Assembly (NCBI RefSeq): GCF_001544015.1
Contig: NZ_AP014924.1
Location: 1,922,001-1,986,000 of the forward strand
DNA length: 64,000 bases
Source: Limnochorda pilosa
Lineage (GTDB): Bacteria; Bacillota; Limnochordia; Limnochordales; Limnochordaceae
Direction: 5' to 3'
In this document: piece by piece, positions 1-64,000 of the stretch
Layout: each line of letters opens with the position of its first letter
How positions within the stretch are numbered: the first letter of the stretch is position 1
Translations under genes and position numbers: made by a program
The notes under the pieces: model-generated
Told to the model about the DNA's origin: nothing
Databases searched by the model: none
Seen by the model: the letters and a program-made list of their open reading frames with translations, nothing else

Positions 1-20
1 CCCGAAAGGAGGATGCCTGA
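1..20 (+). CDS. nuoJ: Possible 3' end of nuoJ (partial)
   Basis: Only the last codons could lie here. Frame 3 reads Arg-Lys-Glu-Asp-Ala and then TGA at 18-20, and that TGA overlaps the ATG of nuoK as TGATG. NuoJ normally precedes NuoK, so a translationally coupled nuoJ end is expected. The assignment rests on gene order; the few residues themselves prove nothing. Confidence 0.4.
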
Positions 21-328
21 TGGTTCCCCTGCCCTACGTGCTCGGCCTCGGCGCGCTCCTCTTCTCGCTGGGCCTTTACGGCGCGCTCACCCAGCGGAAC
101 GCGGTGCGGATCCTCATGTCGATCGAGATCATGCTCAACTCGGTGAACCTGAACCTGGTGGGGTTCGCGCGCCACCTGGAACCCGAGAGGCCTGGCGGCC
201 AGCTCTTCGCCATCTTCGTAATGACGGTGGCGGCCGCTGAGGCGGCGGTGGGGTTGGCGATCATCCTGGTCATCGCCAACCAGCGGGACGACATCGACAT
301 CGACAAGATCAACCTCTTGAAGTGGTAG
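20..328 (+). CDS. nuoK: NADH-quinone oxidoreductase subunit K
   Basis: This is a small membrane subunit of respiratory complex I, related to MrpC. The 102-residue product has the family length and three hydrophobic segments (about residues 1-22, 28-50 and 60-85). Each of the latter two carries a buried glutamate (in SIEIMLNSVNLN and AAAEAAVGLA), the Glu pair that NuoK uses in proton transfer. A strong ribosome-binding site (AAAGGAGG) lies just upstream. The stop is followed directly by nuoL, and the gene sits in a tight nuoK-L-M-N operon. Confidence 0.97.
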   Translation: MVPLPYVLGLGALLFSLGLYGALTQRNAVRILMSIEIMLNSVNLNLVGFARHLEPERPGGQLFAIFVMTVAAAEAAVGLAIILVIANQRDDIDIDKINLLKW

Positions 329-2263
329 GTGACGCAGATGGTTCATCTGGCGTGGCTGGTCCCGCTCCTGCCCCTGCTGGCCTGGCTCTACGTCGGCCTG
401 CCGAACCACCGCGACCCTTCCCGCTACGACCGGGTGGGGATCGGGGCGGTGGGGGTCGCGTTCCTTCTGAGCCTGGGGGTCCTCTGGGACGTGGCCCAGG
501 GGGGTAGGGCGGCCGCTTCGCTGACGTGGGCGGTCCACGGCTCCACGGTGGTGCGGGTGGGCTACCAGGTCGACCCGCTCACCGCGCTGATGCTGGTGGT
601 GGTCACCCTGGTCAGCCTCATGGTCCAGCTCTACTCCCTGGGGTACATGCACGGCGACCGGCGGTACAAGCGGTACTATGCGGTCCTCTCCCTCTTCACC
701 TTCGCCATGCTCGGCCTGGTGATGGCGGACAACCTGCTGCTCCTCTACATCTTCTGGGAGCTGGTGGGCCTCTCGTCGTACCTGCTCATCGGGCACTGGT
801 ATGAGGACCCGAACAACGCCCGGGCCGCCAACAAGGCCTTCCTCACCACCCGGGCCGGCGATGTGGGCATGTTCATCGGCATCATGCTCCTCTTCACCCA
901 GGCGGGCACCTTCCAGTTCACGGAGCTGGGCGAGATGGCCCAGGCAGGGCTGATCCCCACCGGCGTGCTCACCCTGGGCGCCGTCCTCCTCTTCGCGGGC
1001 GCCGTGGGCAAGTCGGCCCAGTTCCCGCTCCACGTCTGGCTGCCCGACGCGATGGCGGGCCCCACGCCCGTCAGCGCCCTGATTCACGCGGCCACCATGG
1101 TGGCGGCCGGCGTCTACCTGGTGGGCCGGGCCTTCCCCATCTTCGAGCCCTCGGCCACGGCCATGCTCACGGTGGCCTGGATCGGCGGCTTCACCGCCAT
1201 CTTCGCGGCCACCATCGCCCTGGTGCAGGCGGACATCAAGAAGGTGCTCGCCTACTCCACCGTGAGCCAGCTGGGGTACATGATGTTGGGGCTCGGCCTG
1301 GGCGGCTACACCGCCGGCCTCTTCCACCTGACCACCCACGCCTTCTTCAAGGCGCTTCTCTTCCTGGCCTCAGGCTCGGTGATCCACGCGGTGGAGACCC
1401 AGGACATGCACCAGATGGGCGGCCTGATGAAGAAGCTGCCGGTGACCGCGTGGACCTGGATCATCGGCTCCGCGGCCCTGGCCGGAATCCCGCCCCTGGC
1501 GGGCTTCTGGAGCAAGGACGAGATCCTGCTCACCGCCTTCTACGCCCACCCCACCCTCTTCTGGATCGGGGTGGCGGCCGCGGCCATGACCGCCTTCTAC
1601 ATCACCCGCGCCACCTGGCTCACCTTCTTCGGAGCCCCCAGGGATGCCCACCGCTTCGAGCACGCGCACGAGTCGCCCGCGGTGATGACGGTGCCGCTGG
1701 TGGTCCTGGCGGTGCTCGCGGCCACCTCGGGGCTCCTGGGCGCGCCCCAGCTGGGGGCGCCCTTCGCCCGGTTCATCCACTTCGGAGAGGCCCACCACCT
1801 GGAGGCGTCGAGCCTGGTCACCTGGAGCGTCACGGGCGCCTGGCTCCTGGGGCTCCTGGTGGCCCTGGCGATCTACGCCGGGCGGCTGGTCTCCCGGGAG
1901 CGGATCATCGCCCTGATCCAGCCGGTCTACGCCCTGCTCAAGCACCGGTACTACGTCGACGAGGCGTACGACTACCTCTTCGTCAAGGGGACCATCCTCG
2001 TCGCCTACCTGGTGGGTTGGATCGACCGCACGATCGTGGACGGCATCGTCAACGGCGTGGCGGCGCTCACCCGGTGGTTCGCGGGTGCGACGGGCCTCTT
2101 CGACCAGGAAGTGGTGGACGGCGCCGTCAACGGCGTGGCCGAGACGGTCTCCGTCGGTTCCCGAACGTTCCGGAGGGCCCAGACCGGCCTCCTGCAATCG
2201 TACGTGCTGGCCATCTTCGTCACCGTCGTCATCGGCCTGGCGATCTTCGTGATAGGGGGATAA
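329..2263 (+). CDS. nuoL: NADH-quinone oxidoreductase subunit L
   Basis: This is a proton-pumping antiporter-like subunit at the distal end of the complex I membrane arm. The 644-residue product is highly hydrophobic. Near residue 230 it carries the family signature GKSAQFPLHVWLPDAM followed by PTPVSALIHAATMV, and further on it has the broken-helix lysine region (ADIKKVLAYSTVSQLGYM). The C-terminal 100 residues end in a long amphipathic stretch and a final membrane helix, consistent with the lateral arm of NuoL. It starts at a GTG abutting the nuoK stop. MrpA at 12517-14868 is a homologue. Confidence 0.97.
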   Translation: MTQMVHLAWLVPLLPLLAWLYVGLPNHRDPSRYDRVGIGAVGVAFLLSLGVLWDVAQGGRAAASLTWAVHGSTVVRVGYQVDPLTALMLVVVTLVSLMVQLYSLGYMHGDRRYKRYYAVLSLFTFAMLGLVMADNLLLLYIFWELVGLSSYLLIGHWYEDPNNARAANKAFLTTRAGDVGMFIGIMLLFTQAGTFQFTELGEMAQAGLIPTGVLTLGAVLLFAGAVGKSAQFPLHVWLPDAMAGPTPVSALIHAATMVAAGVYLVGRAFPIFEPSATAMLTVAWIGGFTAIFAATIALVQADIKKVLAYSTVSQLGYMMLGLGLGGYTAGLFHLTTHAFFKALLFLASGSVIHAVETQDMHQMGGLMKKLPVTAWTWIIGSAALAGIPPLAGFWSKDEILLTAFYAHPTLFWIGVAAAAMTAFYITRATWLTFFGAPRDAHRFEHAHESPAVMTVPLVVLAVLAATSGLLGAPQLGAPFARFIHFGEAHHLEASSLVTWSVTGAWLLGLLVALAIYAGRLVSRERIIALIQPVYALLKHRYYVDEAYDYLFVKGTILVAYLVGWIDRTIVDGIVNGVAALTRWFAGATGLFDQEVVDGAVNGVAETVSVGSRTFRRAQTGLLQSYVLAIFVTVVIGLAIFVIGG

Positions 2264-2269
2264 CCGTCG

Positions 2270-3754
2270 ATGCTCACTGCCCTGGTCTTCGCGCCCCTGC
2301 TGGGCGCCCTGGTCATCCTGTTCCTGAACAAGGAGAACAAGCAGCAGATCCGCCGGACGGCCCTGCTCTTCTCCTTGATCCCGCTGGTCCTCGTGGCCCT
2401 CATGGCGCTCAGGTACCAGTACGGGGCCACGGGGATGCAGTTCGTGGAGCGCTACGAGTGGATCCCGAGCATCGGGGTGAGCTACTACCTGGGCACCGAC
2501 GGGATCAGCTTCCCCATGCTCGCGGTGACCGCCCTGGTCTCCACCCTGGCCATCCTCACCTCGTTCACCATCGAGCAGCGGGTGAAGGAGTTCTTCGCCC
2601 TCTTCCTCCTGCTCGAGACGGGCATGCTGGGGGTCTTCGTGGCGCTGGACTACTTCCTGTTCTACATCTTCTGGGAAGTGGTGCTGGTGCCCATGTACTT
2701 CCTCATCGGCATCTGGGGTGGCCCGAACCGGCAGTACGCCTCGATCAAGTTCTTCATCTACACGCTGGCGGGCAGCGTGGTGATGCTGGTGGGGATCCTG
2801 GCCCTCTACTTCTCCAGCGGGCTGGGGACCTTCGACATGCTGGCCATCGCCGAGCGGGGCGGCTTCGACCCCACCTTCCAGGTGTGGGTCTTCCTGGCCC
2901 TCTTCTTCGGCTTCGCCGTGAAGGTGCCGATCTTCCCCTTCCACACCTGGCTGCCTGACGCCCACGTGGAGGCGCCCACGGGAGGCTCCATGGTGCTGGC
3001 GGGCGTGCTGCTGAAGATGGGGACCTACGGCTTCTTCCGGATCGCGGTGCCCACCCTGCCCGATGCGGCGGCCCAGTTCGCCCTGCCCCTCGCGGTGCTG
3101 GGCGTGATCAACATCGTCTACGGGGCGCTCGCGGCCATGGCACAGCCGGACATGAAGAAGATGGTCGCCTACTCCTCCGTCAGCCACATGGGCTTCGTGA
3201 TCCTGGGCGTCGCGGCGGGGGTGGCGGGCGGCAGCGAGATGGCCATGAACGGGGCGCTCTTCGTCATGGTCTCCCACGGGATCATCTCGCCGCTCATGTT
3301 CTTCCTGGTGGGCTCGGCGCTCTACGACCGCGCCCACACCCGGATGATGCCCGAGATGGGCGGCATGTGGACCCAGCTTCCGATCATCGGCACCATCCTG
3401 GCCTTCGGCGCCTTCGCCAACCTGGGCCTGCCCGGGCTCTCGGGCTTCGCCGGCGAGTTCTTCACCTTCGTGGGGAGCTTCCCCATCTTCACCACCCTGG
3501 TGATCGTCGGCAGCCTGGGACTGATCCTCACCGCCGGCTACCACCTCTGGATGATGCAGCGGGTGCTCCTGGGCGAGCCCAAGGGAAGCCACCACCCCAT
3601 GCCCGACATCACCGGGCGGGAGCTGGCGGTGAGCGTGCCCCTGATGCTCGCCACCGCGGCCCTGGGCATCTTCCCGCCGATGCTGCTGAACGTGCTCAAC
3701 CCGGCGGTGGTCTCGCTGGTGAACCAGGTCCAGCTCGCGCTGGGGGGGCTTTGA
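2270..3754 (+). CDS. nuoM: NADH-quinone oxidoreductase subunit M
   Basis: This is the second antiporter-like proton-pumping subunit of complex I. The 494-residue product is polytopic and has the NuoM signature KVPIFPFHTWLPDAHVEAPT near residue 220, followed by LLKMGTYGFFR. The conserved lysine motif PDMKKMVAYSSVSHMGF follows. The gene begins six bases after nuoL and ends four bases before nuoN, so the genes are co-transcribed. Length and motifs match full-length NuoM, with no sign of damage. Confidence 0.97.
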   Translation: MLTALVFAPLLGALVILFLNKENKQQIRRTALLFSLIPLVLVALMALRYQYGATGMQFVERYEWIPSIGVSYYLGTDGISFPMLAVTALVSTLAILTSFTIEQRVKEFFALFLLLETGMLGVFVALDYFLFYIFWEVVLVPMYFLIGIWGGPNRQYASIKFFIYTLAGSVVMLVGILALYFSSGLGTFDMLAIAERGGFDPTFQVWVFLALFFGFAVKVPIFPFHTWLPDAHVEAPTGGSMVLAGVLLKMGTYGFFRIAVPTLPDAAAQFALPLAVLGVINIVYGALAAMAQPDMKKMVAYSSVSHMGFVILGVAAGVAGGSEMAMNGALFVMVSHGIISPLMFFLVGSALYDRAHTRMMPEMGGMWTQLPIIGTILAFGAFANLGLPGLSGFAGEFFTFVGSFPIFTTLVIVGSLGLILTAGYHLWMMQRVLLGEPKGSHHPMPDITGRELAVSVPLMLATAALGIFPPMLLNVLNPAVVSLVNQVQLALGGL

Positions 3755-3757
3755 TCG

Positions 3758-5185
3758 ATGCCCGCGTCCATGAACCTTCCGCTCCTGCTGCCTGAGCTGG
3801 TGCTGGTGGCCACCGGGATCGCCCTGGTGCTCATCGACCTCTTCACCGAGCAGAAGAGGGTGCTGGCCCACGTGGGGCTGGTCGGGGTGCTCGCCACCCT
3901 GGCCGCCCTGGTGCCGGGCTTGGGGGAGAGCAGGTCCATCTGGTCCGACATGATCCAGGTGGACGGCTTCGCCACCTTCTTCAAGGTCGTCTTCCTCTCG
4001 GTGGCGGCGCTGGTGCTGCTGGTCTCCCTGGAGTACGTGGAGCGGGAGCGGATCCAGGCGGGCGAGTTCTACGCGCTGGTGCTCTTCGCAACCCTGGGCA
4101 TGTTCTTCATGGCCGGCTCCCTCAACCTGCTCACCATCTACCTGGGGCTCGAGCTCCTCTCCATCTCCAGCTACGTGCTGGCCGGAACGCTGAAACGGGA
4201 CCCGCGCTCGGTGGAGGCCTCGATCAAGTACTTCCTCATCGGGGCCATCACCTCGTCGGTGCTCCTCTTCGGCATCTCCCTGGTCTACGGGGTGACGGGG
4301 AGCACCTACCTGCCCCGGGTGGCCGAGGTGCTGGCGGCGGGGACAGGCACGCAGCCCGTCCTGCTGGCCGGGATGCTCTTCTTGCTGGTGGGTTTCGCCT
4401 TCAAGGTGGCGGCCTTCCCCTTCCACATGTGGGCGCCCGACACCTACGACGGCTCCCCCACCCCCATCTCCGCCTTCCTCATCACCGGCAGCGAGGCGGC
4501 GGGGTTCGCGGCGCTGTTGCGGATCTTCACCGTGGGGCTGCCGGGTCTCTCGGACCAGTGGGCCTGGATCTTCGCGGTGCTGGCGGTCCTCACCATGACC
4601 TACGGGAACGTGACCGCCATCGTCCAGACCAAGATCAAGCGCCTCATGGCCTACTCGGCCATCGCCCAGGCGGGCTACGTGCTGGTGGGGCTGGCGGTGG
4701 CCACCGGCCAGGGCGCGGCGGCCATGCTCTACTACCTGCTGGTCTACGCCTTCATGACCGTGGGCGCCTTCGGCGTCATCATCCTGCTCACCAACAACGG
4801 CGAGGGGGAGGAGATCGCCGACTTCCGGGGCCTTGGGCAACGCTCGCCCGTCTTCGCCTGGGCGCTGGTGATCTACTTCCTCTCCCTCATCGGCATCCCG
4901 CCCACTGCCGGCTTCTTCGGCAAGCTGGGCCTCTTCAACGCGGCCATCGCGGCCGACATGACCTGGCTCGCGGTGGTAATGGTGATCAACAGCGTCCTCT
5001 CAGCACCTTACTACTTCGGCGTGATCCGGTCCATGTTCCTGGAGGAGGCCGAGGAGGCAAGGCCGCTTCGGGCGCCGGCCAGCCTCACCTGGGCCATGGG
5101 GATCACCGTGCTGGTCACCCTGGCCCTGGGGCTCCTGCCCGAGCAGGTCTACGCCTGGGTGCAGACGGTGGCGGGGAGTCTCTGA
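3758..5185 (+). CDS. nuoN: NADH-quinone oxidoreductase subunit N
   Basis: This is the third antiporter-like subunit of complex I and the last gene of the operon. The 475-residue membrane protein carries FKVAAFPFHMWAPDTYDG near residue 215 and TKIKRLMAYSAIAQAGY near residue 290, the NuoN versions of the pump motifs. The chosen ATG gives the MPASMNLPLLLPEL start; a second ATG four codons in is also possible. The next gene downstream is convergent. Confidence 0.96.
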   Translation: MPASMNLPLLLPELVLVATGIALVLIDLFTEQKRVLAHVGLVGVLATLAALVPGLGESRSIWSDMIQVDGFATFFKVVFLSVAALVLLVSLEYVERERIQAGEFYALVLFATLGMFFMAGSLNLLTIYLGLELLSISSYVLAGTLKRDPRSVEASIKYFLIGAITSSVLLFGISLVYGVTGSTYLPRVAEVLAAGTGTQPVLLAGMLFLLVGFAFKVAAFPFHMWAPDTYDGSPTPISAFLITGSEAAGFAALLRIFTVGLPGLSDQWAWIFAVLAVLTMTYGNVTAIVQTKIKRLMAYSAIAQAGYVLVGLAVATGQGAAAMLYYLLVYAFMTVGAFGVIILLTNNGEGEEIADFRGLGQRSPVFAWALVIYFLSLIGIPPTAGFFGKLGLFNAAIAADMTWLAVVMVINSVLSAPYYFGVIRSMFLEEAEEARPLRAPASLTWAMGITVLVTLALGLLPEQVYAWVQTVAGSL

Positions 5186-5468
5186 GGGGAGTTGGCCTCT
5201 CAGGGACCGCCTCCCTCCGAACGCGGAATCGCAAGGCCACGGCCCCCGTCGGCGCGAGCTGCCGGGGGCTCGGTGCTGTACGGTCCCCCGCCTCACGCGG
5301 CGAACGGGTTCCGAACGGTGACGGGACCGTATTGCTGGCCTGACGGTGGAGGGCATCGTGGCTCCAGAGCACCCTCCTTCCATGAAGCCCCAGGTCGAGA
5401 CGACCACCGTGGCTCCGCAGGGGGGAGCCTGGCTGACCGGCTGTCCGTCCCAGGTGCGTTCCACAGCG
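5186..5468. other. Intergenic stretch between converging genes
   Basis: These 283 bp separate the end of nuoN from the end of the convergent SRPBCC gene. I see no convincing coding frame and no T-tracted hairpin. A weak inverted repeat (GGAGGG ... CCCTCC, about 5347-5376) might terminate transcription, but that is uncertain. Confidence 0.4.
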
Positions 5469-5954
5469 TCAGTCTTTCCCCTCCGCCTCGGGCGCGCAGC
5501 ACAGCTCACCTTCGCCGCCTTCCAGGGAGGTCTTGAGGCTGCCGAGCACCTGGTCCCACGCCGCCTCGTGCCATTGCCGAGCGCGGCTCCAGCCCTCTCC
5601 GTCCCCCCATCCCCCGTGCGTTACGTGCACTCGCGTTCCCGAAGGCTCCGCCTCCAGGCGAACCAGGACCTGGGTCAGCGCATCGCCGTGGTTCATCACC
5701 TCCGCCAGATGGTCTGGACCCCGCCAGGTGAACCCCAGCATCCGCATGGGCTCCAGGGCCGTCACCGTGCAGCCCTTAGTGGAGTCGTGGTCGTGGTCCG
5801 TAGGGTTCCAGAAGAGCTCGAAAGCCCCGTCCACGTGGGGCTCGATGCGGGCCTCCGGCGCAAACCAGCGGGTGATCCGCTCGGGGCCGGTCCACGCCCA
5901 CCACACCCACTCCAGCGGGGCGGCGATCGTGAGCTCCCGTTCAATGGGCTCCAT
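5469..5954 (-). CDS. SRPBCC (AHSA1-like) domain protein
   Basis: This is a predicted small START/Bet v1-fold protein of the activator-of-Hsp90-ATPase (AHSA1) type, about 161 residues. It opens MEPIERELTIAAPLEWVWWAWTG and continues ERITRWFAPEARIEP, the typical 'vwrawTdpe.l..Wf.p' start of the family, and it ends in the usual amphipathic helix (GWSRARQWHEAAWDQVLGSL). The start is fixed by an AGGAGGT site six bases upstream of ATG 5952-5954; the longer open frame has no such site. It lies downstream of the MoaD-like gene on the same strand. The ligand is unknown. Confidence 0.85.
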   Translation of the reverse strand: MEPIERELTIAAPLEWVWWAWTGPERITRWFAPEARIEPHVDGAFELFWNPTDHDHDSTKGCTVTALEPMRMLGFTWRGPDHLAEVMNHGDALTQVLVRLEAEPSGTRVHVTHGGWGDGEGWSRARQWHEAAWDQVLGSLKTSLEGGEGELCCAPEAEGKD

Positions 5955-6000
5955 ATGGATACCTCCAGGTCGGGATTCGCATGGTGATGGGGGCTGGACG

Positions 6001-6264
6001 CTATCCCCCCGCCAGCGCCCCCACGATGTGCATCTCGCCCTCGTCCGGCAGGTGGGCGTCAAGATCCGTCCACCGCTCGCCGTCCACGAAGAGGAGGACG
6101 TAGGGCCGGAGCACGCCCGGTCGCTCGCAGAGCCTGTCCATGATGCCCGGCTGCTCGCGCTCCAGGCCCTCGAGGGCCTCCATGGGGGTGGAAGCCTCCA
6201 CGTCCACGGTCGCGGGCCGCCCGTAGAGCTCCACGAGCCCCCGCGGCAGGTGGACCCGGATCAC
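6001..6264 (-). CDS. MoaD/ThiS-like ubiquitin-fold protein
   Basis: An 87-residue beta-grasp protein ending in Ala-Gly-Gly, the C-terminal di-glycine that MoaD/ThiS sulfur carriers use for adenylation or thiocarboxylation. The opening MIRVHLPRGL and the phrase VLLFVDGERW agree with this family. It overlaps the end of the upstream BNR-repeat gene by four bases, so the two are probably translated together. Similar pairs of a BNR-repeat protein and a MoaD-like protein occur in other bacteria (from memory). No molybdopterin or thiamine genes are nearby, so its partner and role are open. Confidence 0.8.
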   Translation of the reverse strand: MIRVHLPRGLVELYGRPATVDVEASTPMEALEGLEREQPGIMDRLCERPGVLRPYVLLFVDGERWTDLDAHLPDEGEMHIVGALAGG

Positions 6265-7361
6265 GACCAGACCGCCACCCCGACCGAATTGATGGGCGGC
6301 AGGAGGTCCGCGATCAACTGCCAGTGATCTCCCTCATCGGTGCTCGCGAAGAGCTGGCCCGTGGTGGTCCCCACGTAGACGCCCACGGGATCGAGGCGGT
6401 CGGTGGCCATGCCCTCCCGGCGCACGACCACGTAGGCATCCTGGGGAAAGCCGTTGTCGCGACGCTCCCAGGTGCCGCCCCCGTCGCGGGTGCGCCAGAC
6501 GGCCGGCCGGCCCTCCGGGGCGAAACGCTGGGTGTCGGCGGTCAGGGGGAAGACGTAGGCCGTCTCCGGGTCCCTGGGGTGAAGGGCCAGGGGAAAACCG
6601 TACTTGGATGGAAGCCCCTCCTGGATGACCCACCACGTCTCGCCGCCGTCGTCGCTCCGGTAGACCCCCGTGTGGTTCTGCTGGTAGACCCTGCGGGGCC
6701 TGGCGGGGTGCGCCAGGATCTTGTGGACGCACTGCCCCGTCGCCCCGGTGACGTCGGGATACGCGGACTGCACGCCCCCATTGATCGGCTCCCAGTGGGC
6801 CCCGCCGTCCACCGTCCGGTAGGCGCCGCCGGCGGAGATGCCGACGTAGACGCGGCTCGGGTCGAACGGCTCGAAGGTGATGCTGTGGAGGCAGAGACCC
6901 CCGCCGCCCGGCTCCCACTGGGCCGCCGTCGGGTGCGCTCGAAGCGCCGGCACCTCCTGCCAGGTGACGCCCTGGTCCTGGCTCCGGAAGAGACCCGCCG
7001 CCTCGACCCCTGCGTAGAGGACGCTCGGTTCTCCCTCAGGGCCTGGCTCCACGTGCCAGACCCGGCTCAGCTTGGAGGACTTCGCGCCGGGCGACTCGTT
7101 CCCCGCCTGCCCGTCGGGGTAGGCCAGCCCACGGCTCGAGTGCTCCCAGGTGGTCCCCCGGTCCCGGCTCCAGGCCACCATCCCCCCGAAGTCCCAGGTG
7201 TTGACGGCCGCGTACAGGCTTCCGTCCCGCGGGTCCTGGACGGTGTGATAGAACTCCCACCCCGGAAGGACGGGACCTTCCAGCTTCCACTCCCTGCGTC
7301 GTTCGTCCGAGCGCAGCAGGAATCCGCCCTTGTACGTCCCGAGCAGAAGTGCGACCTCCAT
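6261..7361 (-). CDS. BNR/Asp-box repeat beta-propeller protein
   Basis: About 366 residues with repeated Asp-box motifs (S/T-x-D-x-G-x-x-W): SRDRGTTW, SQDQGVTW, TVDGGAHW, SDDGGETW, TRDGGGTW and STDEGDHW. Spacing between boxes is about 50-60 residues, as in sialidase-like or VPS10-like beta-propellers. Conserved phrases such as FEPFDPSRVYVGISAGGAYR fit the WD40/YVTN/BNR-like group. No signal peptide is seen, so it is probably cytoplasmic. The start is ATG 7359-7361 with an AAGGAGA site; the open frame extends further but lacks a site. The substrate is unknown; sialidase activity should not be assumed. Confidence 0.85.
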   Translation of the reverse strand: MEVALLLGTYKGGFLLRSDERRREWKLEGPVLPGWEFYHTVQDPRDGSLYAAVNTWDFGGMVAWSRDRGTTWEHSSRGLAYPDGQAGNESPGAKSSKLSRVWHVEPGPEGEPSVLYAGVEAAGLFRSQDQGVTWQEVPALRAHPTAAQWEPGGGGLCLHSITFEPFDPSRVYVGISAGGAYRTVDGGAHWEPINGGVQSAYPDVTGATGQCVHKILAHPARPRRVYQQNHTGVYRSDDGGETWWVIQEGLPSKYGFPLALHPRDPETAYVFPLTADTQRFAPEGRPAVWRTRDGGGTWERRDNGFPQDAYVVVRREGMATDRLDPVGVYVGTTTGQLFASTDEGDHWQLIADLLPPINSVGVAVWS

Positions 7362-7550
7362 GGCACGTCTCCTTTCCCTGGCCTTCGACCCTGGCGAATC
7401 AGTGGCTGGTTGAGCTCCGTGCACGACGTGGCCGGATCAGGGTTCGACCCCGGGCCGGGGACGCAGCTTGAGTGGTGCGAGGAAACCGGACCGGCGGGGG
7501 CCATGCCCCGACCAGTGCCTTGGCGGCCCGACGTCTTCGTCTCTTCCATG

Positions 7551-8723
7551 CTACCGAGCTTCCCCGCGCACAGGCGCCGCCCCACGTTCTGGAATGATCT
7601 GGGAGCCCCGCTGCCGCCCATCGGGCAGGAAGACCTCGAACCAGCGCCCTGTGAACCGGGCGGCCGTGTCGTCGTCGCGGAGGGTGATGGCCAGGGACTC
7701 CAACTCCGCGCCGTCCCGGACCGAGACGGGCCCGAATCCGCCGTCCGCGAAAGCGGTGGCCATGTCGCCAGGGTAGCGCATCCGCTCAGAGCAGTAGCAG
7801 GCCAGGATGTAGTGCTCGCCGGGCGGCACCTGCAGGGTGAAGGGACCAGGCCGCGGCAGCGCCGCCCAGGCTGCCGGATAGGTGTCCGGGAAGGGCCGGG
7901 GGAAGGCGCCCACGTAGATCACCAGTCCCCGGCGACGCCCTTCGTAGACCACGCTTCCCCGAAGGAGGGTGCTGGCTACCGGTGCGCCGCCCACAACCAC
8001 CCCCATCGGAAGCTGTACCGGCTCCGCACCCTGGAGGGCACGGGCCCGCCGGCGAAAGGGGGCGGGGGCGATCCCGAGGTAACGCGCGAAGAGCCGGTGG
8101 AGGTGCGAGGGCGAGTCGTACCCCACCTCCAGGGCAACCTCCAGCACGCTCCGCTCCGTTTCGATCAAGAGCTCCTTGGCCCGTTCGGTTCGGAAGCGCG
8201 CCCGGTACTCCTGGGGGCTGAAACCCGTCGCCCGCTTGAAGAGGGTCGCGAGGTAGTGGCGGGTGAGGTGGACCTCGCGGCAGAGCCCGTCCAGGGTGAC
8301 AGCTTCACCCGGCGCGGACAGCCGCCGCTGGACGTGGCGCACGACCTCCCACTGCTCCTCCGTGAGCAGCGGCTGCTGGGCGGGCATGTAGGTGAGGTCG
8401 GCCCAGAGAGGGCTCGCGTCGATCGGGTGCGCCCCTCCCCGGTCCGGGTCCACCGGACGCCCGTGCCCGTAGGGCCCCCCGAAGCTCCCCCAGGCCGTCG
8501 CCTCCGGGAAGCGCTGCTCCTCCGGCCGCCACGAGGGACAGGCCACCGCGTGGAGGTACCAGCGTCCGGGAGGAACCTGCTCCAACAGGAAGGAGCCCGG
8601 GGCGGGCAGGAGCTGCCACGCTACCGGATCCCCGCCGATGCGGTGACCGGCGAAGGCTCCCACGTAGAGGACGCCGCCCGTCCAGGGAGCGTCGACCCAC
8701 ACCCTGCCCTCGATCGCGTGCAC
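7551..8723 (-). CDS. AraC-family regulator with HTH between two like domains
   Basis: About 390 residues. The central part (roughly 140-227) is an AraC/XylS double HTH: LTRHYLATLFKRATGFSPQEY, then VALEVGYDSPSHLHRLFARYLG and APAPFRRRA. The flanks look like two copies of one beta-rich domain. The N-terminal copy has GVLYVGAF ... LPAPGSFLLEQVPPGRWYLHA and the C-terminal copy has LVIYVGAF ... LPRPGPFTLQVPPGEHYILA. Each resembles a prealbumin/carboxypeptidase-regulatory-like fold. The start is GTG 8721-8723 with GGAGGTGG seven bases upstream, preferred over a longer frame. It is not operonic with the BNR group (190-bp gap), though on the same strand. The effector is unknown. Confidence 0.85.
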   Translation of the reverse strand: MHAIEGRVWVDAPWTGGVLYVGAFAGHRIGGDPVAWQLLPAPGSFLLEQVPPGRWYLHAVACPSWRPEEQRFPEATAWGSFGGPYGHGRPVDPDRGGAHPIDASPLWADLTYMPAQQPLLTEEQWEVVRHVQRRLSAPGEAVTLDGLCREVHLTRHYLATLFKRATGFSPQEYRARFRTERAKELLIETERSVLEVALEVGYDSPSHLHRLFARYLGIAPAPFRRRARALQGAEPVQLPMGVVVGGAPVASTLLRGSVVYEGRRRGLVIYVGAFPRPFPDTYPAAWAALPRPGPFTLQVPPGEHYILACYCSERMRYPGDMATAFADGGFGPVSVRDGAELESLAITLRDDDTAARFTGRWFEVFLPDGRQRGSQIIPERGAAPVRGEAR

Positions 8724-8847
8724 GCGCGGTCCACCTCCGCACCCATGTTCGTCTCTGGGTTCGACAGAAACCGCGCGTATCCTTGTCGGTAATGATTCGC
8801 CTTGCCGGGATCGTGCAAGCTCGTTCTCCGGGCTCAAACCCGCGGGC

Positions 8848-9243
8848 TCACCGTTCCGCTTCCACCCCGCCCGCGTCCGGGCCCGGCACCGTCTCCCCCA
8901 CCCCGCGCCCGAACGAGGGCGCGGCTTCCGCCAGGTCGTCCCGGATGCTCTCCGACGCTAGCGGTACGCCGCTCCGGTGTGCGGCCTGGGCGATCATGTG
9001 GGTGGTCACCGGGGAGATGAGAAAGATGAGCAGCACCGCCAGGATGGGCCGCAGCATGAGGACCCCCTGCTGGAGGGTGGCCAGCCATGAGAGGCCGATG
9101 CCCATCAGCAGGATCCCCCCGGTTCCGGCGATCCCGGCCGCGTGGAAGCGGCTGTAGACGTCGCGGAAGCGCAGAAGGCCCACGGAGCCGATCAGCATCC
9201 AGACGGCGGCCAGCAGGATGAGCACCTCAGCGGCGGTCTGCAT
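8848..9243 (-). CDS. mnhG: Na+/H+ antiporter subunit G
   Basis: This is the small membrane subunit of the Mrp (Mnh) multisubunit cation/proton antiporter. The 131-residue product has three hydrophobic segments and the family phrase GLLRFRDVYSRFHAAG near residue 23, followed by LISPVTTHMIAQAAHRSG. It carries a polar C-terminal tail of about 30 residues. It is the last gene of mnhABCDEFG and overlaps mnhF by 17 bp. Confidence 0.95.
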   Translation of the reverse strand: MQTAAEVLILLAAVWMLIGSVGLLRFRDVYSRFHAAGIAGTGGILLMGIGLSWLATLQQGVLMLRPILAVLLIFLISPVTTHMIAQAAHRSGVPLASESIRDDLAEAAPSFGRGVGETVPGPDAGGVEAER

Positions 9244-9508
9244 CGATGGGGATCCCCTTCACCAGGTAGTTGGCGATGGCCAGGGTGCCCACGAAGGAGA
9301 CCACCGCGAGCGCCAGCATCGCATCGAAGAAGTCGGTGTTCCCGCCCCGCACGCTCCAGACCCCCATGACCGCGATGAGGTGCAGCCCCACCACCTCCAG
9401 GGCCATGGCCCGGTCGGCGGTGGTCGGGCCCAGCAGCACCCGGGCCGCGGCCAGGCCCAGGGAGAGCCCCAGGAGCGCCAGGGCCAGATCCAGGATCGAA
9501 GGCGTCAT
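9227..9508 (-). CDS. mnhF: Na+/H+ antiporter subunit F
   Basis: A 93-residue Mrp subunit with three hydrophobic helices. Diagnostic features are RVLLGPTTADRAMALEVVG, the conserved R-x-x-x-G-P-x-x-x-D-R region of MrpF, and an FFDAMLALAVVSFVGTLA helix. The start is ATG 9506-9508, which overlaps the mnhE stop. MrpF is implicated in cholate/Na+ efflux in Bacillus (family knowledge). Confidence 0.95.
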   Translation of the reverse strand: MTPSILDLALALLGLSLGLAAARVLLGPTTADRAMALEVVGLHLIAVMGVWSVRGGNTDFFDAMLALAVVSFVGTLAIANYLVKGIPIDADRR

Positions 9509-9978
9509 CGCTCCCACACCCCCCGCACCAGGCGTTCGAAGAGCCGCTCGGAGGCCGCGACGTCGTCGGGCGCCTTCAGGTCCACCACGTGGATGAAGAG
9601 CTGTGAGCGGTCCGGCGAGAACTGGACCGAGACGGTCCCCGGGGTGAGGGTGATCATGTTGGCCACCGCCACCCGGTGCCAGTCCTCCTGCACCGCCACG
9701 GGAACCCCCATGATCCCCGGCTGGCGGCGCCCGCCCGGGTCCAGGATGAGCCGGGTCACCCAGACCGCGGACTTGAGCTGCTCCCACACGAGGCGCCCCA
9801 GGAGGCGGAGCGCGCCCCAGACCGGCACCAGGTAGAAGCGCCGCCCCTGCCCCCGCACCGCGAGCCATGTGAGCCCCGCCCCCACCCCATAGCCCAGGAG
9901 GAGGTTGATCCACGAGAAGGGCTCGAAGAAGAAGGCCCACGCCACGGCCACGGTCAGGTTGATGAGAAGCTGGCCCAT
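9505..9978 (-). CDS. mnhE: Na+/H+ antiporter subunit E
   Basis: A 157-residue Mrp subunit. Two N-terminal membrane helices (about 4-45) precede a cytoplasmic domain carrying NMITLTPGTVSVQFSPD, the MrpE core motif, and then LFIHVVDL. It lies between mnhD (52-bp gap upstream) and mnhF (overlapping). Confidence 0.95.
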   Translation of the reverse strand: MGQLLINLTVAVAWAFFFEPFSWINLLLGYGVGAGLTWLAVRGQGRRFYLVPVWGALRLLGRLVWEQLKSAVWVTRLILDPGGRRQPGIMGVPVAVQEDWHRVAVANMITLTPGTVSVQFSPDRSQLFIHVVDLKAPDDVAASERLFERLVRGVWER

Positions 9979-10030
9979 CCTTTCACCCCCGTGTAGGCGC
10001 CGGACTCGACCCGATCGCCCCTTGCCCCCT

Positions 10031-11572
10031 TCAGAACCGGCCGCTCACCAGCACCCCGGCCGCCTGGGGCCCCAGCACCGCGCCCACGTAGCGGGCGGGC
10101 TGCATCAGTTCCAGCGCCGTCGCATACGTGTAGTCCAGGACGTAGGCGGCCCCCACGCCCATGGCCACCGAGATCAGGAGCATCCCCACCGCCGGCCAGA
10201 CCAGCCCCGCGGTCGCCTCGGAGCCCACCTGCCGCTCGCCCGTGGAAGGCCCCCAGTACGCGTAGCGCCAGATCTTGATCATGGAGAAGAGGGTGAGGAA
10301 GCTCACCACCACGCTCACCGCCACCACCAGGTAGCCCCCCGCCCGGAGCCCCCCCAGCATCAGCGCGACCTTGCTGAAGAAGCCCGAGAAGGGTGGGATC
10401 CCCGCCAGGGAGAGGCCGCTCAGGAAGAAGATCGACGCGAGGAAGGGGTGGCTCTTCAGCACCCCGCTCATCTTCTCCAGGTGGGTGGTGCCGGTCACCA
10501 GCTCGGTGGCCCCGGCGGTGAGGAAGAGGCCGCTCTTGATCATCATGTTGTGCACGATGTGGAAGATCCCGCCCGCGAGCGCCAGCGGCGTGTAGAAGCC
10601 CAGCCCCATGAGCATGTAGCCGATCTGGCTCACGATGTGGAAGGCCAGGATCCGCTTGAAGTCCATCTGGGCCACGGGGCCCACCACGCCCAGGAACATG
10701 GTGAAGGAGGCCAGCACCAGGAAGAGGACCTGGTGGGTGACGGCCACGTTCCCCACGAAGATCAAGGTGAAGACCCGGTAGAGCGCGTAGATCCCCACCT
10801 TGCTCAGGAGGCCCGCGAAGAGGCCGACGATGGCCGTGGGCGGCGTGAAGTAGCTGTAGGGCAGCCAGAAGTAGAGGGGGAAGATAGCTGCCTTGATGCC
10901 GAAGACCGCCATGAAGACCACCGCGATCACCAGGATCCAGCCCCGGTCGGTGGCAGCGGCCACCTTCACCGCCAGGTCGGCCATGTTGACCGTACCCAGG
11001 GTGCGGTAGAGGACAGCCACGCCCACCAGGAAGAGGGTGGAGGCGACGATGTTGATGGCGATGTACTTGAGGCCCTCCTGCAGCTGTAGCCGGCCGCCCC
11101 CCAGGGTGAGGAGCACGTACGAGGCCAGGAGCGTCACCTCGAAAAAGACGAAGAGGTTGAAGAGGTCGCCAGTGAGGAACGCCCCGTAGACGCCCGCCAT
11201 CTGGAACTGGAAAAGCGGGAAGAAGAAGGCCCGCTGCCGCTCCTCGTCCACGGACCGGAGGGCGAAGGCGAACGCGAAGAAGGCCACCACGCCCGCGGCC
11301 AGCGCCATGAGGACGTTCAGCCGGTCCGCCACGAAGAGGATGCCGTAGGGTGCCGGCCAGTCCCCCGCCCGGTAGACCAGGGGTCCGCCCTGCAGGACCA
11401 AGACGAAGAGCCACAGGTCCACCGCGAGGGCGGCGACCACCCCCAGGGCCCCCGCCGCCCGCTGGTAGCGCAGGTGTCCGTGACCCAGCACCAGGAGGAT
11501 GCCGAAGCCCAGGCTCACCACCACCGGCAGGACGGGCAGGTTGCTGAACGGCGCCAGCTCGAGGCTACTCAT
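10031..11572 (-). CDS. mnhD: Na+/H+ antiporter subunit D
   Basis: A 513-residue antiporter-like subunit homologous to NuoM/NuoN. It contains KAAIFPLYFWLPYSYFTPPT near residue 220 and MDFKRILAFHIVSQIGYMLMG near residue 305, the MrpD versions of the pump signatures. The start is ATG 11570-11572, overlapping mnhC by eight bases. It is full length. Confidence 0.96.
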   Translation of the reverse strand: MSSLELAPFSNLPVLPVVVSLGFGILLVLGHGHLRYQRAAGALGVVAALAVDLWLFVLVLQGGPLVYRAGDWPAPYGILFVADRLNVLMALAAGVVAFFAFAFALRSVDEERQRAFFFPLFQFQMAGVYGAFLTGDLFNLFVFFEVTLLASYVLLTLGGGRLQLQEGLKYIAINIVASTLFLVGVAVLYRTLGTVNMADLAVKVAAATDRGWILVIAVVFMAVFGIKAAIFPLYFWLPYSYFTPPTAIVGLFAGLLSKVGIYALYRVFTLIFVGNVAVTHQVLFLVLASFTMFLGVVGPVAQMDFKRILAFHIVSQIGYMLMGLGFYTPLALAGGIFHIVHNMMIKSGLFLTAGATELVTGTTHLEKMSGVLKSHPFLASIFFLSGLSLAGIPPFSGFFSKVALMLGGLRAGGYLVVAVSVVVSFLTLFSMIKIWRYAYWGPSTGERQVGSEATAGLVWPAVGMLLISVAMGVGAAYVLDYTYATALELMQPARYVGAVLGPQAAGVLVSGRF

Positions 11573-11927
11573 GGGGATCCTCCAGGCTCCTCAGGCCTTC
11601 GGTGTCGTCGGTGCCATGGGCCTGGTATGCCCGGTAGGCCAGGACCAGCACGAAGGCGGTGGTGGCGAAGCCGATGACGATCGCGGTCAGGATGAGCGCC
11701 TGCGGCAGCGGATCGGTGTAGGCCGGCGTGCCCGCGGCGGCGGTCACCGCGTCCCCAAGGATCGGCGGCCCGCCCCGCTTGACGCCCCCCGAGATGAAGA
11801 GCATCAGGTTCGCCCCGTGGGAGATGAGCACCGTGCCCAGCACCACCCGCAACAGCTCGCGCTGCAGCAGCAGGTAGATGCCACACCCGACGAGCACCCC
11901 GATGGCCAGTGAGGTCAGGAGCTCCAT
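11565..11927 (-). CDS. mnhC: Na+/H+ antiporter subunit C
   Basis: A 120-residue NuoK-like subunit. LISHGANLMLFISGG and DPLPQALILTAIVIGFATTA are characteristic of MrpC, the latter being the conserved last helix. The start is ATG 11925-11927, within the 3' end of mnhB (13-bp overlap). Confidence 0.96.
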   Translation of the reverse strand: MELLTSLAIGVLVGCGIYLLLQRELLRVVLGTVLISHGANLMLFISGGVKRGGPPILGDAVTAAAGTPAYTDPLPQALILTAIVIGFATTAFVLVLAYRAYQAHGTDDTEGLRSLEDPHE

Positions 11928-12517
11928 GGGCGGCTCCCCTCCCCCTCGTGCCGGATGGCTCCCGTCTCCTCGCCCGCGGGCGGGGCCACTCCTCCGTCGG
12001 CCGCTGCCGGCGCTCGGTCCACCCCGCGCTTGCCCCCGTCTTCCACGGAGACACCCGCCCCCGCCCCGTTGCCCATGGGCCCGGCCGGAGCCTCCGGCCG
12101 GATCACCGGATCGCCCGAAATGTTGAGGATGACCGACTGGGTCGTGCCCACCACCACCAGGAAGACGCCCAGGTCGAAGAGCTGGGCGGTGGCCAGTTCC
12201 ACCTCGAAACGCCCCAGGTGGACGGGCCCGAAGGCGTGGGTGAGGAAGGGGTAGCCCAGCAGGATCCCGCCGATGCCGGTGCCCGCCGCGAAGAGGAGCC
12301 CCAACCCGATGAAGAGCCAACCCGGAACCGGCACGTACCGCCCGGCCTCTTCCCTGCTCCACACCACCGCCTGGAGGACGATGGCCGAAGCGGCCACCAG
12401 CCCGGCGATGAAGCCACCCCCGGGGTTGTTGTGCCCCCGCAGGAAGAGGTAGAGGGCCAGGGCCAGGATGAGCGGGGTCGCGATCCGGGAGACCAGGCGG
12501 GGGATCAAGGCATCCAT
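11915..12517 (-). CDS. mnhB: Na+/H+ antiporter subunit B with long C-terminal tail
   Basis: A 200-residue Mrp subunit. The first 140 residues are standard MrpB, with LRGHNNPGGGFIAGLVAASA (residues 27-46) and FDLGVFLVVVGTTQSVILN. The last 60 residues are a low-complexity Gly/Ala/Pro/Glu-rich tail absent from typical MrpB of about 140 residues. The ATG overlaps the mnhA stop as TGATG. The tail overlaps the start of mnhC, so it may only be 3' drift. Confidence 0.95.
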   Translation of the reverse strand: MDALIPRLVSRIATPLILALALYLFLRGHNNPGGGFIAGLVAASAIVLQAVVWSREEAGRYVPVPGWLFIGLGLLFAAGTGIGGILLGYPFLTHAFGPVHLGRFEVELATAQLFDLGVFLVVVGTTQSVILNISGDPVIRPEAPAGPMGNGAGAGVSVEDGGKRGVDRAPAAADGGVAPPAGEETGAIRHEGEGSRPWSS

Positions 12518-14868
12518 CAGGCTCCGTCCCCCTTCTCGCCGCTGCGCTGGGTCCGGGCGGCCGCCCTCTGGGCCCGTGCCGAGATCAGCATGTAGACGCC
12601 CAGGGCCGCCATGGAAAGGACCGTGATCTCGCCCATGGTGTCCAGGCCCCGGAAGTCCACCAGGATCACGTTGACGATGTTCCGCCCCCCGCCCAGGTCC
12701 AGGCTCTGCTCCACAAAGTAGGTGGAGATGGGCTGGAAGAGCTGGGTGCCGTTGGCCCGGAGCGAGAGCCACGTAACGACGACGCCGCTCAGCACGCCCA
12801 CCGTCAGGTTGGCCGCCCGCCGGCCAGCCGAGATCACCCGCCGGCGCAGCGGCGGCAGGTGGACGAAGGCCAGGAGGAGCAGCACCACCGAGACCGACTC
12901 CACCACAAGCTGGGTGAGCGCCAGGTCGGGCGCCTGCCAGATCACCCAGAGGAGGACCACCGAGAAGCCCACCACACCCAGGGCCAGGATAGCGGCCAGC
13001 CCCTTGCGGGTGCGCACCGTGAAGAAGGACGCGACCACGATGGCGGCCAGGAGCACCCCTTCCGTCACGCTGGGGGCGGCCAGGTCCAGGGGCCGCAGTT
13101 CCAGCACCCCCGCCCCGAGGGCGGTGCCGCCCACCAGGAGCACGAAGCCGCCCACGATGTACGAGAGGTAGTCCGAAAGCCGGCCGGTCATGTAGCCGTC
13201 GGTCACCCAGTGGGCGAAGTGGAGGAGGCCGTCGAGCCCCCACTGGTACGCCCGGTCGGCGGTCCAGCGGGTGGTGAGCCGCTGCAGCATCCCCCGCACC
13301 CCCTGCCGGGCGGGATAGAGGGCCAGGGCTCCCAGCAGGGCGGCTGCGCTCATGAGGAGCGGCAGGTTCACCCCGTGCCAGAGGGCCGCGTGCACGTGGA
13401 CCTCCTCCCCCGCCAGCGCGCGCGCGGCCGGCTCGATGAGGCCTCCCGTCACCAGCCCCGGGGCGATCCCCACGGCCGCCGCCACCCCGGTGAGGAGCAG
13501 CGGGCTCAGCCGCATCCCGAAGGGCGCCTCGTGCGGGTGGTGGGGTGCCTGGCCCCGGGCGGGGGCGAAGAAGACCTCGTGGAAGAGCACGAAGGAGTAG
13601 AGCGCGGTGAAGAGGCTGGCCACCGTGGCCACCACCGGAAGAGCCGCCGCGAACCATCGCACGCCCGCCGAACCTTCCGCCAGGCTGGCGAAGATCATCT
13701 CCTTGCTGATGAAGCCGCTCAGAAGCGGCGCCCCGGCCAGGGAGAGGGCGCTCAGGGTCATGAGGGTGGCGGTCCAGGGCATGGCCCGGCGGAGGCCGCC
13801 CAGGTTCGCCAGGTCGCGGGTGCCCGCCTCGTGGTCCACGATGCCCACCAGCAGGAAGAGGGCGCCCTTGAAGGTGGCGTGGTTGAAGAGGTGGAACGCG
13901 CCTGCCGCCAGCGCCTCCGCGCTCCCCAGGCCCAGGGCGGCCATGATGAAGCCGAGCTGGGAGACGGTGGAGTAGGCCAGGAGGGCCTTCAGGTCCCGCT
14001 GGCGGAGGGCCGTGTAGGAGCCCACCAGCATGGTGAGCATCCCGACCCCCGCCACCGGATAGAACCAGGCGGCCGTACCGCCCAGGACCAGGCTCAGACG
14101 CCCCACCAGATAAAGGCCCGCCTTCACCATGGTGGCCGAGTGGAGGTAGGCGCTCACCGGGGTAGGCGCCTCCATGGCCGCCGGCAGCCAGATGTGGAAC
14201 GGCACCTGGGCCGATTTGGTGAAGGCCCCCGCCAGCACCAGGCCTACGATCCACGGGTAGAAGGGATGCGCCGTCACCGCCGGCGCCAGCGCCGCCAGCT
14301 CCCGCACCGAGAGGGTGCCCGTGGCCAGGTAGAGCAGCAGGAAGCCCACCAGCATCGCGAAGCCGCCGACCACCGTGATGAGCAGGGCCTTGAGCGCCCC
14401 GTCCCGGGACGCTTCCCGGTGGTGCCAGAACCCGATGAGGAGGAAGGAGCTGACGCTGGTCAGCTCCCAGAAGACGTAGAGCAGGAGAAGGTTGTCCGAG
14501 AGGACGACGCCCAGCATCGACCCCATGAAGAGGAGGATGTAGAGGTAGAACTTGGGGCGGTCCTCCTCCGGCCCCAGGTAGTACCGGCTGTAGAGCACCA
14601 CCAGCGCGCCGATGCCCGTGATGAGCAGCGCGAAGAGAAGCGACCAGCCGTCCAGCCGCAGGGCCGCCTCGATGCCGAGCCGGTCGACCCATGGGCGGCT
14701 CCAGACCAGACCTTCACCGGAGAGCCGGCCGATGCGGCCGAGGAACCATGCAAAGAGCGCCAGCGGAACGGGAAGGACGAGCCACGGGAGCTTCGACCCA
14801 GCGCGGCGTCCAATCAGCGGCAGCAGGCCAGCAGCGAGAAACGGGAGCGTCAAAGCCGCCGGAAGCAT
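12517..14868 (-). CDS. mnhA: Na+/H+ antiporter subunit A
   Basis: The large Mrp subunit, 783 residues, homologous to NuoL. It has TKSAQVPFHIWLPAAMEAPT near residue 220 and QRDLKALLAYSTVSQLGF. The C-terminal part includes the DUF4040-like segment (VVIWQAPDLALTQLVVESVS-type motif) and the final MrpA/B-like helices (FRGLDTMGEITVLSMAALGVY). The start is ATG 14866-14868 with AGAGGA upstream; the longer frame has no site. It is the first gene of the operon, 48 bp from the predicted promoter. Confidence 0.96.
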   Translation of the reverse strand: MLPAALTLPFLAAGLLPLIGRRAGSKLPWLVLPVPLALFAWFLGRIGRLSGEGLVWSRPWVDRLGIEAALRLDGWSLLFALLITGIGALVVLYSRYYLGPEEDRPKFYLYILLFMGSMLGVVLSDNLLLLYVFWELTSVSSFLLIGFWHHREASRDGALKALLITVVGGFAMLVGFLLLYLATGTLSVRELAALAPAVTAHPFYPWIVGLVLAGAFTKSAQVPFHIWLPAAMEAPTPVSAYLHSATMVKAGLYLVGRLSLVLGGTAAWFYPVAGVGMLTMLVGSYTALRQRDLKALLAYSTVSQLGFIMAALGLGSAEALAAGAFHLFNHATFKGALFLLVGIVDHEAGTRDLANLGGLRRAMPWTATLMTLSALSLAGAPLLSGFISKEMIFASLAEGSAGVRWFAAALPVVATVASLFTALYSFVLFHEVFFAPARGQAPHHPHEAPFGMRLSPLLLTGVAAAVGIAPGLVTGGLIEPAARALAGEEVHVHAALWHGVNLPLLMSAAALLGALALYPARQGVRGMLQRLTTRWTADRAYQWGLDGLLHFAHWVTDGYMTGRLSDYLSYIVGGFVLLVGGTALGAGVLELRPLDLAAPSVTEGVLLAAIVVASFFTVRTRKGLAAILALGVVGFSVVLLWVIWQAPDLALTQLVVESVSVVLLLLAFVHLPPLRRRVISAGRRAANLTVGVLSGVVVTWLSLRANGTQLFQPISTYFVEQSLDLGGGRNIVNVILVDFRGLDTMGEITVLSMAALGVYMLISARAQRAAARTQRSGEKGDGA

Positions 14869-14915
14869 GCGATCCTCTTCTCGTGGCGAAATGTGGAAGC
14901 CAGACGCACAAGGCC

Positions 14916-14944
14916 ATTCTACCGGAGCCCCGGGCACGCGTCAA
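14916..14944 (-). promoter_or_regulatory. Sigma-A promoter of the mnh operon
   Basis: On the minus strand: TTGACG (-35, 14939-14944), 17-bp spacer, TAGAAT (-10, 14916-14921). Spacing and both hexamers fit the vegetative consensus. It is the only good candidate between tRNA-Ala and mnhA, about 48 bp from the mnhA ATG. Confidence 0.75.
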
Positions 14945-15106
14945 ACCTGCACACGGAGACTCCAGGATACAGGGATCGGCACCCCATCCTGCGGGCTGAA
15001 GCCGCCGTGCTGAACTGACTCTTCGGTCTTCGCGCGGCGCGCCGGAACGGTGTTGTCGGAACCTGTCGGCAGTACTTGGTCCCCCGGCAGTGCCTCAGCC
15101 AAAGCG

Positions 15107-15140
15107 AACGCCCGCCGGAGATCGGCTCCTGGCGGGCGTT
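15107..15140 (-). terminator. Hairpin downstream of tRNA-Ala
   Basis: A nearly perfect inverted repeat: AACGCCCGCC plus GGAG pairs with CTCC plus GGCGGGCGTT, with a five-base loop and one bulged base. It begins six bases after the tRNA 3' CCA. The following bases read TCGCTTT on the minus strand, only a weak U-tract, but such tracts are common in GC-rich genomes. It insulates the tRNA from the mnh operon. Confidence 0.65.
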
Positions 15141-15145
15141 TCCTC

Positions 15146-15221
15146 TGGTGGACCTGATGGGATTCGAACCCACGACCTCTGCGATGCGAACGCAGCGCTC
15201 TCCCAGCTGAGCTACAGGCCC
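15146..15221 (-). tRNA. tRNA-Ala (CGC)
   Basis: A full cloverleaf on the minus strand with encoded CCA. The acceptor stem GGGCCTG/CAGGTCC contains the G3-U70 wobble that identifies alanine tRNAs. The anticodon stem CTGCG/CGCAG carries the loop TTCGCAT, so the anticodon is CGC, reading codon GCG. The T-arm GGGTTCGAATCCC is canonical. A dedicated CGC species suits a high-GC genome. Confidence 0.97.
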
Positions 15222-15282
15222 ACGAGCAACCCTAAGTATACAACGGCGGCTGGTCGTGCGCAAGGTGCCGCCTTGCCTCACA

Positions 15283-15298
15283 AAAGAGGTACCCGAAA
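15283..15298 (+). repeat. 16-bp direct repeat, copy 1
   Basis: AAAGAGGTACCCGAAA, identical to a second copy at 15319-15334 (36-bp period). Both lie just upstream of the transposase fragment and are probably subterminal binding sites or end sequence of the insertion element. Confidence 0.6.
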
Positions 15299-15318
15299 GA
15301 GGTTCGTTGCCTCGGAAG

Positions 15319-15334
15319 AAAGAGGTACCCGAAA
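15319..15334 (+). repeat. 16-bp direct repeat, copy 2
   Basis: Second copy of AAAGAGGTACCCGAAA, 36 bp after the first and about 38 bp before the transposase start codon. It flanks the left end of the insertion-sequence remnant. Confidence 0.6.
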
Positions 15335-15371
15335 TGGGTCGACTCCCCGCGCCGAGAAAGGAGGAGCAGCG

Positions 15372-15757
15372 ATGAGCCTGAAGGAGGCGGGGGGAGTGCC
15401 GCTCACGTTGAGCGAACGTCGGGCGGTGGTCCGTGAACTGGCCGAGAAGTACCAGCGGGCCCGCAATGGCGAGAAAATGCGGCTCCTGGACCATGCCCAG
15501 CACGTGCTCGACTACAACCGTTCGTACGCTGCCAGAGTCCTGAGGAACGTATCTCACTCGTTGCACCACACCAGGAGTCCCCGGCGGCAAGGGAGCCGAC
15601 GGCCTGGGCGGTGCGTCGTCTACGACATGCCGGTGAAGGAAGCCCTGCAACGCGTGTGGGCCATCTTGAGCTTCCCCGCGGGCAAGCGGTTGGCGCCCTT
15701 CCTTCCGGAGGTCGTTCCCATCCTGGAGCGCCTTCCGCAGGGCGCCCCGCTCATGCA
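15372..15757 (+). pseudogene. Truncated ISNCY-like transposase
   Basis: The frame begins at ATG 15372 after AAAGGAGGAG. It encodes LTLSERRAVVRELAEKYQRA, EKMRLLDHAQHVLDYNRSYA, VYDMPVKEALQRVWAI and GKRLAPFLPEVVPILERL. These match the N-terminal helical DNA-binding region of ISNCY/integrase-core transposases (family knowledge). The DDE catalytic domain is missing: similarity stops near 15757, where the frame enters the antisense of the neighbouring YgiT gene. A functional enzyme would exceed 400 residues. The right end of the element was not found. Confidence 0.75.
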
Positions 15758-16002
15758 GGGACCGGAAAGACCACGTTCACCACCGGTTCAACGAGGGTGT
15801 GGCTCTCGGCCCATCTCAGGAGGGGCTGCACCAGATCTTCCACCGCCTGTGCAACATCCCACTCGAGAACGGCGTTCTCGCACCGCGAGCAGACAGCGAC
15901 CGCTGGAATCCCAGTAACGGTCACCGTCATCCTTCCTTTGCGGTACACTTGCGTTGCCGATCCCGCTCCGATCATATCCGCTCCGCACAGTTCGCAGGCG
16001 AT
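15751..16002 (-). pseudogene. YgiT-type zinc-finger antitoxin, start lost
   Basis: The frame encodes a YgiT/MqsA-type N-terminal zinc finger: ACELCGADM, then TVTVTGIPAVAVCSRCENAV, a C-x2-C pair followed by C-x2-C. The family is the antitoxin partner of small RNase-like toxins. An ATG at 15973-15975 would cut off the first CxxC. An in-frame ATC at 16000-16002 is preceded by GAGGTGA at suitable spacing, so either translation begins at a rare ATC or the original ATG has mutated. The 3' end runs to the junction with the transposase fragment. The adjacent toxin is also broken, so decay is the simplest reading. Confidence 0.65.
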
Positions 16003-16207
16003 GTCTTCTCACCTCGCCGGCGGCGGCGTTTCGAGTTCTTCTCCCAGGTCAACGTATCTGGTACGTACGCTGTAACGATGACGCCCTCTTTGGCGGCATC
16101 CTCCTCAGAAGCAGCCCGTCTTTGGCTGCTTCTACCTGGGCATGAGTCGTGATGCGCAGTCGCTTCTCACCGGACTCAATCTGCCGGCGCAGACGCTCCA
16201 GGTCCAT
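15972..16207 (-). pseudogene. DUF4258-like toxin remnant, frameshifted with internal deletion
   Basis: From ATG 16205-16207 the frame reads MDLERLRRQIESGE, then LRITTHAQVEAAKDGLLL, the start of a DUF4258 protein, and stops at 16049. The family's C-terminal strand, EGVIVTAYVPDTLTWE, follows in a different frame and ends at TGA 15972-15974, overlapping the antitoxin frame. Roughly 25-30 central residues normally lie between these parts, so the gene carries both a deletion and a frameshift. DUF4258 proteins commonly pair with YgiT antitoxins (family knowledge). Confidence 0.65.
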
Positions 16208-16255
16208 AGTAGCATAACCACCGCCAGGGTTTCCTGCATCCCGACGCGCGTTCCC

Positions 16256-17434
16256 TCAGTCCACGTGCCTGGGGTCAAACGCGTCCCGCACCCCGTCGCC
16301 CAGGAAGCTCCAGGCCAGCACCGAGAAGGCGATGAAGAAGCCGGGCGCCAGGATCCAGGGGTACCGGCTCAGGGCGGCCAGGTTCTGGCCGTCGCTCAGC
16401 ATCAGGCCCCAGCTCGAGAGCGGCTCCTGGATCCCCAGGCCGATGAAGGAGAGGCTCGCCTCGGCCAGGATGAAGCCGGGAAGCTGGATGGTCATGGAGA
16501 CGATCAGGTACGAGAGGGTGTTGGGGATGATGTGCTTGCGGATGATACGCCAGGTGCCCGCCCCCGAAGCCCGGGCGCCCTCCACGAACTCCTGCGACCG
16601 CAGGGAGAGGACCATGCCGCGGATCACCCGGGAGAGGCCGGCCCAGCCGATGAAGCCGATGATGACCGTCACCAGGAAGAAGCGATGGGTGGACGACATC
16701 CCCAGCGGCAGGATGGCCGAGAGGGCTACCAGGAGGTAGAACTGGGGGATGCTGATGATGATCTCCGCGATGCGCATCATCACGTTATCGATCTTGCCGC
16801 CGAAGTACCCCGAGGCGGCACCGTAGACGAGCCCGATCCCCGTGCTGATCAGGATGCCGATGACGCCCACGAAGAGGGTGCGCCGGCCCCCGTACCAGAT
16901 GCGGGAGAGGATGTCGCGCCCGTAGAGGTCCGCCCCCAACGGGTAGATGGCCGCCGGCGCCTCCACCCCGTAGAGGTGGATGTTGGTTGGGAGGATCCCC
17001 AGGAGCCTGTACGGCGCCCCCTCCACGAAGAAGCGGATGGGGAAACGGCCCTGGGAGGGATCGGGCTCGTAGCGGTGGAGCGCCCGGTTGACCTCCTTGT
17101 ACGCGTAGACGTAGGGCCGCGTCAGCCGCCCGCTCTCGTCCCGGAAGTGGATCTTGGTGGGGGGCAGGTAGAGGCGGTTGCGAACGGTGGTGGCCTCCGG
17201 GTAGGGTGCGACGAACTCCGCGAAGACGGCGAGCACGTGCAGCACCACAAGGAGCGCACCCGCCACCATGGCCGCCCGGTTTCGGCGAAGCCGGGCCCAG
17301 GCGATCTCCATGGGCGAGCGGGACGGCGGCGCCTCGGCGATCGCGACCTGCGAGGCGACCGCAGGCGCGGCCTGGGGTTGGGCGCTGGGCGACGACGGCA
17401 TGGCGGCTCCTCCTCCGGAACGGGGCTCAGTCAT
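16256..17434 (-). CDS. ABC transporter permease, OppC/DppC family
   Basis: A 392-residue inner-membrane permease for peptide or nickel-type importers. It has a long N-terminal Ala/Pro-rich tail, a first helix near 52-75, and a roughly 95-residue extracytoplasmic insert before the core. The core contains SRVIRGMVLSLRSQEFVEGARASGAG, the EAA loop contacting the ATPase, here written in part. Its ATG overlaps the dppB-type gene by eight bases. The matching ATPase genes are not in the window. Confidence 0.9.
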   Translation of the reverse strand: MTEPRSGGGAAMPSSPSAQPQAAPAVASQVAIAEAPPSRSPMEIAWARLRRNRAAMVAGALLVVLHVLAVFAEFVAPYPEATTVRNRLYLPPTKIHFRDESGRLTRPYVYAYKEVNRALHRYEPDPSQGRFPIRFFVEGAPYRLLGILPTNIHLYGVEAPAAIYPLGADLYGRDILSRIWYGGRRTLFVGVIGILISTGIGLVYGAASGYFGGKIDNVMMRIAEIIISIPQFYLLVALSAILPLGMSSTHRFFLVTVIIGFIGWAGLSRVIRGMVLSLRSQEFVEGARASGAGTWRIIRKHIIPNTLSYLIVSMTIQLPGFILAEASLSFIGLGIQEPLSSWGLMLSDGQNLAALSRYPWILAPGFFIAFSVLAWSFLGDGVRDAFDPRHVD

Positions 17435-18398
17435 AGCGGATCCTCGGGTCCGCCAGGGCCAGGAGCACGTCGGCCACCAGGTTGCCCAGGACCAACAGCG
17501 CCCCGCCGATCATGAGGCTCCCCATGACCAGCCAGTAGTCCCGGCTCAGCACCGCGCTCAGGATCAGCTTGCCGAGCCCGGGGTAGTTGGTCACCTGCTC
17601 GGTGAGGGCCGCGCCGCTCAGGATCGTCCCCAGGTCGAAGCCGAAGAGGGTGATCAGCGGGTTGAGGGCGTTGCGCACCGCGTGCTTGTAGATCACCGCC
17701 CGCTCGCTCAGGCCCTTGGACCGGGCGGTGCGGACGAAGTCCTGGTGGAGTTGGTCCAGGAGCTGGGCCCGCATGTAGCGGGAGACCGCGGCCATCTGGG
17801 AGGTGCCCAGCACCACCACCGGGATGATCAGGTGGTGCAAGCGGTCCGCCAGCCGCTCGGACCACGACATCCACGCGTACTCGATGCTGGTGGCGCCGCC
17901 CACCGGGAAGGGGAGCCGGTAGACCACCACCAGGTAGAGCAGGATCAGCGCCAGGAAGAAGTTGGGGATCGAAAGCCCGATGTACGACAGGAAGCTGAAG
18001 GCCCGGTCGCCGGGCGAGTACTGCCGGACGGCCGAGTAGATGCCGATGGGCAGCGCCAGCAGCCAGGCGAAGAGGCTGGCGCTCATGGTGAGCACGATGG
18101 TGTTCAGGGCACGGGCACCGATGAGGAAGGTCACCGGCGCGTTGTACGAGAAGGAGCGCCCCATGTCGCCGTGAAAGACGGCGTTCTTCAGCCAGACGAA
18201 GTACTGGACCAAGGGGGGCTTGTCGAGCCCGAACTGGCGGGCCATGGCCTCCAGGGTCTCGGGCCGGATCTGGGGGCTCATGCGGAACTGGTCCAGGAAG
18301 CTGCCCGGGGCGAGCTGCATGATGAAGAAGCTCAGGATGCTGATGCCGATCAGCATGGGAATGATGTAGAGCAACCGCCGCGTGATGTACTGGAACAT
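17427..18398 (-). CDS. ABC transporter permease, OppB/DppB family
   Basis: A 323-residue permease partner of the preceding OppC-type protein. MFQYITRRLLYIIPMLIGIS is the typical OppB start, and the EAA loop reads QDFVRTARSKGLSERAVIYK. Six membrane helices are evident. It lies 122 bp downstream of the binding-protein gene, from which a hairpin separates it. Confidence 0.93.
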   Translation of the reverse strand: MFQYITRRLLYIIPMLIGISILSFFIMQLAPGSFLDQFRMSPQIRPETLEAMARQFGLDKPPLVQYFVWLKNAVFHGDMGRSFSYNAPVTFLIGARALNTIVLTMSASLFAWLLALPIGIYSAVRQYSPGDRAFSFLSYIGLSIPNFFLALILLYLVVVYRLPFPVGGATSIEYAWMSWSERLADRLHHLIIPVVVLGTSQMAAVSRYMRAQLLDQLHQDFVRTARSKGLSERAVIYKHAVRNALNPLITLFGFDLGTILSGAALTEQVTNYPGLGKLILSAVLSRDYWLVMGSLMIGGALLVLGNLVADVLLALADPRIRYD

Positions 18399-18450
18399 GG
18401 CTCAGCCTCCCCGGGGGCGGCTGGGGCGCACGCCCCGCCCACCGGCCGGA

Positions 18451-18473
18451 GGGGAAGGCGCCAGGCCTTCCCC
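18451..18473 (-). terminator. Hairpin between binding protein and permease genes
   Basis: GGGGAAGG and CCTTCCCC form an eight-base-pair stem around a seven-base loop, without a T-tract. Hairpins here often stabilise upstream mRNA or partly terminate, so that binding protein exceeds permease. That role is inferred from position. Confidence 0.45.
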
Positions 18474-18520
18474 CCCGAACCCCGCACGTCTTACATCGTC
18501 CTTGCCTCGGGTCTTTCAGA

Positions 18521-20254
18521 TCACCGGTCGAGCCAGAGCTGCTCCAGGTTCCACATGGCCTCGAAGAAGCCGTTGGCCGCGTACGCGGTGGGCCGGTAGT
18601 TCTTCAGCTCCGGCACGTACACCTGGAAGCTGTTGGGCACCACCGTGTAGATGAGCGGCTGCTGCTCGCCCGCGATCTCCTGGTAGCGGTAGTAGAACTC
18701 GACCCGCTCCTGCTCGTCGAGGATCTTCACGCCCTCGTCGAAGATGCGGTCGATCTCGGCCTCCCACTCGGTGGCCGGCTTCTCCTGATTGGGCCACCAC
18801 ATGTGGAGCCCGCCGGAGGAGTGCCAGGTGTTCCGGCCGCCGTTGGGATCAATGCCGCCGCCGGTGAGGCCGATGATGATGGCGTCCCATCCCTCGCCCG
18901 AGAGCAGGTGGTCCACCAGCACGTTGAAGTCGATGGGCTGGAAGTTCACCTTGATCCCGAGCTTGCCCAGGTCCTCGCTGAGCAGGTTGCCGATGGCTTC
19001 ACGCTGGGTGTTGCCCGCGTTGGTCAGCAGGCTGAACTCCACCGCGTTACCCTGGGCATCCCGCAGGACCCCGTCGTTCCCCTTGACGAAGCCGGCCTCG
19101 GCCAGGACCGCGGCGGCCTTCTCCAGGTCGTAGGGGTACTGGGCCACGTTGGGGGTGTAGAAGAGCGCGTTGGCCGGGGATTCAGGACCATACGCGGGCG
19201 TCGCCATGCCGTTGTAGATGGCGTCGGCGATGGACTGGCGGTCCATGGCGTAGGAGACCGCCTGGCGGAACTTCACGTTCCGGAACCAGTCCACCTTGGG
19301 CTGGGGCACGCTGTTCGGATTCTGGTTGAAGACCACGAACTGGCTGTCGAAGGTGGGCCCGGCGTCGTTGAGGACCGCGTGGAGCCGGCCGCTCGAGATC
19401 AGCTCCTGGTACTCGGGCGCCTTGCTGGCCGGAAGCGCCATCACGTCCAGGTCGCCGTTGCGGAAGGCCAGGTCCATGGACTCCAGGGTGTCGAACGAGC
19501 GGATGACGAGCCGGGTCAGGTAGGGGAGCTGGTTCCCATCCTGGTCCACCTGCCAGTAGTTGGGGTTCCTCTGGAAGAGGACGTACTCGCCCTGGCGGTA
19601 GTCCACCATGCGGTAGGGGCCGGTGCCGATGATCTCGCTGGCCGGGGTGGCCACGGACCAGGTCTCGCTGAAGGTGCCGTTCTCGTAGGCCGGACCCAGG
19701 ATGTGCTTGGGCACGATGGGCACGCCGATCTGGCGCAGAATGGGCACGAAGACGTCGGGAAGGTGGAAGCGGACGGTGTAGTCGTCCACCTTCTCGTAGG
19801 TGAGCGGCTCGCCCGCCACCAGGAGCCCGTCGCGGAAGTTGTTGGGAATGTCCTCGTCGTAGGTGAGGTCGTAGGAGAAGATGACGTCGTCCGCGGTCAG
19901 CTCCTGGCCGTCGTGCCACTTGATCCCCTTGCGCAGGTAGAAGGTGTAGGTGAGGCCGTCGTCGCTCACGTCCCACTTGTACGCGAGGCTGGGAACAACC
20001 TCGGTGGTGACGCCGTCAACGGAGACCAGGCCTTCGAAGACGTGCTGGAGCACGTCGTCCGAGGAGCTCTCCTTGTACAGGTAGTAGTTGAAGGTCTTCG
20101 GGTCCGAGATCTGCCCGGTCCTCAAGGTTCCGCCGTAGCGGCCGATCTCGGGCACCTGCTCCACCACGGGCGCCACGGCCTGCGCCCAGGCTCCGGCGGA
20201 AAGCGCGCCGAACAGGGCCGCGGACAGGACGAGCGCGAACCATCGCTTCAACAA
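18521..20254 (-). CDS. ABC transporter substrate-binding protein, family 5
   Basis: A 577-residue extracytoplasmic solute-binding protein (SBP_bac_5; oligopeptide/dipeptide type). It has a Sec signal peptide (MLKRWFALVLSAALFGALSA, cleavage around AWA-QA). Family phrases include PSLAYKWDVSDDGLTYTFYL, LRKGIKWHDGQELTADDVIF and FRQAVSYAMDRQSIADAIYN. It starts at TTG 20252-20254 with GGAGG six bases upstream. It is first in an operon with two permeases. Similarity to long (over 560-residue) members suggests peptide or oligosaccharide ligands, but the sequence does not settle it. Confidence 0.92.
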   Translation of the reverse strand: MLKRWFALVLSAALFGALSAGAWAQAVAPVVEQVPEIGRYGGTLRTGQISDPKTFNYYLYKESSSDDVLQHVFEGLVSVDGVTTEVVPSLAYKWDVSDDGLTYTFYLRKGIKWHDGQELTADDVIFSYDLTYDEDIPNNFRDGLLVAGEPLTYEKVDDYTVRFHLPDVFVPILRQIGVPIVPKHILGPAYENGTFSETWSVATPASEIIGTGPYRMVDYRQGEYVLFQRNPNYWQVDQDGNQLPYLTRLVIRSFDTLESMDLAFRNGDLDVMALPASKAPEYQELISSGRLHAVLNDAGPTFDSQFVVFNQNPNSVPQPKVDWFRNVKFRQAVSYAMDRQSIADAIYNGMATPAYGPESPANALFYTPNVAQYPYDLEKAAAVLAEAGFVKGNDGVLRDAQGNAVEFSLLTNAGNTQREAIGNLLSEDLGKLGIKVNFQPIDFNVLVDHLLSGEGWDAIIIGLTGGGIDPNGGRNTWHSSGGLHMWWPNQEKPATEWEAEIDRIFDEGVKILDEQERVEFYYRYQEIAGEQQPLIYTVVPNSFQVYVPELKNYRPTAYAANGFFEAMWNLEQLWLDR

Positions 20255-20439
20255 GCTTCGCCTCCCATTCTCGGGTGACGCACCCCACGGTGCGGATGTC
20301 GGACGTCCTGGCGTCAGCGTCAGCGGCCGGTCATACGGTGGTACCTGATCCCCCTGGCCTCGCGTCGGACGTCCCGCGGACTAACCCTTTTCTTCGGCGC
20401 TTTCAGGCTCAATCCTCCTCCACAGCCTTTCTCTTCCTC

Positions 20440-20485
20440 CACAGTCGAACTGTGTTGCATTCCTCCTTGTTTTGCCGACCATGCT
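20440..20485 (+). promoter_or_regulatory. Palindrome and weak forespore-type promoter before SNF2 gene A
   Basis: A perfect inverted repeat, CACAGTCGAACTGTG (20440-20454), lies between the divergent binding-protein and SNF2 genes. Directly after it TGCATT (20456-20461), 18 bases, then CATGCT (20480-20485) resembles the TGCATA-18-CATACT element before sigG in this window. The match is imperfect, so this is a candidate only. The rest of the 294-bp gap shows no gene. Confidence 0.3.
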
Positions 20486-20548
20486 CCAAATCTCGAACAC
20501 AGCGCGGCTCGCAGTCGCCGCGGCGCATCCTAGGGCGGGGGGACGACC

Positions 20549-22363
20549 GTGCCGTTGGAGCTGAAGGTGACCGTACCCATCCTGCACGGGTCCTGGGTTT
20601 GGGCACCGCCCAGGGCCCGCGCGGAACGCTGGAGCGAGCCCATCCGAGGAGGCGAGCTGGACCTCCAGGCTTCCCTGACGGGCGCAGCCCGGATCCTCCG
20701 GGCCCTGGGGCGGGCGCGCCGGCAGGGGCCGGATCCGGAGAGGCTGGCCTGGTTCGGGCTGGCCTGGCGGCTGCACGTCCTGGAGCCGGTGGACCGTGGC
20801 GACCTGCTCGCACCCCGGCTCCTGGCCCAGCGCTGGCGGGAGGTGGGGGTGATCCCCTACCCCCACCAGCTGGAGACGGCCCGGCGGGTGGTGGAGGATC
20901 TGGACGGGCGGGCCATCCTGGCCGATGAAGTGGGCCTCGGCAAGACGCTGGAGGCGGGGCTCGTCCTGAAGGAGTACCTCCTGCGGGGCCAGGTGGAGCG
21001 GGCCCTGGTCCTTTGCCCCGCCGCCCTGGTCTACCAGTGGTACCAGGAGCTGCGGGAGAAGCTGGACGTCCAAGCCATCATGCAGCGGGACCCCTCGGAC
21101 TGGGAGCGCCCGGGGGTGATCATCGGCTCGCTGGACCTGGCCAAGCGCTCCCCCCACCGGGAGATCCTGGCAGGCCAGCGTTTCGACCTCCTCATCGTGG
21201 ACGAGGCCCACAAGCTGAAGAACCCCCGGACCCAGAACCACAAGCTGGTGCAGGCCATCCCCCGCACCTACACGCTGCTCGTCACGGCCACACCCGTCCA
21301 GAACGGGCTGGAGGAGCTCTACCACCTGACAAGCCTCCTGCGCCCCGGCCAACTCGGCACCTACCGCACCTTCCAGGCCGCGTTCATGATCGACCGGCAC
21401 ACCCCGCGGGCTCCCGAGGAGCTGCGCCGTCTCCTGGGACGGGTCCTCATCCGCCATCGCCACCGCGAGGTGGCCAAGGACCTGCCCGAGCGCCGGGTGG
21501 AGACCCTCCTGGTGGACCCCACCCGGGAGGAGCGGGCCTTCTACGACGCGGTCACGGACCTGGTGCGCCGGGAGTACCGGCGGCTCGGCACCCTGGCCGG
21601 GATGCTCCCCCTGATCACCTTGCAGCGCGAGCTGGCCTCCAGCGTCGAGGCGGCGTGCGCCACCCTGGAGCACCTGCTGGACCAGGGCGACCTGGAACCT
21701 GAGCTGGCCGGCCGGCTCCTGGAGCAGGCCCGCTCGGTGAGCCGGCAGGCCAAGCTCGAACGCTGCCTGGAGCTGGTGCGGGCGACGGAGGGACAGGTGC
21801 TGCTCTTCACCGAGTACCGCGCCACCCAGGGAGTGCTGCTGGGGCGCCTGCAGGCGGAAGGGATCGTCGCCCTCGCCTTCGACGGCAGCCTCTCGGCCTC
21901 GCGCAAGGCCTTCGTGCGGGAGCTCTTCCGCCGGCGGGGTCAGGTGCTGGTGAGCACCGATTCGGGCGCCGAGGGCCTGAACTTCCAGTTCTGCCACCAT
22001 CTGATCCACTACGACCTGCCCTGGAACCCGATGCGGCTCGAGCAACGGATCGGCCGGGTGCACCGCCTGGGCCAGACCCAGCCGGTGCTGGTGCGGACCC
22101 TGGCCGTCCGGGGAAGCGTGGAGTCGTACATGCTCTACCTGCTCCAGCAGAAGATCCGCCTCTTCGAATCGGTCATCGGGGAGCTGGACGCGATCCTCTC
22201 CGGCGCCGCGCTTCAGACCACGGTGGAGGCAGCGTTCACCCGGGCGTTGCTCGAGTCCCGGGACGAGGCGGACCTGCTCACGCGCCTGGACGAGCTGGCC
22301 GGCCGCATCCTGCAGGAGCGCCGCCGGCTGGACGAGAGCCGGGAGCGGGTCCCGTGGCTGTGA
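20549..22363 (+). CDS. SNF2-family helicase A (YqhH-like)
   Basis: A 604-residue SF2/SNF2 ATPase. A roughly 105-residue N-terminal region is followed by PYPHQLETA (Q-motif area), ADEVGLGKTLEAG (Walker A), LIVDEAHKLKN (Walker B/DEAH), LLVTATPVQN (motif III), STDSGAEGLNFQF (motif V) and QRIGRVHRLGQ (motif VI). A C-terminal helical tail of about 90 residues follows. The short, RapA-like layout resembles B. subtilis YqhH as I recall it. It starts at GTG 20549 with GGGGGG upstream. The last codons overlap the partner gene. It probably remodels nucleic acid-protein complexes; substrate unknown. Confidence 0.93.
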   Translation: MPLELKVTVPILHGSWVWAPPRARAERWSEPIRGGELDLQASLTGAARILRALGRARRQGPDPERLAWFGLAWRLHVLEPVDRGDLLAPRLLAQRWREVGVIPYPHQLETARRVVEDLDGRAILADEVGLGKTLEAGLVLKEYLLRGQVERALVLCPAALVYQWYQELREKLDVQAIMQRDPSDWERPGVIIGSLDLAKRSPHREILAGQRFDLLIVDEAHKLKNPRTQNHKLVQAIPRTYTLLVTATPVQNGLEELYHLTSLLRPGQLGTYRTFQAAFMIDRHTPRAPEELRRLLGRVLIRHRHREVAKDLPERRVETLLVDPTREERAFYDAVTDLVRREYRRLGTLAGMLPLITLQRELASSVEAACATLEHLLDQGDLEPELAGRLLEQARSVSRQAKLERCLELVRATEGQVLLFTEYRATQGVLLGRLQAEGIVALAFDGSLSASRKAFVRELFRRRGQVLVSTDSGAEGLNFQFCHHLIHYDLPWNPMRLEQRIGRVHRLGQTQPVLVRTLAVRGSVESYMLYLLQQKIRLFESVIGELDAILSGAALQTTVEAAFTRALLESRDEADLLTRLDELAGRILQERRRLDESRERVPWL

Positions 22364-23445
22364 TCCCCACCTGGCTCCAAGAGGGTCTGCCTCTTCTTGG
22401 CGGAGCGCTGCGCCTCCTGGAACCGGGTCTGGTCGAGGTGACGCTCCCGCCCGAAGGTCTGGCCGAGCTGGAAGAGATCGTCCTTTCACCCTTCGTCCCG
22501 TCGCCCCCCTCCCCGCCCCGGGTGTGGGCGCTGGACGACGAGGGGGCGCGCCGCCACCCGGAGGCCGAGTGGGTGGCCCCGGGCAGCGCCCGCTTCCGGC
22601 AGTGGGTGGAGCTCGGGCGGCGGCGCGCGCCCGCGGCCGTGGCCCGGTGGCTGGACGGAGACCCGACGTGGGTTCCGGTCCTGGAGCTCCTCTGGCGGGT
22701 GGAGAGCAACGGGTCGGGCCGGCTGGCCTGGACCCTGGCGAGCCGCGCCCTGCTGCCGGGAGGGCCCGTGGACGTGCGGGTGCCCGAGGAGGAGCCCCCC
22801 TGGCTGGACTGGCTCCGAACCGGCCGCCTGGGGGCCGGCTCGCCGCCGGGTGCCCCCAGGCCCCGCCTGCGAGAAGCCGTGGAGGCGACCCTGCGGGCGC
22901 TGGCGAACCGCCTGGCCCCCGAGGCCGCCGGTTGGGCCCGCGAGCAGCGGACCCGCTGGGAGGCGGAGCGGCGCCAGGTGGCCGCGTACCACCAGGCCCT
23001 CCTGCGGGAGGACCCCGACGGAGATGGCCCGGCGGCCCTGGAGCGTCACCTGGAGGAGCTGGAGCGAAGCCTGGCCCCCCGCCTGCGGGCTCGGCCGCTT
23101 CTGGCCCTGCTTCTTTACCTGCCGCCCGGGGTGGCGCGCGGCCTGGTGAGACCCGAGGCCGGCACGATCGGGTCCAGGGACGGGAGCAGTTCGTCCGAGA
23201 GGGCCGCGCAGTCCGGACAGGCGCGGGCAGGCACCGCGCGGCCCGGCGCAGCGCTGTCGGAAGGGCCGGCGGGCATGGCGCTGCCGCACGCGGCGCAGGT
23301 GGGACGACCGCACGCGGCGCAGGATCCCGCAGCGCATCGGGGACAGAAGGCGGTCCCGCACGCGCAGGGGGACGCGCAGCCCGGGCAGAGGAGCCTCGGG
23401 CAGCGACAGAGGAGCAGGCGATCGACCTCGCGCCCGCACTCCTGA
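22354..23445 (+). CDS. SNF2-partner protein A (YqhG-like), read-through C-terminus
   Basis: The open frame encodes 363 residues and overlaps the helicase A stop by ten bases, so the two are translationally coupled. Residues 1 to about 260 look like real protein: a compact beta-rich start, PVLELLWRVESNGSGRLAWT, then a helical part (WAREQRTRWEAERRQVAAYH) and PRLRARPLLALLLYLPPG. The order 'W..ARxRWE ... Y ... PR ... LLYLP' recalls YqhG proteins. Residues after about 262 are antisense to the zinc-finger end of the converging gene and are probably read-through past a lost stop. Function unknown. Confidence 0.7.
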   Translation: MAVIPTWLQEGLPLLGGALRLLEPGLVEVTLPPEGLAELEEIVLSPFVPSPPSPPRVWALDDEGARRHPEAEWVAPGSARFRQWVELGRRRAPAAVARWLDGDPTWVPVLELLWRVESNGSGRLAWTLASRALLPGGPVDVRVPEEEPPWLDWLRTGRLGAGSPPGAPRPRLREAVEATLRALANRLAPEAAGWAREQRTRWEAERRQVAAYHQALLREDPDGDGPAALERHLEELERSLAPRLRARPLLALLLYLPPGVARGLVRPEAGTIGSRDGSSSSERAAQSGQARAGTARPGAALSEGPAGMALPHAAQVGRPHAAQDPAAHRGQKAVPHAQGDAQPGQRSLGQRQRSRRSTSRPHS

Positions 23446-24350
23446 CAGGCCAGGCCGGACCACCGCCTCTGGGCCAGGTTCCAGGCGGCCTCCAGCTCCA
23501 GCGGCTCAGCCTCGCCCCTGCCCCGCTCCGGCCGCACGGTGAGCTGCAGCACCAGGTGGGGCGTCCAGAGGAGCGCGGCGCCAACCGGCTCCGCCTCCAG
23601 GCGGACCCGGTACCGCTCCGCCACCTCGGCCATGCGGCGCCGTCGCTCGCGCACAAGGCGGGCCCGGGCTTCGGCCAGGTCCTCGCGCAGGGCCCGCAGA
23701 CGCTCCTCCACCTCGGCCGGGACCCCGCGGGTGGACGCCCCCGGCAGCAGGAGGCGGGCCCGCAGTCCTTCGAGCTGGAGGAGCATCGCCCTCAGCGGTT
23801 CCGCCGCCTCGTCCTCGAGACCGCGGTAGTACGCCTCCAGGCGTTGCTCCTCCAGCTGGCGCCGCTCGTGCACGCCCCGCCGAAAGGACCTTCCGGGCTC
23901 CTCGGCCCAGCGGGGCAGCGCCTCCAGCGCCCGCTCCAGGAGGCGGTGAAGCCCGTACGTCTGCCCGCGCGCCCCCGGGGCCGGCGACGGCCCGGCCGCG
24001 GCAGGCACCGGAACCGCGGGTTCCACCCACTGCCCCTCGGCGTCGGCCATCAGGACGAGGGTCTCCTCCCGGGCGAGGTCGGCCCTCCACCGCAGGCGGA
24101 AGACGAAGAGCGGATTCTCGCGGTATTCGAGGCGTATCCGGTCCAGGCGCACGCGCACCCCGGGCAGACGCGGCGCCGGCGGGGGGAACGGGGGCACACG
24201 CCACGCCTGCAGAGGCAGCCGGCCGGCCGTCCAGCGGGGGAGGTCCGCCAGGGTCTCCAGCCACCGTTCCGAGGGGGGAGGCACGAAGAGTTGGCAGGTG
24301 GTCCCTGTCCCGCCGGCTGCCGCATCGGTGGGGCCGGGATCAAAGGGCAT
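23115..24350 (-). CDS. SNF2-partner protein B with C-terminal zinc fingers
   Basis: 411 residues. The N-terminal beta-rich part contains RIRLEYRENPLFVFRLRWRA. A long coiled-coil follows (about 150-270: RRGVHERRQLEEQRLEAYY and RLRALREDLAEARARLVRER). The tail is cysteine-rich: CQEC, CRC, CPGC, CAC, CPRC, CAAC, CAAC and CPDC, enough for three or four Zn sites. The ATG overlaps the helicase B stop by 11 bases, mirroring module A. The last 331 bp overlap the opposite-strand frame of partner A. The Cys pattern makes this strand the convincing coding one in the overlap. It may be the nucleic-acid or targeting subunit of helicase B (inference). Confidence 0.8.
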   Translation of the reverse strand: MPFDPGPTDAAAGGTGTTCQLFVPPPSERWLETLADLPRWTAGRLPLQAWRVPPFPPPAPRLPGVRVRLDRIRLEYRENPLFVFRLRWRADLAREETLVLMADAEGQWVEPAVPVPAAAGPSPAPGARGQTYGLHRLLERALEALPRWAEEPGRSFRRGVHERRQLEEQRLEAYYRGLEDEAAEPLRAMLLQLEGLRARLLLPGASTRGVPAEVEERLRALREDLAEARARLVRERRRRMAEVAERYRVRLEAEPVGAALLWTPHLVLQLTVRPERGRGEAEPLELEAAWNLAQRRWSGLACQECGREVDRLLLCRCPRLLCPGCASPCACGTAFCPRCAAGSCAACGRPTCAACGSAMPAGPSDSAAPGRAVPARACPDCAALSDELLPSLDPIVPASGLTRPRATPGGR

Positions 24351-26121
24351 CGGCGGTTCCCCCCTCCCGGCCTCGCTCGAGCCAGGCCAGGCCTTCGCGG
24401 GCCTCCTCGTACCGCCGGGCGGCCTCGGCGATCCGCTCGCCCACCTGCTCCAGCGCCACTTCGGGCGGGTCCCCTCCGGCCAGGGCCTGCGCGATCTCCC
24501 CCTCCAGGTGCAGGTCCGCGTCCCCCAGGATCAGCTCCAGCTCCCCCACCACCCGCTCGAAGAGGCGGAGCTTCTCCTCCAGGAGGCGGAGCACGTGCTC
24601 TTCCAGGCTCCCCCGCAGGACCAGGTGGACCACCTTCACGGGCCGGAGCTGCCCGAAGCGGTGCACCCGGCCGATCCGTTGCTCGAGCCGCATGGGGTTC
24701 CAGGGCAGGTCCACGTTCAGCACCCGCCGGCAGAACTGCAGGTTGTGGCCCAGGGCGCCCGCGTCGGTGGAGAGCAGGACGCGGCCGCGCCCACGTGCGA
24801 AGGCGTCCAGGGCGGCCTCGCGCTCGGAAGGTCCCAGGCCCCCGTGGAGGAGCACCGGTCGTTCCCCAGCCGCCCGCAGGCGCCGGGCCAGGGCCCGCTG
24901 GGTCCCTCGGAACTCGGTGAAGACCAGGACCGGCTCGTTCCACCGCCCCAGCCGTTCCGCGACCGCTTCCTCCTTGATGCTCCGGGGCGCCGCCCGGCAG
25001 AGGGCGAGCAGCCGGGCCGCCCGGTCGCGCCCCAATACCCCGCCCCCGCGGCGCGCGAGCCGCTCCAGGCTCTCGGCCAGGCTGGCGGGGGAGCTGGAGG
25101 CCTGCTTCAGAAGGGTCACCAGGGCCAGCCAACCCTTCCCCTGCCGCACCGAGGCCGCCGCCTGCCGCACGAGGTCGAGGGCCTCCGCCTGGAGACGGGC
25201 CTCGGCTGGATCCGGATCGAGCACGTCCACCTCCACCCGCCGCGGGGGCAGCTCCAGGGCCGCCTCGCGCCGGGTGGTGCGGATCATGACATCGGCCAGG
25301 CGCTCACGGAGCAGCTCGACGTTTCGGGGCTGGCGCCGGTCCAGCACGAAGTGCCGCCGGAAAGAGCCGAAGGTGTGGAAGTGCCCCGGCTTCAGCAGCG
25401 TCACCAGGTGGTAGAGCTCCCGGAGCTCGTTCTGGATGGGCGTCGCCGTGAGGAGGAGGAGGTACTTCTTCTGCAGGTCGTCCACGAGCCGGAAGCTCAA
25501 GGTGGCCGGATTCTGGAGCCGGTGGGCTTCGTCCACGATCACCACGTCCCAGGGCCTCCGGACCAGGAGCTCCCGCACCCCCGGGCGGCGGGCCCGCTCC
25601 AGGGTCGTGATGAGGCGGGGGGTCCGGCTCCAGGAGCGCGTCCCGCCGGGGCGTTCCAGGTGCAGCCCGGCCCGGTCGGCCTCCCCGATCCACTGGTGCA
25701 CCAGGCCTGCCGGTACCAGCGCCAGCACGCTCCCGGCCAGACTCCGCTCCATCAGCTCCAGGGTGATGAGCACGGCCTCCAACGTCTTGCCCAGCCCCAC
25801 CTCGTCGGCCAGGATCGCCCGGCCCTTCATCCGCTCCAGGACCTCCACCACAGCCGCTCGCTGGTGCGGAAGGAGCGTGACGGGCAGACGTCCCTCGCAC
25901 AGGAGCGGTGCCCTCTCCGAGGCCCCGGCCTCCACCAGCCGCCGCAGGGCGGATGCGCCTGCATCCCGCCCTGCGGCCAGGGCCTCGATGAGGGCCCGCC
26001 CGTCCCCACACACCGTAACCTCTTCCGACGAAAGAACCACGCCGCCCTCCCCCAGGTGGGTCCAGGGTCCCAAGCCCGCCTCTCCCCCTGAGAGTCTGCC
26101 CCAGGAGGGCGGCCCGGCCAC
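24340..26121 (-). CDS. SNF2-family helicase B
   Basis: A 593-residue SF2/SNF2 ATPase with LLPHQRAAVVEVLERMKG, ADEVGLGKTLEAV, VIVDEAHRLQN, LLLTATPIQN, STDAGALGHNLQF and QRIGRVHRFGQ, so all motifs are intact. It is homologous to helicase A but differs in the N-terminal roughly 75 residues and in motif V. It starts at GTG 26119-26121, five bases after the spoIIP stop, and therefore probably shares spoIIP's transcript. Its stop overlaps partner B. Confidence 0.92.
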   Translation of the reverse strand: MAGPPSWGRLSGGEAGLGPWTHLGEGGVVLSSEEVTVCGDGRALIEALAAGRDAGASALRRLVEAGASERAPLLCEGRLPVTLLPHQRAAVVEVLERMKGRAILADEVGLGKTLEAVLITLELMERSLAGSVLALVPAGLVHQWIGEADRAGLHLERPGGTRSWSRTPRLITTLERARRPGVRELLVRRPWDVVIVDEAHRLQNPATLSFRLVDDLQKKYLLLLTATPIQNELRELYHLVTLLKPGHFHTFGSFRRHFVLDRRQPRNVELLRERLADVMIRTTRREAALELPPRRVEVDVLDPDPAEARLQAEALDLVRQAAASVRQGKGWLALVTLLKQASSSPASLAESLERLARRGGGVLGRDRAARLLALCRAAPRSIKEEAVAERLGRWNEPVLVFTEFRGTQRALARRLRAAGERPVLLHGGLGPSEREAALDAFARGRGRVLLSTDAGALGHNLQFCRRVLNVDLPWNPMRLEQRIGRVHRFGQLRPVKVVHLVLRGSLEEHVLRLLEEKLRLFERVVGELELILGDADLHLEGEIAQALAGGDPPEVALEQVGERIAEAARRYEEAREGLAWLERGREGGTADAL

Positions 26122-26126
26122 GCGGC

Positions 26127-26996
26127 TCAGGGGCCGGCGATCCCCAGGAAGGAACGGTTCAGGGTCGCCTGGGTCTCGTTGAGGACGCTTCGGACCACGT
26201 CGGCCAGGAGCTGGGCCGAGCGCGTCGCCTCCTCGAGGGTGCTCTGCCGGTACTCGCCGATGAAGACCTGAAGGGCGTTCGGGTGCAGGTTGCCGTTGTA
26301 GTCGTCGTGCTGGATCTTCACGCCCCGGGAGAGCCCCGGGTAGAGCTGGTCCATCTTGGCCCGCACCGCCTCGGCGAAGGCCAGGTTCTCCTCGGTGTTG
26401 GCGTTCGAGAGGTCACCCACCACGAAGAGAATCCGGGCCGCGGGCTTGCCGCCGATGTCGACCGTGGCGTACCGCTCGCCCTGAACCTCGGGCAGGGCGT
26501 CGCGGTGGACGTCGATCACGGTCTTGATCGCTTCGTTGGCCGCCAGCACCTGGCGTACCGTTTCACGGCTGTTCGCGTACGACTGCTCCCAATCCGGGTA
26601 GTCGTGCACCTGGGTGGCGTGGAGGGTGCGGATCCCCGCGGCGTTGAGCGCCTCGGCCAGCACCCGCCCCACCTCGGTCACGTCGCCGGGCGTACCCTGC
26701 GCGTGGGCGGACTTGGGCGCGTAGTTCTCCGTGGCGTGACTGTGGTAGACCAGGACCTCCGGCAAGCGCGACCGGCCCGGTGCTTCCGGCGCCCCGCGGG
26801 TCCCCTCGCCGGGTGCCCCGGGCTCGGCGCCCCCCGTGCCACCCTCGCGTTCGGCGGCCGGCGGGGCCGGCCGCGCCGGGCTGCCGGGACCGAAGCCCAC
26901 CAGGCGCGCGGTGACTACGGCGGCCGCCACCAGGATCACCAAGACCGCGAGCAGGCTGGGCCCGCGCCGCAACACCGACCGGACTGAGGTGGCCAT
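26127..26996 (-). CDS. spoIIP: Stage II sporulation protein P
   Basis: A 289-residue SpoIIP amidase, which with SpoIID and SpoIIM removes septal peptidoglycan to start engulfment. An N-terminal membrane anchor (about 11-33) and a Pro/Gly-rich linker precede the catalytic domain. Domain motifs are VLVYHSHATENYAP (zinc-binding His and Glu), VIDVHRDALP and RILFVVGDLSNAN. The start is ATG 26994-26996 with GGAAGGGGGG upstream. It is shorter than B. subtilis SpoIIP (about 400) because the N-terminal extension is reduced. Confidence 0.95.
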   Translation of the reverse strand: MATSVRSVLRRGPSLLAVLVILVAAAVVTARLVGFGPGSPARPAPPAAEREGGTGGAEPGAPGEGTRGAPEAPGRSRLPEVLVYHSHATENYAPKSAHAQGTPGDVTEVGRVLAEALNAAGIRTLHATQVHDYPDWEQSYANSRETVRQVLAANEAIKTVIDVHRDALPEVQGERYATVDIGGKPAARILFVVGDLSNANTEENLAFAEAVRAKMDQLYPGLSRGVKIQHDDYNGNLHPNALQVFIGEYRQSTLEEATRSAQLLADVVRSVLNETQATLNRSFLGIAGP

Positions 26997-27019
26997 GGGC
27001 CGTCCCCCCTTCCAGCCGA

Positions 27020-27048
27020 ATGATATGGGCGGGCCGCCCGGAGTATGT
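27020..27048 (-). promoter_or_regulatory. Sigma-E-like promoter before spoIIP
   Basis: Minus strand: ACATACT (-35, 27042-27048), 14-bp spacer, CATATCAT (-10, 27020-27027). This fits the mother-cell sigma-E pattern (KMATATT, 14-15, CATACAMT) and suits spoIIP, which is made in the mother cell. The two downstream SNF2-module genes would be on the same transcript. Confidence 0.65.
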
Positions 27049-27093
27049 CCCCGGCCGGCCCGCCCCCGTCACGTGCGGAGCGTTCGCGTCAGC

Positions 27094-29877
27094 CTACGAG
27101 GTGGGCGGTTCGGCAGGCGGCGCCGTCTCCGAAGAGGGCAGCGCGGGGGCGGCCTGCGGGGGCGGACCGGCTGCGGCGCTCTCCTCCTCGAGCTGCCGGA
27201 GCACCTGCCCGAGGCGGTCGATGGCCTCGCCGTACCCGGTCCAATCGCCGCTGCGGAGCCGGTCCTGCGCCTGCTGGTAGAGGTCTTGCGCCTGCCGGGC
27301 CAGATCGGCCACGGCGGGCGGGCCCAGGGGCTGGGTCTCGGGCGCCGCCTGGTCGGGGGAGACCTCGGGGAAGGTCCGGGCCACCGCTTGGGTCCCGAAG
27401 ATGTCGGCCAGCGCCGTCTCCAGAGTGGGCTGCATCGTCACCTGCTCGCCGTGGGCCACGATGATCCGGGTCAGCTCGGGCAGGTCGCTCTGCTCCGCCT
27501 GGAGGAAGATGGGCTCCACGTAGAGCACCGAGTTCTCGACGGGGATCACCAGCAGGTTCCCCCGGATCACCCGCGAGCCGCGCTGGCTCCAGAGCGTGAG
27601 CTGCTGGGAGATGAGCGGATTCTGGTCGATGCGGGCCTCCACCTGCATGGGTCCGAAGGTGAGCCGGTCCTTGGGGAAGAGGTAGAGCAGCCCCTTGCCG
27701 TAGTGCTCGCCGTCGTTGCGCACCGCGAGCCAGCCCACCATGTTGTCGCGGCGCACGGGCGTGAAGGGCAGCAGCAGGATGAACTCGGGTCGATCCGAGT
27801 CCGGGAGCTGGGTGATGAGGTAGTAGGGCTCCATGGCCTGGGCCCGGTCGCCGTAGATCTCCTGGGGCAGGCTCCAGGCGTCCTCCCGGTTGTAGAAGAC
27901 CACCGGGTCCTGCATGTGGTAGGTGGCCAGGATCTGGGCCTGGATGCGGAAGTAGGTCTCCGGCACCCGGATGTGGCGGCGGAGGGCCTCGGGCATCGCG
28001 TCCAGGGGCTTGAAGATGGTTGGGTAGATGCCCGCGTAGGTGCGCGCGATGGGCTCCTCGGGATCCACCAGGTAGAAGGTGACGTCGCCCTGGTAGGCGT
28101 CCACCACCACCTTCACCGGGTTACGGATGTAGTTGCCCACGCCCTGCATCGGCTGGCTGTACGGATACCGGTCGCTGGTGGTGTAAGCGTCCACGATCCA
28201 GTAGAGCCTGCCAGCAGCCACGACCAGGTAGGGCTCCTGGTCGTACGCCAGGAAGGGGGCGATCTTGCGGACCCGGGCGCCCACCTCCCGGTCGAACATC
28301 AGGCGGCTGTCCGAGTGGATGTCCCCCGAGAGGAGGAGCTGCAGGTCCCCCGTGCGCAGCGCGAAGGCGGCCCGCACCAGGACGTTGCTGAGCCGCACCC
28401 CGCCGTGACCCTCGTAGCGCGCCCACGCGTTCTGGTCGCCCCGGGGGTAGTCGAACTCCTCGATGTCGGTGTTGACCACCACGTAGTCCGACGTCTGCCG
28501 GCCGTAGTAGATCTCGGGACGGTCCACCGGCAGGGCACCACGGGGCGGGATATCCGACAGCAGGAACTCGGGCAGGCCCCGGGCCGTCACCCGGTTGACC
28601 GGGCTCATCACCACGCCGTAGCCATGGGTGTACTGAAGGTGCTGGTTGATCCAGGTGGGGTTCTGAAGGCGCGTGGGATCGATCTCCCGGGCGGCCAGCA
28701 TCACCTGCTGGTAGGTCCCGTCCACCTCGTACCGGTCCACGTTCATGTCGGGGAAGGTGTAGTAGAGGCGGAAGGCCTGGATCTGCTGGTAGGTCTGCAG
28801 GAGCGGCCGCCAATCCCAGAGGCGGATGTTCTGGATGATGCTCTGGTTCCGGGCCAGCGCTTCCTCAGGCAGGGCGGGCTGGTAGTCGAAGCGGCGCTCC
28901 TCGATGCCATCGAGGTCGTAGGCGAGCCGGGTCATCTGGATGTGGTTCTCGATGTAGGGCCGCTCCCGCACCAGCTCGTTGGGGGCCACCAGGAACTGCT
29001 GGACCAACCCTGGCGCCACCGAGCCCGCCAGCAGCGAGACCCCGATGAGCCCCACCAGCCCCGCCACGATCCAGAGGGTGCCCTTACGGAACAGGTTGAT
29101 GAGAAGCCCCAAGGCCACCAGCCCGCTCAAGGCCACCAGCAGCCGGTTGGCGTTGGCCTGCACCACCAGGTCCGTGTAGCCTGCACCGAAGGCCGCCCCC
29201 CGGGGCGAGTAGACCAGCTCGTAGATGGAGAGCCAGTAGTCGCCGGCCTTGAGGAGTACCAGCACCACCAGCAGCAGCGTGAGGTGGACCTTCGCGCCCG
29301 TCTCCATCTCCGGGCGCCACCCGTGGAAGTGGAGGGCGCCTGAGAGGACGTAGATGGCCCCCACGATCAGCAAGACCAGTACCAGCATACCGAAGAGGCT
29401 GGTGTAGATCAGCCTGAAGAAGGGCATGGTGAAGAGGTAGAAGGCCAGGTCCTTTCCGAAAGCCGGGTCCACGGTGCCCGTGGGCACCGCCTGAAGGTAC
29501 CGGGCGATGGTCTCCCAGGCGGGCGCGACCCCGCTCGCGTACAGGAAGCCCAGTACCAGCGAGGCCACCCAGAAGAGCCCGCCCAGCGCCTTGAAGCTCA
29601 GCCCCTGGGGCAGGCGTTCCTGGTAGCGGAAGAGGGCCCGCCCTACCTGGCCCCGGGTGGCCGCCAGGTTGACGTAGATCAGCAGGGTGAGGGCAAGCCC
29701 CAGCCCTAGCCGGACCCCCCACTCCCACCCCAGCCGCGTGAGCAGGACGGGCAGGTGGCCCACGTTCTCGAACCACCACCAGTCGGTGAGAAAGCGGGCC
29801 GACAAGCTCAGGACGATGCCGAAGAAAACGAGCCCCACCAGAACTACGAGGCCCGTGTTGCGGGCCAAGCTGCGCAT
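27094..29877 (-). CDS. UPF0182 family membrane protein
   Basis: A 927-residue member of UPF0182 (COG1615). Seven or so hydrophobic segments fill the first 320 residues (for example GLVVLVGLVFFGIVLSLSAR and WWWFENVGHLPVLLTRLGWE). A large extracytoplasmic domain follows with family phrases YIENHIQMTRLAYDLDGIEE, WDWRPLLQTYQQIQAFRLYY, and GNLLVIPVENSVLYVEPIFL near the end. Length and order match complete members. Function is unknown. It is last in the ftsK-rodZ-hslO run. Confidence 0.95.
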   Translation of the reverse strand: MRSLARNTGLVVLVGLVFFGIVLSLSARFLTDWWWFENVGHLPVLLTRLGWEWGVRLGLGLALTLLIYVNLAATRGQVGRALFRYQERLPQGLSFKALGGLFWVASLVLGFLYASGVAPAWETIARYLQAVPTGTVDPAFGKDLAFYLFTMPFFRLIYTSLFGMLVLVLLIVGAIYVLSGALHFHGWRPEMETGAKVHLTLLLVVLVLLKAGDYWLSIYELVYSPRGAAFGAGYTDLVVQANANRLLVALSGLVALGLLINLFRKGTLWIVAGLVGLIGVSLLAGSVAPGLVQQFLVAPNELVRERPYIENHIQMTRLAYDLDGIEERRFDYQPALPEEALARNQSIIQNIRLWDWRPLLQTYQQIQAFRLYYTFPDMNVDRYEVDGTYQQVMLAAREIDPTRLQNPTWINQHLQYTHGYGVVMSPVNRVTARGLPEFLLSDIPPRGALPVDRPEIYYGRQTSDYVVVNTDIEEFDYPRGDQNAWARYEGHGGVRLSNVLVRAAFALRTGDLQLLLSGDIHSDSRLMFDREVGARVRKIAPFLAYDQEPYLVVAAGRLYWIVDAYTTSDRYPYSQPMQGVGNYIRNPVKVVVDAYQGDVTFYLVDPEEPIARTYAGIYPTIFKPLDAMPEALRRHIRVPETYFRIQAQILATYHMQDPVVFYNREDAWSLPQEIYGDRAQAMEPYYLITQLPDSDRPEFILLLPFTPVRRDNMVGWLAVRNDGEHYGKGLLYLFPKDRLTFGPMQVEARIDQNPLISQQLTLWSQRGSRVIRGNLLVIPVENSVLYVEPIFLQAEQSDLPELTRIIVAHGEQVTMQPTLETALADIFGTQAVARTFPEVSPDQAAPETQPLGPPAVADLARQAQDLYQQAQDRLRSGDWTGYGEAIDRLGQVLRQLEEESAAAGPPPQAAPALPSSETAPPAEPPTS

Positions 29878-29901
29878 GCGTTCACCCCTTCTCGCACGCC
29901 G

Positions 29902-30798
29902 TCACGAGGGCGCCCGCTCGGTCGCCTCCCCGATCAGGCGGCGAAGGTCCGTTGCATCGAACCGGTAGACGGTCCCACAGAAGCGACAGACGGTCTCGGC
30001 CTCCCCCTGCTCGGCGGCCAGGCGCTCCAACTCCTCCCGCCCCAGAGCCACCAGGCCCTCCTCGAAGCGCTCGCGCGAGCACGGGCAGGCGAACCGAAGC
30101 GGGCGCCGCTCGAGCCACCGCAGCCCCAGCGAGCCCAGGCGCTCTTCGGCCAGAAGCACGGGGCCCTTCCCCCGGTCGATGCTGCGGCTGATGGCGGGAA
30201 GATCCTTCAATGCCTTCTCCACCGTTGCGACCGTTTCCTCGCCGTGCCCCGGCAGGACCTGCACGATCAGCCCGCCCGCCGCCCGCACCGACGCATCGAC
30301 CTCCACCAGCACGCCGAGGGCCACCGCGGACGGGACCTGCTCCGAGTGGGCCAGATAGTAGGCCAGGTCCTCGCCGATCTCACCCGAGACGAGGGGGACG
30401 CTTCCCCGATAAGGTTCCTTCAGGCCCAGGTCGCGAATGACGTAGAGGTCGCCGCGCCCCACCGCGCCCCCCACGTCCAGGTGGTGGTGGGCGTTCAGGG
30501 GCAGGTGGACGGCCGGGTTGCCCACGTAGCCGCGGACGGTCCCGTCGGATCCGGCCACCGCCACCAGGGAGCCCAAGGGACCACCTGCCACGACCTGCAC
30601 CGTGACGCTCTCCTGCCCCTTGAGCATGGCGCCCAGGAGGGCGGCGCCCGTCATGAGCCGGCCCAGGGCGGCCGTGGCGGTAGGCAGCAGGCCGTGCCGG
30701 CGCTGGGCCTCGTTCACGGTGACGGTGGACTCGGCCGCCAGGACCCGTACCTCTCCCCCGGCCGCCACGCCGTGCGCGACGAAGTCGGGAGGGCTCAG
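29902..30798 (-). CDS. hslO: Redox-regulated chaperone Hsp33
   Basis: About 298 residues. Hsp33 is activated by oxidation of four zinc-bound cysteines, here CPC ... CRFC near the C-terminus (Cys 238, 240, 271, 274 with the start used here). Core phrases are GRLMTGAALLGAMLKGQESV and SGEIGEDLAYYLAHSEQVPS. A GTG at 30766-30768 would remove the conserved N-terminal strand, which here reads DFVAHGVAAGGEVRVLAA. The best-supported start is CTG 30796-30798, overlapping the rodZ TGA, with GGAGGG six bases upstream. Confidence 0.93.
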   Translation of the reverse strand: MSPPDFVAHGVAAGGEVRVLAAESTVTVNEAQRRHGLLPTATAALGRLMTGAALLGAMLKGQESVTVQVVAGGPLGSLVAVAGSDGTVRGYVGNPAVHLPLNAHHHLDVGGAVGRGDLYVIRDLGLKEPYRGSVPLVSGEIGEDLAYYLAHSEQVPSAVALGVLVEVDASVRAAGGLIVQVLPGHGEETVATVEKALKDLPAISRSIDRGKGPVLLAEERLGSLGLRWLERRPLRFACPCSRERFEEGLVALGREELERLAAEQGEAETVCRFCGTVYRFDATDLRRLIGEATERAPS

Positions 30799-31712
30799 CG
30801 CGAGCCCTCCAGGCGGCCGAGCATCTCCCGGGTGAAGCTCCGGGTGACCACGTCCTCTCCTGCCAGCCCCAGGTCGTGGCCGTTCAGGTAGAGGCGCACG
30901 CCCTGGGCGTAGCCGAAGCGGACCCGGATCTCGTCGTTCGCGGTCCAGCTCCGCTCCTGCCCTGCCTGGAGGATGCCCGTGTATTCGGTCCGCCCGTCCA
31001 CGTCCACGCGCATCCAGGAACGTTGCTCCACCACCGCCCGCAGGACCAGGGGCTCGAAGGCCAGGGTGGAGGGAACCGTCGCATCTGAGCGCGCCGGCGG
31101 GCTCGCGACCGGTGGCTCACCCCGCGGGGAGGCCGCGGGGAGGCCGGACACCGGGGCCTGTCCTTCGGCCCGGTCCGATGGCCCCTGGCCCGGCGGGCCC
31201 ACCCCCGGCTCCGGTTCCTGGTCGCGCGGCTGCCCGGTGGCCGCCGGCGTCCCTTCCAGCACCGCCGGCAGCCGGGTCGTCTCCCCTGAACCCTGGGAGC
31301 CTCCCAGCCACGCCACCAGCACCACCGCGATCGCGACCAGCAGCAGCGCCGCCAGCCCGGCGCCCCAAAGGCGCGCCCCGTCGCGGCGCCGCAGCCCGAA
31401 GGCGGGCGGCGTGTCGGTCCAGCGAACGGGCGCCGACCCGCTCTCGAGGATCTTGGCGCGCTCCTTGACAGCCGGGCGCGCCTGATCGAACTCGGCCAGG
31501 ATCGCGTGCACGTCCATTCCCAGGAAACGGGCGTAGGAGAGCAGGAAGTTCCGAGTGTAGACGTCGCCCCCCGGAATCCGTTCCATCTCGCCAGACTCCA
31601 GCGCCTCCAGGATGTGGACGCGTATCTTCGTCCGGCTGGAGGCCTGTTCCAGCGGGATCCCGGCCTGCATCCGCGCCTCGCGCAGCTTCTGCCCGATGGA
31701 TTCCATGCTCAC
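30795..31712 (-). CDS. rodZ: RodZ-like cytoskeletal HTH protein
   Basis: About 305 residues. The N-terminal Xre-type HTH (IGQKLREARMQAGIPLEQAS, then TKIRVHILEALESGEMERIP and YTRNFLLSYARFLGMD) is that of RodZ, which binds MreB. A single membrane helix lies near 125-147. A Pro/Gly-rich linker precedes a C-terminal DUF4115-like beta domain (RSWMRVDVDGRTEYTGILQA). The GTG at 31710-31712 with GGAGG eight bases upstream is preferred. It overlaps hslO. Confidence 0.92.
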   Translation of the reverse strand: MSMESIGQKLREARMQAGIPLEQASSRTKIRVHILEALESGEMERIPGGDVYTRNFLLSYARFLGMDVHAILAEFDQARPAVKERAKILESGSAPVRWTDTPPAFGLRRRDGARLWGAGLAALLLVAIAVVLVAWLGGSQGSGETTRLPAVLEGTPAATGQPRDQEPEPGVGPPGQGPSDRAEGQAPVSGLPAASPRGEPPVASPPARSDATVPSTLAFEPLVLRAVVEQRSWMRVDVDGRTEYTGILQAGQERSWTANDEIRVRFGYAQGVRLYLNGHDLGLAGEDVVTRSFTREMLGRLEGSR

Positions 31713-31792
31713 GCGCGTCACCTCCCCCGTCGCGACGAACCATCCACCCAAGAACGTGCGTACAGGTGATGCCCCGCCCCCAGCGGGCCGTT

Positions 31793-34117
31793 TCAGGGTG
31801 CGGGCTGCGAGTCGCCCATGAACTCCCGCGCCCGCCCTGCGTGCACCTCCCGGGGCTTGCTCCCCTGGGACGGGCCCACGATCCCCCTGCGCTCCATCAG
31901 GTCGATGAGGCGGGCCGCCCGACTGTACCCGACGCGGAACCGCCGCTGCAGCATGGAGATGGAGGCCTGTCCCGTATCGAGAACCAGCTGGACGGCGTCC
32001 TCGAAGAGTTCATCGTCCGCATCCGCGTCCCACTCGTCGCCCCCGGCCTCGTCCCCGAAGCCCTCGGCCAGGTATTCGGGCTCGCCCTCCACCTGGCTCG
32101 TCCAGAAGTGGACGATCTCGTTCACTTCGCGCTCGGTGATAAGCGCTCCCTGGGCACGGATGGGCTTGGCCGCCCCCACCGGGTGGAAGAGCATGTCCCC
32201 CTTGCCCAGGAGCCGCTCCGCCCCCGCCATGTCCAGGATCGTGCGCGAGTCCACCTGGGACGAGACCGCGAAGGAGAGGCGCGAGGGAACGTTGGCCTTG
32301 ATGAGACCCGTGATGACATCCACCGACGGCCGCTGGGTGGCGATCACCAGGAAGATCCCGGCGGCCCGGGCCATCTGGGCCAGGCGGGCGATGGCGTCTT
32401 CCACGTCGGCCGCGGCCACCAGCATCAGGTCTGACAGCTCGTCGATCACCACCACCAGGTAGGGGAGCGCCTCGTCGGGCAGGAGGCGGTTGTAGCCATC
32501 GATGTTCCGGGTGCCCATCTGGGCGAAGAGCTGGTACCGCCGCTCCATCTCCTTCACGGCCCAGCGCAGGGCCTTGGCGGCCTCGCGGGCGTCGGTGACC
32601 ACCGGCGCAGCCAGGTGCGGGATGCCTTCGTACACCGAGAGCTCCACCCGCTTGGGGTCGATGAGGAGCAGGCGCACCTCGTCGGGCTGGGTCCGGAAGA
32701 GGAGGCTCACCAGCAGCGCGTTGAGGCAGACGCTCTTGCCCGAGCCGGTGGCCCCCGCGATGAGTAGGTGGACGAGCTTGGGCAGCTCGGTGACCACGGG
32801 CTTGCCCGTGATGTCCAGACCCAGCGCCACCGCCAGGGGCGAGCGGCTTTGGCGGAACGCGTCCGACTCGATCACGTCCCTCAGGACGACAGGCTGCACG
32901 GTGCGGTTGGGCACCTCGATACCCACCACCGACTTGCCGGGCACGGGGGCCTCGATCCGGACGTCCACGGCCGCCAGGGCCAAGGCGATGTCGTCGGCCA
33001 GGCCGACGATGCGGCTCACCTTTATGCCTGGGGGCGGCTGCACCTCGTAGCGGGTGATCACCGGCCCCCGGGTGACCTCCACCACCCGCCCCTCGATGCC
33101 GAAGCTCTTCAGGGTCTCCTCCAGGACGGAGGTACGGTCCGGTTCGTCAGCGGCCGGCCTCCGCCCCCGGTTACGCCGGAGGAGGGACGTGTCGGGAAGC
33201 CGGTACCCGGGCTGGGCGCCCCGTACCGCCGATCGCGCCTGGGAGCGCGTACCGCCCGGCCGCGGTGCGATCCGGGTGGGTGTCTCGGCCCCGTACCCAT
33301 CGTCGGCCTCCGCCTCCTCGCGCGCCGCCGCCGCCGAAGGCAGCAGGGACTGGCGCTCGGTGACGTTCCCGGCGGCTTCCCCCGCCCGCGGCCCGGCGGG
33401 TCCGGGCCGTTCCGGCCGCCTGGCCTCCGGGGGAGCGGCCGGCCGCGCGGGCGCCGGGAGGGCGCGCCTGCCCGCCTCCCGATGCGCTTTACCCCGGGGC
33501 CGCACCTGCCGCCAGCGGAAGAGGCGGCGGACGGCGTCCACCCCCTCCGCCACCCGCTGGACTACGGCAACCCCCAGACCCACCACCGCTCCGGCCCCCC
33601 GGGCCGCACCGTGCCCGGCCCGTCGCCAGGCAGCCGGCTCCAGGGCCAGGACCAGCCCCGTGACCGCCACGGCCACGCCCACCACGACACCCCCGGCGAA
33701 TCCGAAGAGGTCTACCACCTGGCGGGCCAGCCAGCCTCCCACCCGCCCCGCCTGGGAGGACCAGAAGCCCAGGGCCAGCTCCGCCCGGTTGGCCGCGGGC
33801 AGCGGCAGCACTGCGAACATCTCGAAACCCAGGAGGATCACGGCCAGGAGCAGCGCCGCGCCGAAGCTCCGGCGCCACCACCGCGCGTCCAGGCTGCCGG
33901 CGGCAAGCCTCAACCCCGCCCACAGCAGGAAGAAGGGAGGCAGGTCGGCCGTGCGCCCGAAGAGCTCCCGGAGCTCAAGGGCCAACCACGCGCCCAGCGT
34001 GCCGGCGCGCGCGTGAAGACTCACCCAGGCCAGGGTGGCTGCCGTGATGAGCAGGATGGCCAGGATGGCCCGCCCCCGACCGGGAGACCCGTCACTCGGC
34101 TCGAAGCCCAGGGACAT
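31793..34117 (-). CDS. ftsK: DNA translocase FtsK/SpoIIIE
   Basis: A 774-residue hexameric DNA pump that clears chromosome DNA from the septum. Four membrane helices lie in the first 180 residues, followed by a charged linker. The motor has IAGATGSGKSVCLNALLVSL (Walker A), LLLIDPKRVELSVYEG (Walker B) and VIDELSDLML. The C-terminal winged-helix gamma domain includes ISMLQRRFRVGYSRAARLID, which reads KOPS/SRS sequences. The start is ATG 34115-34117 with GGAAGGAGGG. Whether it serves vegetative division, sporulation or both cannot be told from sequence. Confidence 0.96.
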   Translation of the reverse strand: MSLGFEPSDGSPGRGRAILAILLITAATLAWVSLHARAGTLGAWLALELRELFGRTADLPPFFLLWAGLRLAAGSLDARWWRRSFGAALLLAVILLGFEMFAVLPLPAANRAELALGFWSSQAGRVGGWLARQVVDLFGFAGGVVVGVAVAVTGLVLALEPAAWRRAGHGAARGAGAVVGLGVAVVQRVAEGVDAVRRLFRWRQVRPRGKAHREAGRRALPAPARPAAPPEARRPERPGPAGPRAGEAAGNVTERQSLLPSAAAAREEAEADDGYGAETPTRIAPRPGGTRSQARSAVRGAQPGYRLPDTSLLRRNRGRRPAADEPDRTSVLEETLKSFGIEGRVVEVTRGPVITRYEVQPPPGIKVSRIVGLADDIALALAAVDVRIEAPVPGKSVVGIEVPNRTVQPVVLRDVIESDAFRQSRSPLAVALGLDITGKPVVTELPKLVHLLIAGATGSGKSVCLNALLVSLLFRTQPDEVRLLLIDPKRVELSVYEGIPHLAAPVVTDAREAAKALRWAVKEMERRYQLFAQMGTRNIDGYNRLLPDEALPYLVVVIDELSDLMLVAAADVEDAIARLAQMARAAGIFLVIATQRPSVDVITGLIKANVPSRLSFAVSSQVDSRTILDMAGAERLLGKGDMLFHPVGAAKPIRAQGALITEREVNEIVHFWTSQVEGEPEYLAEGFGDEAGGDEWDADADDELFEDAVQLVLDTGQASISMLQRRFRVGYSRAARLIDLMERRGIVGPSQGSKPREVHAGRAREFMGDSQPAP

Positions 34118-34252
34118 CGGCTCCCTCCTTCCCGTCCTCAGCTTTCGTCTCCGGCGGAACGATCCCTGCCGGACCCGCCTCAGTGCCGCCGGAAGGGGCG
34201 ATGCAGCGCGGGGTGGCCCGGAACCGGCCCCGCTCACCCGCATGCGCCCCGT

Positions 34253-35041
34253 TCACTCGGGTAACCAGATGAAACCTCCCTGGCGCCCTGCCTGCCCGCC
34301 CTGGGCCCGGTGGGAGAAGAGGCGGTGGTTCTCGCACGCGGTGCAGGCCGGCTGCCACGAGAGGTTCGCCTCAGGCACGCCTGCGGCCAGGAGCCGGCTG
34401 CGGTTGGCCAGCCTCAGGTCCAGGTGGGGACCCTCCGGTGCCGGCCGCACCACGCTGTCGCCGAAGGCATTCACGAACCTCTCGGCCAGATCCTCGGAGA
34501 CCCGGTAGCAACACAGTCCGATGCTGGGTCCCATCGCCGCCAGAATCCGCGACGGTCGCGCACCCGCCTCCACCATGACCTCCACCGCCCGCTCCGCGAT
34601 CCCATCCAGGGTGCCTCGCCATCCCGCGTGGGCCGCGGCCACCACGCCCGCTTCGGGATCCGCCAGCAACAGCGGGATGCAGTCGGCCACCAGCACGCCC
34701 AGCACCACGCCCGGCTCCCGGGTTACCAGGCCGTCGGTGGCCGGCAGAGCGGTCCCGGCGTCCGAGGCTCCCGCGCCGCGCTCCGCCCTTCCCACCCGGA
34801 GGACCCGGTCGCCGTGGACCTGCTGGCCCAGGGTGAGCCAGGCCCGCTCGGTCCCGGCCGCCTCCAGGGCGCGCCGGCGATTCTCCCGCACCGCTTCGGG
34901 ATCGTCTCCCACGTGCAGCCCGAGGTTCAAGGAAGCGTAAGGCCCCCGGCTCACCCCGCCCGGGCGGCCGGTGAAGGCGTGGGCCACGCCCCCCTCCCGC
35001 AGGAGCGTGTCCCATTCCACCGGGGCCTGGCCTTCGCCCAT
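34253..35041 (-). CDS. pgeF: YfiH/LACC1-family purine nucleoside phosphorylase (YlmD-type)
   Basis: 262 residues. The family (formerly called multicopper polyphenol oxidase, now purine nucleoside phosphorylase/adenosine deaminase) is recognised by LGQQVHGDRVL, VADCIPLLLADPEAGVVAA and HAGWRGTLDGIAERAVE, which hold the metal-binding His/Cys. It ends with TACENHRLFSHRAQGG. The start is ATG 35039-35041 with GGAG; the longer frame is unsupported. It is the ylmD gene of the sigG-ylm neighbourhood. Confidence 0.93.
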   Translation of the reverse strand: MGEGQAPVEWDTLLREGGVAHAFTGRPGGVSRGPYASLNLGLHVGDDPEAVRENRRRALEAAGTERAWLTLGQQVHGDRVLRVGRAERGAGASDAGTALPATDGLVTREPGVVLGVLVADCIPLLLADPEAGVVAAAHAGWRGTLDGIAERAVEVMVEAGARPSRILAAMGPSIGLCCYRVSEDLAERFVNAFGDSVVRPAPEGPHLDLRLANRSRLLAAGVPEANLSWQPACTACENHRLFSHRAQGGQAGRQGGFIWLPE

Positions 35042-35063
35042 CGCGGCTCCTCCAGGCCCCACT

Positions 35064-35519
35064 TTACCCCTCCCCCAGGAGCTGGTCCAGCGCCTCGCGG
35101 AATCGGCCCACGTCGGCGAACTCCCGGTAGACCGAGGCGAACCGGACGTAGGCCACGGCGTCGAGCTTGCGCAGCCGGTCCATGACCATCTCCCCGATGA
35201 CCTGCGACGGGATCTCCCGATCGTACTGGGTACGGAGCTCACGCTCGATCTCGCTCGCCACCCCGTCGAGCTGCTCGGCCGTAAGAGGACGTTTCTCGCA
35301 CGCCTTCAGGAGGCCCGTGAGGATCTTCCCGCGCTGGAACCGCTCCCGGCGCCCGTCCTTCTTGACCACCACCAGGGGCCCTTCCTCCCATCGCTCGTAG
35401 GTGGTGAAGCGGCGTCCGCACGCCTCGCACTCCCGGCGCCGGCGGATGGAGTGGCCTTCGTCGGTGCCGCGCGAGTCCAGCACCCGGCTGTCCGGCTTGC
35501 CGCAGTAGGGGCACCTCAC
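35064..35519 (-). CDS. nrdR: Transcriptional repressor NrdR
   Basis: A 151-residue ATP-cone repressor of ribonucleotide reductase genes. The N-terminal zinc ribbon [17 protein letters not shown] ... [13 protein letters not shown] is followed by [20 protein letters not shown], the ATP-cone start. The start is GTG 35517-35519 with GGGAGG upstream. No nrd genes are present in the window. A 19-bp palindrome sits in its promoter. Confidence 0.97.
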
Positions 35520-35557
35520 GACGGGAAATCCTCCCTGAGCTGGCTCGTCTGACCTCC

Positions 35558-35593
35558 ATTATACATGGTTCGGTCCAGGCATATCATGCCTGG
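35558..35593 (-). promoter_or_regulatory. nrdR promoter with 19-bp palindrome
   Basis: The -10 is a perfect TATAAT (35558-35563, minus strand). The -35 position (about 35581-35586) falls inside CCAGGCATATCATGCCTGG (35575-35593), a perfect inverted repeat with eight-base arms and a three-base centre. It looks like an operator able to block the promoter. It does not resemble the classic NrdR box, so the regulator is unknown. ylmC starts 24 bp away on the other strand and may be controlled too. Confidence 0.55.
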
Positions 35594-35616
35594 AAGCGGT
35601 GTCGGGAGGAACCCCC

Positions 35617-35898
35617 GTGCTGGCCAAGGCCTCCGAGCTCCGCATGCTCGACATCATCAACCTGACCGACGGGCGCAGGCTCGGCTCCCTCTACGACCTG
35701 GACATCGACATGACCACGGGCCGGGTCCGCTCCCTCATCGTGCCGGGCGAGAGCGGGCTGCTCGGGGTCGCGCGCGGGAGCGAGATCGAGATCCCTTGGA
35801 ATCGCGTGCGGCGGATCGGAGTGGACGTGATCCTGGTGGAGATGCCGGAACTGGGCCAGGGGGTCAGCACGCAGCCGGGGGCGCCGCCGGTCGTGTAG
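35617..35898 (+). CDS. ylmC: YlmC/YmxH-family PRC-barrel protein
   Basis: 93 residues: SELRMLDIINLTDGRRLGSL then DLDIDMTTGRVRSLIVPGES and EIPWNRVRRIGVDVILVEMP, the YlmC/YmxH PRC-barrel pattern. A GTG with GGAGG seven bases upstream sets the start at 35617; another GTG six codons earlier is possible. In Firmicutes ylmC follows sigG and has a proposed sporulation role. Here it lies on the opposite strand from its usual neighbours. Confidence 0.9.
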   Translation: MLAKASELRMLDIINLTDGRRLGSLYDLDIDMTTGRVRSLIVPGESGLLGVARGSEIEIPWNRVRRIGVDVILVEMPELGQGVSTQPGAPPVV

Positions 35899-36007
35899 GG
35901 GAGCCTGCCGAGGGCTGGCTGGGGTCTCGAGGCGAGATCGATGACACCTACCGGGCAGCGCGGCCACCTCTCGGGCTAGGTTGGCCCTGGCCAGCCCCCA
36001 GGGCTCG

Positions 36008-36907
36008 CTACGGGTCGGGCGCGCCGGCGTCGCCGGGTGCTCCTGCGTGGGCGGGCTGCCAGAGGAGGCGGGCTGCGCCCTGGGCCACCAGGCGGCGGGC
36101 GTCTTCCCACCAGCGCGCCAGCCGTGCCGGCGTTCCGCCCGGTTCGGTGCCCTCGAGGAAGCGCCACCGCCACTCGACGCGGTCCGGTTCGGCCGGGTGA
36201 CCCGTGGAGGTGGAGACGGCGGCCGCACCCACGGTGCTGAAGGCCGGAAGCGCCGCGTCGGCGGGCCGGGCCTCCAGGCGGCTCACCGCGGTCTCGTCCA
36301 CCACGCAGAGGGGGGGAAAGACCACGCACCACCAGTTGTGGCCGGCGCCGTCACCGAGGATGAGCTGCAGCGCCCGGTAGCGGCCCGCCGGGAAGACCAT
36401 GGGCCCGAAACGGGTCTCGGGGAAATCGGCCCACCCCAGCACCAGGCGCGAACCGTAGGGGGCGCCGGCCTCCGCCAGAACCCCGTCGGCCAGATCCTGC
36501 ACGGCTTTCCCGTGGGAGGCGATCCACGCCTCGAGGGCAGCCTCGTCCCGGAGGCTGGCCATCTCCTCGCCATAGCGGGCCAGGAGGGTGTCGCGCACCG
36601 ACCGCTTCAGGGCCTGGTCCGCAGCGCGGTCGCTGTGCGCCACCACGTGAAACCGCACCAGGCCGTCGACGCGTGTCGCTGTCGAGGCGAGCGGAGCCGG
36701 GCGCGCCTCCGTTCCCCGAGGACCGACCGCCTGAGCCGGGGGCGCGGCCACCACCAGCAGGGCGGCCACCACCAGCGCGGCTGGCAGCCAGGTGGACCGT
36801 GCCGAGCGCGCGAGCGTCTGGGGCCCTGCAGGGCCCGAACCTGCGCCGTCACGTGACGGAATCGTCTGGCTTCTAGTCGTCCAGGGTGCTTTCGTCCATG
36901 CGATCAT
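36008..36907 (-). CDS. spoIIR: Stage II sporulation protein R
   Basis: About 299 residues. SpoIIR is secreted from the forespore and triggers SpoIIGA to process pro-sigma-E. Recognisable parts are LVRFHVVAHSDRAADQALKR and the motif NWWCVVFPPLCVVDE (SpoIIR 'NWWCVLFPPLC'). A membrane anchor or signal (WLPAALVVAALLVVAAPPAQA) follows a basic N-terminus. Two starts are possible: ATG 36905-36907, used here, or ATG 36944-36946, which overlaps the sigG stop as ATGA. Placement directly after sigG differs from B. subtilis, where spoIIR is elsewhere. Confidence 0.93.
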   Translation of the reverse strand: MIAWTKAPWTTRSQTIPSRDGAGSGPAGPQTLARSARSTWLPAALVVAALLVVAAPPAQAVGPRGTEARPAPLASTATRVDGLVRFHVVAHSDRAADQALKRSVRDTLLARYGEEMASLRDEAALEAWIASHGKAVQDLADGVLAEAGAPYGSRLVLGWADFPETRFGPMVFPAGRYRALQLILGDGAGHNWWCVVFPPLCVVDETAVSRLEARPADAALPAFSTVGAAAVSTSTGHPAEPDRVEWRWRFLEGTEPGGTPARLARWWEDARRLVAQGAARLLWQPAHAGAPGDAGAPDP

Positions 36908-36942
36908 GCCCACGGTCCCCCGTCGCCCGGCGCTCTCCTGGA

Positions 36943-37719
36943 TCATTCGCTGATGTGCCGCTTCAGGTGTTTCAGGGCGGCCTTTTCGAGCCTCGACACC
37001 TGCGCCTGGGAGATGCCGATCTCCTCGGCCACCTCCATCTGGGTGCGGCCCTGGAAGAAGCGCTTGGTGAGGATCGCCTGCTCCCGCTCGTTCAGCCGCG
37101 ACATGGCCTCCCGGATGGAGATGCCCTCCAGCCACGACGCGTCCTCGCTCCGCTCGTCGGAGATCTGGTCCATGACGTAGATGGGGTCGCCCCCGTCGTG
37201 GTAGATGGGCTCAAAGAGCGAGATCGGCTCTTGGATCGCATCGAGGGCGAAGACCACGTCTTCGCGCGGCAGGTTCAGCTCGTCGGCGATCTGCCTAACG
37301 CTGGGTTCACGCGCATACCTATGGACGAGAGCATCGCGCACCTGCAGCGCCTTGTAGGCCACGTCCCGCAACGAGCGGCTGACGCGGATGGGGTTGTTGT
37401 CCCGGAGGTACCGGCGGATCTCCCCGATGATCATCGGCACCGCGTAGGTCGAGAAGCGGACGTTCTGGGAGAGGTCGAAGTTGTCGATGGCCTTCATGAG
37501 TCCGATGCAGCCCACCTGGAAGAGGTCGTCCACGTTCTCGCCCCGGTTGTTGAAGCGCTGGATGACCGAGAGCACCAGGCGGAGGTTCCCCTGGATCAGC
37601 TGCTCCCGGGCGGACCGGTCGCCGCCGTGCATGCGCTTCAGGAGCTCGCGCATCTCCGCGTTGGTCAGGACCGGAAGCCGGGAGGTGTTGACCCCGCAGA
37701 TCTCCACCTTGTTGACCAT
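36943..37719 (-). CDS. sigG: RNA polymerase sigma factor SigG
   Basis: 258 residues. The N-terminus MVNKVEICGVNTSRLPVLTN is the signature of sigma-G, distinguishing it from sigma-F. Region 2 reads DDLFQVGCIGLMKAIDNFDL and FSTYAVPMIIGEIRRYLRDN; region 4.2 is MEVAEEIGISQAQVSRLEKA. It drives late forespore transcription. The start is ATG 37717-37719 after GGAGGGGGTGG. It is transcribed away from spoIIGA and followed closely by spoIIR. Confidence 0.98.
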   Translation of the reverse strand: MVNKVEICGVNTSRLPVLTNAEMRELLKRMHGGDRSAREQLIQGNLRLVLSVIQRFNNRGENVDDLFQVGCIGLMKAIDNFDLSQNVRFSTYAVPMIIGEIRRYLRDNNPIRVSRSLRDVAYKALQVRDALVHRYAREPSVRQIADELNLPREDVVFALDAIQEPISLFEPIYHDGGDPIYVMDQISDERSEDASWLEGISIREAMSRLNEREQAILTKRFFQGRTQMEVAEEIGISQAQVSRLEKAALKHLKRHISE

Positions 37720-37763
37720 GGCACCACCCCCTCCGTGAGGGCCCGATGCGTCCACATGCTGTG

Positions 37764-37793
37764 AGTATGGACGCGGGCACCGGACCCTATGCA
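37764..37793 (-). promoter_or_regulatory. Sigma-F/sigma-G-type promoter of sigG
   Basis: Minus strand: TGCATA (-35, 37788-37793), 18-bp spacer, CATACT (-10, 37764-37769). This agrees with the forespore consensus (TGMATA, 16-18, CATAMTA). It fits sigG being started by sigma-F and amplified by sigma-G, as in B. subtilis. Confidence 0.7.
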
Positions 37794-37834
37794 CTCCGGC
37801 CACCTGGGGGCACGGGTGATCCGGGCACGAGGGT

Positions 37835-37868
37835 TTGGTAGGAAGCGGTAGGCACCCTCCGGTAGAAT
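37835..37868 (+). promoter_or_regulatory. spoIIG-type promoter with long spacer
   Basis: TAGAAT (-10, 37863-37868) is preceded by TTGGTA (37835-37840) at 22 bp. A 22-bp spacer is the unusual feature of the B. subtilis Spo0A-activated spoIIG promoter. No clear TGTCGAA 0A box is visible, so Spo0A control is inferred. Confidence 0.55.
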
Positions 37869-37889
37869 GCCCGGCGCGAGGTTGGGGGG

Positions 37890-38882
37890 ATGGACGTGGA
37901 GCTGGTGAGGGTCGTCTACGTGGACCTGCTGGTGCTGCGGTTCCTGTCGGACGCAGCCTTCAACACGTTGCTCCTCTGGACCACCGCGCGCCTGGCCGCC
38001 CGGCCGGCCCGGTGGGCGCGCCTCGCCCTCGCCGCGCTCCTGGGGGCCGCCTACGCGGCGTGGGAGACCCTCGCGGCGGCAGGCGTCGCGCGCCTCCCCG
38101 CCCTTCCGGCCCGCATCGCCCTGGTGGTGCTGGTCTCCTGGTTGATGCTGGCGGTCTCCTTCGACCTTTCGCGCCCCCGGAGCCTGTTTCCGCTCTGGAC
38201 CCCCTTCTACGGGGCCGTGGCCGCGGCGGCCGGAGCCGGTTTCGCCGCCGGCTTCCTCCTGGGAGACGGCCGGCAGCCCGACCTGGCGGTGGCCATGGGC
38301 GGCGCGGCCGTCACCCTGGCCGCGCTGGGGCTCTGGGGTCCCCGCTGGCTTCGGCGGGAGACGCTGCAGCGGTCTTCGGAGCTCCTGGTGCGGGTGGAGG
38401 CGGCCGGCCGGCGGGTGGAGGCGGTGGCCCTCCTGGACACGGGCAACCACCTGCGGGAGCCCCTTTCCGGGTGGCCCGTGGTGGTCATGGAGGTCGAGGC
38501 GGCTGCCCCCCTCTTCCCCCAGGACCTCGGCCCCCTGGTGCAACGGGCCGCTGCGGGCGAGCTGGGGGTGGCGGAGGGGCTCCACCGGGATCCGGAGTGG
38601 GCCGGGCGCTGGCGGATGATCCCATTCGCTTCTCTGGGCACCCGGCACGGGATGATGCTGGGCTTTCGGCCCGACCGGCTCATGGTGGTCGCCGGCCGGC
38701 GCGTGGAGCGGGTGCACGCGGTGGTGGGGCTCAGCGTCCAGCTGCTCGACGGGGCGGGGCGCTACCGGGCACTCCTTCCCCATGTCCTGGCCGAGACCGC
38801 TTCGCCCGGCGGAGCCGCGGCTTCGCTTCAGACGTCACGGAAAGGAGAGGTAGAGGATGACCGTCTCTCCACGGGCACGTAG
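37890..38882 (+). CDS. spoIIGA: Sigma-E processing protease SpoIIGA
   Basis: 330 residues. Five membrane helices (about 8-150) precede an aspartic-protease-like domain with [11 protein letters not shown], catalytic Asp at residue 183. It cleaves the pro-sequence of sigma-E after the SpoIIR signal. C-terminal phrases [18 protein letters not shown] and [20 protein letters not shown] fit the family. The start is ATG 37890 after GGGGGG. Its 3' end overlaps sigE by 26 bp. Confidence 0.95.
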
Positions 38883-39588
38883 GCTTGGCTGGTTGCTGAG
38901 GCTCGCGTGGGCCCAGGTGCTCATGTGGGTTCGGGGCAGACACCGGCTCGGGTACGTGGGCTCGTCGGAGGTGCTCCCTCCGCCGCTCACGGCCGCCGAG
39001 GAGCTGGACCTGCTGGACCGCCTGGAGCACGGTGACGGCGAGGTGCGGAACACCCTGATCGAGCGGAACCTGCGGCTCGTCGTCTACATCGCCCGCAAGT
39101 TCGACAACACCGGCGTCATGATCGAGGACCTGGTCTCCATCGGCACCATCGGGCTCATCAAGGCGGTCAACACCTTCGACCCCTCCAAACGCATCAAGCT
39201 GGCCACCTACGCTTCCCGGTGCATCGAGAACGAGATTCTCATGCACCTCAGGCGCACCAGCAAGACCCGGGCCGAGGTTTCCTTCGACGAGCCCCTCAAC
39301 ACTGATTGGGACGGGAACGAGCTCCTGCTCTCGGACGTGCTGGGGCAAGAGTCCGACGTGGTGAAGCACATCGAGGAGGAGGTGGACCGCTCCCTCCTGG
39401 CCTGCGCCCTCGCCCAGCTCTCCAGCCGGGAGAAGACCATCATGCAGCTCCGCTTCGGCCTGGCCAACGGCGAGCAGAAGACCCAGAAGGAGGTGGCGGA
39501 CCTGCTGGGCATCTCCCAGTCGTACATCTCCCGGCTGGAGAAGCGGATCCTGAAGAAGCTGCGCGTCGAGATCCAGCGGCTCGAATGA
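38857..39588 (+). CDS. sigE: RNA polymerase sigma factor SigE (pro-form)
   Basis: 243 residues. A basic, amphipathic pro-sequence of about 30 residues ([20 protein letters not shown]) precedes the sigma regions. Region 2 has [20 protein letters not shown] and [19 protein letters not shown]; region 4.2 has [20 protein letters not shown]. It is the mother-cell factor made as an inactive precursor. The start is ATG 38857 with AGGAGAGG. It converges on ftsZ. Confidence 0.98.
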
Positions 39589-39645
39589 GCGTCCCGCGCC
39601 GCGTGCGCGGGCAGCGTCCTCGCGGCGCCGGTGGCGAGCGGGCTC

Positions 39646-40707
39646 CTAGCGCCGCCTCAGGAACGCCGGGATGTCCAGCTTGTCCGTGCGATCCCCCGAG
39701 GCCAGGGGGCGGATGTCCAGGACCCGGTCGGACCGGTGGTCGCCCCGGGCCTTGTGACGGTCGAAGCCCGTGGCGATCACCGTCACCCGCACCTCGTCCT
39801 TGAGCGTCTCGTCGATCACGGCCCCGAAGATGATGTTGGCGTCGGGGTCGGCGGCCTCGGCAATGATCTCCGCCGCCGCGTTGACCTCGAAGAGGCCCAG
39901 GTTGTCACTGCCGGTGATGTTGAACAGGATGCCCTTGGCACCCTCGATGGACGCCTCCAGGAGCGGGCTCGAGATGGCCTTGCGGGCGGCCTCCACCGAG
40001 CGCTCCTCGCCGGTGCCCGTGCCGATGCCCATCAGGGCCGAGCCAGCGGAGCTCATGATCGCCTTCACGTCCGCGAAGTCGAGGTTGATCAGCCCCGGGA
40101 CGATGATGAGGTCCGAGATCCCCTGGACGCCCTGGCGGAGCACGTCGTCGGCCACCCGGAAGGCGTCCTGCATGGAGGTCTTCTTCTCCACCACCTGCAG
40201 GAGCCGGTCGTTGGGGATGGTGATGAGCGTGTCCACCTGGCCTTCGAGCTTCTCGATGCCCGTCTCGGCCTGCTGGCCGCGCCTCCGGCCCTCGAAGGTG
40301 AACGGCCGGGTGACCACCGCCACCGTGAGCGCGTCCACCTCACGGGCGATCTCGGCCACCACCGGCGCGCCCCCCGTTCCGGTGCCGCCCCCCATGCCGG
40401 CGGTGATGAAGACCATGTCCGCCCCCTGGAGGATCTGGCGGATCTGGTCCCGGCTCTCCTCCGCCGCCTTCTCGCCGATCTCGGGGTTGGATCCTGCCCC
40501 GAGCCCCTTGGTGAGCTTCTCGCCCAGGCGGACCTGGTGCGATGCCTTGGAGACGCTGAGAGCCTGGGCGTCGGTGTTGAGGCTGATGAACTCCACGCCC
40601 TGGAGACCGGCATCGATCATCCGGTTGATGGCGTTGCCACCGCCTCCCCCCACCCCCACCACCTTGATGCTGGCATAGGATCCATTCGCACGTTCCAACT
40701 CGAACAC
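39646..40707 (-). CDS. ftsZ: Cell division protein FtsZ
   Basis: 353 residues. The tubulin-like GTPase domain has [20 protein letters not shown] and the tubulin signature [20 protein letters not shown], plus [20 protein letters not shown] (T7 loop). The conserved C-terminal peptide reads [10 protein letters not shown], the binding site for FtsA, SepF and ZipA-like partners. The start is GTG 40705-40707; the frame extends upstream without support. No ftsA precedes it, so SepF may be the main membrane tether (inference). Confidence 0.97.
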
Positions 40708-40909
40708 AGGGGCTTCCCCCCCTCTGAGAGCAGCCACACACTCGCAGCGCCCGATCTCGCTTCGCCTTATTCCACAGCCTCCAGGGACTTCCCTCCAGGC
40801 GCGCGCGCCTTCCGGGGAAGGGAACCCGCCCGGCACCCCGCCGGAACCCCATCGCCGCGCGGGGCGGCCGCGGTGGCCGGGCGAGGAGCGGCACGGCTCT
40901 TCGCGGGGT

Positions 40910-41620
40910 TCAGCGGGAGCGGATCACGGGCGAGTCGAAGCGAAGGTCGATCTCGGTGGGGCGGGCCCCCCGGGCGTCCAGGTCGCGCAGGACGGCCAGG
41001 AGCACCGGGAGCCTGGATGGGGCCAGGTCCAGACGTCCCAGCTGGACCCGGACCGGGTCCCGCAGGTAGAGGATCACCTCACCCTGCTCGTCCAGGTGGA
41101 GCTCCGAGGCCCGCTGGGAGATGGGCGCGGCCGGCCCCGAGAGAAGCCCGAGAAGCCGCCGTCCTTGCTCGCCGAGCGCGCTCCCGGGCGCGCCCGTTCC
41201 TGCGTCGACCCCGGTGAGGATGGGAAGCGCCCCCTTCCACCCGGGGTCCGCCGGGAAGAGCACCGCGCTCGGGTCCACGGCGAGCCAGGTACCCTCGTTG
41301 GAGAGGAGCGCCAGGGGCCGGCGTTCCACCACGCTCAGGATCACCCCGTCGGGCCAGCGCCGGCGCGCGCGCACGCTGGCCACGCGGGGCTCCTCGCGCA
41401 GGCGCTCCTCAACCGCACCCAGGTCCAGGGTGAAGAGGCTCTCACCCGGCACGAGCCCGCTCATCTGGCGGATCCGCTCGGGGTCCAGGGTCTCCGCCCC
41501 CCGGACCTCCACCTCGGTGAGGGTGAACAGGCTGGACTCCACCAGACTGTAGCTCGCGAGGACCGCGGCGAAAAAGAGGAAGACCAGGAGGTACGTCGAT
41601 CGAGAGGCCGTCGTCTCCAC
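40910..41620 (-). CDS. ftsQ: Cell division protein FtsQ/DivIB
   Basis: About 236 residues. One membrane helix ([18 protein letters not shown]) is followed by the POTRA start [20 protein letters not shown] and then [20 protein letters not shown], a typical FtsQ-type pattern. The C-terminal beta domain contains [14 protein letters not shown]. The start is uncertain: GTG 41618-41620 is used, but a GTG inside the murA 3' end (41707) is in the same frame. It lies between murA and ftsZ as expected. Confidence 0.87.
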
Positions 41621-41657
41621 CCCTTCCGCCGGGCCCGCGCCGGAGGCTCCGGCGACC

Positions 41658-42998
41658 CTACGCCCAGACCTCGGCCAGCTGGCCGTCTTCCTCGTACACC
41701 TCCGCACCGGCCGCCCGCAACCGGCCCGCCAGGTCTTCGTAGCCCCGGCGGACGTGCTCGATGCCTTCCACGCGGGTGGTTCCCTCGGCCGCCAGCCCAG
41801 CCAGCACCAGCCCGGCCCCCGCCCGCAGATCGCCGGCCTCCACGATGCTCCCTGTCAGCCGGGGAACACCCCGGATCACGGCGGTGCGGCCCTCCACCTG
41901 GATGCTCGCCCCCAGCCGGTTGAACTCGTCGACGTGATTGAAGCGCGCCGTATGCACCGTCTCCGTCACCAGGCTCGTGCCCTGGGCCAGGCAGAGGTAG
42001 GCCATCACCTGGGGCTGCAGGTCCGTGGGGAAGCCTGGGTGGGGCTGGGTCCGAATCTGGAGGGCCCGGGGCCGCTGCGCCGCCCGCAGGACCACCCGCG
42101 CCTCCCGGGGCCGGCCCTCCTCGGCGGGGGCTCCGTTCCCCGGTGTGCCGTTCCGGACCGAGGGCTCCTCCCAGGTGACCCGGCACCCGGCCGCCCGCAG
42201 CCTGGCCACCACCGCCTCCACATGCTCGGGCACCACCGGCCCCACCTCCACGTGGCCGAGGGTGATGGCACCCGCCAGAAGGTAGGTGCCCGCCTCGATG
42301 CGATCGGGGATCACCGCGTGCCGGATCCCCATGAGGCGCCGCACGCCCTCCACCTCCACCGTACCCTGCCCTGCGCCCCTCACCCGGGCTCCCATCCGGT
42401 TGAGAAAACGACCCAGCTCCTCCACTTCGGGTTCCCGGGCCGCATTGAGGATCCGCACGCTCCGGCCGCCCAGGGCCGCCGCGCAGATGAGGTTCTCCGT
42501 GGCCCCCACGCTCGGGTAGTCCAGGTGAATGCAGGCGTCCCGGGGGGTCGTCATCGACGCCTCCACGTACCCGCCTTCGTCCACCACCTGGGCTCCCATC
42601 TCCCGGAAGCCTTCCAGGTGCAGGTCGATGGGCCGGGCGCCGATGGAGCACCCCCCCGGATAGGTGAGCCTGGCCCGGCCCAGCTTGGCCAGAAGCGGGC
42701 CCATCACCTGGAGCGATGCCCGCATCCGGCGGACCAGGCGGTCCGGGGGCTCCCACCGGGAGATCCCCCGAGGGTCGATCTCCAGCACGTGCTCCCCCAA
42801 CCAGCGGCACCGGGCCCCCAGGGCGTCCAGCACCTGGGTCATGGTCTCGATGTCGGTGATACGCGGCACCCGCTCCAGCACCGTGGGGCCGTCGGCCATC
42901 AAGGCCGCGGCCATGAGCTTCAGGCTCGCGTTCTTGGCGCCCGACACGGGCAGGTGCCCTTCAAGACGGCGTCCTCCCTCGATCCGGTAGACCGACAC
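41658..42998 (-). CDS. murA: UDP-N-acetylglucosamine 1-carboxyvinyltransferase
   Basis: 446 residues. It catalyses the first committed peptidoglycan step, enolpyruvyl transfer to UDP-GlcNAc. SGAKNASLKLMAAALMADGP opens the protein. The catalytic loop YPGGCSIGARPIDLHLEGF has Cys117, the fosfomycin target. It is about 25-30 residues longer than usual MurA. The extra length is a charged insert around residues 275-300 before the conserved PHPGFPTDLQPQ. The start overlaps murB by 38 bp. Confidence 0.96.
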   Translation of the reverse strand: MSVYRIEGGRRLEGHLPVSGAKNASLKLMAAALMADGPTVLERVPRITDIETMTQVLDALGARCRWLGEHVLEIDPRGISRWEPPDRLVRRMRASLQVMGPLLAKLGRARLTYPGGCSIGARPIDLHLEGFREMGAQVVDEGGYVEASMTTPRDACIHLDYPSVGATENLICAAALGGRSVRILNAAREPEVEELGRFLNRMGARVRGAGQGTVEVEGVRRLMGIRHAVIPDRIEAGTYLLAGAITLGHVEVGPVVPEHVEAVVARLRAAGCRVTWEEPSVRNGTPGNGAPAEEGRPREARVVLRAAQRPRALQIRTQPHPGFPTDLQPQVMAYLCLAQGTSLVTETVHTARFNHVDEFNRLGASIQVEGRTAVIRGVPRLTGSIVEAGDLRAGAGLVLAGLAAEGTTRVEGIEHVRRGYEDLAGRLRAAGAEVYEEDGQLAEVWA

Positions 42999-43956
42999 CG
43001 GAGCTCACTCCCTCAGGCGCCGGCCAGCCCACCAGGCGGACCTCCAGCTCCAGCCGCACCCCGAACCGCTCCTCCACCGCGTCCCGCATGCGCTCGATGA
43101 GGCGCAAGACGTCGGCCGCCCTGGCCCCGCCGCGGTTGACGATGAAGTTGGCATGAAGGGTCGATACCTGAGCCTGGCCTTCCTCCCAGCCCTTGGCCCC
43201 CACCGCCTCCAGCAGCCTGCCCGCGTACTCCCCGGGCGGGTTCTTGAAGATGCTGCCGGCGTTGTGGGTGCCCAACGGCTGGGTGCGTCTCCGCCGCTCC
43301 ACGTACGCCTGCATCCGGGTGCGGATCGCCTCGGGATCGTCAGGCTGGAGCTCGAGCATCGCCCCCGCGACCACCCAGGGCTCATGCTGGAACCGGCTCC
43401 GCCGGTATCCGAGCCCCAGTTCGGTCACGTCGAAGCGGCGCGGCTCGCCCGCAAGTGAGAAGGCGTCCACCCAACGAAGGGTCTGGCCGATGTTCGACTC
43501 GTGAGCCCCTGCGTTCATCACCACGGCACCGCCCACGGTGCCCGGGATGCCGCCGGCGAACTCGAGCCCCGAAAGGCCCAACCGGGCACAGCGCCCGGCG
43601 AGTCCCGGCAGCGACGCGCCCGCCTCGACCCGCACCAGGGCCCCGTGGAACGCGATCCGTCCCAGCGGGCGGGCGATGCGCACCACTATCCCCGGCACAC
43701 CGTCGTCGGACACGAGCAGGTTGGTCCCGCCTCCCATCACCGTGCATGGCACGCCGGCCGCCGCGGCGGCGCGGAGCAGGCTCTGGAGCAGGTCGGGGGT
43801 GTCGGGCTCCACCAGCAGATCCGCCGGGCCGCCGATGTGAAAGCTGGTGTAGGGTGCGAGCGGCCGGGCCCGAGCACCGCTGGGGCCGGCCTGTTCGGCC
43901 AGGTCCTCGAGCGCGGCCTGCCAGGATCCTGCGGCCTCCCCCCTCTCGCGGCTCAT
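42961..43956 (-). CDS. murB: UDP-N-acetylmuramate dehydrogenase
   Basis: 331 residues, the FAD-dependent reduction step to UDP-MurNAc. FAD-domain motifs are YTSFHIGGPADLLVEP, VMGGGTNLLVSDDGVPGIVV and LEFAGGIPGTVGGAVVMNAG. The C-terminal domain carries THNAGSIFKNPPG and VSTLHANFIVNRGGA. It overlaps murC by four bases (ATGA-type coupling) and murA by 38. Confidence 0.96.
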   Translation of the reverse strand: MSRERGEAAGSWQAALEDLAEQAGPSGARARPLAPYTSFHIGGPADLLVEPDTPDLLQSLLRAAAAAGVPCTVMGGGTNLLVSDDGVPGIVVRIARPLGRIAFHGALVRVEAGASLPGLAGRCARLGLSGLEFAGGIPGTVGGAVVMNAGAHESNIGQTLRWVDAFSLAGEPRRFDVTELGLGYRRSRFQHEPWVVAGAMLELQPDDPEAIRTRMQAYVERRRRTQPLGTHNAGSIFKNPPGEYAGRLLEAVGAKGWEEGQAQVSTLHANFIVNRGGARAADVLRLIERMRDAVEERFGVRLELEVRLVGWPAPEGVSSGVGLPDRGRTPS

Positions 43957-45377
43957 GGGCCAGGCACCTCCCGCCCGGATCCGTCGTCCTGAGCCCGCGG
44001 GGCGGGCACTGGGTCGGGCGCGCGTCCTTCACTCAACCGACGAACCACCGCCCGGCCGATCGCGTCCACGTCGCCGGCCCCCACGGTGAGGAGAAGGTCG
44101 CCCGGGCGTAGAGCTTCCACCACCCGCTCCACCAGGCGGCCCGGGTCCGGTTCGAAGACCAGAGGTCCCTTCCGAACCGCTCCCACGGTGCGGGCCAGAC
44201 GCGCACCCGTCACGCCCGGTATGGGATCCTCGTCGGCGGCATAGATCTCGGTCAGGAAGAGGAGGTCCGCATCGGCGAAGGCTCCGGCGAAAGCCGCCTC
44301 CAGCCTCTGGGTCCGGGTGTACCGGTGAGGCTGGAAGACCACCACCAATCGCCCCGGGTGGGTTCGCGCGGCCGCGAGCGTGGCCGCGACCTCGGTCGGG
44401 TGGTGCGCGTAGTCGTCGATCACCCGAACGCCCCCTACCTCCGCCACCAGCTGGAAGCGCCTCTCGGCGCCTCGGTACACGGCCAGGGCGCTCGCAACCC
44501 GCTCGAAGGGCAGATCCAGGAGTCGGGCCACGGCGACGGCCGCAAGGGCATTGGCTATGTTATGCCTGCCCGGCACCCGGAGTGTTACGACCCCCAGGCG
44601 GCCCGCCGCCCGGTCCACGACGGTGAAGCGGCCCCCGCCGTTCTCGAAGGTCACGTCTTCCGCTCGCAGCCCCGCGCCGGGGGCCAGGCCGTAGGTGGCG
44701 GCAGCCGGCGCCTCTCCGGCCAGGGAGGCCGCGGTGGCATCGTCCGCGCACAGGACGGCGCTCCCGCCGGGCCGCACCTGTCCCACGAAGGAGCGAAAGG
44801 CGTCCACGATGGCCTCAAAGGAACCGTAGTGCTCCAGATGGTCCGGCTCCACGTTGGTCACCACGGCCACGTCGGGGTGGAAGAGCAGGAACGACCGGTC
44901 GCTCTCGTCCACCTCGGCCACCACCGGCCCTCGGCCGAGTCGGGCGCTGCCCCCGAGCTGGGGGACCTCCGCCCCCACCGCGTACCCCGGGTCCAGCCCC
45001 GCCTCGGCCAGCACCAGCGCCGTCATGGCCGTGGTGGTGGTCTTGCCGTGGGTGCCCGAGACCGCGATGAGGCTCCGACCTTCCAGCACCTGGGCCAGCA
45101 CCTGGGCCCGGTGCTCCACGGGCAGGCCCCTTCGCCGGGCCGCCTGGAGCTCCGGGTTGTCGGCAGCGATGGCCGTGGAGACCACCACCCGCTCGGCCCC
45201 GGTCAGGTGCTCGGCGGCGTGCCCCACGTAGACGCGCACGCCCATGCGGCGCAGGCTCTCCAGCCTGGACGAAGCCCTCCGGTCGGAGCCCTGCACCCGG
45301 TGGCCCGCCTCGGCCAGGAGCCGCGCCAGCCCGCTCATCCCCGACCCGCCGATTCCGATCAGATGGTAGACGGCCAC
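43953..45377 (-). CDS. murC: UDP-N-acetylmuramate--L-alanine ligase
   Basis: 474 residues, adding L-Ala to UDP-MurNAc. It contains LIGIGGSGMSGLARLL, the P-loop VSGTHGKTTTTAM, TNVEPDHLEHYGSFEAIVDA and DDYAHHPTEVAATLAAAR. Full length. The C-terminal 25 residues are a non-conserved tail overlapping murB. Confidence 0.97.
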   Translation of the reverse strand: MAVYHLIGIGGSGMSGLARLLAEAGHRVQGSDRRASSRLESLRRMGVRVYVGHAAEHLTGAERVVVSTAIAADNPELQAARRRGLPVEHRAQVLAQVLEGRSLIAVSGTHGKTTTTAMTALVLAEAGLDPGYAVGAEVPQLGGSARLGRGPVVAEVDESDRSFLLFHPDVAVVTNVEPDHLEHYGSFEAIVDAFRSFVGQVRPGGSAVLCADDATAASLAGEAPAAATYGLAPGAGLRAEDVTFENGGGRFTVVDRAAGRLGVVTLRVPGRHNIANALAAVAVARLLDLPFERVASALAVYRGAERRFQLVAEVGGVRVIDDYAHHPTEVAATLAAARTHPGRLVVVFQPHRYTRTQRLEAAFAGAFADADLLFLTEIYAADEDPIPGVTGARLARTVGAVRKGPLVFEPDPGRLVERVVEALRPGDLLLTVGAGDVDAIGRAVVRRLSEGRAPDPVPAPRAQDDGSGREVPGP

Positions 45378-45500
45378 ACCCCTACCGCTCCTTCGCGCCT
45401 CCCCCGAGGCCCCCCGAACCCTTCATCGTATGGTGGTTCCGGACCAGCGGAGCTTCTCCTGTTCCCGGACCCGGCCAGCCCGGGTAGAGGGTCCGGCTCG

Positions 45501-46772
45501 TTACCCCGGCGGGCCGGCCGCCCCGCGGCCCCCGGCCAGGTCGCGCACGAGCTCGGCCAGGGTGCGGGCCGCCTCAGGGCGACCCAGTCGACGGCTGGCC
45601 CGCCGCATCTCCTGGAGGCGTCCGGCGTCGTTCAGGAGGCTGGTCAGCTCACGCGCCAGGCGCTCCCCCGAAAGCTCGGCCTGGGGAAGCACCCGGGCCG
45701 CGCCCGCCCGCGCCAGCTCCGCCGCGTTTTCGGCCTGATGGGCTTCGGTGGCGGCCGCGAAGGGCACCAGCAGGGCCGGGACCCCCAGGGCCGTCAGCTC
45801 GGCGGCGGTGCTGCCGCCCGCCCGGGAGCAAACCAGGTCGGCCGCGGCCATGGCGTCGGCCACCTCTTCCAGGTAGGGCACCACCCGCCAGCCCTTCCAC
45901 CTAATCTCCCGCGGGCCCGTTTGGACCATGCGGACCTGCCGCCAGGCCTCGGCGACCCGGTCGAACTCGCCGGCTCCCGTCTGGTGGATCACCTGGAGGC
46001 CGGGCACAGCCGCCTCCAGGCGCTCGCGGGCGTCCAGCAACGCCTCGTTCAAGGCCCTGGCCCCCTGGCTGCCCCCCAGCACCAGGAGCGTCGGGCGTCC
46101 CGCCTCCAGGCCGAAGCGGCGCCGCGCCCGGGACGCCTCCGCCCTCAGGACCCCGGCGCGGATGGGGTTGCCCGTCACCGTCACCCGTTCCGGCCGGGGA
46201 AAGCGCGCCGCAGCCGCCGTGAAGCCGACCGCCACGCGGTCCACGAAGCGGGCGGCCATCCGGTTGGCCACCCCCGGCCGGGCGTTGGCCTCGTGCGCCA
46301 GGGTCGGCACCCGCAGCAGGTGTGCGCCCAGCAGGACGGGCCCCGTCAGGTAGCCCCCCATCCCCACGGCCACGTGCGGCCGGAGCCCGGCCACGAGGAG
46401 CAGGGCCCTCGCCAGCGCGTACCCGTTCACTGCGAGGGCGCACGCCCAGGCGGGCCACTGGCGGGGACCCCTGCCGCGGGGAAAGCCGCTGGAGGGCAAG
46501 GTCACCAGAGGATAGCCGGCCGGCGGGATCACACGCTCCTCCAGGCCCCGCCGGGTGCCGGCGAAGACGACCCGAGCCCGCCAGCCTTCCCGGGAAGCCC
46601 TCTCCCTCAAGGCGTCGGCCAGGGAGAGGCCCGGGTAGATGTGGCCGCCCGTCCCCCCGGCCACGATGAGCACCCGCAGCTCGCCGCCTGCCGGGCGCGC
46701 CGCCCCATCGCGGCCGTGACCCAGTCGCCGCCCCGTTCCTTGGCGCTGCGCCGTCCGCCCCGAGCCCTTCAT
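45501..46772 (-). CDS. murG: Undecaprenyl-PP-MurNAc-pentapeptide GlcNAc transferase
   Basis: 423 residues, the GT28 enzyme forming lipid II. Motifs are VAGGTGGHIYPGLSLADAL, VGMGGYLTGPVLLGAHLL, VLGGSQGARALNEALL and CSRAGGSTAAELTALGVPAL. The ATG at 46770-46772 overlaps the ftsW stop (ATGA). The first 32 residues before the Rossmann strand are a basic extension. A 123-bp gap separates it from murC. Confidence 0.96.
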   Translation of the reverse strand: MKGSGRTAQRQGTGRRLGHGRDGAARPAGGELRVLIVAGGTGGHIYPGLSLADALRERASREGWRARVVFAGTRRGLEERVIPPAGYPLVTLPSSGFPRGRGPRQWPAWACALAVNGYALARALLLVAGLRPHVAVGMGGYLTGPVLLGAHLLRVPTLAHEANARPGVANRMAARFVDRVAVGFTAAAARFPRPERVTVTGNPIRAGVLRAEASRARRRFGLEAGRPTLLVLGGSQGARALNEALLDARERLEAAVPGLQVIHQTGAGEFDRVAEAWRQVRMVQTGPREIRWKGWRVVPYLEEVADAMAAADLVCSRAGGSTAAELTALGVPALLVPFAAATEAHQAENAAELARAGAARVLPQAELSGERLARELTSLLNDAGRLQEMRRASRRLGRPEAARTLAELVRDLAGGRGAAGPPG

Positions 46773-47866
46773 CCCCGCACCTGCCGGGAGATGTTCAGGA
46801 GGATCCCCACCCCGGTGAGGGTGATCAGCAGCGACGAGCCGCCGAAGCTGATGAAAGGCAGGGTGATACCGGTCACGGGCAGTACCGCCGTCACCACGCC
46901 CACGTTCAGCAGCGCCTGGAAAACGATCATGGTGGTGATGCCCACGGCGAGGAGGGAGCCGTAGAGGTCCGGTGCCTTCAGGGCCAGGCGGTAGCCCCGC
47001 CAGGCCAGGACGAAGAAGAGGCCCACCACCAGCAGGCTCCCCAGGAGCCCGAACTCCTCGCTCAGAATGGCGAAGATGAAGTCGGTGTGCTGCTCGGGAA
47101 GGTAGGCGAACTTCTGGCGGCTCTGACCCAGCCCCACGCCGAAGACGCCCCCGGAGCCGATGGCCAAGAGCGACTGGATGACGTTCCAACCCGAGTCGAG
47201 CGGGTCCGCCCAGGGATCCACGAAGGCGAGGAGCCGGCGCATGCGGTACGGCTCGGCCCAGATCAGGTAGGCCAGACCGGGGAGGGCGGCCGCGCCCAGG
47301 GCAGCCAGGTGCGCGAGCCGGGCGCCCCCGGCGAAGAAGAGGACCGCCGCGGTGGCCGCCATGGCCACTGCGGTGCCGAAGTCCGGCTCGGCCAGGATCA
47401 GGAGGAAGCCCAGCCCCGTCACCGCCAGGCCTGGGACGAGCCCCCGCACGAACTCCTGCACCCGCGGCCCGGCGGCCGAGAGGTACGCCGCCAGGAAGAG
47501 GATGACCGAGAGCTTGAAGAGCTCCGACGGCTGGACATTCAGCAGCCCCAGGTCGATCCAGCGGCGTGAGCCGCCGATCTCGTGCCCCACCAGCAAGACC
47601 AGCACCAGCCCCGCGACCGAAACGGCCAGGGCGGGAAGCGCCAGCCCGCGCAGCCGGTGGTAGTCCACCCGGCTCATCACCCACATGGCGGCCAGACCGG
47701 CCACGGTCCAGAGGAGCTGCCGCTTGAAGTAGTAGGTCGCGTCGTGCCGCTCCACCAGGCTGCTGACGCTGGACGCGCTGAACACGGCCACCAGGCCCAC
47801 GCCCAGCAGCACCAGGGAGACCGCCAGCAGGGGCAGGTCCAGTGGGGCGCTCTCCTCCCTGTTCAT
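46769..47866 (-). CDS. ftsW: SEDS peptidoglycan polymerase FtsW
   Basis: 365 residues with about ten helices. SEDS motifs are RRWIDLGLLNVQPSELFKLS, ILAEPDFGTAVA, FAILSEEFGLLGS and LPFISFGGSSLL. It polymerises septal glycan with the class B PBP. The start is ATG 47864-47866 with GGGGGTGA. It directly follows mraY with no murD between them. Confidence 0.96.
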   Translation of the reverse strand: MNREESAPLDLPLLAVSLVLLGVGLVAVFSASSVSSLVERHDATYYFKRQLLWTVAGLAAMWVMSRVDYHRLRGLALPALAVSVAGLVLVLLVGHEIGGSRRWIDLGLLNVQPSELFKLSVILFLAAYLSAAGPRVQEFVRGLVPGLAVTGLGFLLILAEPDFGTAVAMAATAAVLFFAGGARLAHLAALGAAALPGLAYLIWAEPYRMRRLLAFVDPWADPLDSGWNVIQSLLAIGSGGVFGVGLGQSRQKFAYLPEQHTDFIFAILSEEFGLLGSLLVVGLFFVLAWRGYRLALKAPDLYGSLLAVGITTMIVFQALLNVGVVTAVLPVTGITLPFISFGGSSLLITLTGVGILLNISRQVRG

Positions 47867-47919
47867 CCGCGTCTCACCCCCGGTTACGGTGTACGAGCCC
47901 GGGGCTGCTCTCATGCCGG

Positions 47920-48900
47920 CTACCAGAGGATCCCCGGAACCGCCGCCAGCCCCAGGACCCCCCCGACCAGGGCAGCGATCCAGAACCGGGCCACCACCTG
48001 ATCCTCCTGCCAGCCCAGGAGCTCGAAGTGGTGGTGCAGCGGGCTCATGCGCAGGAGCCGCCGGCCTCGCGTGAGCCGGAAGTAGACCACCTGTGCGATC
48101 ACCGACAGCGCTTCGGCCACGAAGAGAACGCCCACCAGGGGCAAGAGGAGCACCGTGCCGCTCAGCACCGTTACCGCCGCCAGCGCCGCCCCCAGGCCCA
48201 GACTGCCCGTGTCGCCCATGAAGATCTGAGCGGGGTGGGCGTTGAACCAGAGAAAGCCCAGGGCGGCCGCGCCCACCGCGGCCGCCAGGATCGCCAGGTC
48301 CGGAGCGCCCTGGTGGAGCATCACGCCCGCGAGGATCGCCGAGGCGACGGCGGTGCTGCCCGCCGCGAGGCCGTCCAGCCCGTCGGTGAGGTTGACCGCG
48401 TTGGCGCTGCCCACCACCGCGACAAAGTCCAGCGTCAGGAGGAGCCCGGCAGGTACGAGCCAGGGCTCCCGTGAAAAGGGTACCAGGATGCTGGCGGATT
48501 CCCCCACCCGGGTGAGATGGAAGAGCGCCACCAGCAAAGCGAAGAAGGCTTGTCCCACAAGCTTCTCCCGGGCGCGAAGCCCCAGGCTCCGGCGGAGCGC
48601 GACCTTGCGGTAGTCGTCCAGAAAGCCGATGGCACCGTACCCCAGCGTGACCAGCAGCGCCATGAGGAGCGGCTCGGTCACCGGCCCCACCAGCAGGCTC
48701 ACCGCCGCGGCCGCGAGGAGGACCACCAGGCCACCCATGGTGGGGATCCCCGCCTTCTCCTGGTGGCGCCGGGGTCCCTCGGAGCGGATCCTCTGGCCCA
48801 CCTGGTGGCGTCGCAGGTAGCCGATGAGGGGCCTTTCGAAAAGGAGCACCAGCCCCAGCGAGGCCCCCGCCCCCACCAACACCCGCAGCTCAGGGCTCAT
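47920..48900 (-). CDS. mraY: Phospho-MurNAc-pentapeptide transferase MraY
   Basis: 326 residues, forming lipid I. MraY motifs are GAIGFLDDYRKV (catalytic Asp pair), ANAVNLTDGLDGLAAGSTAV and LLRMSPLHHHFELLGWQEDQ. Ten membrane helices. The start ATG overlaps the murF stop by 11 bases. Confidence 0.97.
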   Translation of the reverse strand: MSPELRVLVGAGASLGLVLLFERPLIGYLRRHQVGQRIRSEGPRRHQEKAGIPTMGGLVVLLAAAAVSLLVGPVTEPLLMALLVTLGYGAIGFLDDYRKVALRRSLGLRAREKLVGQAFFALLVALFHLTRVGESASILVPFSREPWLVPAGLLLTLDFVAVVGSANAVNLTDGLDGLAAGSTAVASAILAGVMLHQGAPDLAILAAAVGAAALGFLWFNAHPAQIFMGDTGSLGLGAALAAVTVLSGTVLLLPLVGVLFVAEALSVIAQVVYFRLTRGRRLLRMSPLHHHFELLGWQEDQVVARFWIAALVGGVLGLAAVPGILW

Positions 48901-50335
48901 GCCGCCTCGTCTCCTCCTCCGCCAGACGGGCCACCACCCGCTCGAGCCCCAGACCGCGGGAGGCTTTCACCAAGACCGTGTCGCCCGGCCGCGACAGGGC
49001 CAGGGCCAGCTCCGCCGCCTCCTCCCAGCCGGCGGCGGTGTGGATGCGCGCAGGGTCCATGCCGGCCCCGCGGGCCCCGGCGGCCACGTCGCCTGCCCGC
49101 TCCCCCGTCACCACCAGGAAGTCCAGGCCGGCGGCCGCGGCTCTCTCCCCCAACCGCACGTGCTCGTCGCGGGCGACGGCCCCCAGCTCCAGCATGTCGC
49201 CCAGCACCGCGCCCTTCCTCCCCTGCGCCACCTGCTGGAGCACCTCCAGGGCGGCGGCCATGGAGGCCGGGCTCGCGTTGTAGGCGTCGTTGATCACCCG
49301 CCGCCCCTGGGCCTCGGTGGTCTCCAGCCGCAGCTTGGGCGCCTGGGCCTCGGCCAGGGCCCCGGCCACCTCGTCGAGCTCGAACCCCAGGGCCAGCCCG
49401 GCCGCCGCGGCCGCGACGGCGTTCACCACATTGTGGCGCCCCAGCAAGGGCAAGCGAACGGATGTGCTCGCCTCGACCCCGGCGCCCCGCCAGACCAGCC
49501 GGAAGTCCATCCCTTGCCCGTGGGGGCGCACGTCCCGGGCCGAAGCATCCCCTTGCTCCAGGCCGAAGGTGACCACCCGCGCGGCCGTCCGGCGGCGCAT
49601 GCCCAGAACCCGCGAGTCCTCCGCGTTGAGCACCGCCACGCCTTCCTGGGGCAGTGCCTCGACCAGCTCGGCCTTGGCGGCGGTGATGGCCTCCATGGAG
49701 CCCAGGAGCTCCAGGTGCACCGGCCCCACGTTGGTGACGATGCCCACGCTGGGCCGGGCCATCCGGCAGAGGCGCGCGATTTCACCCGCGCCCCGCATCC
49801 CCATCTCCACCACCAGCGCCTCGAACTCGGGCCCCAGCTCCAGCAGCGTGAGGGGCAGCCCCACGTCGTTGTTGAAGTTGCCGGGCGAGCGTAGCGTCCG
49901 CCAGCGGCTGCCCAGGATCCGGGCCACCAGCTCCTTGGTGGTGGTTTTCCCGTTGCTGCCCGTGACCGCTACCACCGGGACGCGATGCCGGGCCCGGTGG
50001 GCCTCCGCCAGGCGGTGGAACGCCTCCCACGAGCTCCCGGGAACGCCCACCAGGAACGCCCCACGCCAGAGATCGTGCCGGGCCACCAGACGCCTCACGG
50101 CTTCGGCCCGCTCGTGCGAACCCTCCTCGGTGAGGGCTCCGCCCGCCCCCTCCTCCACCGCCTCCTCGATGAAGCGGTGCCCGTCCAGCCGCTCGCCCTT
50201 CAGCGGGATGAAAAGCTGCCCGGCGGCGACGCTCCGGCTGTCGGTGGAGACGCCCCGGACCCGCCCTTCGGAGGGGCCGGCCAGCACCCTCCCGCCCACG
50301 AGGCGGGCCAGCTCGGCGGCCGTCAGCTCAAGCAC
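48890..50335 (-). CDS. murF: UDP-MurNAc-tripeptide--D-Ala-D-Ala ligase
   Basis: 481 residues. P-loop VAVTGSNGKTTTKELVARIL, then LRSPGNFNNDVGLPLTLLEL and NDAYNASPASMAAALEVL identify MurF. The start is GTG 50333-50335, overlapping the murE stop by eight bases, with GGAG upstream; the longer frame is antisense noise. Confidence 0.96.
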   Translation of the reverse strand: MLELTAAELARLVGGRVLAGPSEGRVRGVSTDSRSVAAGQLFIPLKGERLDGHRFIEEAVEEGAGGALTEEGSHERAEAVRRLVARHDLWRGAFLVGVPGSSWEAFHRLAEAHRARHRVPVVAVTGSNGKTTTKELVARILGSRWRTLRSPGNFNNDVGLPLTLLELGPEFEALVVEMGMRGAGEIARLCRMARPSVGIVTNVGPVHLELLGSMEAITAAKAELVEALPQEGVAVLNAEDSRVLGMRRRTAARVVTFGLEQGDASARDVRPHGQGMDFRLVWRGAGVEASTSVRLPLLGRHNVVNAVAAAAAGLALGFELDEVAGALAEAQAPKLRLETTEAQGRRVINDAYNASPASMAAALEVLQQVAQGRKGAVLGDMLELGAVARDEHVRLGERAAAAGLDFLVVTGERAGDVAAGARGAGMDPARIHTAAGWEEAAELALALSRPGDTVLVKASRGLGLERVVARLAEEETRRHEP

Positions 50336-51833
50336 GGTGCTCAGACTCCAGGTCCCGCAAGGCCTTGCGGGCCTCCTCCCGGTCGTCGAAGGGAAGGGTC
50401 CGGTCGGCGAAGATCTGATACGTCTCGTGGCCCTTCCCCGCAATCACCACCTGGTCCCCCTGCCGGGCCATCTCCACCGCCCGCCGGATGGCGGCCCGCC
50501 GGTCGACCAGCACCTCGTAGCCCGCCCGCCCTCCATCCCGGCGCGCCTCGTCCGCCCCGGCCGCGACCTCCCGGCAGATGGCTTCCGGATCCTCGCTGCG
50601 GGGGTTGTCGGAGGTGATCACCACATGGTCCGCGAGGCGCGCCGCCGCCTCGCCCATCAGGGGCCGCTTTCCCCGATCGCGGTCCCCGCCGCAGCCGAAG
50701 ACCACGATGACCCGGCCGGGCGTGAACGCGCGCACGGCCGTGAGCACGTTTTCCAGGCTGTCGGGGGTGTGGGCGTAGTCCACCAGGACGCCGAAGGGCT
50801 GCCCCTCGTCCACCCGCTCGAGCCTGCCCGGCACCCCCGGCACCGACTCGAGCCCCCGCACCACCGCCTGCAGGGCCACCCCGCTGCCCAGGCACGCGGC
50901 GGCCGCGGCCAGGGCGTTGGCCACGTTGTAGCGCGCGGGCAGCCGCAGCCGGACCGGCGCCTGCCCCAGGGGCGTCACCAGGGTGAAGGTGGAGCCGTCG
51001 GGCAGCAGGCGCACGTCCTCGGCCCGGACATCGGCGGGTGCTCCCAAGCCGTAGAGGGTCACGGGGGCCCGGGTTGCGTCACGCATGACCTCCCAGTGGG
51101 GATCCTCCCGGTTGAGCACGGCCAGCTTGCCGGACTTGACCGCATCCTCGGTGAGCAGGCGGAAGAGGCGTGCCTTCGCCTGCACGTACTCGTCGAAGGT
51201 GGGATGGAAGTCCAGGTGATCCTGGGTCACGTTGGTGAGCACGCCGACGTCGATTTCGCAACCCTCGGTCCGGTGGAGGGTGAGCGCGTGGGAGGAGACC
51301 TCCATCACCACCGCCCCCGCCCCCCGCCGAAGCATCTCACCCATGAGTTCGAGGAGGTCCGGCGCTTCGGGGGTGGTCCGTTGGGCCAGGAGCTCGCTCT
51401 CCCCCACCAGGTGGTGAATGGTCCCGATGAGCCCCGTCCGCACGCCTCCTGCCTCCAGGCAGGCCTTGATCAGGTGGGTGGTGGTCGTCTTGCCGTTGGT
51501 CCCCGTCACCCCCACCACCCGCAGCTTCCGGGACGGATCCCCCAGCAAGCGGGCGGCTACCCGCCCCATGGCCTCACGGGTACCGGGCACCTTCACCTGG
51601 GGCACCGGCAGGGCCAGCGGCTCCTCCACCAGAAGGGCCACCGCCCCCCGCTCCACCGCCTCGCCCGCGAAGCGGTGGCCGTCGTGCCGAAATCCCCGCA
51701 CGCACACGAAAAGGTCGCCCGCAGCCACCTGCTGCGAGTGGTAGCGGACGCGGCGTACCTCCGGGTCGCCTGCGCCGATGCGCTGGGCGCCGGGCAACCC
51801 CTCGACCAGTGCGGAGAGCTTCACCGCCACCAT
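50328..51833 (-). CDS. murE: UDP-MurNAc-dipeptide--meso-diaminopimelate ligase
   Basis: 501 residues. GVTGTNGKTTTTHLIKACLE is the P-loop. The DNPRSEDP motif is the form selecting meso-diaminopimelate over lysine, so the peptidoglycan is probably mDAP-type. VDYAHTPDSLENVL and FGCGGDRDRGKRPLMG are also present. It lies 88 bp downstream of the PBP gene. Confidence 0.97.
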   Translation of the reverse strand: MVAVKLSALVEGLPGAQRIGAGDPEVRRVRYHSQQVAAGDLFVCVRGFRHDGHRFAGEAVERGAVALLVEEPLALPVPQVKVPGTREAMGRVAARLLGDPSRKLRVVGVTGTNGKTTTTHLIKACLEAGGVRTGLIGTIHHLVGESELLAQRTTPEAPDLLELMGEMLRRGAGAVVMEVSSHALTLHRTEGCEIDVGVLTNVTQDHLDFHPTFDEYVQAKARLFRLLTEDAVKSGKLAVLNREDPHWEVMRDATRAPVTLYGLGAPADVRAEDVRLLPDGSTFTLVTPLGQAPVRLRLPARYNVANALAAAAACLGSGVALQAVVRGLESVPGVPGRLERVDEGQPFGVLVDYAHTPDSLENVLTAVRAFTPGRVIVVFGCGGDRDRGKRPLMGEAAARLADHVVITSDNPRSEDPEAICREVAAGADEARRDGGRAGYEVLVDRRAAIRRAVEMARQGDQVVIAGKGHETYQIFADRTLPFDDREEARKALRDLESEHRA

Positions 51834-51921
51834 CCTTTCGCGCGGCCCCTCGTCTCGGGGCGGCTCCGCTTGCCGGCTCTCCCTATTCTTCCCTCAGTCG
51901 GCTCTCTCCTTCAGGCGGGGG

Positions 51922-54027
51922 TCACGGCCGGTCCGCCTCGAAACGGACCTTCACCACGCTCCCGTACGGAGCGGCCGTGCCGGCTGCCGGAGCCTGGGAG
52001 ACGGCCACGCCGCTGCCGGAGGGGTCGATGTCGAACCCCACCCCGGCCAGGGTGGCCACCGCGTCCCGCATGCCCATGCCTCGCACGTCAGGCACGGGGA
52101 GGCTCTGCCCCGGCTGCGGCTCGCTGATCAGGTGGAGGATGACCGTGGAGCCCCGGGGCACCCGGGATCCCGGCTTGGGGGTCTGGTCCATGACGTACAC
52201 CCCTTCGCCCTCGGCCCGGACCAGAAGGCCCGCTTGCCGCAGCTCCTCCACGGCCGCGCGGCCATCGCTCATGCGCAGGTTGGGGACGGTCACCAGGTTG
52301 TCGGCCGGGCGCTGATCGGGCGGGAAGCGGCGCGGTACCCCCAGGTACTCGAGGGCCGGCTCCATGATCGCCTTGAAGACGGGCGCCGCGTTGGTGCCGC
52401 CCCAGCGGGGGTAGACCTTCAGATTGTAGAGCATCACCAGGCCCACGAGCTCTGGCCGGTCGTAGGGCACGATGCCCAGGAAGGAGGCGACGGCCTTGTC
52501 GCTGTACCGCCCGCCCTCGGGAATCTGGGCCGTACCGGTCTTGCCGGCCACAGGGTACCCTGCCATCTCGGCCGGCGCGCCCGAACCCTCGGTGACCACG
52601 CCCCGCATGATGTCCACGAACGTCTGCGCCGTCTCGGGGCTGATCACCCGGCGCACCGGCTCCGGTTCAAAGGCCCGCTCCAGGCTCCCGTCCGGCCCCC
52701 GCACCTCCCGCACCATCTGCGGCCGCAGGAGCTGCCCGCCGTTCGCGATGGCAGCGGCGGCGGAGACCATCTGGATGGGCGTGACGGCGACGCCCTGCCC
52801 GAAGCCCACGTTGGCCCACCGGAGCACCTCGCCGTGCTGGACCTTGCCCGGCACGGGCACGTAGCCCGAGGCCTCGCCGGGGAAGTCGATGCCCGTCGGC
52901 TGCCCGAAGCCGTAGGCCCGGATGTACCGGTAGAAGGGCTCGGGACCCAGGCGCTCCGCCCCAACCAGGGCGAAGACCGGGTTGCTGGAGACGTAGACCG
53001 CCTCCGCGAAGGTGAGGCTCCCGTGGCCGCCGGGGCGCCACGAGCGGACCATGCCGCCGCCGATCTCCACGTAGCCCGGGTCGAAGAAGCGGTCGTCGGG
53101 CTTGACCACGCCCTGATCCAAGGCGGCGGTGGCCGTGACGACCTTGAAGATGGAGCCGGGTTCGAACTGGTCGGTTACCACCCGGTTCCGGCGGAGCTCG
53201 GCGGAGGCCCCGCCGTACGCGTTCGGGTCGAAGGAGGGGCTGAGGGCCAGGGCGACCACTTCGCCCGTGTCAGGCTTCATGGCCACGAAGAGGCCGAAGT
53301 CGCTCTTGGTCCGCTCCACCGCCGCCTGGATCTCCCGTTCGGCGATATACTGAATGACCTGGTCGATGGCAAGGACCACGTCCTTGCCCGGCTCCGGGGG
53401 GAGGTAGACCCGCTCGCCGTGGGGAATGACCCGGCCGGCCGCGTCGCGCTCGGCTAGATCCCGACCCGGTACCCCCCGCAGCACCTCGTCGTAGGCGAAC
53501 TCGATCCCTTCGAGTCCCTGGTTGTCGATGCCGGCGATGCCCAGGACCTGCGCCGCCAGTGAACCGTGGGGGTAGTAGCGCTGAGGCCGCTCCACCAGGT
53601 AGATGCCGGGCAACCTGGCCCGGCGAACGGCCTCGGCCTGCTCGGGCGGAACCTTGCGGGCGATCCAGACACTGGCCGACCGCTGGCGGAGCAACCCCTC
53701 CACCCGGGCCGCGTCCAGGTTGAGCAGTGCGGCGAGTTGCCGGGTGGTCGCCGGGACGTCCCGCACTTCCACCGGGACCGCGTACACCGAATCGGCTGCG
53801 ACGGAGACGGCCAGTGGGCTCCCGTGCCGGTCCACGATCTTCCCCCGCTGGGCCAGGACCGGTACGGGGCGCAGGCGCTGGTCGAGGGCAAGCTCCCGGA
53901 ACGCGTCGCTGCGGATGAGCTGCAGGTAGACGAGCCGCGCCGCCAGGAGCAGCGCTCCCGCCAGCGTGACCAGGAAAAGCACGGCGATCCTGCGCCGAAC
54001 CTGCGCGCGCGTGTAGGCGGCCCTCAA
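51922..54027 (-). CDS. Class B penicillin-binding protein with two PASTA domains (FtsI/SpoVD)
   Basis: 701 residues. An N-terminal membrane anchor (about 12-35) precedes the pedestal domain. The transpeptidase motifs are EPGSIFKV (SxxK), VSSN (SxN) and AGKTGTAQIPEGG (KTG). Two C-terminal PASTA repeats follow (about 575-640 and 640-701; GSRVPRGSTVILHLISEP and VPDVRGMGMRDAVATLAGVG). With one copy in the cluster it could serve as FtsI, SpoVD or both. Confidence 0.95.
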   Translation of the reverse strand: MRAAYTRAQVRRRIAVLFLVTLAGALLLAARLVYLQLIRSDAFRELALDQRLRPVPVLAQRGKIVDRHGSPLAVSVAADSVYAVPVEVRDVPATTRQLAALLNLDAARVEGLLRQRSASVWIARKVPPEQAEAVRRARLPGIYLVERPQRYYPHGSLAAQVLGIAGIDNQGLEGIEFAYDEVLRGVPGRDLAERDAAGRVIPHGERVYLPPEPGKDVVLAIDQVIQYIAEREIQAAVERTKSDFGLFVAMKPDTGEVVALALSPSFDPNAYGGASAELRRNRVVTDQFEPGSIFKVVTATAALDQGVVKPDDRFFDPGYVEIGGGMVRSWRPGGHGSLTFAEAVYVSSNPVFALVGAERLGPEPFYRYIRAYGFGQPTGIDFPGEASGYVPVPGKVQHGEVLRWANVGFGQGVAVTPIQMVSAAAAIANGGQLLRPQMVREVRGPDGSLERAFEPEPVRRVISPETAQTFVDIMRGVVTEGSGAPAEMAGYPVAGKTGTAQIPEGGRYSDKAVASFLGIVPYDRPELVGLVMLYNLKVYPRWGGTNAAPVFKAIMEPALEYLGVPRRFPPDQRPADNLVTVPNLRMSDGRAAVEELRQAGLLVRAEGEGVYVMDQTPKPGSRVPRGSTVILHLISEPQPGQSLPVPDVRGMGMRDAVATLAGVGFDIDPSGSGVAVSQAPAAGTAAPYGSVVKVRFEADRP

Positions 54028-54048
54028 CGGTGCCCCTCTCCCCGACGT

Positions 54049-54552
54049 CTAGGGTCGTTCCTCGCCCAGCGCCTGCGCGGCCCGGCCTGCGGGAAGGAGG
54101 CGGGCCAGGACCCGTTCCCACCACGGGCGCTCCTCCGGCGGGATCCTGGCCATCACCGGAGCCCGGGTGCCCTCCGGGCCGGCCGGCGAGAGCCGCACCA
54201 CCCGGACCTGCCCCGGCTCCACCATGCCCAGCTCCTGCCGGGCGACCCGTTCCACCCGGGCCAGGGAGGCGAGCCGGGCCTTCTCCACACTCAGGCGGAG
54301 GATCTGCTGCTCCACCGCATGCTGCTCCGCCCTCAGGCGGTCCACCCGGTAGCTCAGGTCCACGATGGCCGCCTGCTGGGCGACGCACTGCCAAGCCAGG
54401 AAGAGCACGCAGGCGGCCAGGCCGGTGAGGCGGGCCCGAGGCGCCAGCCGGAGCCGCAAGCGGAACGCCCTTCGGATGGGCGGGCGCGGCTCGGGGGCCT
54501 GCGCGACCCCACCCGGTCTCTCGTCGACCCGTTCGACCCGTGCTGCTATCAT
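54049..54552 (-). CDS. ftsL: FtsL-like division protein
   Basis: 167 residues. A basic N-terminus, one membrane helix (LTGLAACVLFLAWQCVAQQA) and a leucine-zipper coiled-coil (IVDLSYRVDRLRAEQHAVEQ) followed by ARVERVARQELGMVEPGQV give the FtsL/DivIC layout. It lies between rsmH and the PBP gene, its usual place. The start is ATG 54550-54552 with GGAGG. The long Pro/Arg tail is atypical. Confidence 0.85.
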   Translation of the reverse strand: MIAARVERVDERPGGVAQAPEPRPPIRRAFRLRLRLAPRARLTGLAACVLFLAWQCVAQQAAIVDLSYRVDRLRAEQHAVEQQILRLSVEKARLASLARVERVARQELGMVEPGQVRVVRLSPAGPEGTRAPVMARIPPEERPWWERVLARLLPAGRAAQALGEERP

Positions 54553-54554
54553 GG

Positions 54555-55523
54555 CTATTCCGCCTCCTGCGGTCCGAGAACCCGGGCCGCGGCCCGCAAC
54601 CGGGCGCTGCGCGCCCGCGGGTTCCGCTCCCGCTCCTCGGCCGCGGGCACCACCGGGGTGCGTGTGAGGAGGCGGACCTCGGGGTTCCTCCCGCACGAGC
54701 AAACGGGCAGCTCCGGCGGGCAGATGCACCCCAGCGCCAGCTCACGAAAGGTCTCCTTGACGATGCGGTCCTCCAGCGAATGGAAGCTGATCACCACGAG
54801 GCGTCCCCCGGGGCGCAAGCGTCGCACGGCCGCCCGCAGGGCGCCATCCAACCGCTCCAGCTCGCCGTTGACGGCAATGCGGAGCGCCTGGAAGACCCTG
54901 CGCGCCGGGTGGCCCGCCTCGCGCCGGGCCGCGGCGGGCACCGCCGCCTTCACCACCTCCACCAGGTCGCCCGCGGTGGCCAGCGGCCTGCGCCGGCGTC
55001 GCTCCACCACGAAGCGGGCGATCCGGGCGGCCCAGCGCTCCTCGCCGTACTCCTTGAAGACCCGGGCGAGGTCGTGAAGGGAGAGGCCGTTCACCAGGTC
55101 CGCCGCCGTAGTTGGCTGGGACGGGTCCATGCGCATGTCCAGCGGCGCGCTCGGGTCCTGATAGGTGAAGCCCCGGCGCGCCTCGTCCACCTGAAAGGAA
55201 GAGACACCCAGGTCGAAGAGGATGCCGTCGAAGCGCGTGTCGCCCAAACCGGCCGCCTCCAGGATCGCGTCCAACTCCTCGTAGCGGCCGGCCAGGATCC
55301 GGACGCGCCCCCCCGCCCCCTGGAGCGCCCGCTCCGCCCTGCGGCGCGCCTCGGGATCGCGGTCCAATCCTACCAGGAAGGCGTCTTCCCCCGCCGCCGC
55401 GAGGATCGCCCGAGCGTGGCCGCCGCCGCCCACGGTAGCGTCCAGGTAGCGGCCTCGGGGAGCAGGCTCCAGGTACCGGAGCACCTCGTCCAGCAAGACC
55501 GGCACGTGACCGGCCAAGGTCAT
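54555..55523 (-). CDS. rsmH: 16S rRNA (cytosine1402-N4)-methyltransferase
   Basis: About 322 residues. HVPVLLDEVLRYLEPAPRG, LDATVGGGGHARAIL (SAM-binding loop), FDGILFDLGVSSFQVDEARR and VVISFHSLEDRIVKETFRE identify RsmH (MraW). A CxCGRNPE segment near the end is also typical. Two starts are plausible: ATG 55521-55523, used here, or ATG 55584-55586, 27 bp after mraZ. Confidence 0.95.
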   Translation of the reverse strand: MTLAGHVPVLLDEVLRYLEPAPRGRYLDATVGGGGHARAILAAAGEDAFLVGLDRDPEARRRAERALQGAGGRVRILAGRYEELDAILEAAGLGDTRFDGILFDLGVSSFQVDEARRGFTYQDPSAPLDMRMDPSQPTTAADLVNGLSLHDLARVFKEYGEERWAARIARFVVERRRRRPLATAGDLVEVVKAAVPAAARREAGHPARRVFQALRIAVNGELERLDGALRAAVRRLRPGGRLVVISFHSLEDRIVKETFRELALGCICPPELPVCSCGRNPEVRLLTRTPVVPAAEERERNPRARSARLRAAARVLGPQEAE

Positions 55524-55612
55524 CCCCCCGCCCGCCTGCCGGCGGGGAGCCGGCAGAAGCTGCAGGTACGGGCTCTTTCGTTGCATCGCCACCAGCTTCC
55601 CCCCCTCGCCGA

Positions 55613-56044
55613 CTAGATTCCCAGGTCGACGATCTTCTCGGCCAGATCCTCGTAGGCTTGGGACGCCTCCGCTTCGTAGGCATTCCAGCGTTCCTTGCTC
55701 CAGAGCTCCACCCGGTTCGAGACGCCGATGATCACCACGTCTCGGTCGATGGCGGCGTACTCCCTGAGGTTGGCAGGCAGAAGGAGCCGCCCCTGGCGGT
55801 CCAGGTCCTGCTCGCTCGCTCCCGAGAAGAGGAGCCGCACAAAGGCCCGGGCGTCCCGCTGGGTCATGGGCAGGCTCTTCAGCTTCTGCTCCAGCACCTG
55901 CCACTCGCTGTAGGGATAGAGGAAGAGACAGTGGTCGAGCCCCCGGGTGACCACCAGCCGCCCGGCCAGGTCCTCACGGAAACGAGAAGGGACGGTGAGT
56001 CTCCCTTTCTCGTCGAGGCTGTGCTCGTACTCCCCGAGAAACAC
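55613..56044 (-). CDS. mraZ: Transcriptional regulator MraZ
   Basis: 143 residues, two AbrB-like half-domains: GEYEHSLDEKGRLTVPSRFR and ASEQDLDRQGRLLLPANLRE, each with the DxxGR core. MraZ represses the dcw operon by binding repeats upstream of itself. The start is GTG 56042-56044, eight bases after GGGGGAG. The longer frame runs into the operator repeats. Confidence 0.96.
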   Translation of the reverse strand: MFLGEYEHSLDEKGRLTVPSRFREDLAGRLVVTRGLDHCLFLYPYSEWQVLEQKLKSLPMTQRDARAFVRLLFSGASEQDLDRQGRLLLPANLREYAAIDRDVVIIGVSNRVELWSKERWNAYEAEASQAYEDLAEKIVDLGI

Positions 56045-56062
56045 AGCCGTCGCTCCCCCGTC

Positions 56063-56088
56063 TCCCACAATCCCCCACTTTACCCCAC
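56063..56088 (-). promoter_or_regulatory. MraZ operator: three 10-bp-spaced GTGGG boxes
   Basis: On the minus strand GTGGGG (56083-56088), GTGGGG (56073-56078) and GTGGGA (56063-56068) recur every ten bases, with a degenerate fourth box (GGGGAG, 56053-56058). Direct TGGGN repeats at one-turn spacing are the known MraZ binding pattern. The rest of the 283-bp gap to rnpB shows no gene; no clear -35/-10 pair was found. Confidence 0.7.
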
Positions 56089-56327
56089 CCTGTGCCCCAG
56101 GGTATTCGCCGCTCCCCACCGGGTTCCTCCTTCGAGCGGAAAAAAGTGGGTGGGGGCGGTGGGACACGGGGCACGGGCGGGTTCGAGACAAGTGGAGGCG
56201 GGTGGACAGCGGGGCACGGCCCGCGCGCGAGAAGCCACCGGCGCATGGCGTGCCGGTGGCTGACGCTCGCTGCTCCGGCGCGGTTCCTCAGGGGCGAGGG
56301 CGCTGCCGAAGCGGAAACGAAGGGGAG

Positions 56328-56683
56328 GCGGCGAGTCGGCCTGTAATCCGAGTTCTGTCGAAGGCGATCATCTATCTAGGATGCCAGTCGCCTGGCACCT
56401 CCAGCGACCTACCCGAGGGAGAGGCGGGCCACCTCACGTTCCCTCCTGCTCGGTCTTGCTCCGGGTGGGGTTTACCAAGCCGACCAGTCACCTGGCCGCT
56501 GGTGAGCTCTTACCTCACCGTTTCAGCCTTACCCGCCTTGCGACGGGCGGTTTCTTTTCTGTGGCACTTTCCTTGGGGTCGCCCCCACTGGGTGTTACCC
56601 AGCACCCTGCCCTGCGGAGCTCGGACTTTCCTCGGATGCGGCCTTTCGGCACTGCACCCGCGACCGCCCAGCCGGCTCGCCAC
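56328..56683 (-). ncRNA. rnpB: RNase P RNA, bacterial class A
   Basis: About 356 nt on the minus strand. The 5' GGCGAGCCGGC pairs with the 3' GCCGACTCGCC as P1. The conserved core GAGGAAAGTCC (rc of 56623-56633) and the 3' ACAGAACTCGG with ATTACAGGCC form P4 and the adjoining elements. The layout is the common type A. Exact ends are estimated from the P1 pairing. Protein subunit rnpA is not in the window. Confidence 0.96.
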
Positions 56684-56731
56684 CTGCCCAAAGGCAGAAA
56701 AGGACGGCGCCGCTACGCCGGTTCCTGAGGC

Positions 56732-56760
56732 ATTATGCCACACTCTTGCGATCTTTGCAA
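56732..56760 (-). promoter_or_regulatory. Sigma-A promoter of rnpB
   Basis: Minus strand: TTGCAA (-35, 56755-56760), 17-bp spacer, CATAAT (-10, 56732-56737). Predicted start is near 56725, about 40 nt before P1, so the primary transcript would have a short leader to be trimmed or folded. Confidence 0.7.
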
Positions 56761-56824
56761 GCCGCGCGCGACACCCACACGCGACCCTACGGTCCGCTGC
56801 AGGGTCGTACCCGGCTGCGGGCCG

Positions 56825-57532
56825 TCACAGGAGATGGAGAACCCGCCCACACTGTTCGCACTGCACCAGCCCGTCATCGGCGCGTACACGCTCCAGGGTC
56901 CGCGGCGAGAGGCTCACGTGACACGCCCCGCACTGGCCTTTGCTGACGCCGGCGATGGGGTTGGGCATCTGCCGCCGCATGCGCTCGTAACGCGCCAGCC
57001 TATCGGCAGGCTCCCGGGTTGCGACGGCGTCACGCTCCACCTCCAGCTCCTTCTGGCGGGCTCGGAGCTCCTCCACCTCCATCTGCCGCTCCAGCCTGCA
57101 ACGGCCGGCCTCTTCCTCGGCCTCGCTCACGGCACGCTCCAGCTCCTTCTGCTGCGCCTCCAGGGCTTCGGCCTGCTCCATCCTTTCCAGGCTTTCGACC
57201 TCCATGGCTTCGGCCTGCCGCGCCGCCCGCTCGGCCCGCTGCTGCAGGTGCCCCAGCTCCTTCCCGCTGCGGGCCGATCCGCTGTAGAGCTCGTTCTCCG
57301 AGCGGTGCTGCTCCTCTCGGGCGGCCTGCGCATCCAGCTCGAGCCGACGGATCTGACGGGCGAGATCTCGCAAGGCCTGGGCCGTCTCCTCCAGGGTGCC
57401 CCGCAACGTCTCCACCCGCCCCTCGGCTTCCTGGGCCCGGCTCTCGAGGTCGGAGTGCTCCGTTACGGCCCGGATCCGGTCGAGCTCCAGGTCGATCGCC
57501 TGCAAGCGGTACAGGTTCTCCGTCGTCCGCAC
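56825..57532 (-). CDS. C4-type zinc-ribbon coiled-coil protein (DUF164/CdsZ)
   Basis: 235 residues: a long coiled-coil (about 25-175, for example LRDLARQIRRLELDAQAARE) and a C-terminal zinc ribbon, QCGACHVSLSP then LVQCEQCGRVLHLL, the COG1579 pattern. The YRLQAIDLELDRI opening is typical. Such proteins often lie next to rnpB. The start is GTG 57530-57532; the GTG three codons upstream is also possible. Role is uncertain; proposed as a nucleic-acid-associated or secretion chaperone-like protein. Confidence 0.88.
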   Translation of the reverse strand: MRTTENLYRLQAIDLELDRIRAVTEHSDLESRAQEAEGRVETLRGTLEETAQALRDLARQIRRLELDAQAAREEQHRSENELYSGSARSGKELGHLQQRAERAARQAEAMEVESLERMEQAEALEAQQKELERAVSEAEEEAGRCRLERQMEVEELRARQKELEVERDAVATREPADRLARYERMRRQMPNPIAGVSKGQCGACHVSLSPRTLERVRADDGLVQCEQCGRVLHLL

Positions 57533-57699
57533 GGTCCCCACATCCCTCGGGCTCGATGTCCAACGCCCTAGCCTCTTCGATGCAGGAGCTTTCGACGCCT
57601 CCCCCTGCACCCCTCCCCGCCCCTGCGGCAGCGGATCGTTCCCGCAGGGGTTGAAGGTGCCGCAGCACGTACCTCCTATCTTGGCCGCGATCGCCGGAC

Positions 57700-57728
57700 T
57701 TGGCTCCGCCCGGCTGCCGGTGTAGACT
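57700..57728 (+). promoter_or_regulatory. Sigma-A-like promoter of the GNAT gene
   Basis: TTGGCT (-35, 57700-57705), 17-bp spacer, TAGACT (-10, 57723-57728), 28 bp before the GNAT start codon and its GAGGAGG site. Confidence 0.55.
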
Positions 57729-57755
57729 GGCCGTGCACCGAGAGGAGGCGGCCCC

Positions 57756-58799
57756 ATGGCAGCCGCGTGGCTACGTCCCGGAGACGAACGGCTCCTGTGG
57801 GAGCTGCTGGTGCGCGAGCCCGGCTTCAACCTGCCGGCCCTCCACCTCTTCGAGCAGCATGGGCTGGCAGGTTCGGCTCGTTTCGCCGTCCAGCACGACC
57901 CATCCGGCCTCCCCGTGTGCGGCGCCGCCGGGCTTGGGGACCGGTGGTACCTGTTCGGGGACCCCTTCGCCAGCACGCCTCCGCCCTCGGCCCCGGAGCT
58001 GGCCCCGCTCCTGGCCGCGGCTGGCGTGGCCCTCCTGGAGGGAGAGGAAAACCTCAGTCGCACCCTGCTCCGCCACCCCGCCCTGGGCACGCTGCTGCCC
58101 GCCCTGGAGTCGCACGTCGTGGCCGTCGCCGGGCCGCCGCCTCCCCGGCCGGAGCCCTCGCCAGCTGCGCCGCCCTCCGCGAGCGCGCCGCCGGAGCCCT
58201 CCCATTTGAGGCCGGCCGGGCCGGGCACGCCGGGTGTCCGGGTGCGGCCGGCCACGGTCGCCGACGTGCCTGCGGTGGAGCGGCTCTACCGCGGTCACGG
58301 GGAGGCGGCGGATCGGGCTACGCTGGTGGACGCCGCCTCGGCAGCCTCCCTCTGGGTGGCTGCGTCTGCCGACGGGGCCCTGCTGGGAGCGGCCATGGCC
58401 CCGGTCCGCACCGCGCTCGCAGCCTGGGTGGGTGCGGTCTTCACCCACCCCGAGCACCGGGGACGCGGCATCGCCTCCGCGCTGGTGGCCGCTCTCACCC
58501 GCTCCCTCCAGACCTGGGGACTCGCGGTCTACCTCCTCTACCGTCCCGGCGGGCCCGCCCGCCTCTACCACCGCCTCGGCTTCACCCCCGTGGGGGCCTG
58601 GTTGCAGGCCCAGCGGCTCCCGGGAAGGGAGATCCAGGCCGTTGGTGGGCTCGTCCAGCACCAGGAGGTCCGGCCGGGCCAGCAAGATCTTGGCCAGGGC
58701 GAGGCGGACCTTCTCGCCGCCCGAGAGGTCCGCCACCCGCTTCAGGACCGCATCGCCCCCCAGAAGAGGCAGCCCAGAAGGGTGCGGACCTCCATCTGA
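57756..58799 (+). CDS. GNAT acetyltransferase with foreign antisense tail
   Basis: 347 residues. An N-terminal domain (1-135) and a Pro/Ala linker precede a GNAT domain (about 160-290) with [38 protein letters not shown] (acetyl-CoA P-loop) and [18 protein letters not shown] homology ends near 58619. The last roughly 57 residues are antisense to an ABC-F ATPase fragment, so the native C-terminus was replaced at a recombination joint. The core is otherwise intact. Substrate unknown. Confidence 0.8.
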
Positions 58800-58880
58800 T
58801 CCAGGACCATGTTGCCGCCCGACGCCTCGGCCAGCACCGTGCTGAGGGTTATGGCGGGCCGCTCCAGCACCGACCGATTC
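58625..58880 (-). pseudogene. ABC-F-type ATPase fragment, frameshifted
   Basis: On the minus strand one frame reads [20 protein letters not shown], then a shift, then [20 protein letters not shown] and [19 protein letters not shown]. These are the signature and Walker B region of an ABC-F ATPase second domain. The Walker A side and everything after DEPTN are missing. The fragment meets the GNAT gene at its 3' boundary. Confidence 0.75.
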
Positions 58881-59361
58881 AGCCCGCAGCGGGAGAGAAG
58901 CTCGCCGGAAACGGGACCGGCCCAACCGGTGCGACGCCGCGGAACGCAAGGCGACCCCTCGCGGCCACAGCCGCCACGCTATGCCGTTACTGCTTGGAGG
59001 TCCTCCTCATGCGCGCAACCTGTGCTCCCAGGGCCGTGGAATGACTTCGGGATCATGCTGGGGGCGCCCGCCGCACCTGCGGACAGCCGGTGCGGACGCG
59101 CCCCGTCGCGCGCCTCGATGATATCAGGTTGGGCCAAGCGGAGGGCGCTGACACGTGTGGGCCCCTCAGCGCCGGGCCTCCTGCCAGGGCCGCACCATGA
59201 GGTGCTCGTCCATCCCGATCCGGTCCGGCTCCGTGCCGGGCCCAGGTCCGTTTACACGCCCCTGGCGATCACTCGTGAATCGTTCTCGGCGGCCAGGACG
59301 CACCACCCATCAGGCCCGTAGGCTGCAGCATACGGCTTGGACCGGAAGGGGGGGAAATGCG
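58881..59361. other. Gene-poor decayed stretch
   Basis: About 480 bp without a supportable gene. Short minus-strand frames such as DGWCVLAAENDSRVIARG (about 59270-59330) look protein-like but have no start signals and are probably remnants. Confidence 0.4.
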
Positions 59362-59433
59362 GTGAAGTTCGGAGACGACAACGTGTTCGTGATTTTCCTG
59401 ATCCTCATCCTCCTCTTGCTGGGTGACAAGTAG
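59362..59433 (+). CDS. Micro membrane protein, copy 1 (23 aa)
   Basis: GTG 59362 starts a 23-residue peptide: six polar residues (VKFGDD), a 13-residue Ile/Leu/Phe helix and the end LLLLGDK. A GGAAGGGGGGG site lies upstream and a strong hairpin follows 10 bp after the stop. It is nearly identical to the peptide at 60092. The form recalls the very short hydrophobic sporulation proteins (YjcZ-like) of Firmicutes, but that is only a resemblance. Confidence 0.65.
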   Translation: MKFGDDNVFVIFLILILLLLGDK

Positions 59434-59443
59434 CGAGGAGGGC

Positions 59444-59468
59444 ACGGCCCGGTCCGTGGCCGGGCCGT
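59444..59468 (+). terminator. Hairpin after micro-protein copy 1
   Basis: ACGGCCCGG and CCGGGCCGT form a perfect nine-base-pair stem with a seven-base loop, followed by ATCTGTCCT. Position right after a 23-codon gene supports termination. Confidence 0.65.
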
Positions 59469-59680
59469 ATCTGTCCTGACGCGCCGAGACCCGCCACCCA
59501 GCCGGGCCCCAGATCGATCTCATGGATTCATGTTTCGCCAGCTCTGCATCCGCGAGCTCGAGCATCGCCCGCGACGTATGGCGACAAGTTGATACCCCCA
59601 ACGGGGCTCGTTATCCACGCGAAGCCGCCGGCTTGGAGAAGCGCGACGGCGGGGTGAACGGACTGCCGCCATGGGCTGCC
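59469..59680. other. Short region carrying an att-like sequence
   Basis: No supportable gene. It contains TACCCCCAACGGG, a copy of the 3' end of tRNA-Glu. Confidence 0.4.
59593..59605 (+). repeat. Copy of tRNA-Glu 3' end (att-like)
   Basis: TACCCCCAACGGG is identical to 61854-61866 in tRNA-Glu, and the next five bases (GCTCG against ATTCG) match at three. Spacing is 2.26 kb. A recombinase fragment lies beside the tRNA copy, so these could be attachment sites of a degenerate element. Confidence 0.45.
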
Positions 59681-59917
59681 TTACCGCGGTGCGGTACTCT
59701 CCCGGCCGGCCATCTGCCCCCGCTTCTCCTCATCCCAGCACGCGACCTCGTACCAGTACCACAGCTTCGCCGATCCGTACCGGCGGTGGCTCTCGGGGAA
59801 CTCGTACCTCGGGTCCGACGCCCACTGGCGGACGCGCTCCCGGCTCGTCGCCTCGTAGCCCTGAAGAGCATCCAGGAGCTGCACGGCCCACCCGATGGGT
59901 CCGATCAGGCCGTCCAA
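59681..59917 (-). CDS. Possible AlpA/excisionase-like HTH protein
   Basis: 78 residues. ATSRERVRQWASDPRYEFPE then YGSAKLWYWYEVACWDEEKR resembles the winged-helix of AlpA/excisionase or MerR-like proteins ('SR.RV.QW...P.FPEP...G..W...EV..W'). The start would be TTG 59915-59917 without a clear site, so it may be partial. It lies close to the att-like repeat. Confidence 0.4.
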   Translation of the reverse strand: MDGLIGPIGWAVQLLDALQGYEATSRERVRQWASDPRYEFPESHRRYGSAKLWYWYEVACWDEEKRGQMAGRESTAPR

Positions 59918-60091
59918 CCCGACCGGCGCATCGCGTCGCTCCTCGCTCGGCGCGGGGATCGGCAGCGGGGCGGCCAGGACCTCCAGGCGCGCCCGGCGAT
60001 CACCGGCGAATAGGCCTCCGTGGCTAGGACACGCCGATGGTCAGGCATGTAGGATGTAGCACCTACTCGGACGGGAAGGGGGGCCGGTGCG

Positions 60092-60184
60092 ATGAAGTTC
60101 GACTTCAGGGAGGACAACGCGTTCTTGATCTTCCTGATCCTCATCCTCCTCTTGCTGAGTGACAAGCGGCTGGATGACAAGTAG
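60092..60184 (+). CDS. Micro membrane protein, copy 2 (30 aa)
   Basis: ATG 60092 starts a 30-residue peptide: polar MKFDFREDN, a hydrophobic core LIFLILILLLL and the tail SDKRLDDK. It shares the core and the start with copy 1 at 59362. GGGAAGGGGGG precedes it and a 12-bp-stem hairpin follows. A predicted single-pass membrane peptide; function unknown. Confidence 0.65.
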   Translation: MKFDFREDNAFLIFLILILLLLSDKRLDDK

Positions 60185-60189
60185 CGAGG

Positions 60190-60220
60190 GGCAGGGCCCG
60201 GCGCGCGGCCGGGCCCTGCC
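60190..60220 (+). terminator. Hairpin after micro-protein copy 2
   Basis: GGCAGGGCCCGG and CCGGGCCCTGCC form a perfect twelve-base-pair stem with a seven-base loop, six bases after the stop. It is the counterpart of the hairpin at 59444. Confidence 0.7.
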
Positions 60221-60227
60221 CTCACTT

Positions 60228-60485
60228 CAGCCCACTTCCGCTCCTCCGCCCCGGCGCCGGCCTCCGTCCACCGCTGTTCGGCCTCGGCCACCGCCTGGAA
60301 TACCTGGGCCCAGAGCTGGTCCCACAGCTCCTGGGCCACCCGGGTCAGGAACCTCTGCACCAACGCCGCCAGGAACGCCGGGGCCACCCGGGCGGGCTCC
60401 ACCTCTCGAACATCGCTTCGTGCCTGATCCTCGCCAGCCGGTCCTCCTCTATGCGGAGCCGAACCATCTCCTCCGGCGGCGCCAT
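60228..60485 (-). pseudogene. Possible small frameshifted gene
   Basis: From ATG 60483-60485 the frame reads MAPPEEMVRLRIEEDRLARI then RHEAMFE. A protein-like continuation, VEPARVAPAFLAALVQRFLT then QELWDQLWAQVFQAVAEAEQ, follows in another frame. Together they look like one helical protein with a frameshift near 60405. I do not recognise it. Its 3' end is antisense to micro-protein copy 2. Confidence 0.3.
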
Positions 60486-60490
60486 CAGAG

Positions 60491-61072
60491 TCAAAAGTCC
60501 CAGCGGAAGCTCAACCACGGACGCCCTTCGACTACCGCTCTGCCCGCCAGGTGTCCCACAACTGCCCCCGCGATAACGTCGGTAGGCCAATGGTATCCCT
60601 CGTAGACCAGCGAGACAGCCACACCTGACGCGATCACGTACCAGGCTGCGGCCCACTTTGGGTACTGCCCTGCCAGCACCGTGGCCAGGGCGAAGGCGCT
60701 GGAGGCGTGGCCGGAGGGAAAGCTGTGATGCGCGCTGTCGAGAGAAGGTCCAGCCCAACTCGACGAACCCTCACCGGCATATGGCAATGCTCGCCCTAGC
60801 AGCACCTTGCCGGTCCATGTGACAGCTGCCGCCCCGCCAATGGCTTCGAGAACCTGTACTGCGGTCTCGCCCTCGCCCGACGTCGCCAGCAGTGTCAGAG
60901 TTGCCAGGTACATAGGGGCCTCGCCCATACGGCCCACCGCATGCAGCCAGGGTGCGTCCCACGAGCGCACCCATTCGGTCACCACCTCGTCAGGCGAGCC
61001 AGCGTAGGCTGGAGACACCCATATGAGGAGAAGGGCGAGAACGAGGGCGGCAGCCCTCGCAGGTTTCTGCAA
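60491..61072 (-). CDS. PAP2-superfamily membrane protein with altered active site
   Basis: 193 residues with a signal/anchor (residues 5-24) and several helices. The PAP2 motifs are present but altered. Motif 1 (Kx6RP) reads K89 ... L96-P97; motif 2 is intact (PSGH 119-122); motif 3 (SRx5Hx3D) reads S154-L155 ... H161 ... D165. Both phosphate-binding arginines are replaced by leucine, while both histidines and the aspartate remain. Lipid or undecaprenyl phosphate hydrolysis would be expected of the family but may be impaired here. The start is ATG 61070-61072. Confidence 0.85.
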   Translation of the reverse strand: MQKPARAAALVLALLLIWVSPAYAGSPDEVVTEWVRSWDAPWLHAVGRMGEAPMYLATLTLLATSGEGETAVQVLEAIGGAAAVTWTGKVLLGRALPYAGEGSSSWAGPSLDSAHHSFPSGHASSAFALATVLAGQYPKWAAAWYVIASGVAVSLVYEGYHWPTDVIAGAVVGHLAGRAVVEGRPWLSFRWDF

Positions 61073-61369
61073 ATCTCGTCCCCCCTTCCTTCTTCCTCTC
61101 CAACCAACGCCGAGTCTACGTTATCGGGTTCATCGAGGCAACCGCGCGGGAAACGCTAGAGAAGGTAGCGGCGGAGATGTTCACCGAATCATAGCGCCGG
61201 TGACGTATCCATGAAGCTGACGTAATACGGGGACTGAAATCGAGGAGGTCCTGGCCCACGCCGGGAGCCTCAAGAAGCGGGAGTGGACCATGAGGGGCAT
61301 GGCCGGGAACGTGCGGCGCCGGGACCCCCAGACGGGCTGGTGCTAGAAGAACGCCGGCCAGCCAACCTA
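61073..61369. other. Non-coding or decayed stretch
   Basis: About 300 bp between the PAP2 gene and the recombinase-like fragment. The frame from about 61240 (IEEVLAHAGSLKKREWTMRG) is protein-like but stops by 61345 and is not identified. Confidence 0.35.
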
Positions 61370-61890
61370 CGCTACCGGGCCGTGAGGGTCGCCACCGGCG
61401 AAAAGGACGCCCGCGGGCGCCTTGACGAACGGGCGCGGGCATTGGACCGGCGCCGGGAGAGGCTGCGGGAGGTAGAACGGCAGCTCGAGCAAGCGAAGAA
61501 GGTGCTCCTGGCCGGCGCAGACCCGGCCATCCTGGCGGGTGAGCTGAACCGGCTCGGCGCCGAGGCCAGGGCGCTCCGCGAGCTGATGGACCAGGAGCAG
61601 AGAAAGGCCGCCCGACCCCGACGAATCGATGAGGGCCAGGCGGCAGACATCCTGCAGAGCCTGCTTTCCGATCTGGACGAGGGCGATCCGGTGAAGCTGC
61701 GCCAGCTGGTGGCGACCTTCGTTCGCCAGCCTATCCTCAACCCGGACCGCTACACCATCTCGGCGACCTTCCTACCCGATCCGAGGTCCGGCCTCCACCC
61801 CGTCGCCCTACTGGTGGGGCTGGACCAGGCCAAGCGCTATCGCGTAGACGTGGTACCCCCAACGGGATTCGAACCCGTGCCACCGCCTTG
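61370..61890 (+). pseudogene. Fragment of a recombinase-like C-terminal region
   Basis: The frame encodes a charged coiled-coil (RLDERARALDRRRERLREVE) followed by ADILQSLLSDLDEGDPVKLR then QLVATFVRQPILNPDRYTIS. This is the pattern found at the C-terminus of large serine recombinases ('LRxLVxTFVxxIxxNPD'). No catalytic domain is present upstream. The frame runs on into the antisense of tRNA-Glu and stops at 61891. It probably marks one end of an integrated element. Confidence 0.5.
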
Positions 61891-61926
61891 AAAGGGCGGC
61901 GTCCTAGGCCACTAGACGATGGGGGC
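61851..61926 (-). tRNA. tRNA-Glu (TTC)
   Basis: A full cloverleaf with encoded CCA on the minus strand. The acceptor stem is GCCCCCA/TGGGGGT (G1-U72 wobble). The anticodon stem CCGCC/GGCGG carries the loop CTTTCAA, so the anticodon is TTC, reading GAA/GAG. The T-arm CGGGTTCGAATCCCG is canonical. Its 3' end is duplicated at 59593. Confidence 0.97.
61854..61866 (-). repeat. tRNA-Glu end of the att-like repeat
   Basis: The 13 bp at the 3' end of tRNA-Glu (TACCCCCAACGGG on the + strand) recur at 59593-59605. tRNA 3' ends are common integration targets. Confidence 0.45.
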
Positions 61927-62147
61927 CAGAGAGCGGGCGGTGACGGCAACAGCAGTTCAGCCGAACCGCCACTCCATTGTAGCCGCGGGAGGTTCGGGCG
62001 TCAACCGGAGGGCGGCGCGGGCGGGTGGGGGTCCGTCGGGCTCAACGGCGTCGCGGCCGCCCTCGTTCCCGGGTGAACGGTGGAGGGCGGGAGACACCCC
62101 TCGGTTCCGGCAGGAGTCCGGAACCCGGCGTGGAACCGACCTCCCCC

Positions 62148-62485
62148 ATGGACCGCGTTCGTGCCATCGACCTGGCCCGGGGCATCCGCATCGCTTTGGT
62201 GGTGCTGGGGCATACGCCGCTCCCGGCGTGGCTGAACGGGCCCTTGACCACGTTCCGCCTACCGCTCTTCTTCCTTGTCTCAGGCTACGCCTTCAGCTGG
62301 GTGGGCTCGTCTACGGCTACGGCATGGGGGACTGGCTGATTCTCATCCTGCCCATGTGGTTTCTTCCCACCCTCTTCACCCCGGGCTTGGTCCTGTGGGG
62401 ACTGCTGCGCGCGACGGTAGGGCGGCCCCCCTGGCTTCAGGCCGTCGCCTTCCCGGTGGCGGGACCCGCAGGGAGCCCGTGGCGT
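62148..62485 (+). pseudogene. Broken acyltransferase-3-like gene
   Basis: MDRVRAIDLARGIRIALVVL then LGHTPL and FRLPLFFLVSGYAFSW form the N-terminus of an acyltransferase-3/fucose-4-O-acetylase-type membrane protein. The frame stops at 62339. In a second frame WLILILPMWFLPTLFTPGLV then LWGLLRATVGRPPWLQAVAF resembles an internal helix of the family. The central helices and the rest are missing, so the gene is dead. About 145 bp after it hold nothing recognised. Confidence 0.6.
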
Positions 62486-62632
62486 TCAAACTCTTGCCTT
62501 GAAATAGTGTGTCTCCTTGTCACTACGTATGGATCCTGGTACTAACGATCGCTCAAGCGCCCGTCCTATGGAGACTGAGCGCCAAGAGAGCTACGTGTAC
62601 AGGCGACCCTGCAAGGCCTTACCCGAACGGCC

Positions 62633-62662
62633 CTGACGCGCGCCGGGTCCGGGCGGTATAAT
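62633..62662 (+). promoter_or_regulatory. Sigma-A-like promoter of the HAD gene
   Basis: CTGACG (-35, 62633-62638), 18-bp spacer, TATAAT (-10, 62657-62662), about 65 bp before the HAD start codon. Confidence 0.65.
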
Positions 62663-62726
62663 CCTCCCAGAGCCTGGTTTTCCGGGGCGCAGAGCGCCCC
62701 CACCCACCCTCCCGGAGGTGCAGCCC

Positions 62727-63512
62727 TTGGATCGCGCAGCCACGCCCGGCCGCCCAGCCGAGAAGAGCCGGGCGCTTCTTCTGGACCTCGACGGCACCCT
62801 CATCGACCTGGATCTGGACCGCTTCCTTGAACAGTACGCCCGGCTCCTCGCGGGCTACTTCGTCCCCGAGGTCCCGCCCGAGCGCTTCGGCCCCGCCTTC
62901 ATGGAGGCGGCCATGTTCATGCTCAGCGAGGGCCACTCGGACCGCTCCAACGGCGAGCGTTTCTACGACCGCTTCTGCGCCGCCGCCGGAGTGGATCCCG
63001 CATGGGCCCACGAGCGGGCGGAGCGGTTCTACGACGAAGCGTACCCGTCGCTGCGATCCATGGTTCAGCCCCTGGAGGTGGCTCCCGAGGTAGTCGCCCG
63101 GGCGCGGGAGCGGGGCTGGGTCGTGGTGCTGGCGACGCAACCTCTCTTCCCTCGGAGGGCCATCGTGGAGCGGATGCGCTGGGGTGGCCTGGACCCCGGC
63201 GGCTTCGATTTCATCGCCCACATGGACGCCTTCCACGCGTGCAAGCCGCACGCCCTCTTCTTCGAGGAACTCTGCCGCGAGATCCGGGTGGCTCCCGAGC
63301 GCTGCGTGATGGTAGGCAACGACGTCCACGACGACCTCCCCGCCGCCCACCTGGGGATGCCCACCTTCCTGGCCAGGGACTTCGTCCTCCGGGCAGACCA
63401 CCCTGCCCCGCCCCCTCGGGCGGAGGGCAGCCTCCGGGATCTCCTGCGCCTGATCGAATCCGGCGAGCTCGAGCAATGGGTGGGCGACGGCGCCGGGCCG
63501 ATCCAGGCCTGA
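62727..63512 (+). CDS. HAD-superfamily hydrolase
   Basis: 261 residues. HAD motifs are LLLDLDGTLIDL (nucleophile and general-acid Asp), LATQPL (motif II Thr), the Lys in HACKPH (motif III) and MVGNDVHDDLPAAHL (motif IV). A helical cap lies between motifs I and II, giving a C1-type phosphatase-like layout. The start is TTG 62727, seven bases after GGAGGT; the GTG three codons earlier lies inside that site. The substrate cannot be predicted. Confidence 0.92.
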   Translation: MDRAATPGRPAEKSRALLLDLDGTLIDLDLDRFLEQYARLLAGYFVPEVPPERFGPAFMEAAMFMLSEGHSDRSNGERFYDRFCAAAGVDPAWAHERAERFYDEAYPSLRSMVQPLEVAPEVVARARERGWVVVLATQPLFPRRAIVERMRWGGLDPGGFDFIAHMDAFHACKPHALFFEELCREIRVAPERCVMVGNDVHDDLPAAHLGMPTFLARDFVLRADHPAPPPRAEGSLRDLLRLIESGELEQWVGDGAGPIQA

Positions 63513-63774
63513 CCGCTCTCCTGCCTCGGACCTCGCTCGGCGGCCGGCCTCCCGCGCCCGGCCCACCCCCTCGCCGGCTCCGCCGCCCGGCGGTGGGCGG
63601 CCCGGCCTTCCAGCACCTGGTCCCCGGGCCGCTGCATGGTGCCCCTGGACTGTGGAAGACTAGCTCCACCAGGCATCTCCCCGCTCGGCGTCGCAGGCTG
63701 GTGTCCGCCGGTCGAGGTCCGCAGGCCCCAGGTGAACCGGCCGGGGAAAGACTGCCTTTCGGAGGTGCGTCGTC
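63513..63774. other. Intergenic stretch
   Basis: 262 bp with no supportable gene or clear hairpin. A GGAGGTG ribosome-binding site closes it at 63761. Confidence 0.4.
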
Positions 63775-64000
63775 ATGCCGTCCCGTCGCGAGGTCCGAGA
63801 CCGGCGCCGGCCCACGGTCCTGGGCTCCTTTGTGCACCTCGCGCGCCGGGCGCGCGGGGTGGCCTTCTGGACCACCGTGGCCGCGTCCGGCGCCTACGCG
63901 GTGTACCGGGTCGTCGCAAGACCTTTTCGCCCGGCCAACCGCCGGCTTGCGCTCTTTCTCGGCAAGCACTTGATGGAGGCAAGCGGTCCCTGCCTGGCGG
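63775..64000 (+). CDS. Unidentified protein, N-terminal part (runs off window)
   Basis: ATG 63775, with GGAGGTG about nine bases upstream, opens a frame to the window edge (75 residues). It is basic at the start (MPSRREVRDRRRPTVL), with a mildly hydrophobic AFWTTVAASGAYAVYRVV and then RRLALFLGKHLMEASGPCLA. The last phrase loosely recalls the 'LxELGPxxxKLGQ' lead-in of ABC1/UbiB kinases, but it is too short to claim. Confidence 0.6.
   Translation, partial: MPSRREVRDRRRPTVLGSFVHLARRARGVAFWTTVAASGAYAVYRVVARPFRPANRRLALFLGKHLMEASGPCLA

Follow-up and report, generated by a model that had tools for sequence, protein, structure and literature searches.

The window analysed here, a stretch of 64,000 nucleotides from the 3.8 Mb, single-contig genome of Limnochorda pilosa, carries two modules, each consisting of an SNF2 helicase gene and a partner gene. 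By sequence comparison, module A was identified as the YqhH-YqhG pair of Bacilli, because its helicase groups with YqhH and its partner belongs to the YqhG family, and module B is a paralogue of this pair with C-terminal zinc ribbons. We consider it fairly probable that both modules are RapA-like translocases in split form, which remove stalled RNA polymerase or aid repair, a function that we infer.

On the forward strand, the gene of helicase A (hA, 20549-22363) encodes a RapA-group SNF2 ATPase of 604 aa, which was assigned as the orthologue of Bacilli YqhH/HepA from its ORF, Pfam domains and trees. It was followed by the gene of partner A (pA, 22354-23445), a YqhG-family ORF of 363 aa whose conserved part covers approximately residues 1-265 (to about 23150), as judged from profiles and an AlphaFold2 model. 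On the reverse strand, the gene of helicase B (hB, 24340-26121) encodes a RapA-group SNF2 ATPase of 593 aa from a separate B clade (Pfam, trees and AU test), followed by that of partner B (pB, 23115-24350), a YqhG-like protein of 411 aa with C-terminal zinc ribbons (profiles, alignment and AlphaFold2 model). A preliminary description of the window had reported two facing, tail-to-tail modules, and its ORFs and coordinates were correct. It had also reported that each partner start overlaps the helicase stop by about 10 bp; the overlaps were 10 bp in module A (22354-22363) and 11 bp in module B (24340-24350), with the partner start inside the helicase end. Absent from that description was a convergent overlap of the 3' ends of pA and pB on opposite strands, 331 bp in length (23115-23445), formed by the pA tail on the forward strand and the zinc-ribbon end of pB on the reverse strand. 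The last ~95 codons of pA were antisense to the zinc-ribbon part of pB and lay outside the conserved pA family; the encoded tail was rich in A, G, Q, R and S. In a genus-mate (L085), the 3' overlap was 115 bp only. The spoIIP gene (26127-26996, reverse strand; PF07454, 3e-58) lay upstream of hB in the same orientation, separated from it by 5 bp, and spoIIP, hB and pB are probably co-transcribed. A promoter and terminator scan gave no signal above shuffles. Elsewhere in the window, an ORF resembling a broken transposase (15090-15917) was observed near a tRNA-Ala gene (15146-15221, reverse strand).

Both helicases contained SNF2-rel_dom and Helicase_C domains well over the Pfam cut-offs. The SF2 motifs ADEVGLGKT, VDEAH, TATP, FTEYR/FTEFR and QRIGRVHR were readable in the translations, which bears out the earlier claim that both proteins keep all SF2 motifs. 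The RapA-group SNF2 ATPase core was present in hA and hB, which shared 43% identity over 506 aa in a pairwise alignment (E 2e-104). The Pfam model Tudor_RapA, which matches E. coli RapA, gave no match in either helicase. At least one helicase of this kind was found in 59 of the 61 genomes searched. In the trees, which were obtained by "quick" searches, hA clustered with Bacilli YqhH with 98-100% support, whereas hB was placed outside the YqhH group, alongside B-type helicases of families not belonging to the class, indicating that hB is a paralogue and not an orthologue of YqhH. Forcing the Limnochordia hA and hB sequences into one clade against all other rows was rejected (p-AU 0.00018); the same test with Bacilli as the only other group gives no information, since an unrooted tree always fits three groups. 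On this phylogenetic evidence, the hB clade is separate and older, and it is also present outside the class.

The two modules recurred together in relatives, as the idea of a doubled system had demanded. The convergent layout was observed in every one of the 16 loci that carried both modules on a single stretch, and MrfA (DEAD + MZB) was encoded between the modules in 12 of these 16; the relatives share ancestry, so these counts are not independent events, and parts may be missing from loci taken from draft genomes. In two genomes of a family outside the class (f40), the modules converged at a distance of about 27 kb, without mrfA between them. The B module was also found near spoIIP and a Mur ligase gene in families f40, f72 and f103. 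Because the trees separate hA from hB, the AU test rejected their union and the B module also occurs in f40, f72 and f103, the module pair is, as far as sequence comparison can tell, an old neighbourhood of two paralogues and not a recent inverted duplication. The local inverted duplication proposed at the outset was thus not supported.

BLASTP of pA against pB gave no usable similarity, and therefore profiles built from 30 pA and 16 pB homologues were compared. The two family profiles aligned with a probability of 99.7% (E 4e-27, 273 columns), and after the zinc part had been cut away the probability was 99.7% over 261 columns; the homology that a doubled unit would require was thus recovered. 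PF11079 (Pfam YqhG) was matched by 24 of the 30 Limnochordia pA orthologues at E <= 0.1 (best 8.6e-19), and one orthologue (L093) scored over the curated cut-off. The window pA alone obtained no score against PF11079; it falls within family A4, whose profile aligned to Bacilli YqhG with a profile-profile probability of 99.6%. The pB profile aligned to YqhG at 98.2%, and a B-type homologue (L108) matched PF11079 over residues 9-258 (2e-11). These profile results indicate that both partners are YqhG-like. The reading of the modules as yqhH-yqhG-like units was therefore upheld, with a YqhH-grouping helicase gene followed by a yqhG gene in module A and a unit of the same kind in module B. AlphaFold2 models of pA (pLDDT 89, 34 sequences) and pB (pLDDT 74, only 8 sequences) both showed a beta-rich part and long helices, in agreement with the architecture first described. 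In 20 of 20 phylum-wide loci fetched with the partner profile, an SNF2 helicase sequence of this kind was found beside the partner.

The pA model was compared with 350,542 PDB chains using Foldseek, and the only matches at E <= 0.001 were four E. coli RapA structures (8t0l, 8.5e-9; 8so8, 1.3e-7; 8spg, 1.7e-7; 6bog, 2.5e-7). The matches had a probability of 1.00 and covered 273-280 alignment columns, approximately the length of pA. They were associated with low TM-scores (TMq 0.35-0.41) and rmsd values of 10.7-12.6, and therefore pA appears to match RapA domain by domain and not as a rigid body, as expected if the two parts are hinged differently. Foldseek gave no RapA residue ranges, and the C-terminal placement of the match comes from weak sequence matches. 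One pA orthologue matched RapA_C at positions 108-171 (E 0.004). The pA profile aligned to RapA residues ~711-778 with an hhalign probability of 14%, and its score of 30.9 was above all 120 shuffled controls (maximum 19.8). The pB core profile scored 27.9 against RapA, marginal relative to a control maximum of 26.1, and the pB model gave no significant match in the PDB. For pB, a likeness to the RapA Spacer/C-terminal region is suggested weakly, by homology to pA. Because the pA model matched only RapA and weak sequence matches pointed to the RapA C-terminal region, YqhG looks like a separately encoded RapA Spacer/C-terminal region. In one relative (L088, G005; 8622-11585), helicase B and partner B were fused in a single ORF of 987 aa, the one-chain order being the same as in RapA. 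No paper linking YqhG to RapA was found in the open literature searched, subscription journals being outside its scope.

The partner of module B contained 17 Cys, and its Cys-rich zinc-ribbon region covers approximately residues 302-355 (23286-23447, reverse strand). The alignment indicated that a Cys4 ribbon (C302, C305, C322 and C325) was invariant in 16 homologues, and further Cys pairs were present in most of them. The preliminary description had stated that zinc fingers were gained by B or lost by A. The difference between A and B was confirmed; as to its direction, ancestral presence followed by loss in the A/YqhG line is no less likely than gain in B, given that CxxC..CxxC also forms the end of related partners in Haloprofundus and Candidatus Eisenbacteria. 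A FYVE/RING identity of the pB zinc region was considered from weak PDB matches and rejected as Cys-rich chance or generic cross-brace similarity. A B-type partner 680 aa long and containing 53 Cys was also observed (L108:11542-13584, the same as L212, G072), in which a YqhG-like part is followed by a long tandem zinc-ribbon array.

Within the class, the mrfA gene adjoined the modules in several families, and it was co-directional with hB-pB where the strands were read. In one locus (L087), a hexapeptide-repeat (gamma-carbonic-anhydrase-like) gene was located between the modules instead of mrfA. In the L. pilosa genome, no protein of the MZB (MrfA) or RNase_H_2 (MrfB) family was found; MZB was present in 53 of the 61 genomes of the set and was also absent from the genus-mate genome. 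A loss of mrfA would account for the overlap between the 3' ends of pA and pB. Additional conserved neighbours had been guessed from their sizes to be a nuclease/ATPase pair, and they turned out to be the Mur ligase and MrfA. A 948-aa ORF in another locus (L086) was rejected as a spurious antisense ORF.

E. coli RapA frees stuck RNA polymerase. In the modules, the helicase gene would encode the SNF2 motor, and the partner gene would encode the part that follows the motor in the RapA chain (Spacer and C-terminal domain), with the translational overlap yielding the two subunits in similar amounts. Motor and partner would come together as a single enzyme, which would hold on to DNA and exert a pull on a bound machine. 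The most likely target would be an RNA polymerase that has stalled, either at a lesion or following termination, and it would be removed or pushed. Module A would represent the general YqhH/HepA-YqhG version. Module B would be an old paralogue whose partner probably uses its zinc ribbons for DNA or protein contact, and it probably serves access to DNA damage, because its genes line up with that of the repair helicase MrfA in many relatives.

Published work on RapA and YqhH bears on how far repair belongs in this mechanism. The known job of RapA is RNA polymerase recycling, in which its Spacer contacts the beta' zinc-binding domain of the polymerase, and deletion of E. coli rapA causes no UV sensitivity (PMC8501970); RapA itself therefore gives no ground for assuming a repair role. 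Together with RapA being the sole fold match of the pA model, and with the modules staying together where mrfA is elsewhere or absent, this makes it possible, if unlikely, that both modules are RapA-type RNA polymerase recyclers without a part in DNA repair, MrfA and spoIIP being passive neighbours. The synteny with mrfA could indeed be passive. Against such a purely transcriptional role, however, mrfA adjoins the modules in several families, and the Bacillus orthologues have been associated with damage survival. YqhH of B. thuringiensis hydrolyzed ATP and unwound DNA in vitro, and the yqhH knockout showed lower UV survival at 30 min, although not at 60 min (PMC10054049); for YqhH, these data qualify the earlier statement that it has no known biochemical role. 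B. subtilis HepA/YqhH was grouped with translocases acting on RNA polymerase, and its loss lowered the MMS survival of PcrA-depleted cells (PMC7385302). A bolder proposal, which we regard as quite improbable, is that module B and MrfA together make up a single excision-repair machine, which would clear the polymerase and unwind damaged DNA, and which would be the housekeeping counterpart, perhaps the ancestor, of the pairing of SNF2 and YprA helicases in DISARM, Dpd and ARMADA.

The preliminary description had also suggested a sporulation- or DNA-related remodelling machine next to spoIIP. The adjacency is real and conserved: besides the 5 bp gap between spoIIP and hB in the window, spoIIP adjoined the locus or was within a few kb of it in the majority of relatives, and also in families that do not belong to the class. 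However, the Mur ligase gene was an equally constant neighbour, the A module of Bacilli is located near sinIR and tasA (PMC6123443), and the fold match of pA is a vegetative RNA polymerase factor. No other sign of sporulation was seen, and the RapA fold and MrfA point to transcription and repair. A sporulation-specific remodelling of the chromosome or of transcription is very improbable.

The least probable reading is that the pairs constitute, or have descended from, an antiphage system like those of DrmD, BrxH and DpdE: DrmD, BrxHI and DpdE were the top-scoring models for the helicases, and DISARM-related systems repeatedly contain SNF2 and YprA/MrfA-type helicases (PMC12458937), but no profile reached its curated NCBIfam cut-off (DrmD, 233.6 and 197.7 bits against a cut-off of 610 bits), no gene at the locus was identified as a methylase or nuclease gene, and the modules are kept across the class beside spoIIP and the Mur ligase gene. 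Among the conserved neighbours inspected, which were a part of all neighbours, neither drmA, drmB or drmC nor a methylase was recognised, and neither a single DrmD sequence nor a Klebsiella BrxH-like protein matched the partner profiles. One split pair resembled a defence cluster and favours an antiphage link: on a plasmid of Haloprofundus halobius (L204:4806-7716), the gene of an SNF2 protein with 41% identity to hA overlapped that of a 387-aa partner ending in CxxC..CxxC, and DUF499, DUF262 and PD-(D/E)XK genes were located beside it.

The split RapA-like translocase that we favour would carry consequences beyond this locus. YqhG is labelled in Pfam as a protein of unknown function, and the RapA reading would give it a testable role. 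As a detached RapA C-terminal region, it would suggest that many Bacillota have kept a two-gene RapA. The zinc-ribbon B module and its link to MrfA raise the possibility that removal of RNA polymerase is connected with a second pathway of excision repair.

Compared with the YqhH (HepA)-YqhG pair of Bacilli, the Limnochordia locus shares the adjacent genes, the grouping of hA with YqhH and the membership of pA in Pfam YqhG; unlike in Bacilli, the pair is opposed by another pair, its paralogue, and lies close to spoIIP and in many cases to mrfA. With E. coli RapA, the modules share the SNF2 core of hA and hB, the fold of partner A and the order of motor then partner. RapA is one chain, whereas each module uses two genes; RapA also carries Tudor domains at its N-terminus; these gate the RapA ATPase and were not found in hA or hB. 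In addition, pB carries zinc ribbons. The MrfA/MrfB (YprA/YprB) pair for mitomycin repair is connected to the locus through MrfA, encoded between the modules in those 12 loci, and both families are absent from the present genome. The module B/MrfA arrangement is reminiscent of helicase pairings in several defence systems. DISARM, Dpd and Druantia have YprA/MrfA-family helicases at their centre, and in ARMADA such a helicase is paired with a RapA-type SNF2 protein (PMC12458937). The likeness to DrmD (DISARM), BrxHI/BrxHII, DpdE and ArmA lies in the top helicase models and in this recurrent pairing (PMC12458937); those proteins, in contrast, are single long chains in defence clusters, and no defence genes were identified here. 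As a speculation, the Limnochordia locus may be the housekeeping counterpart of these defence helicase pairings.
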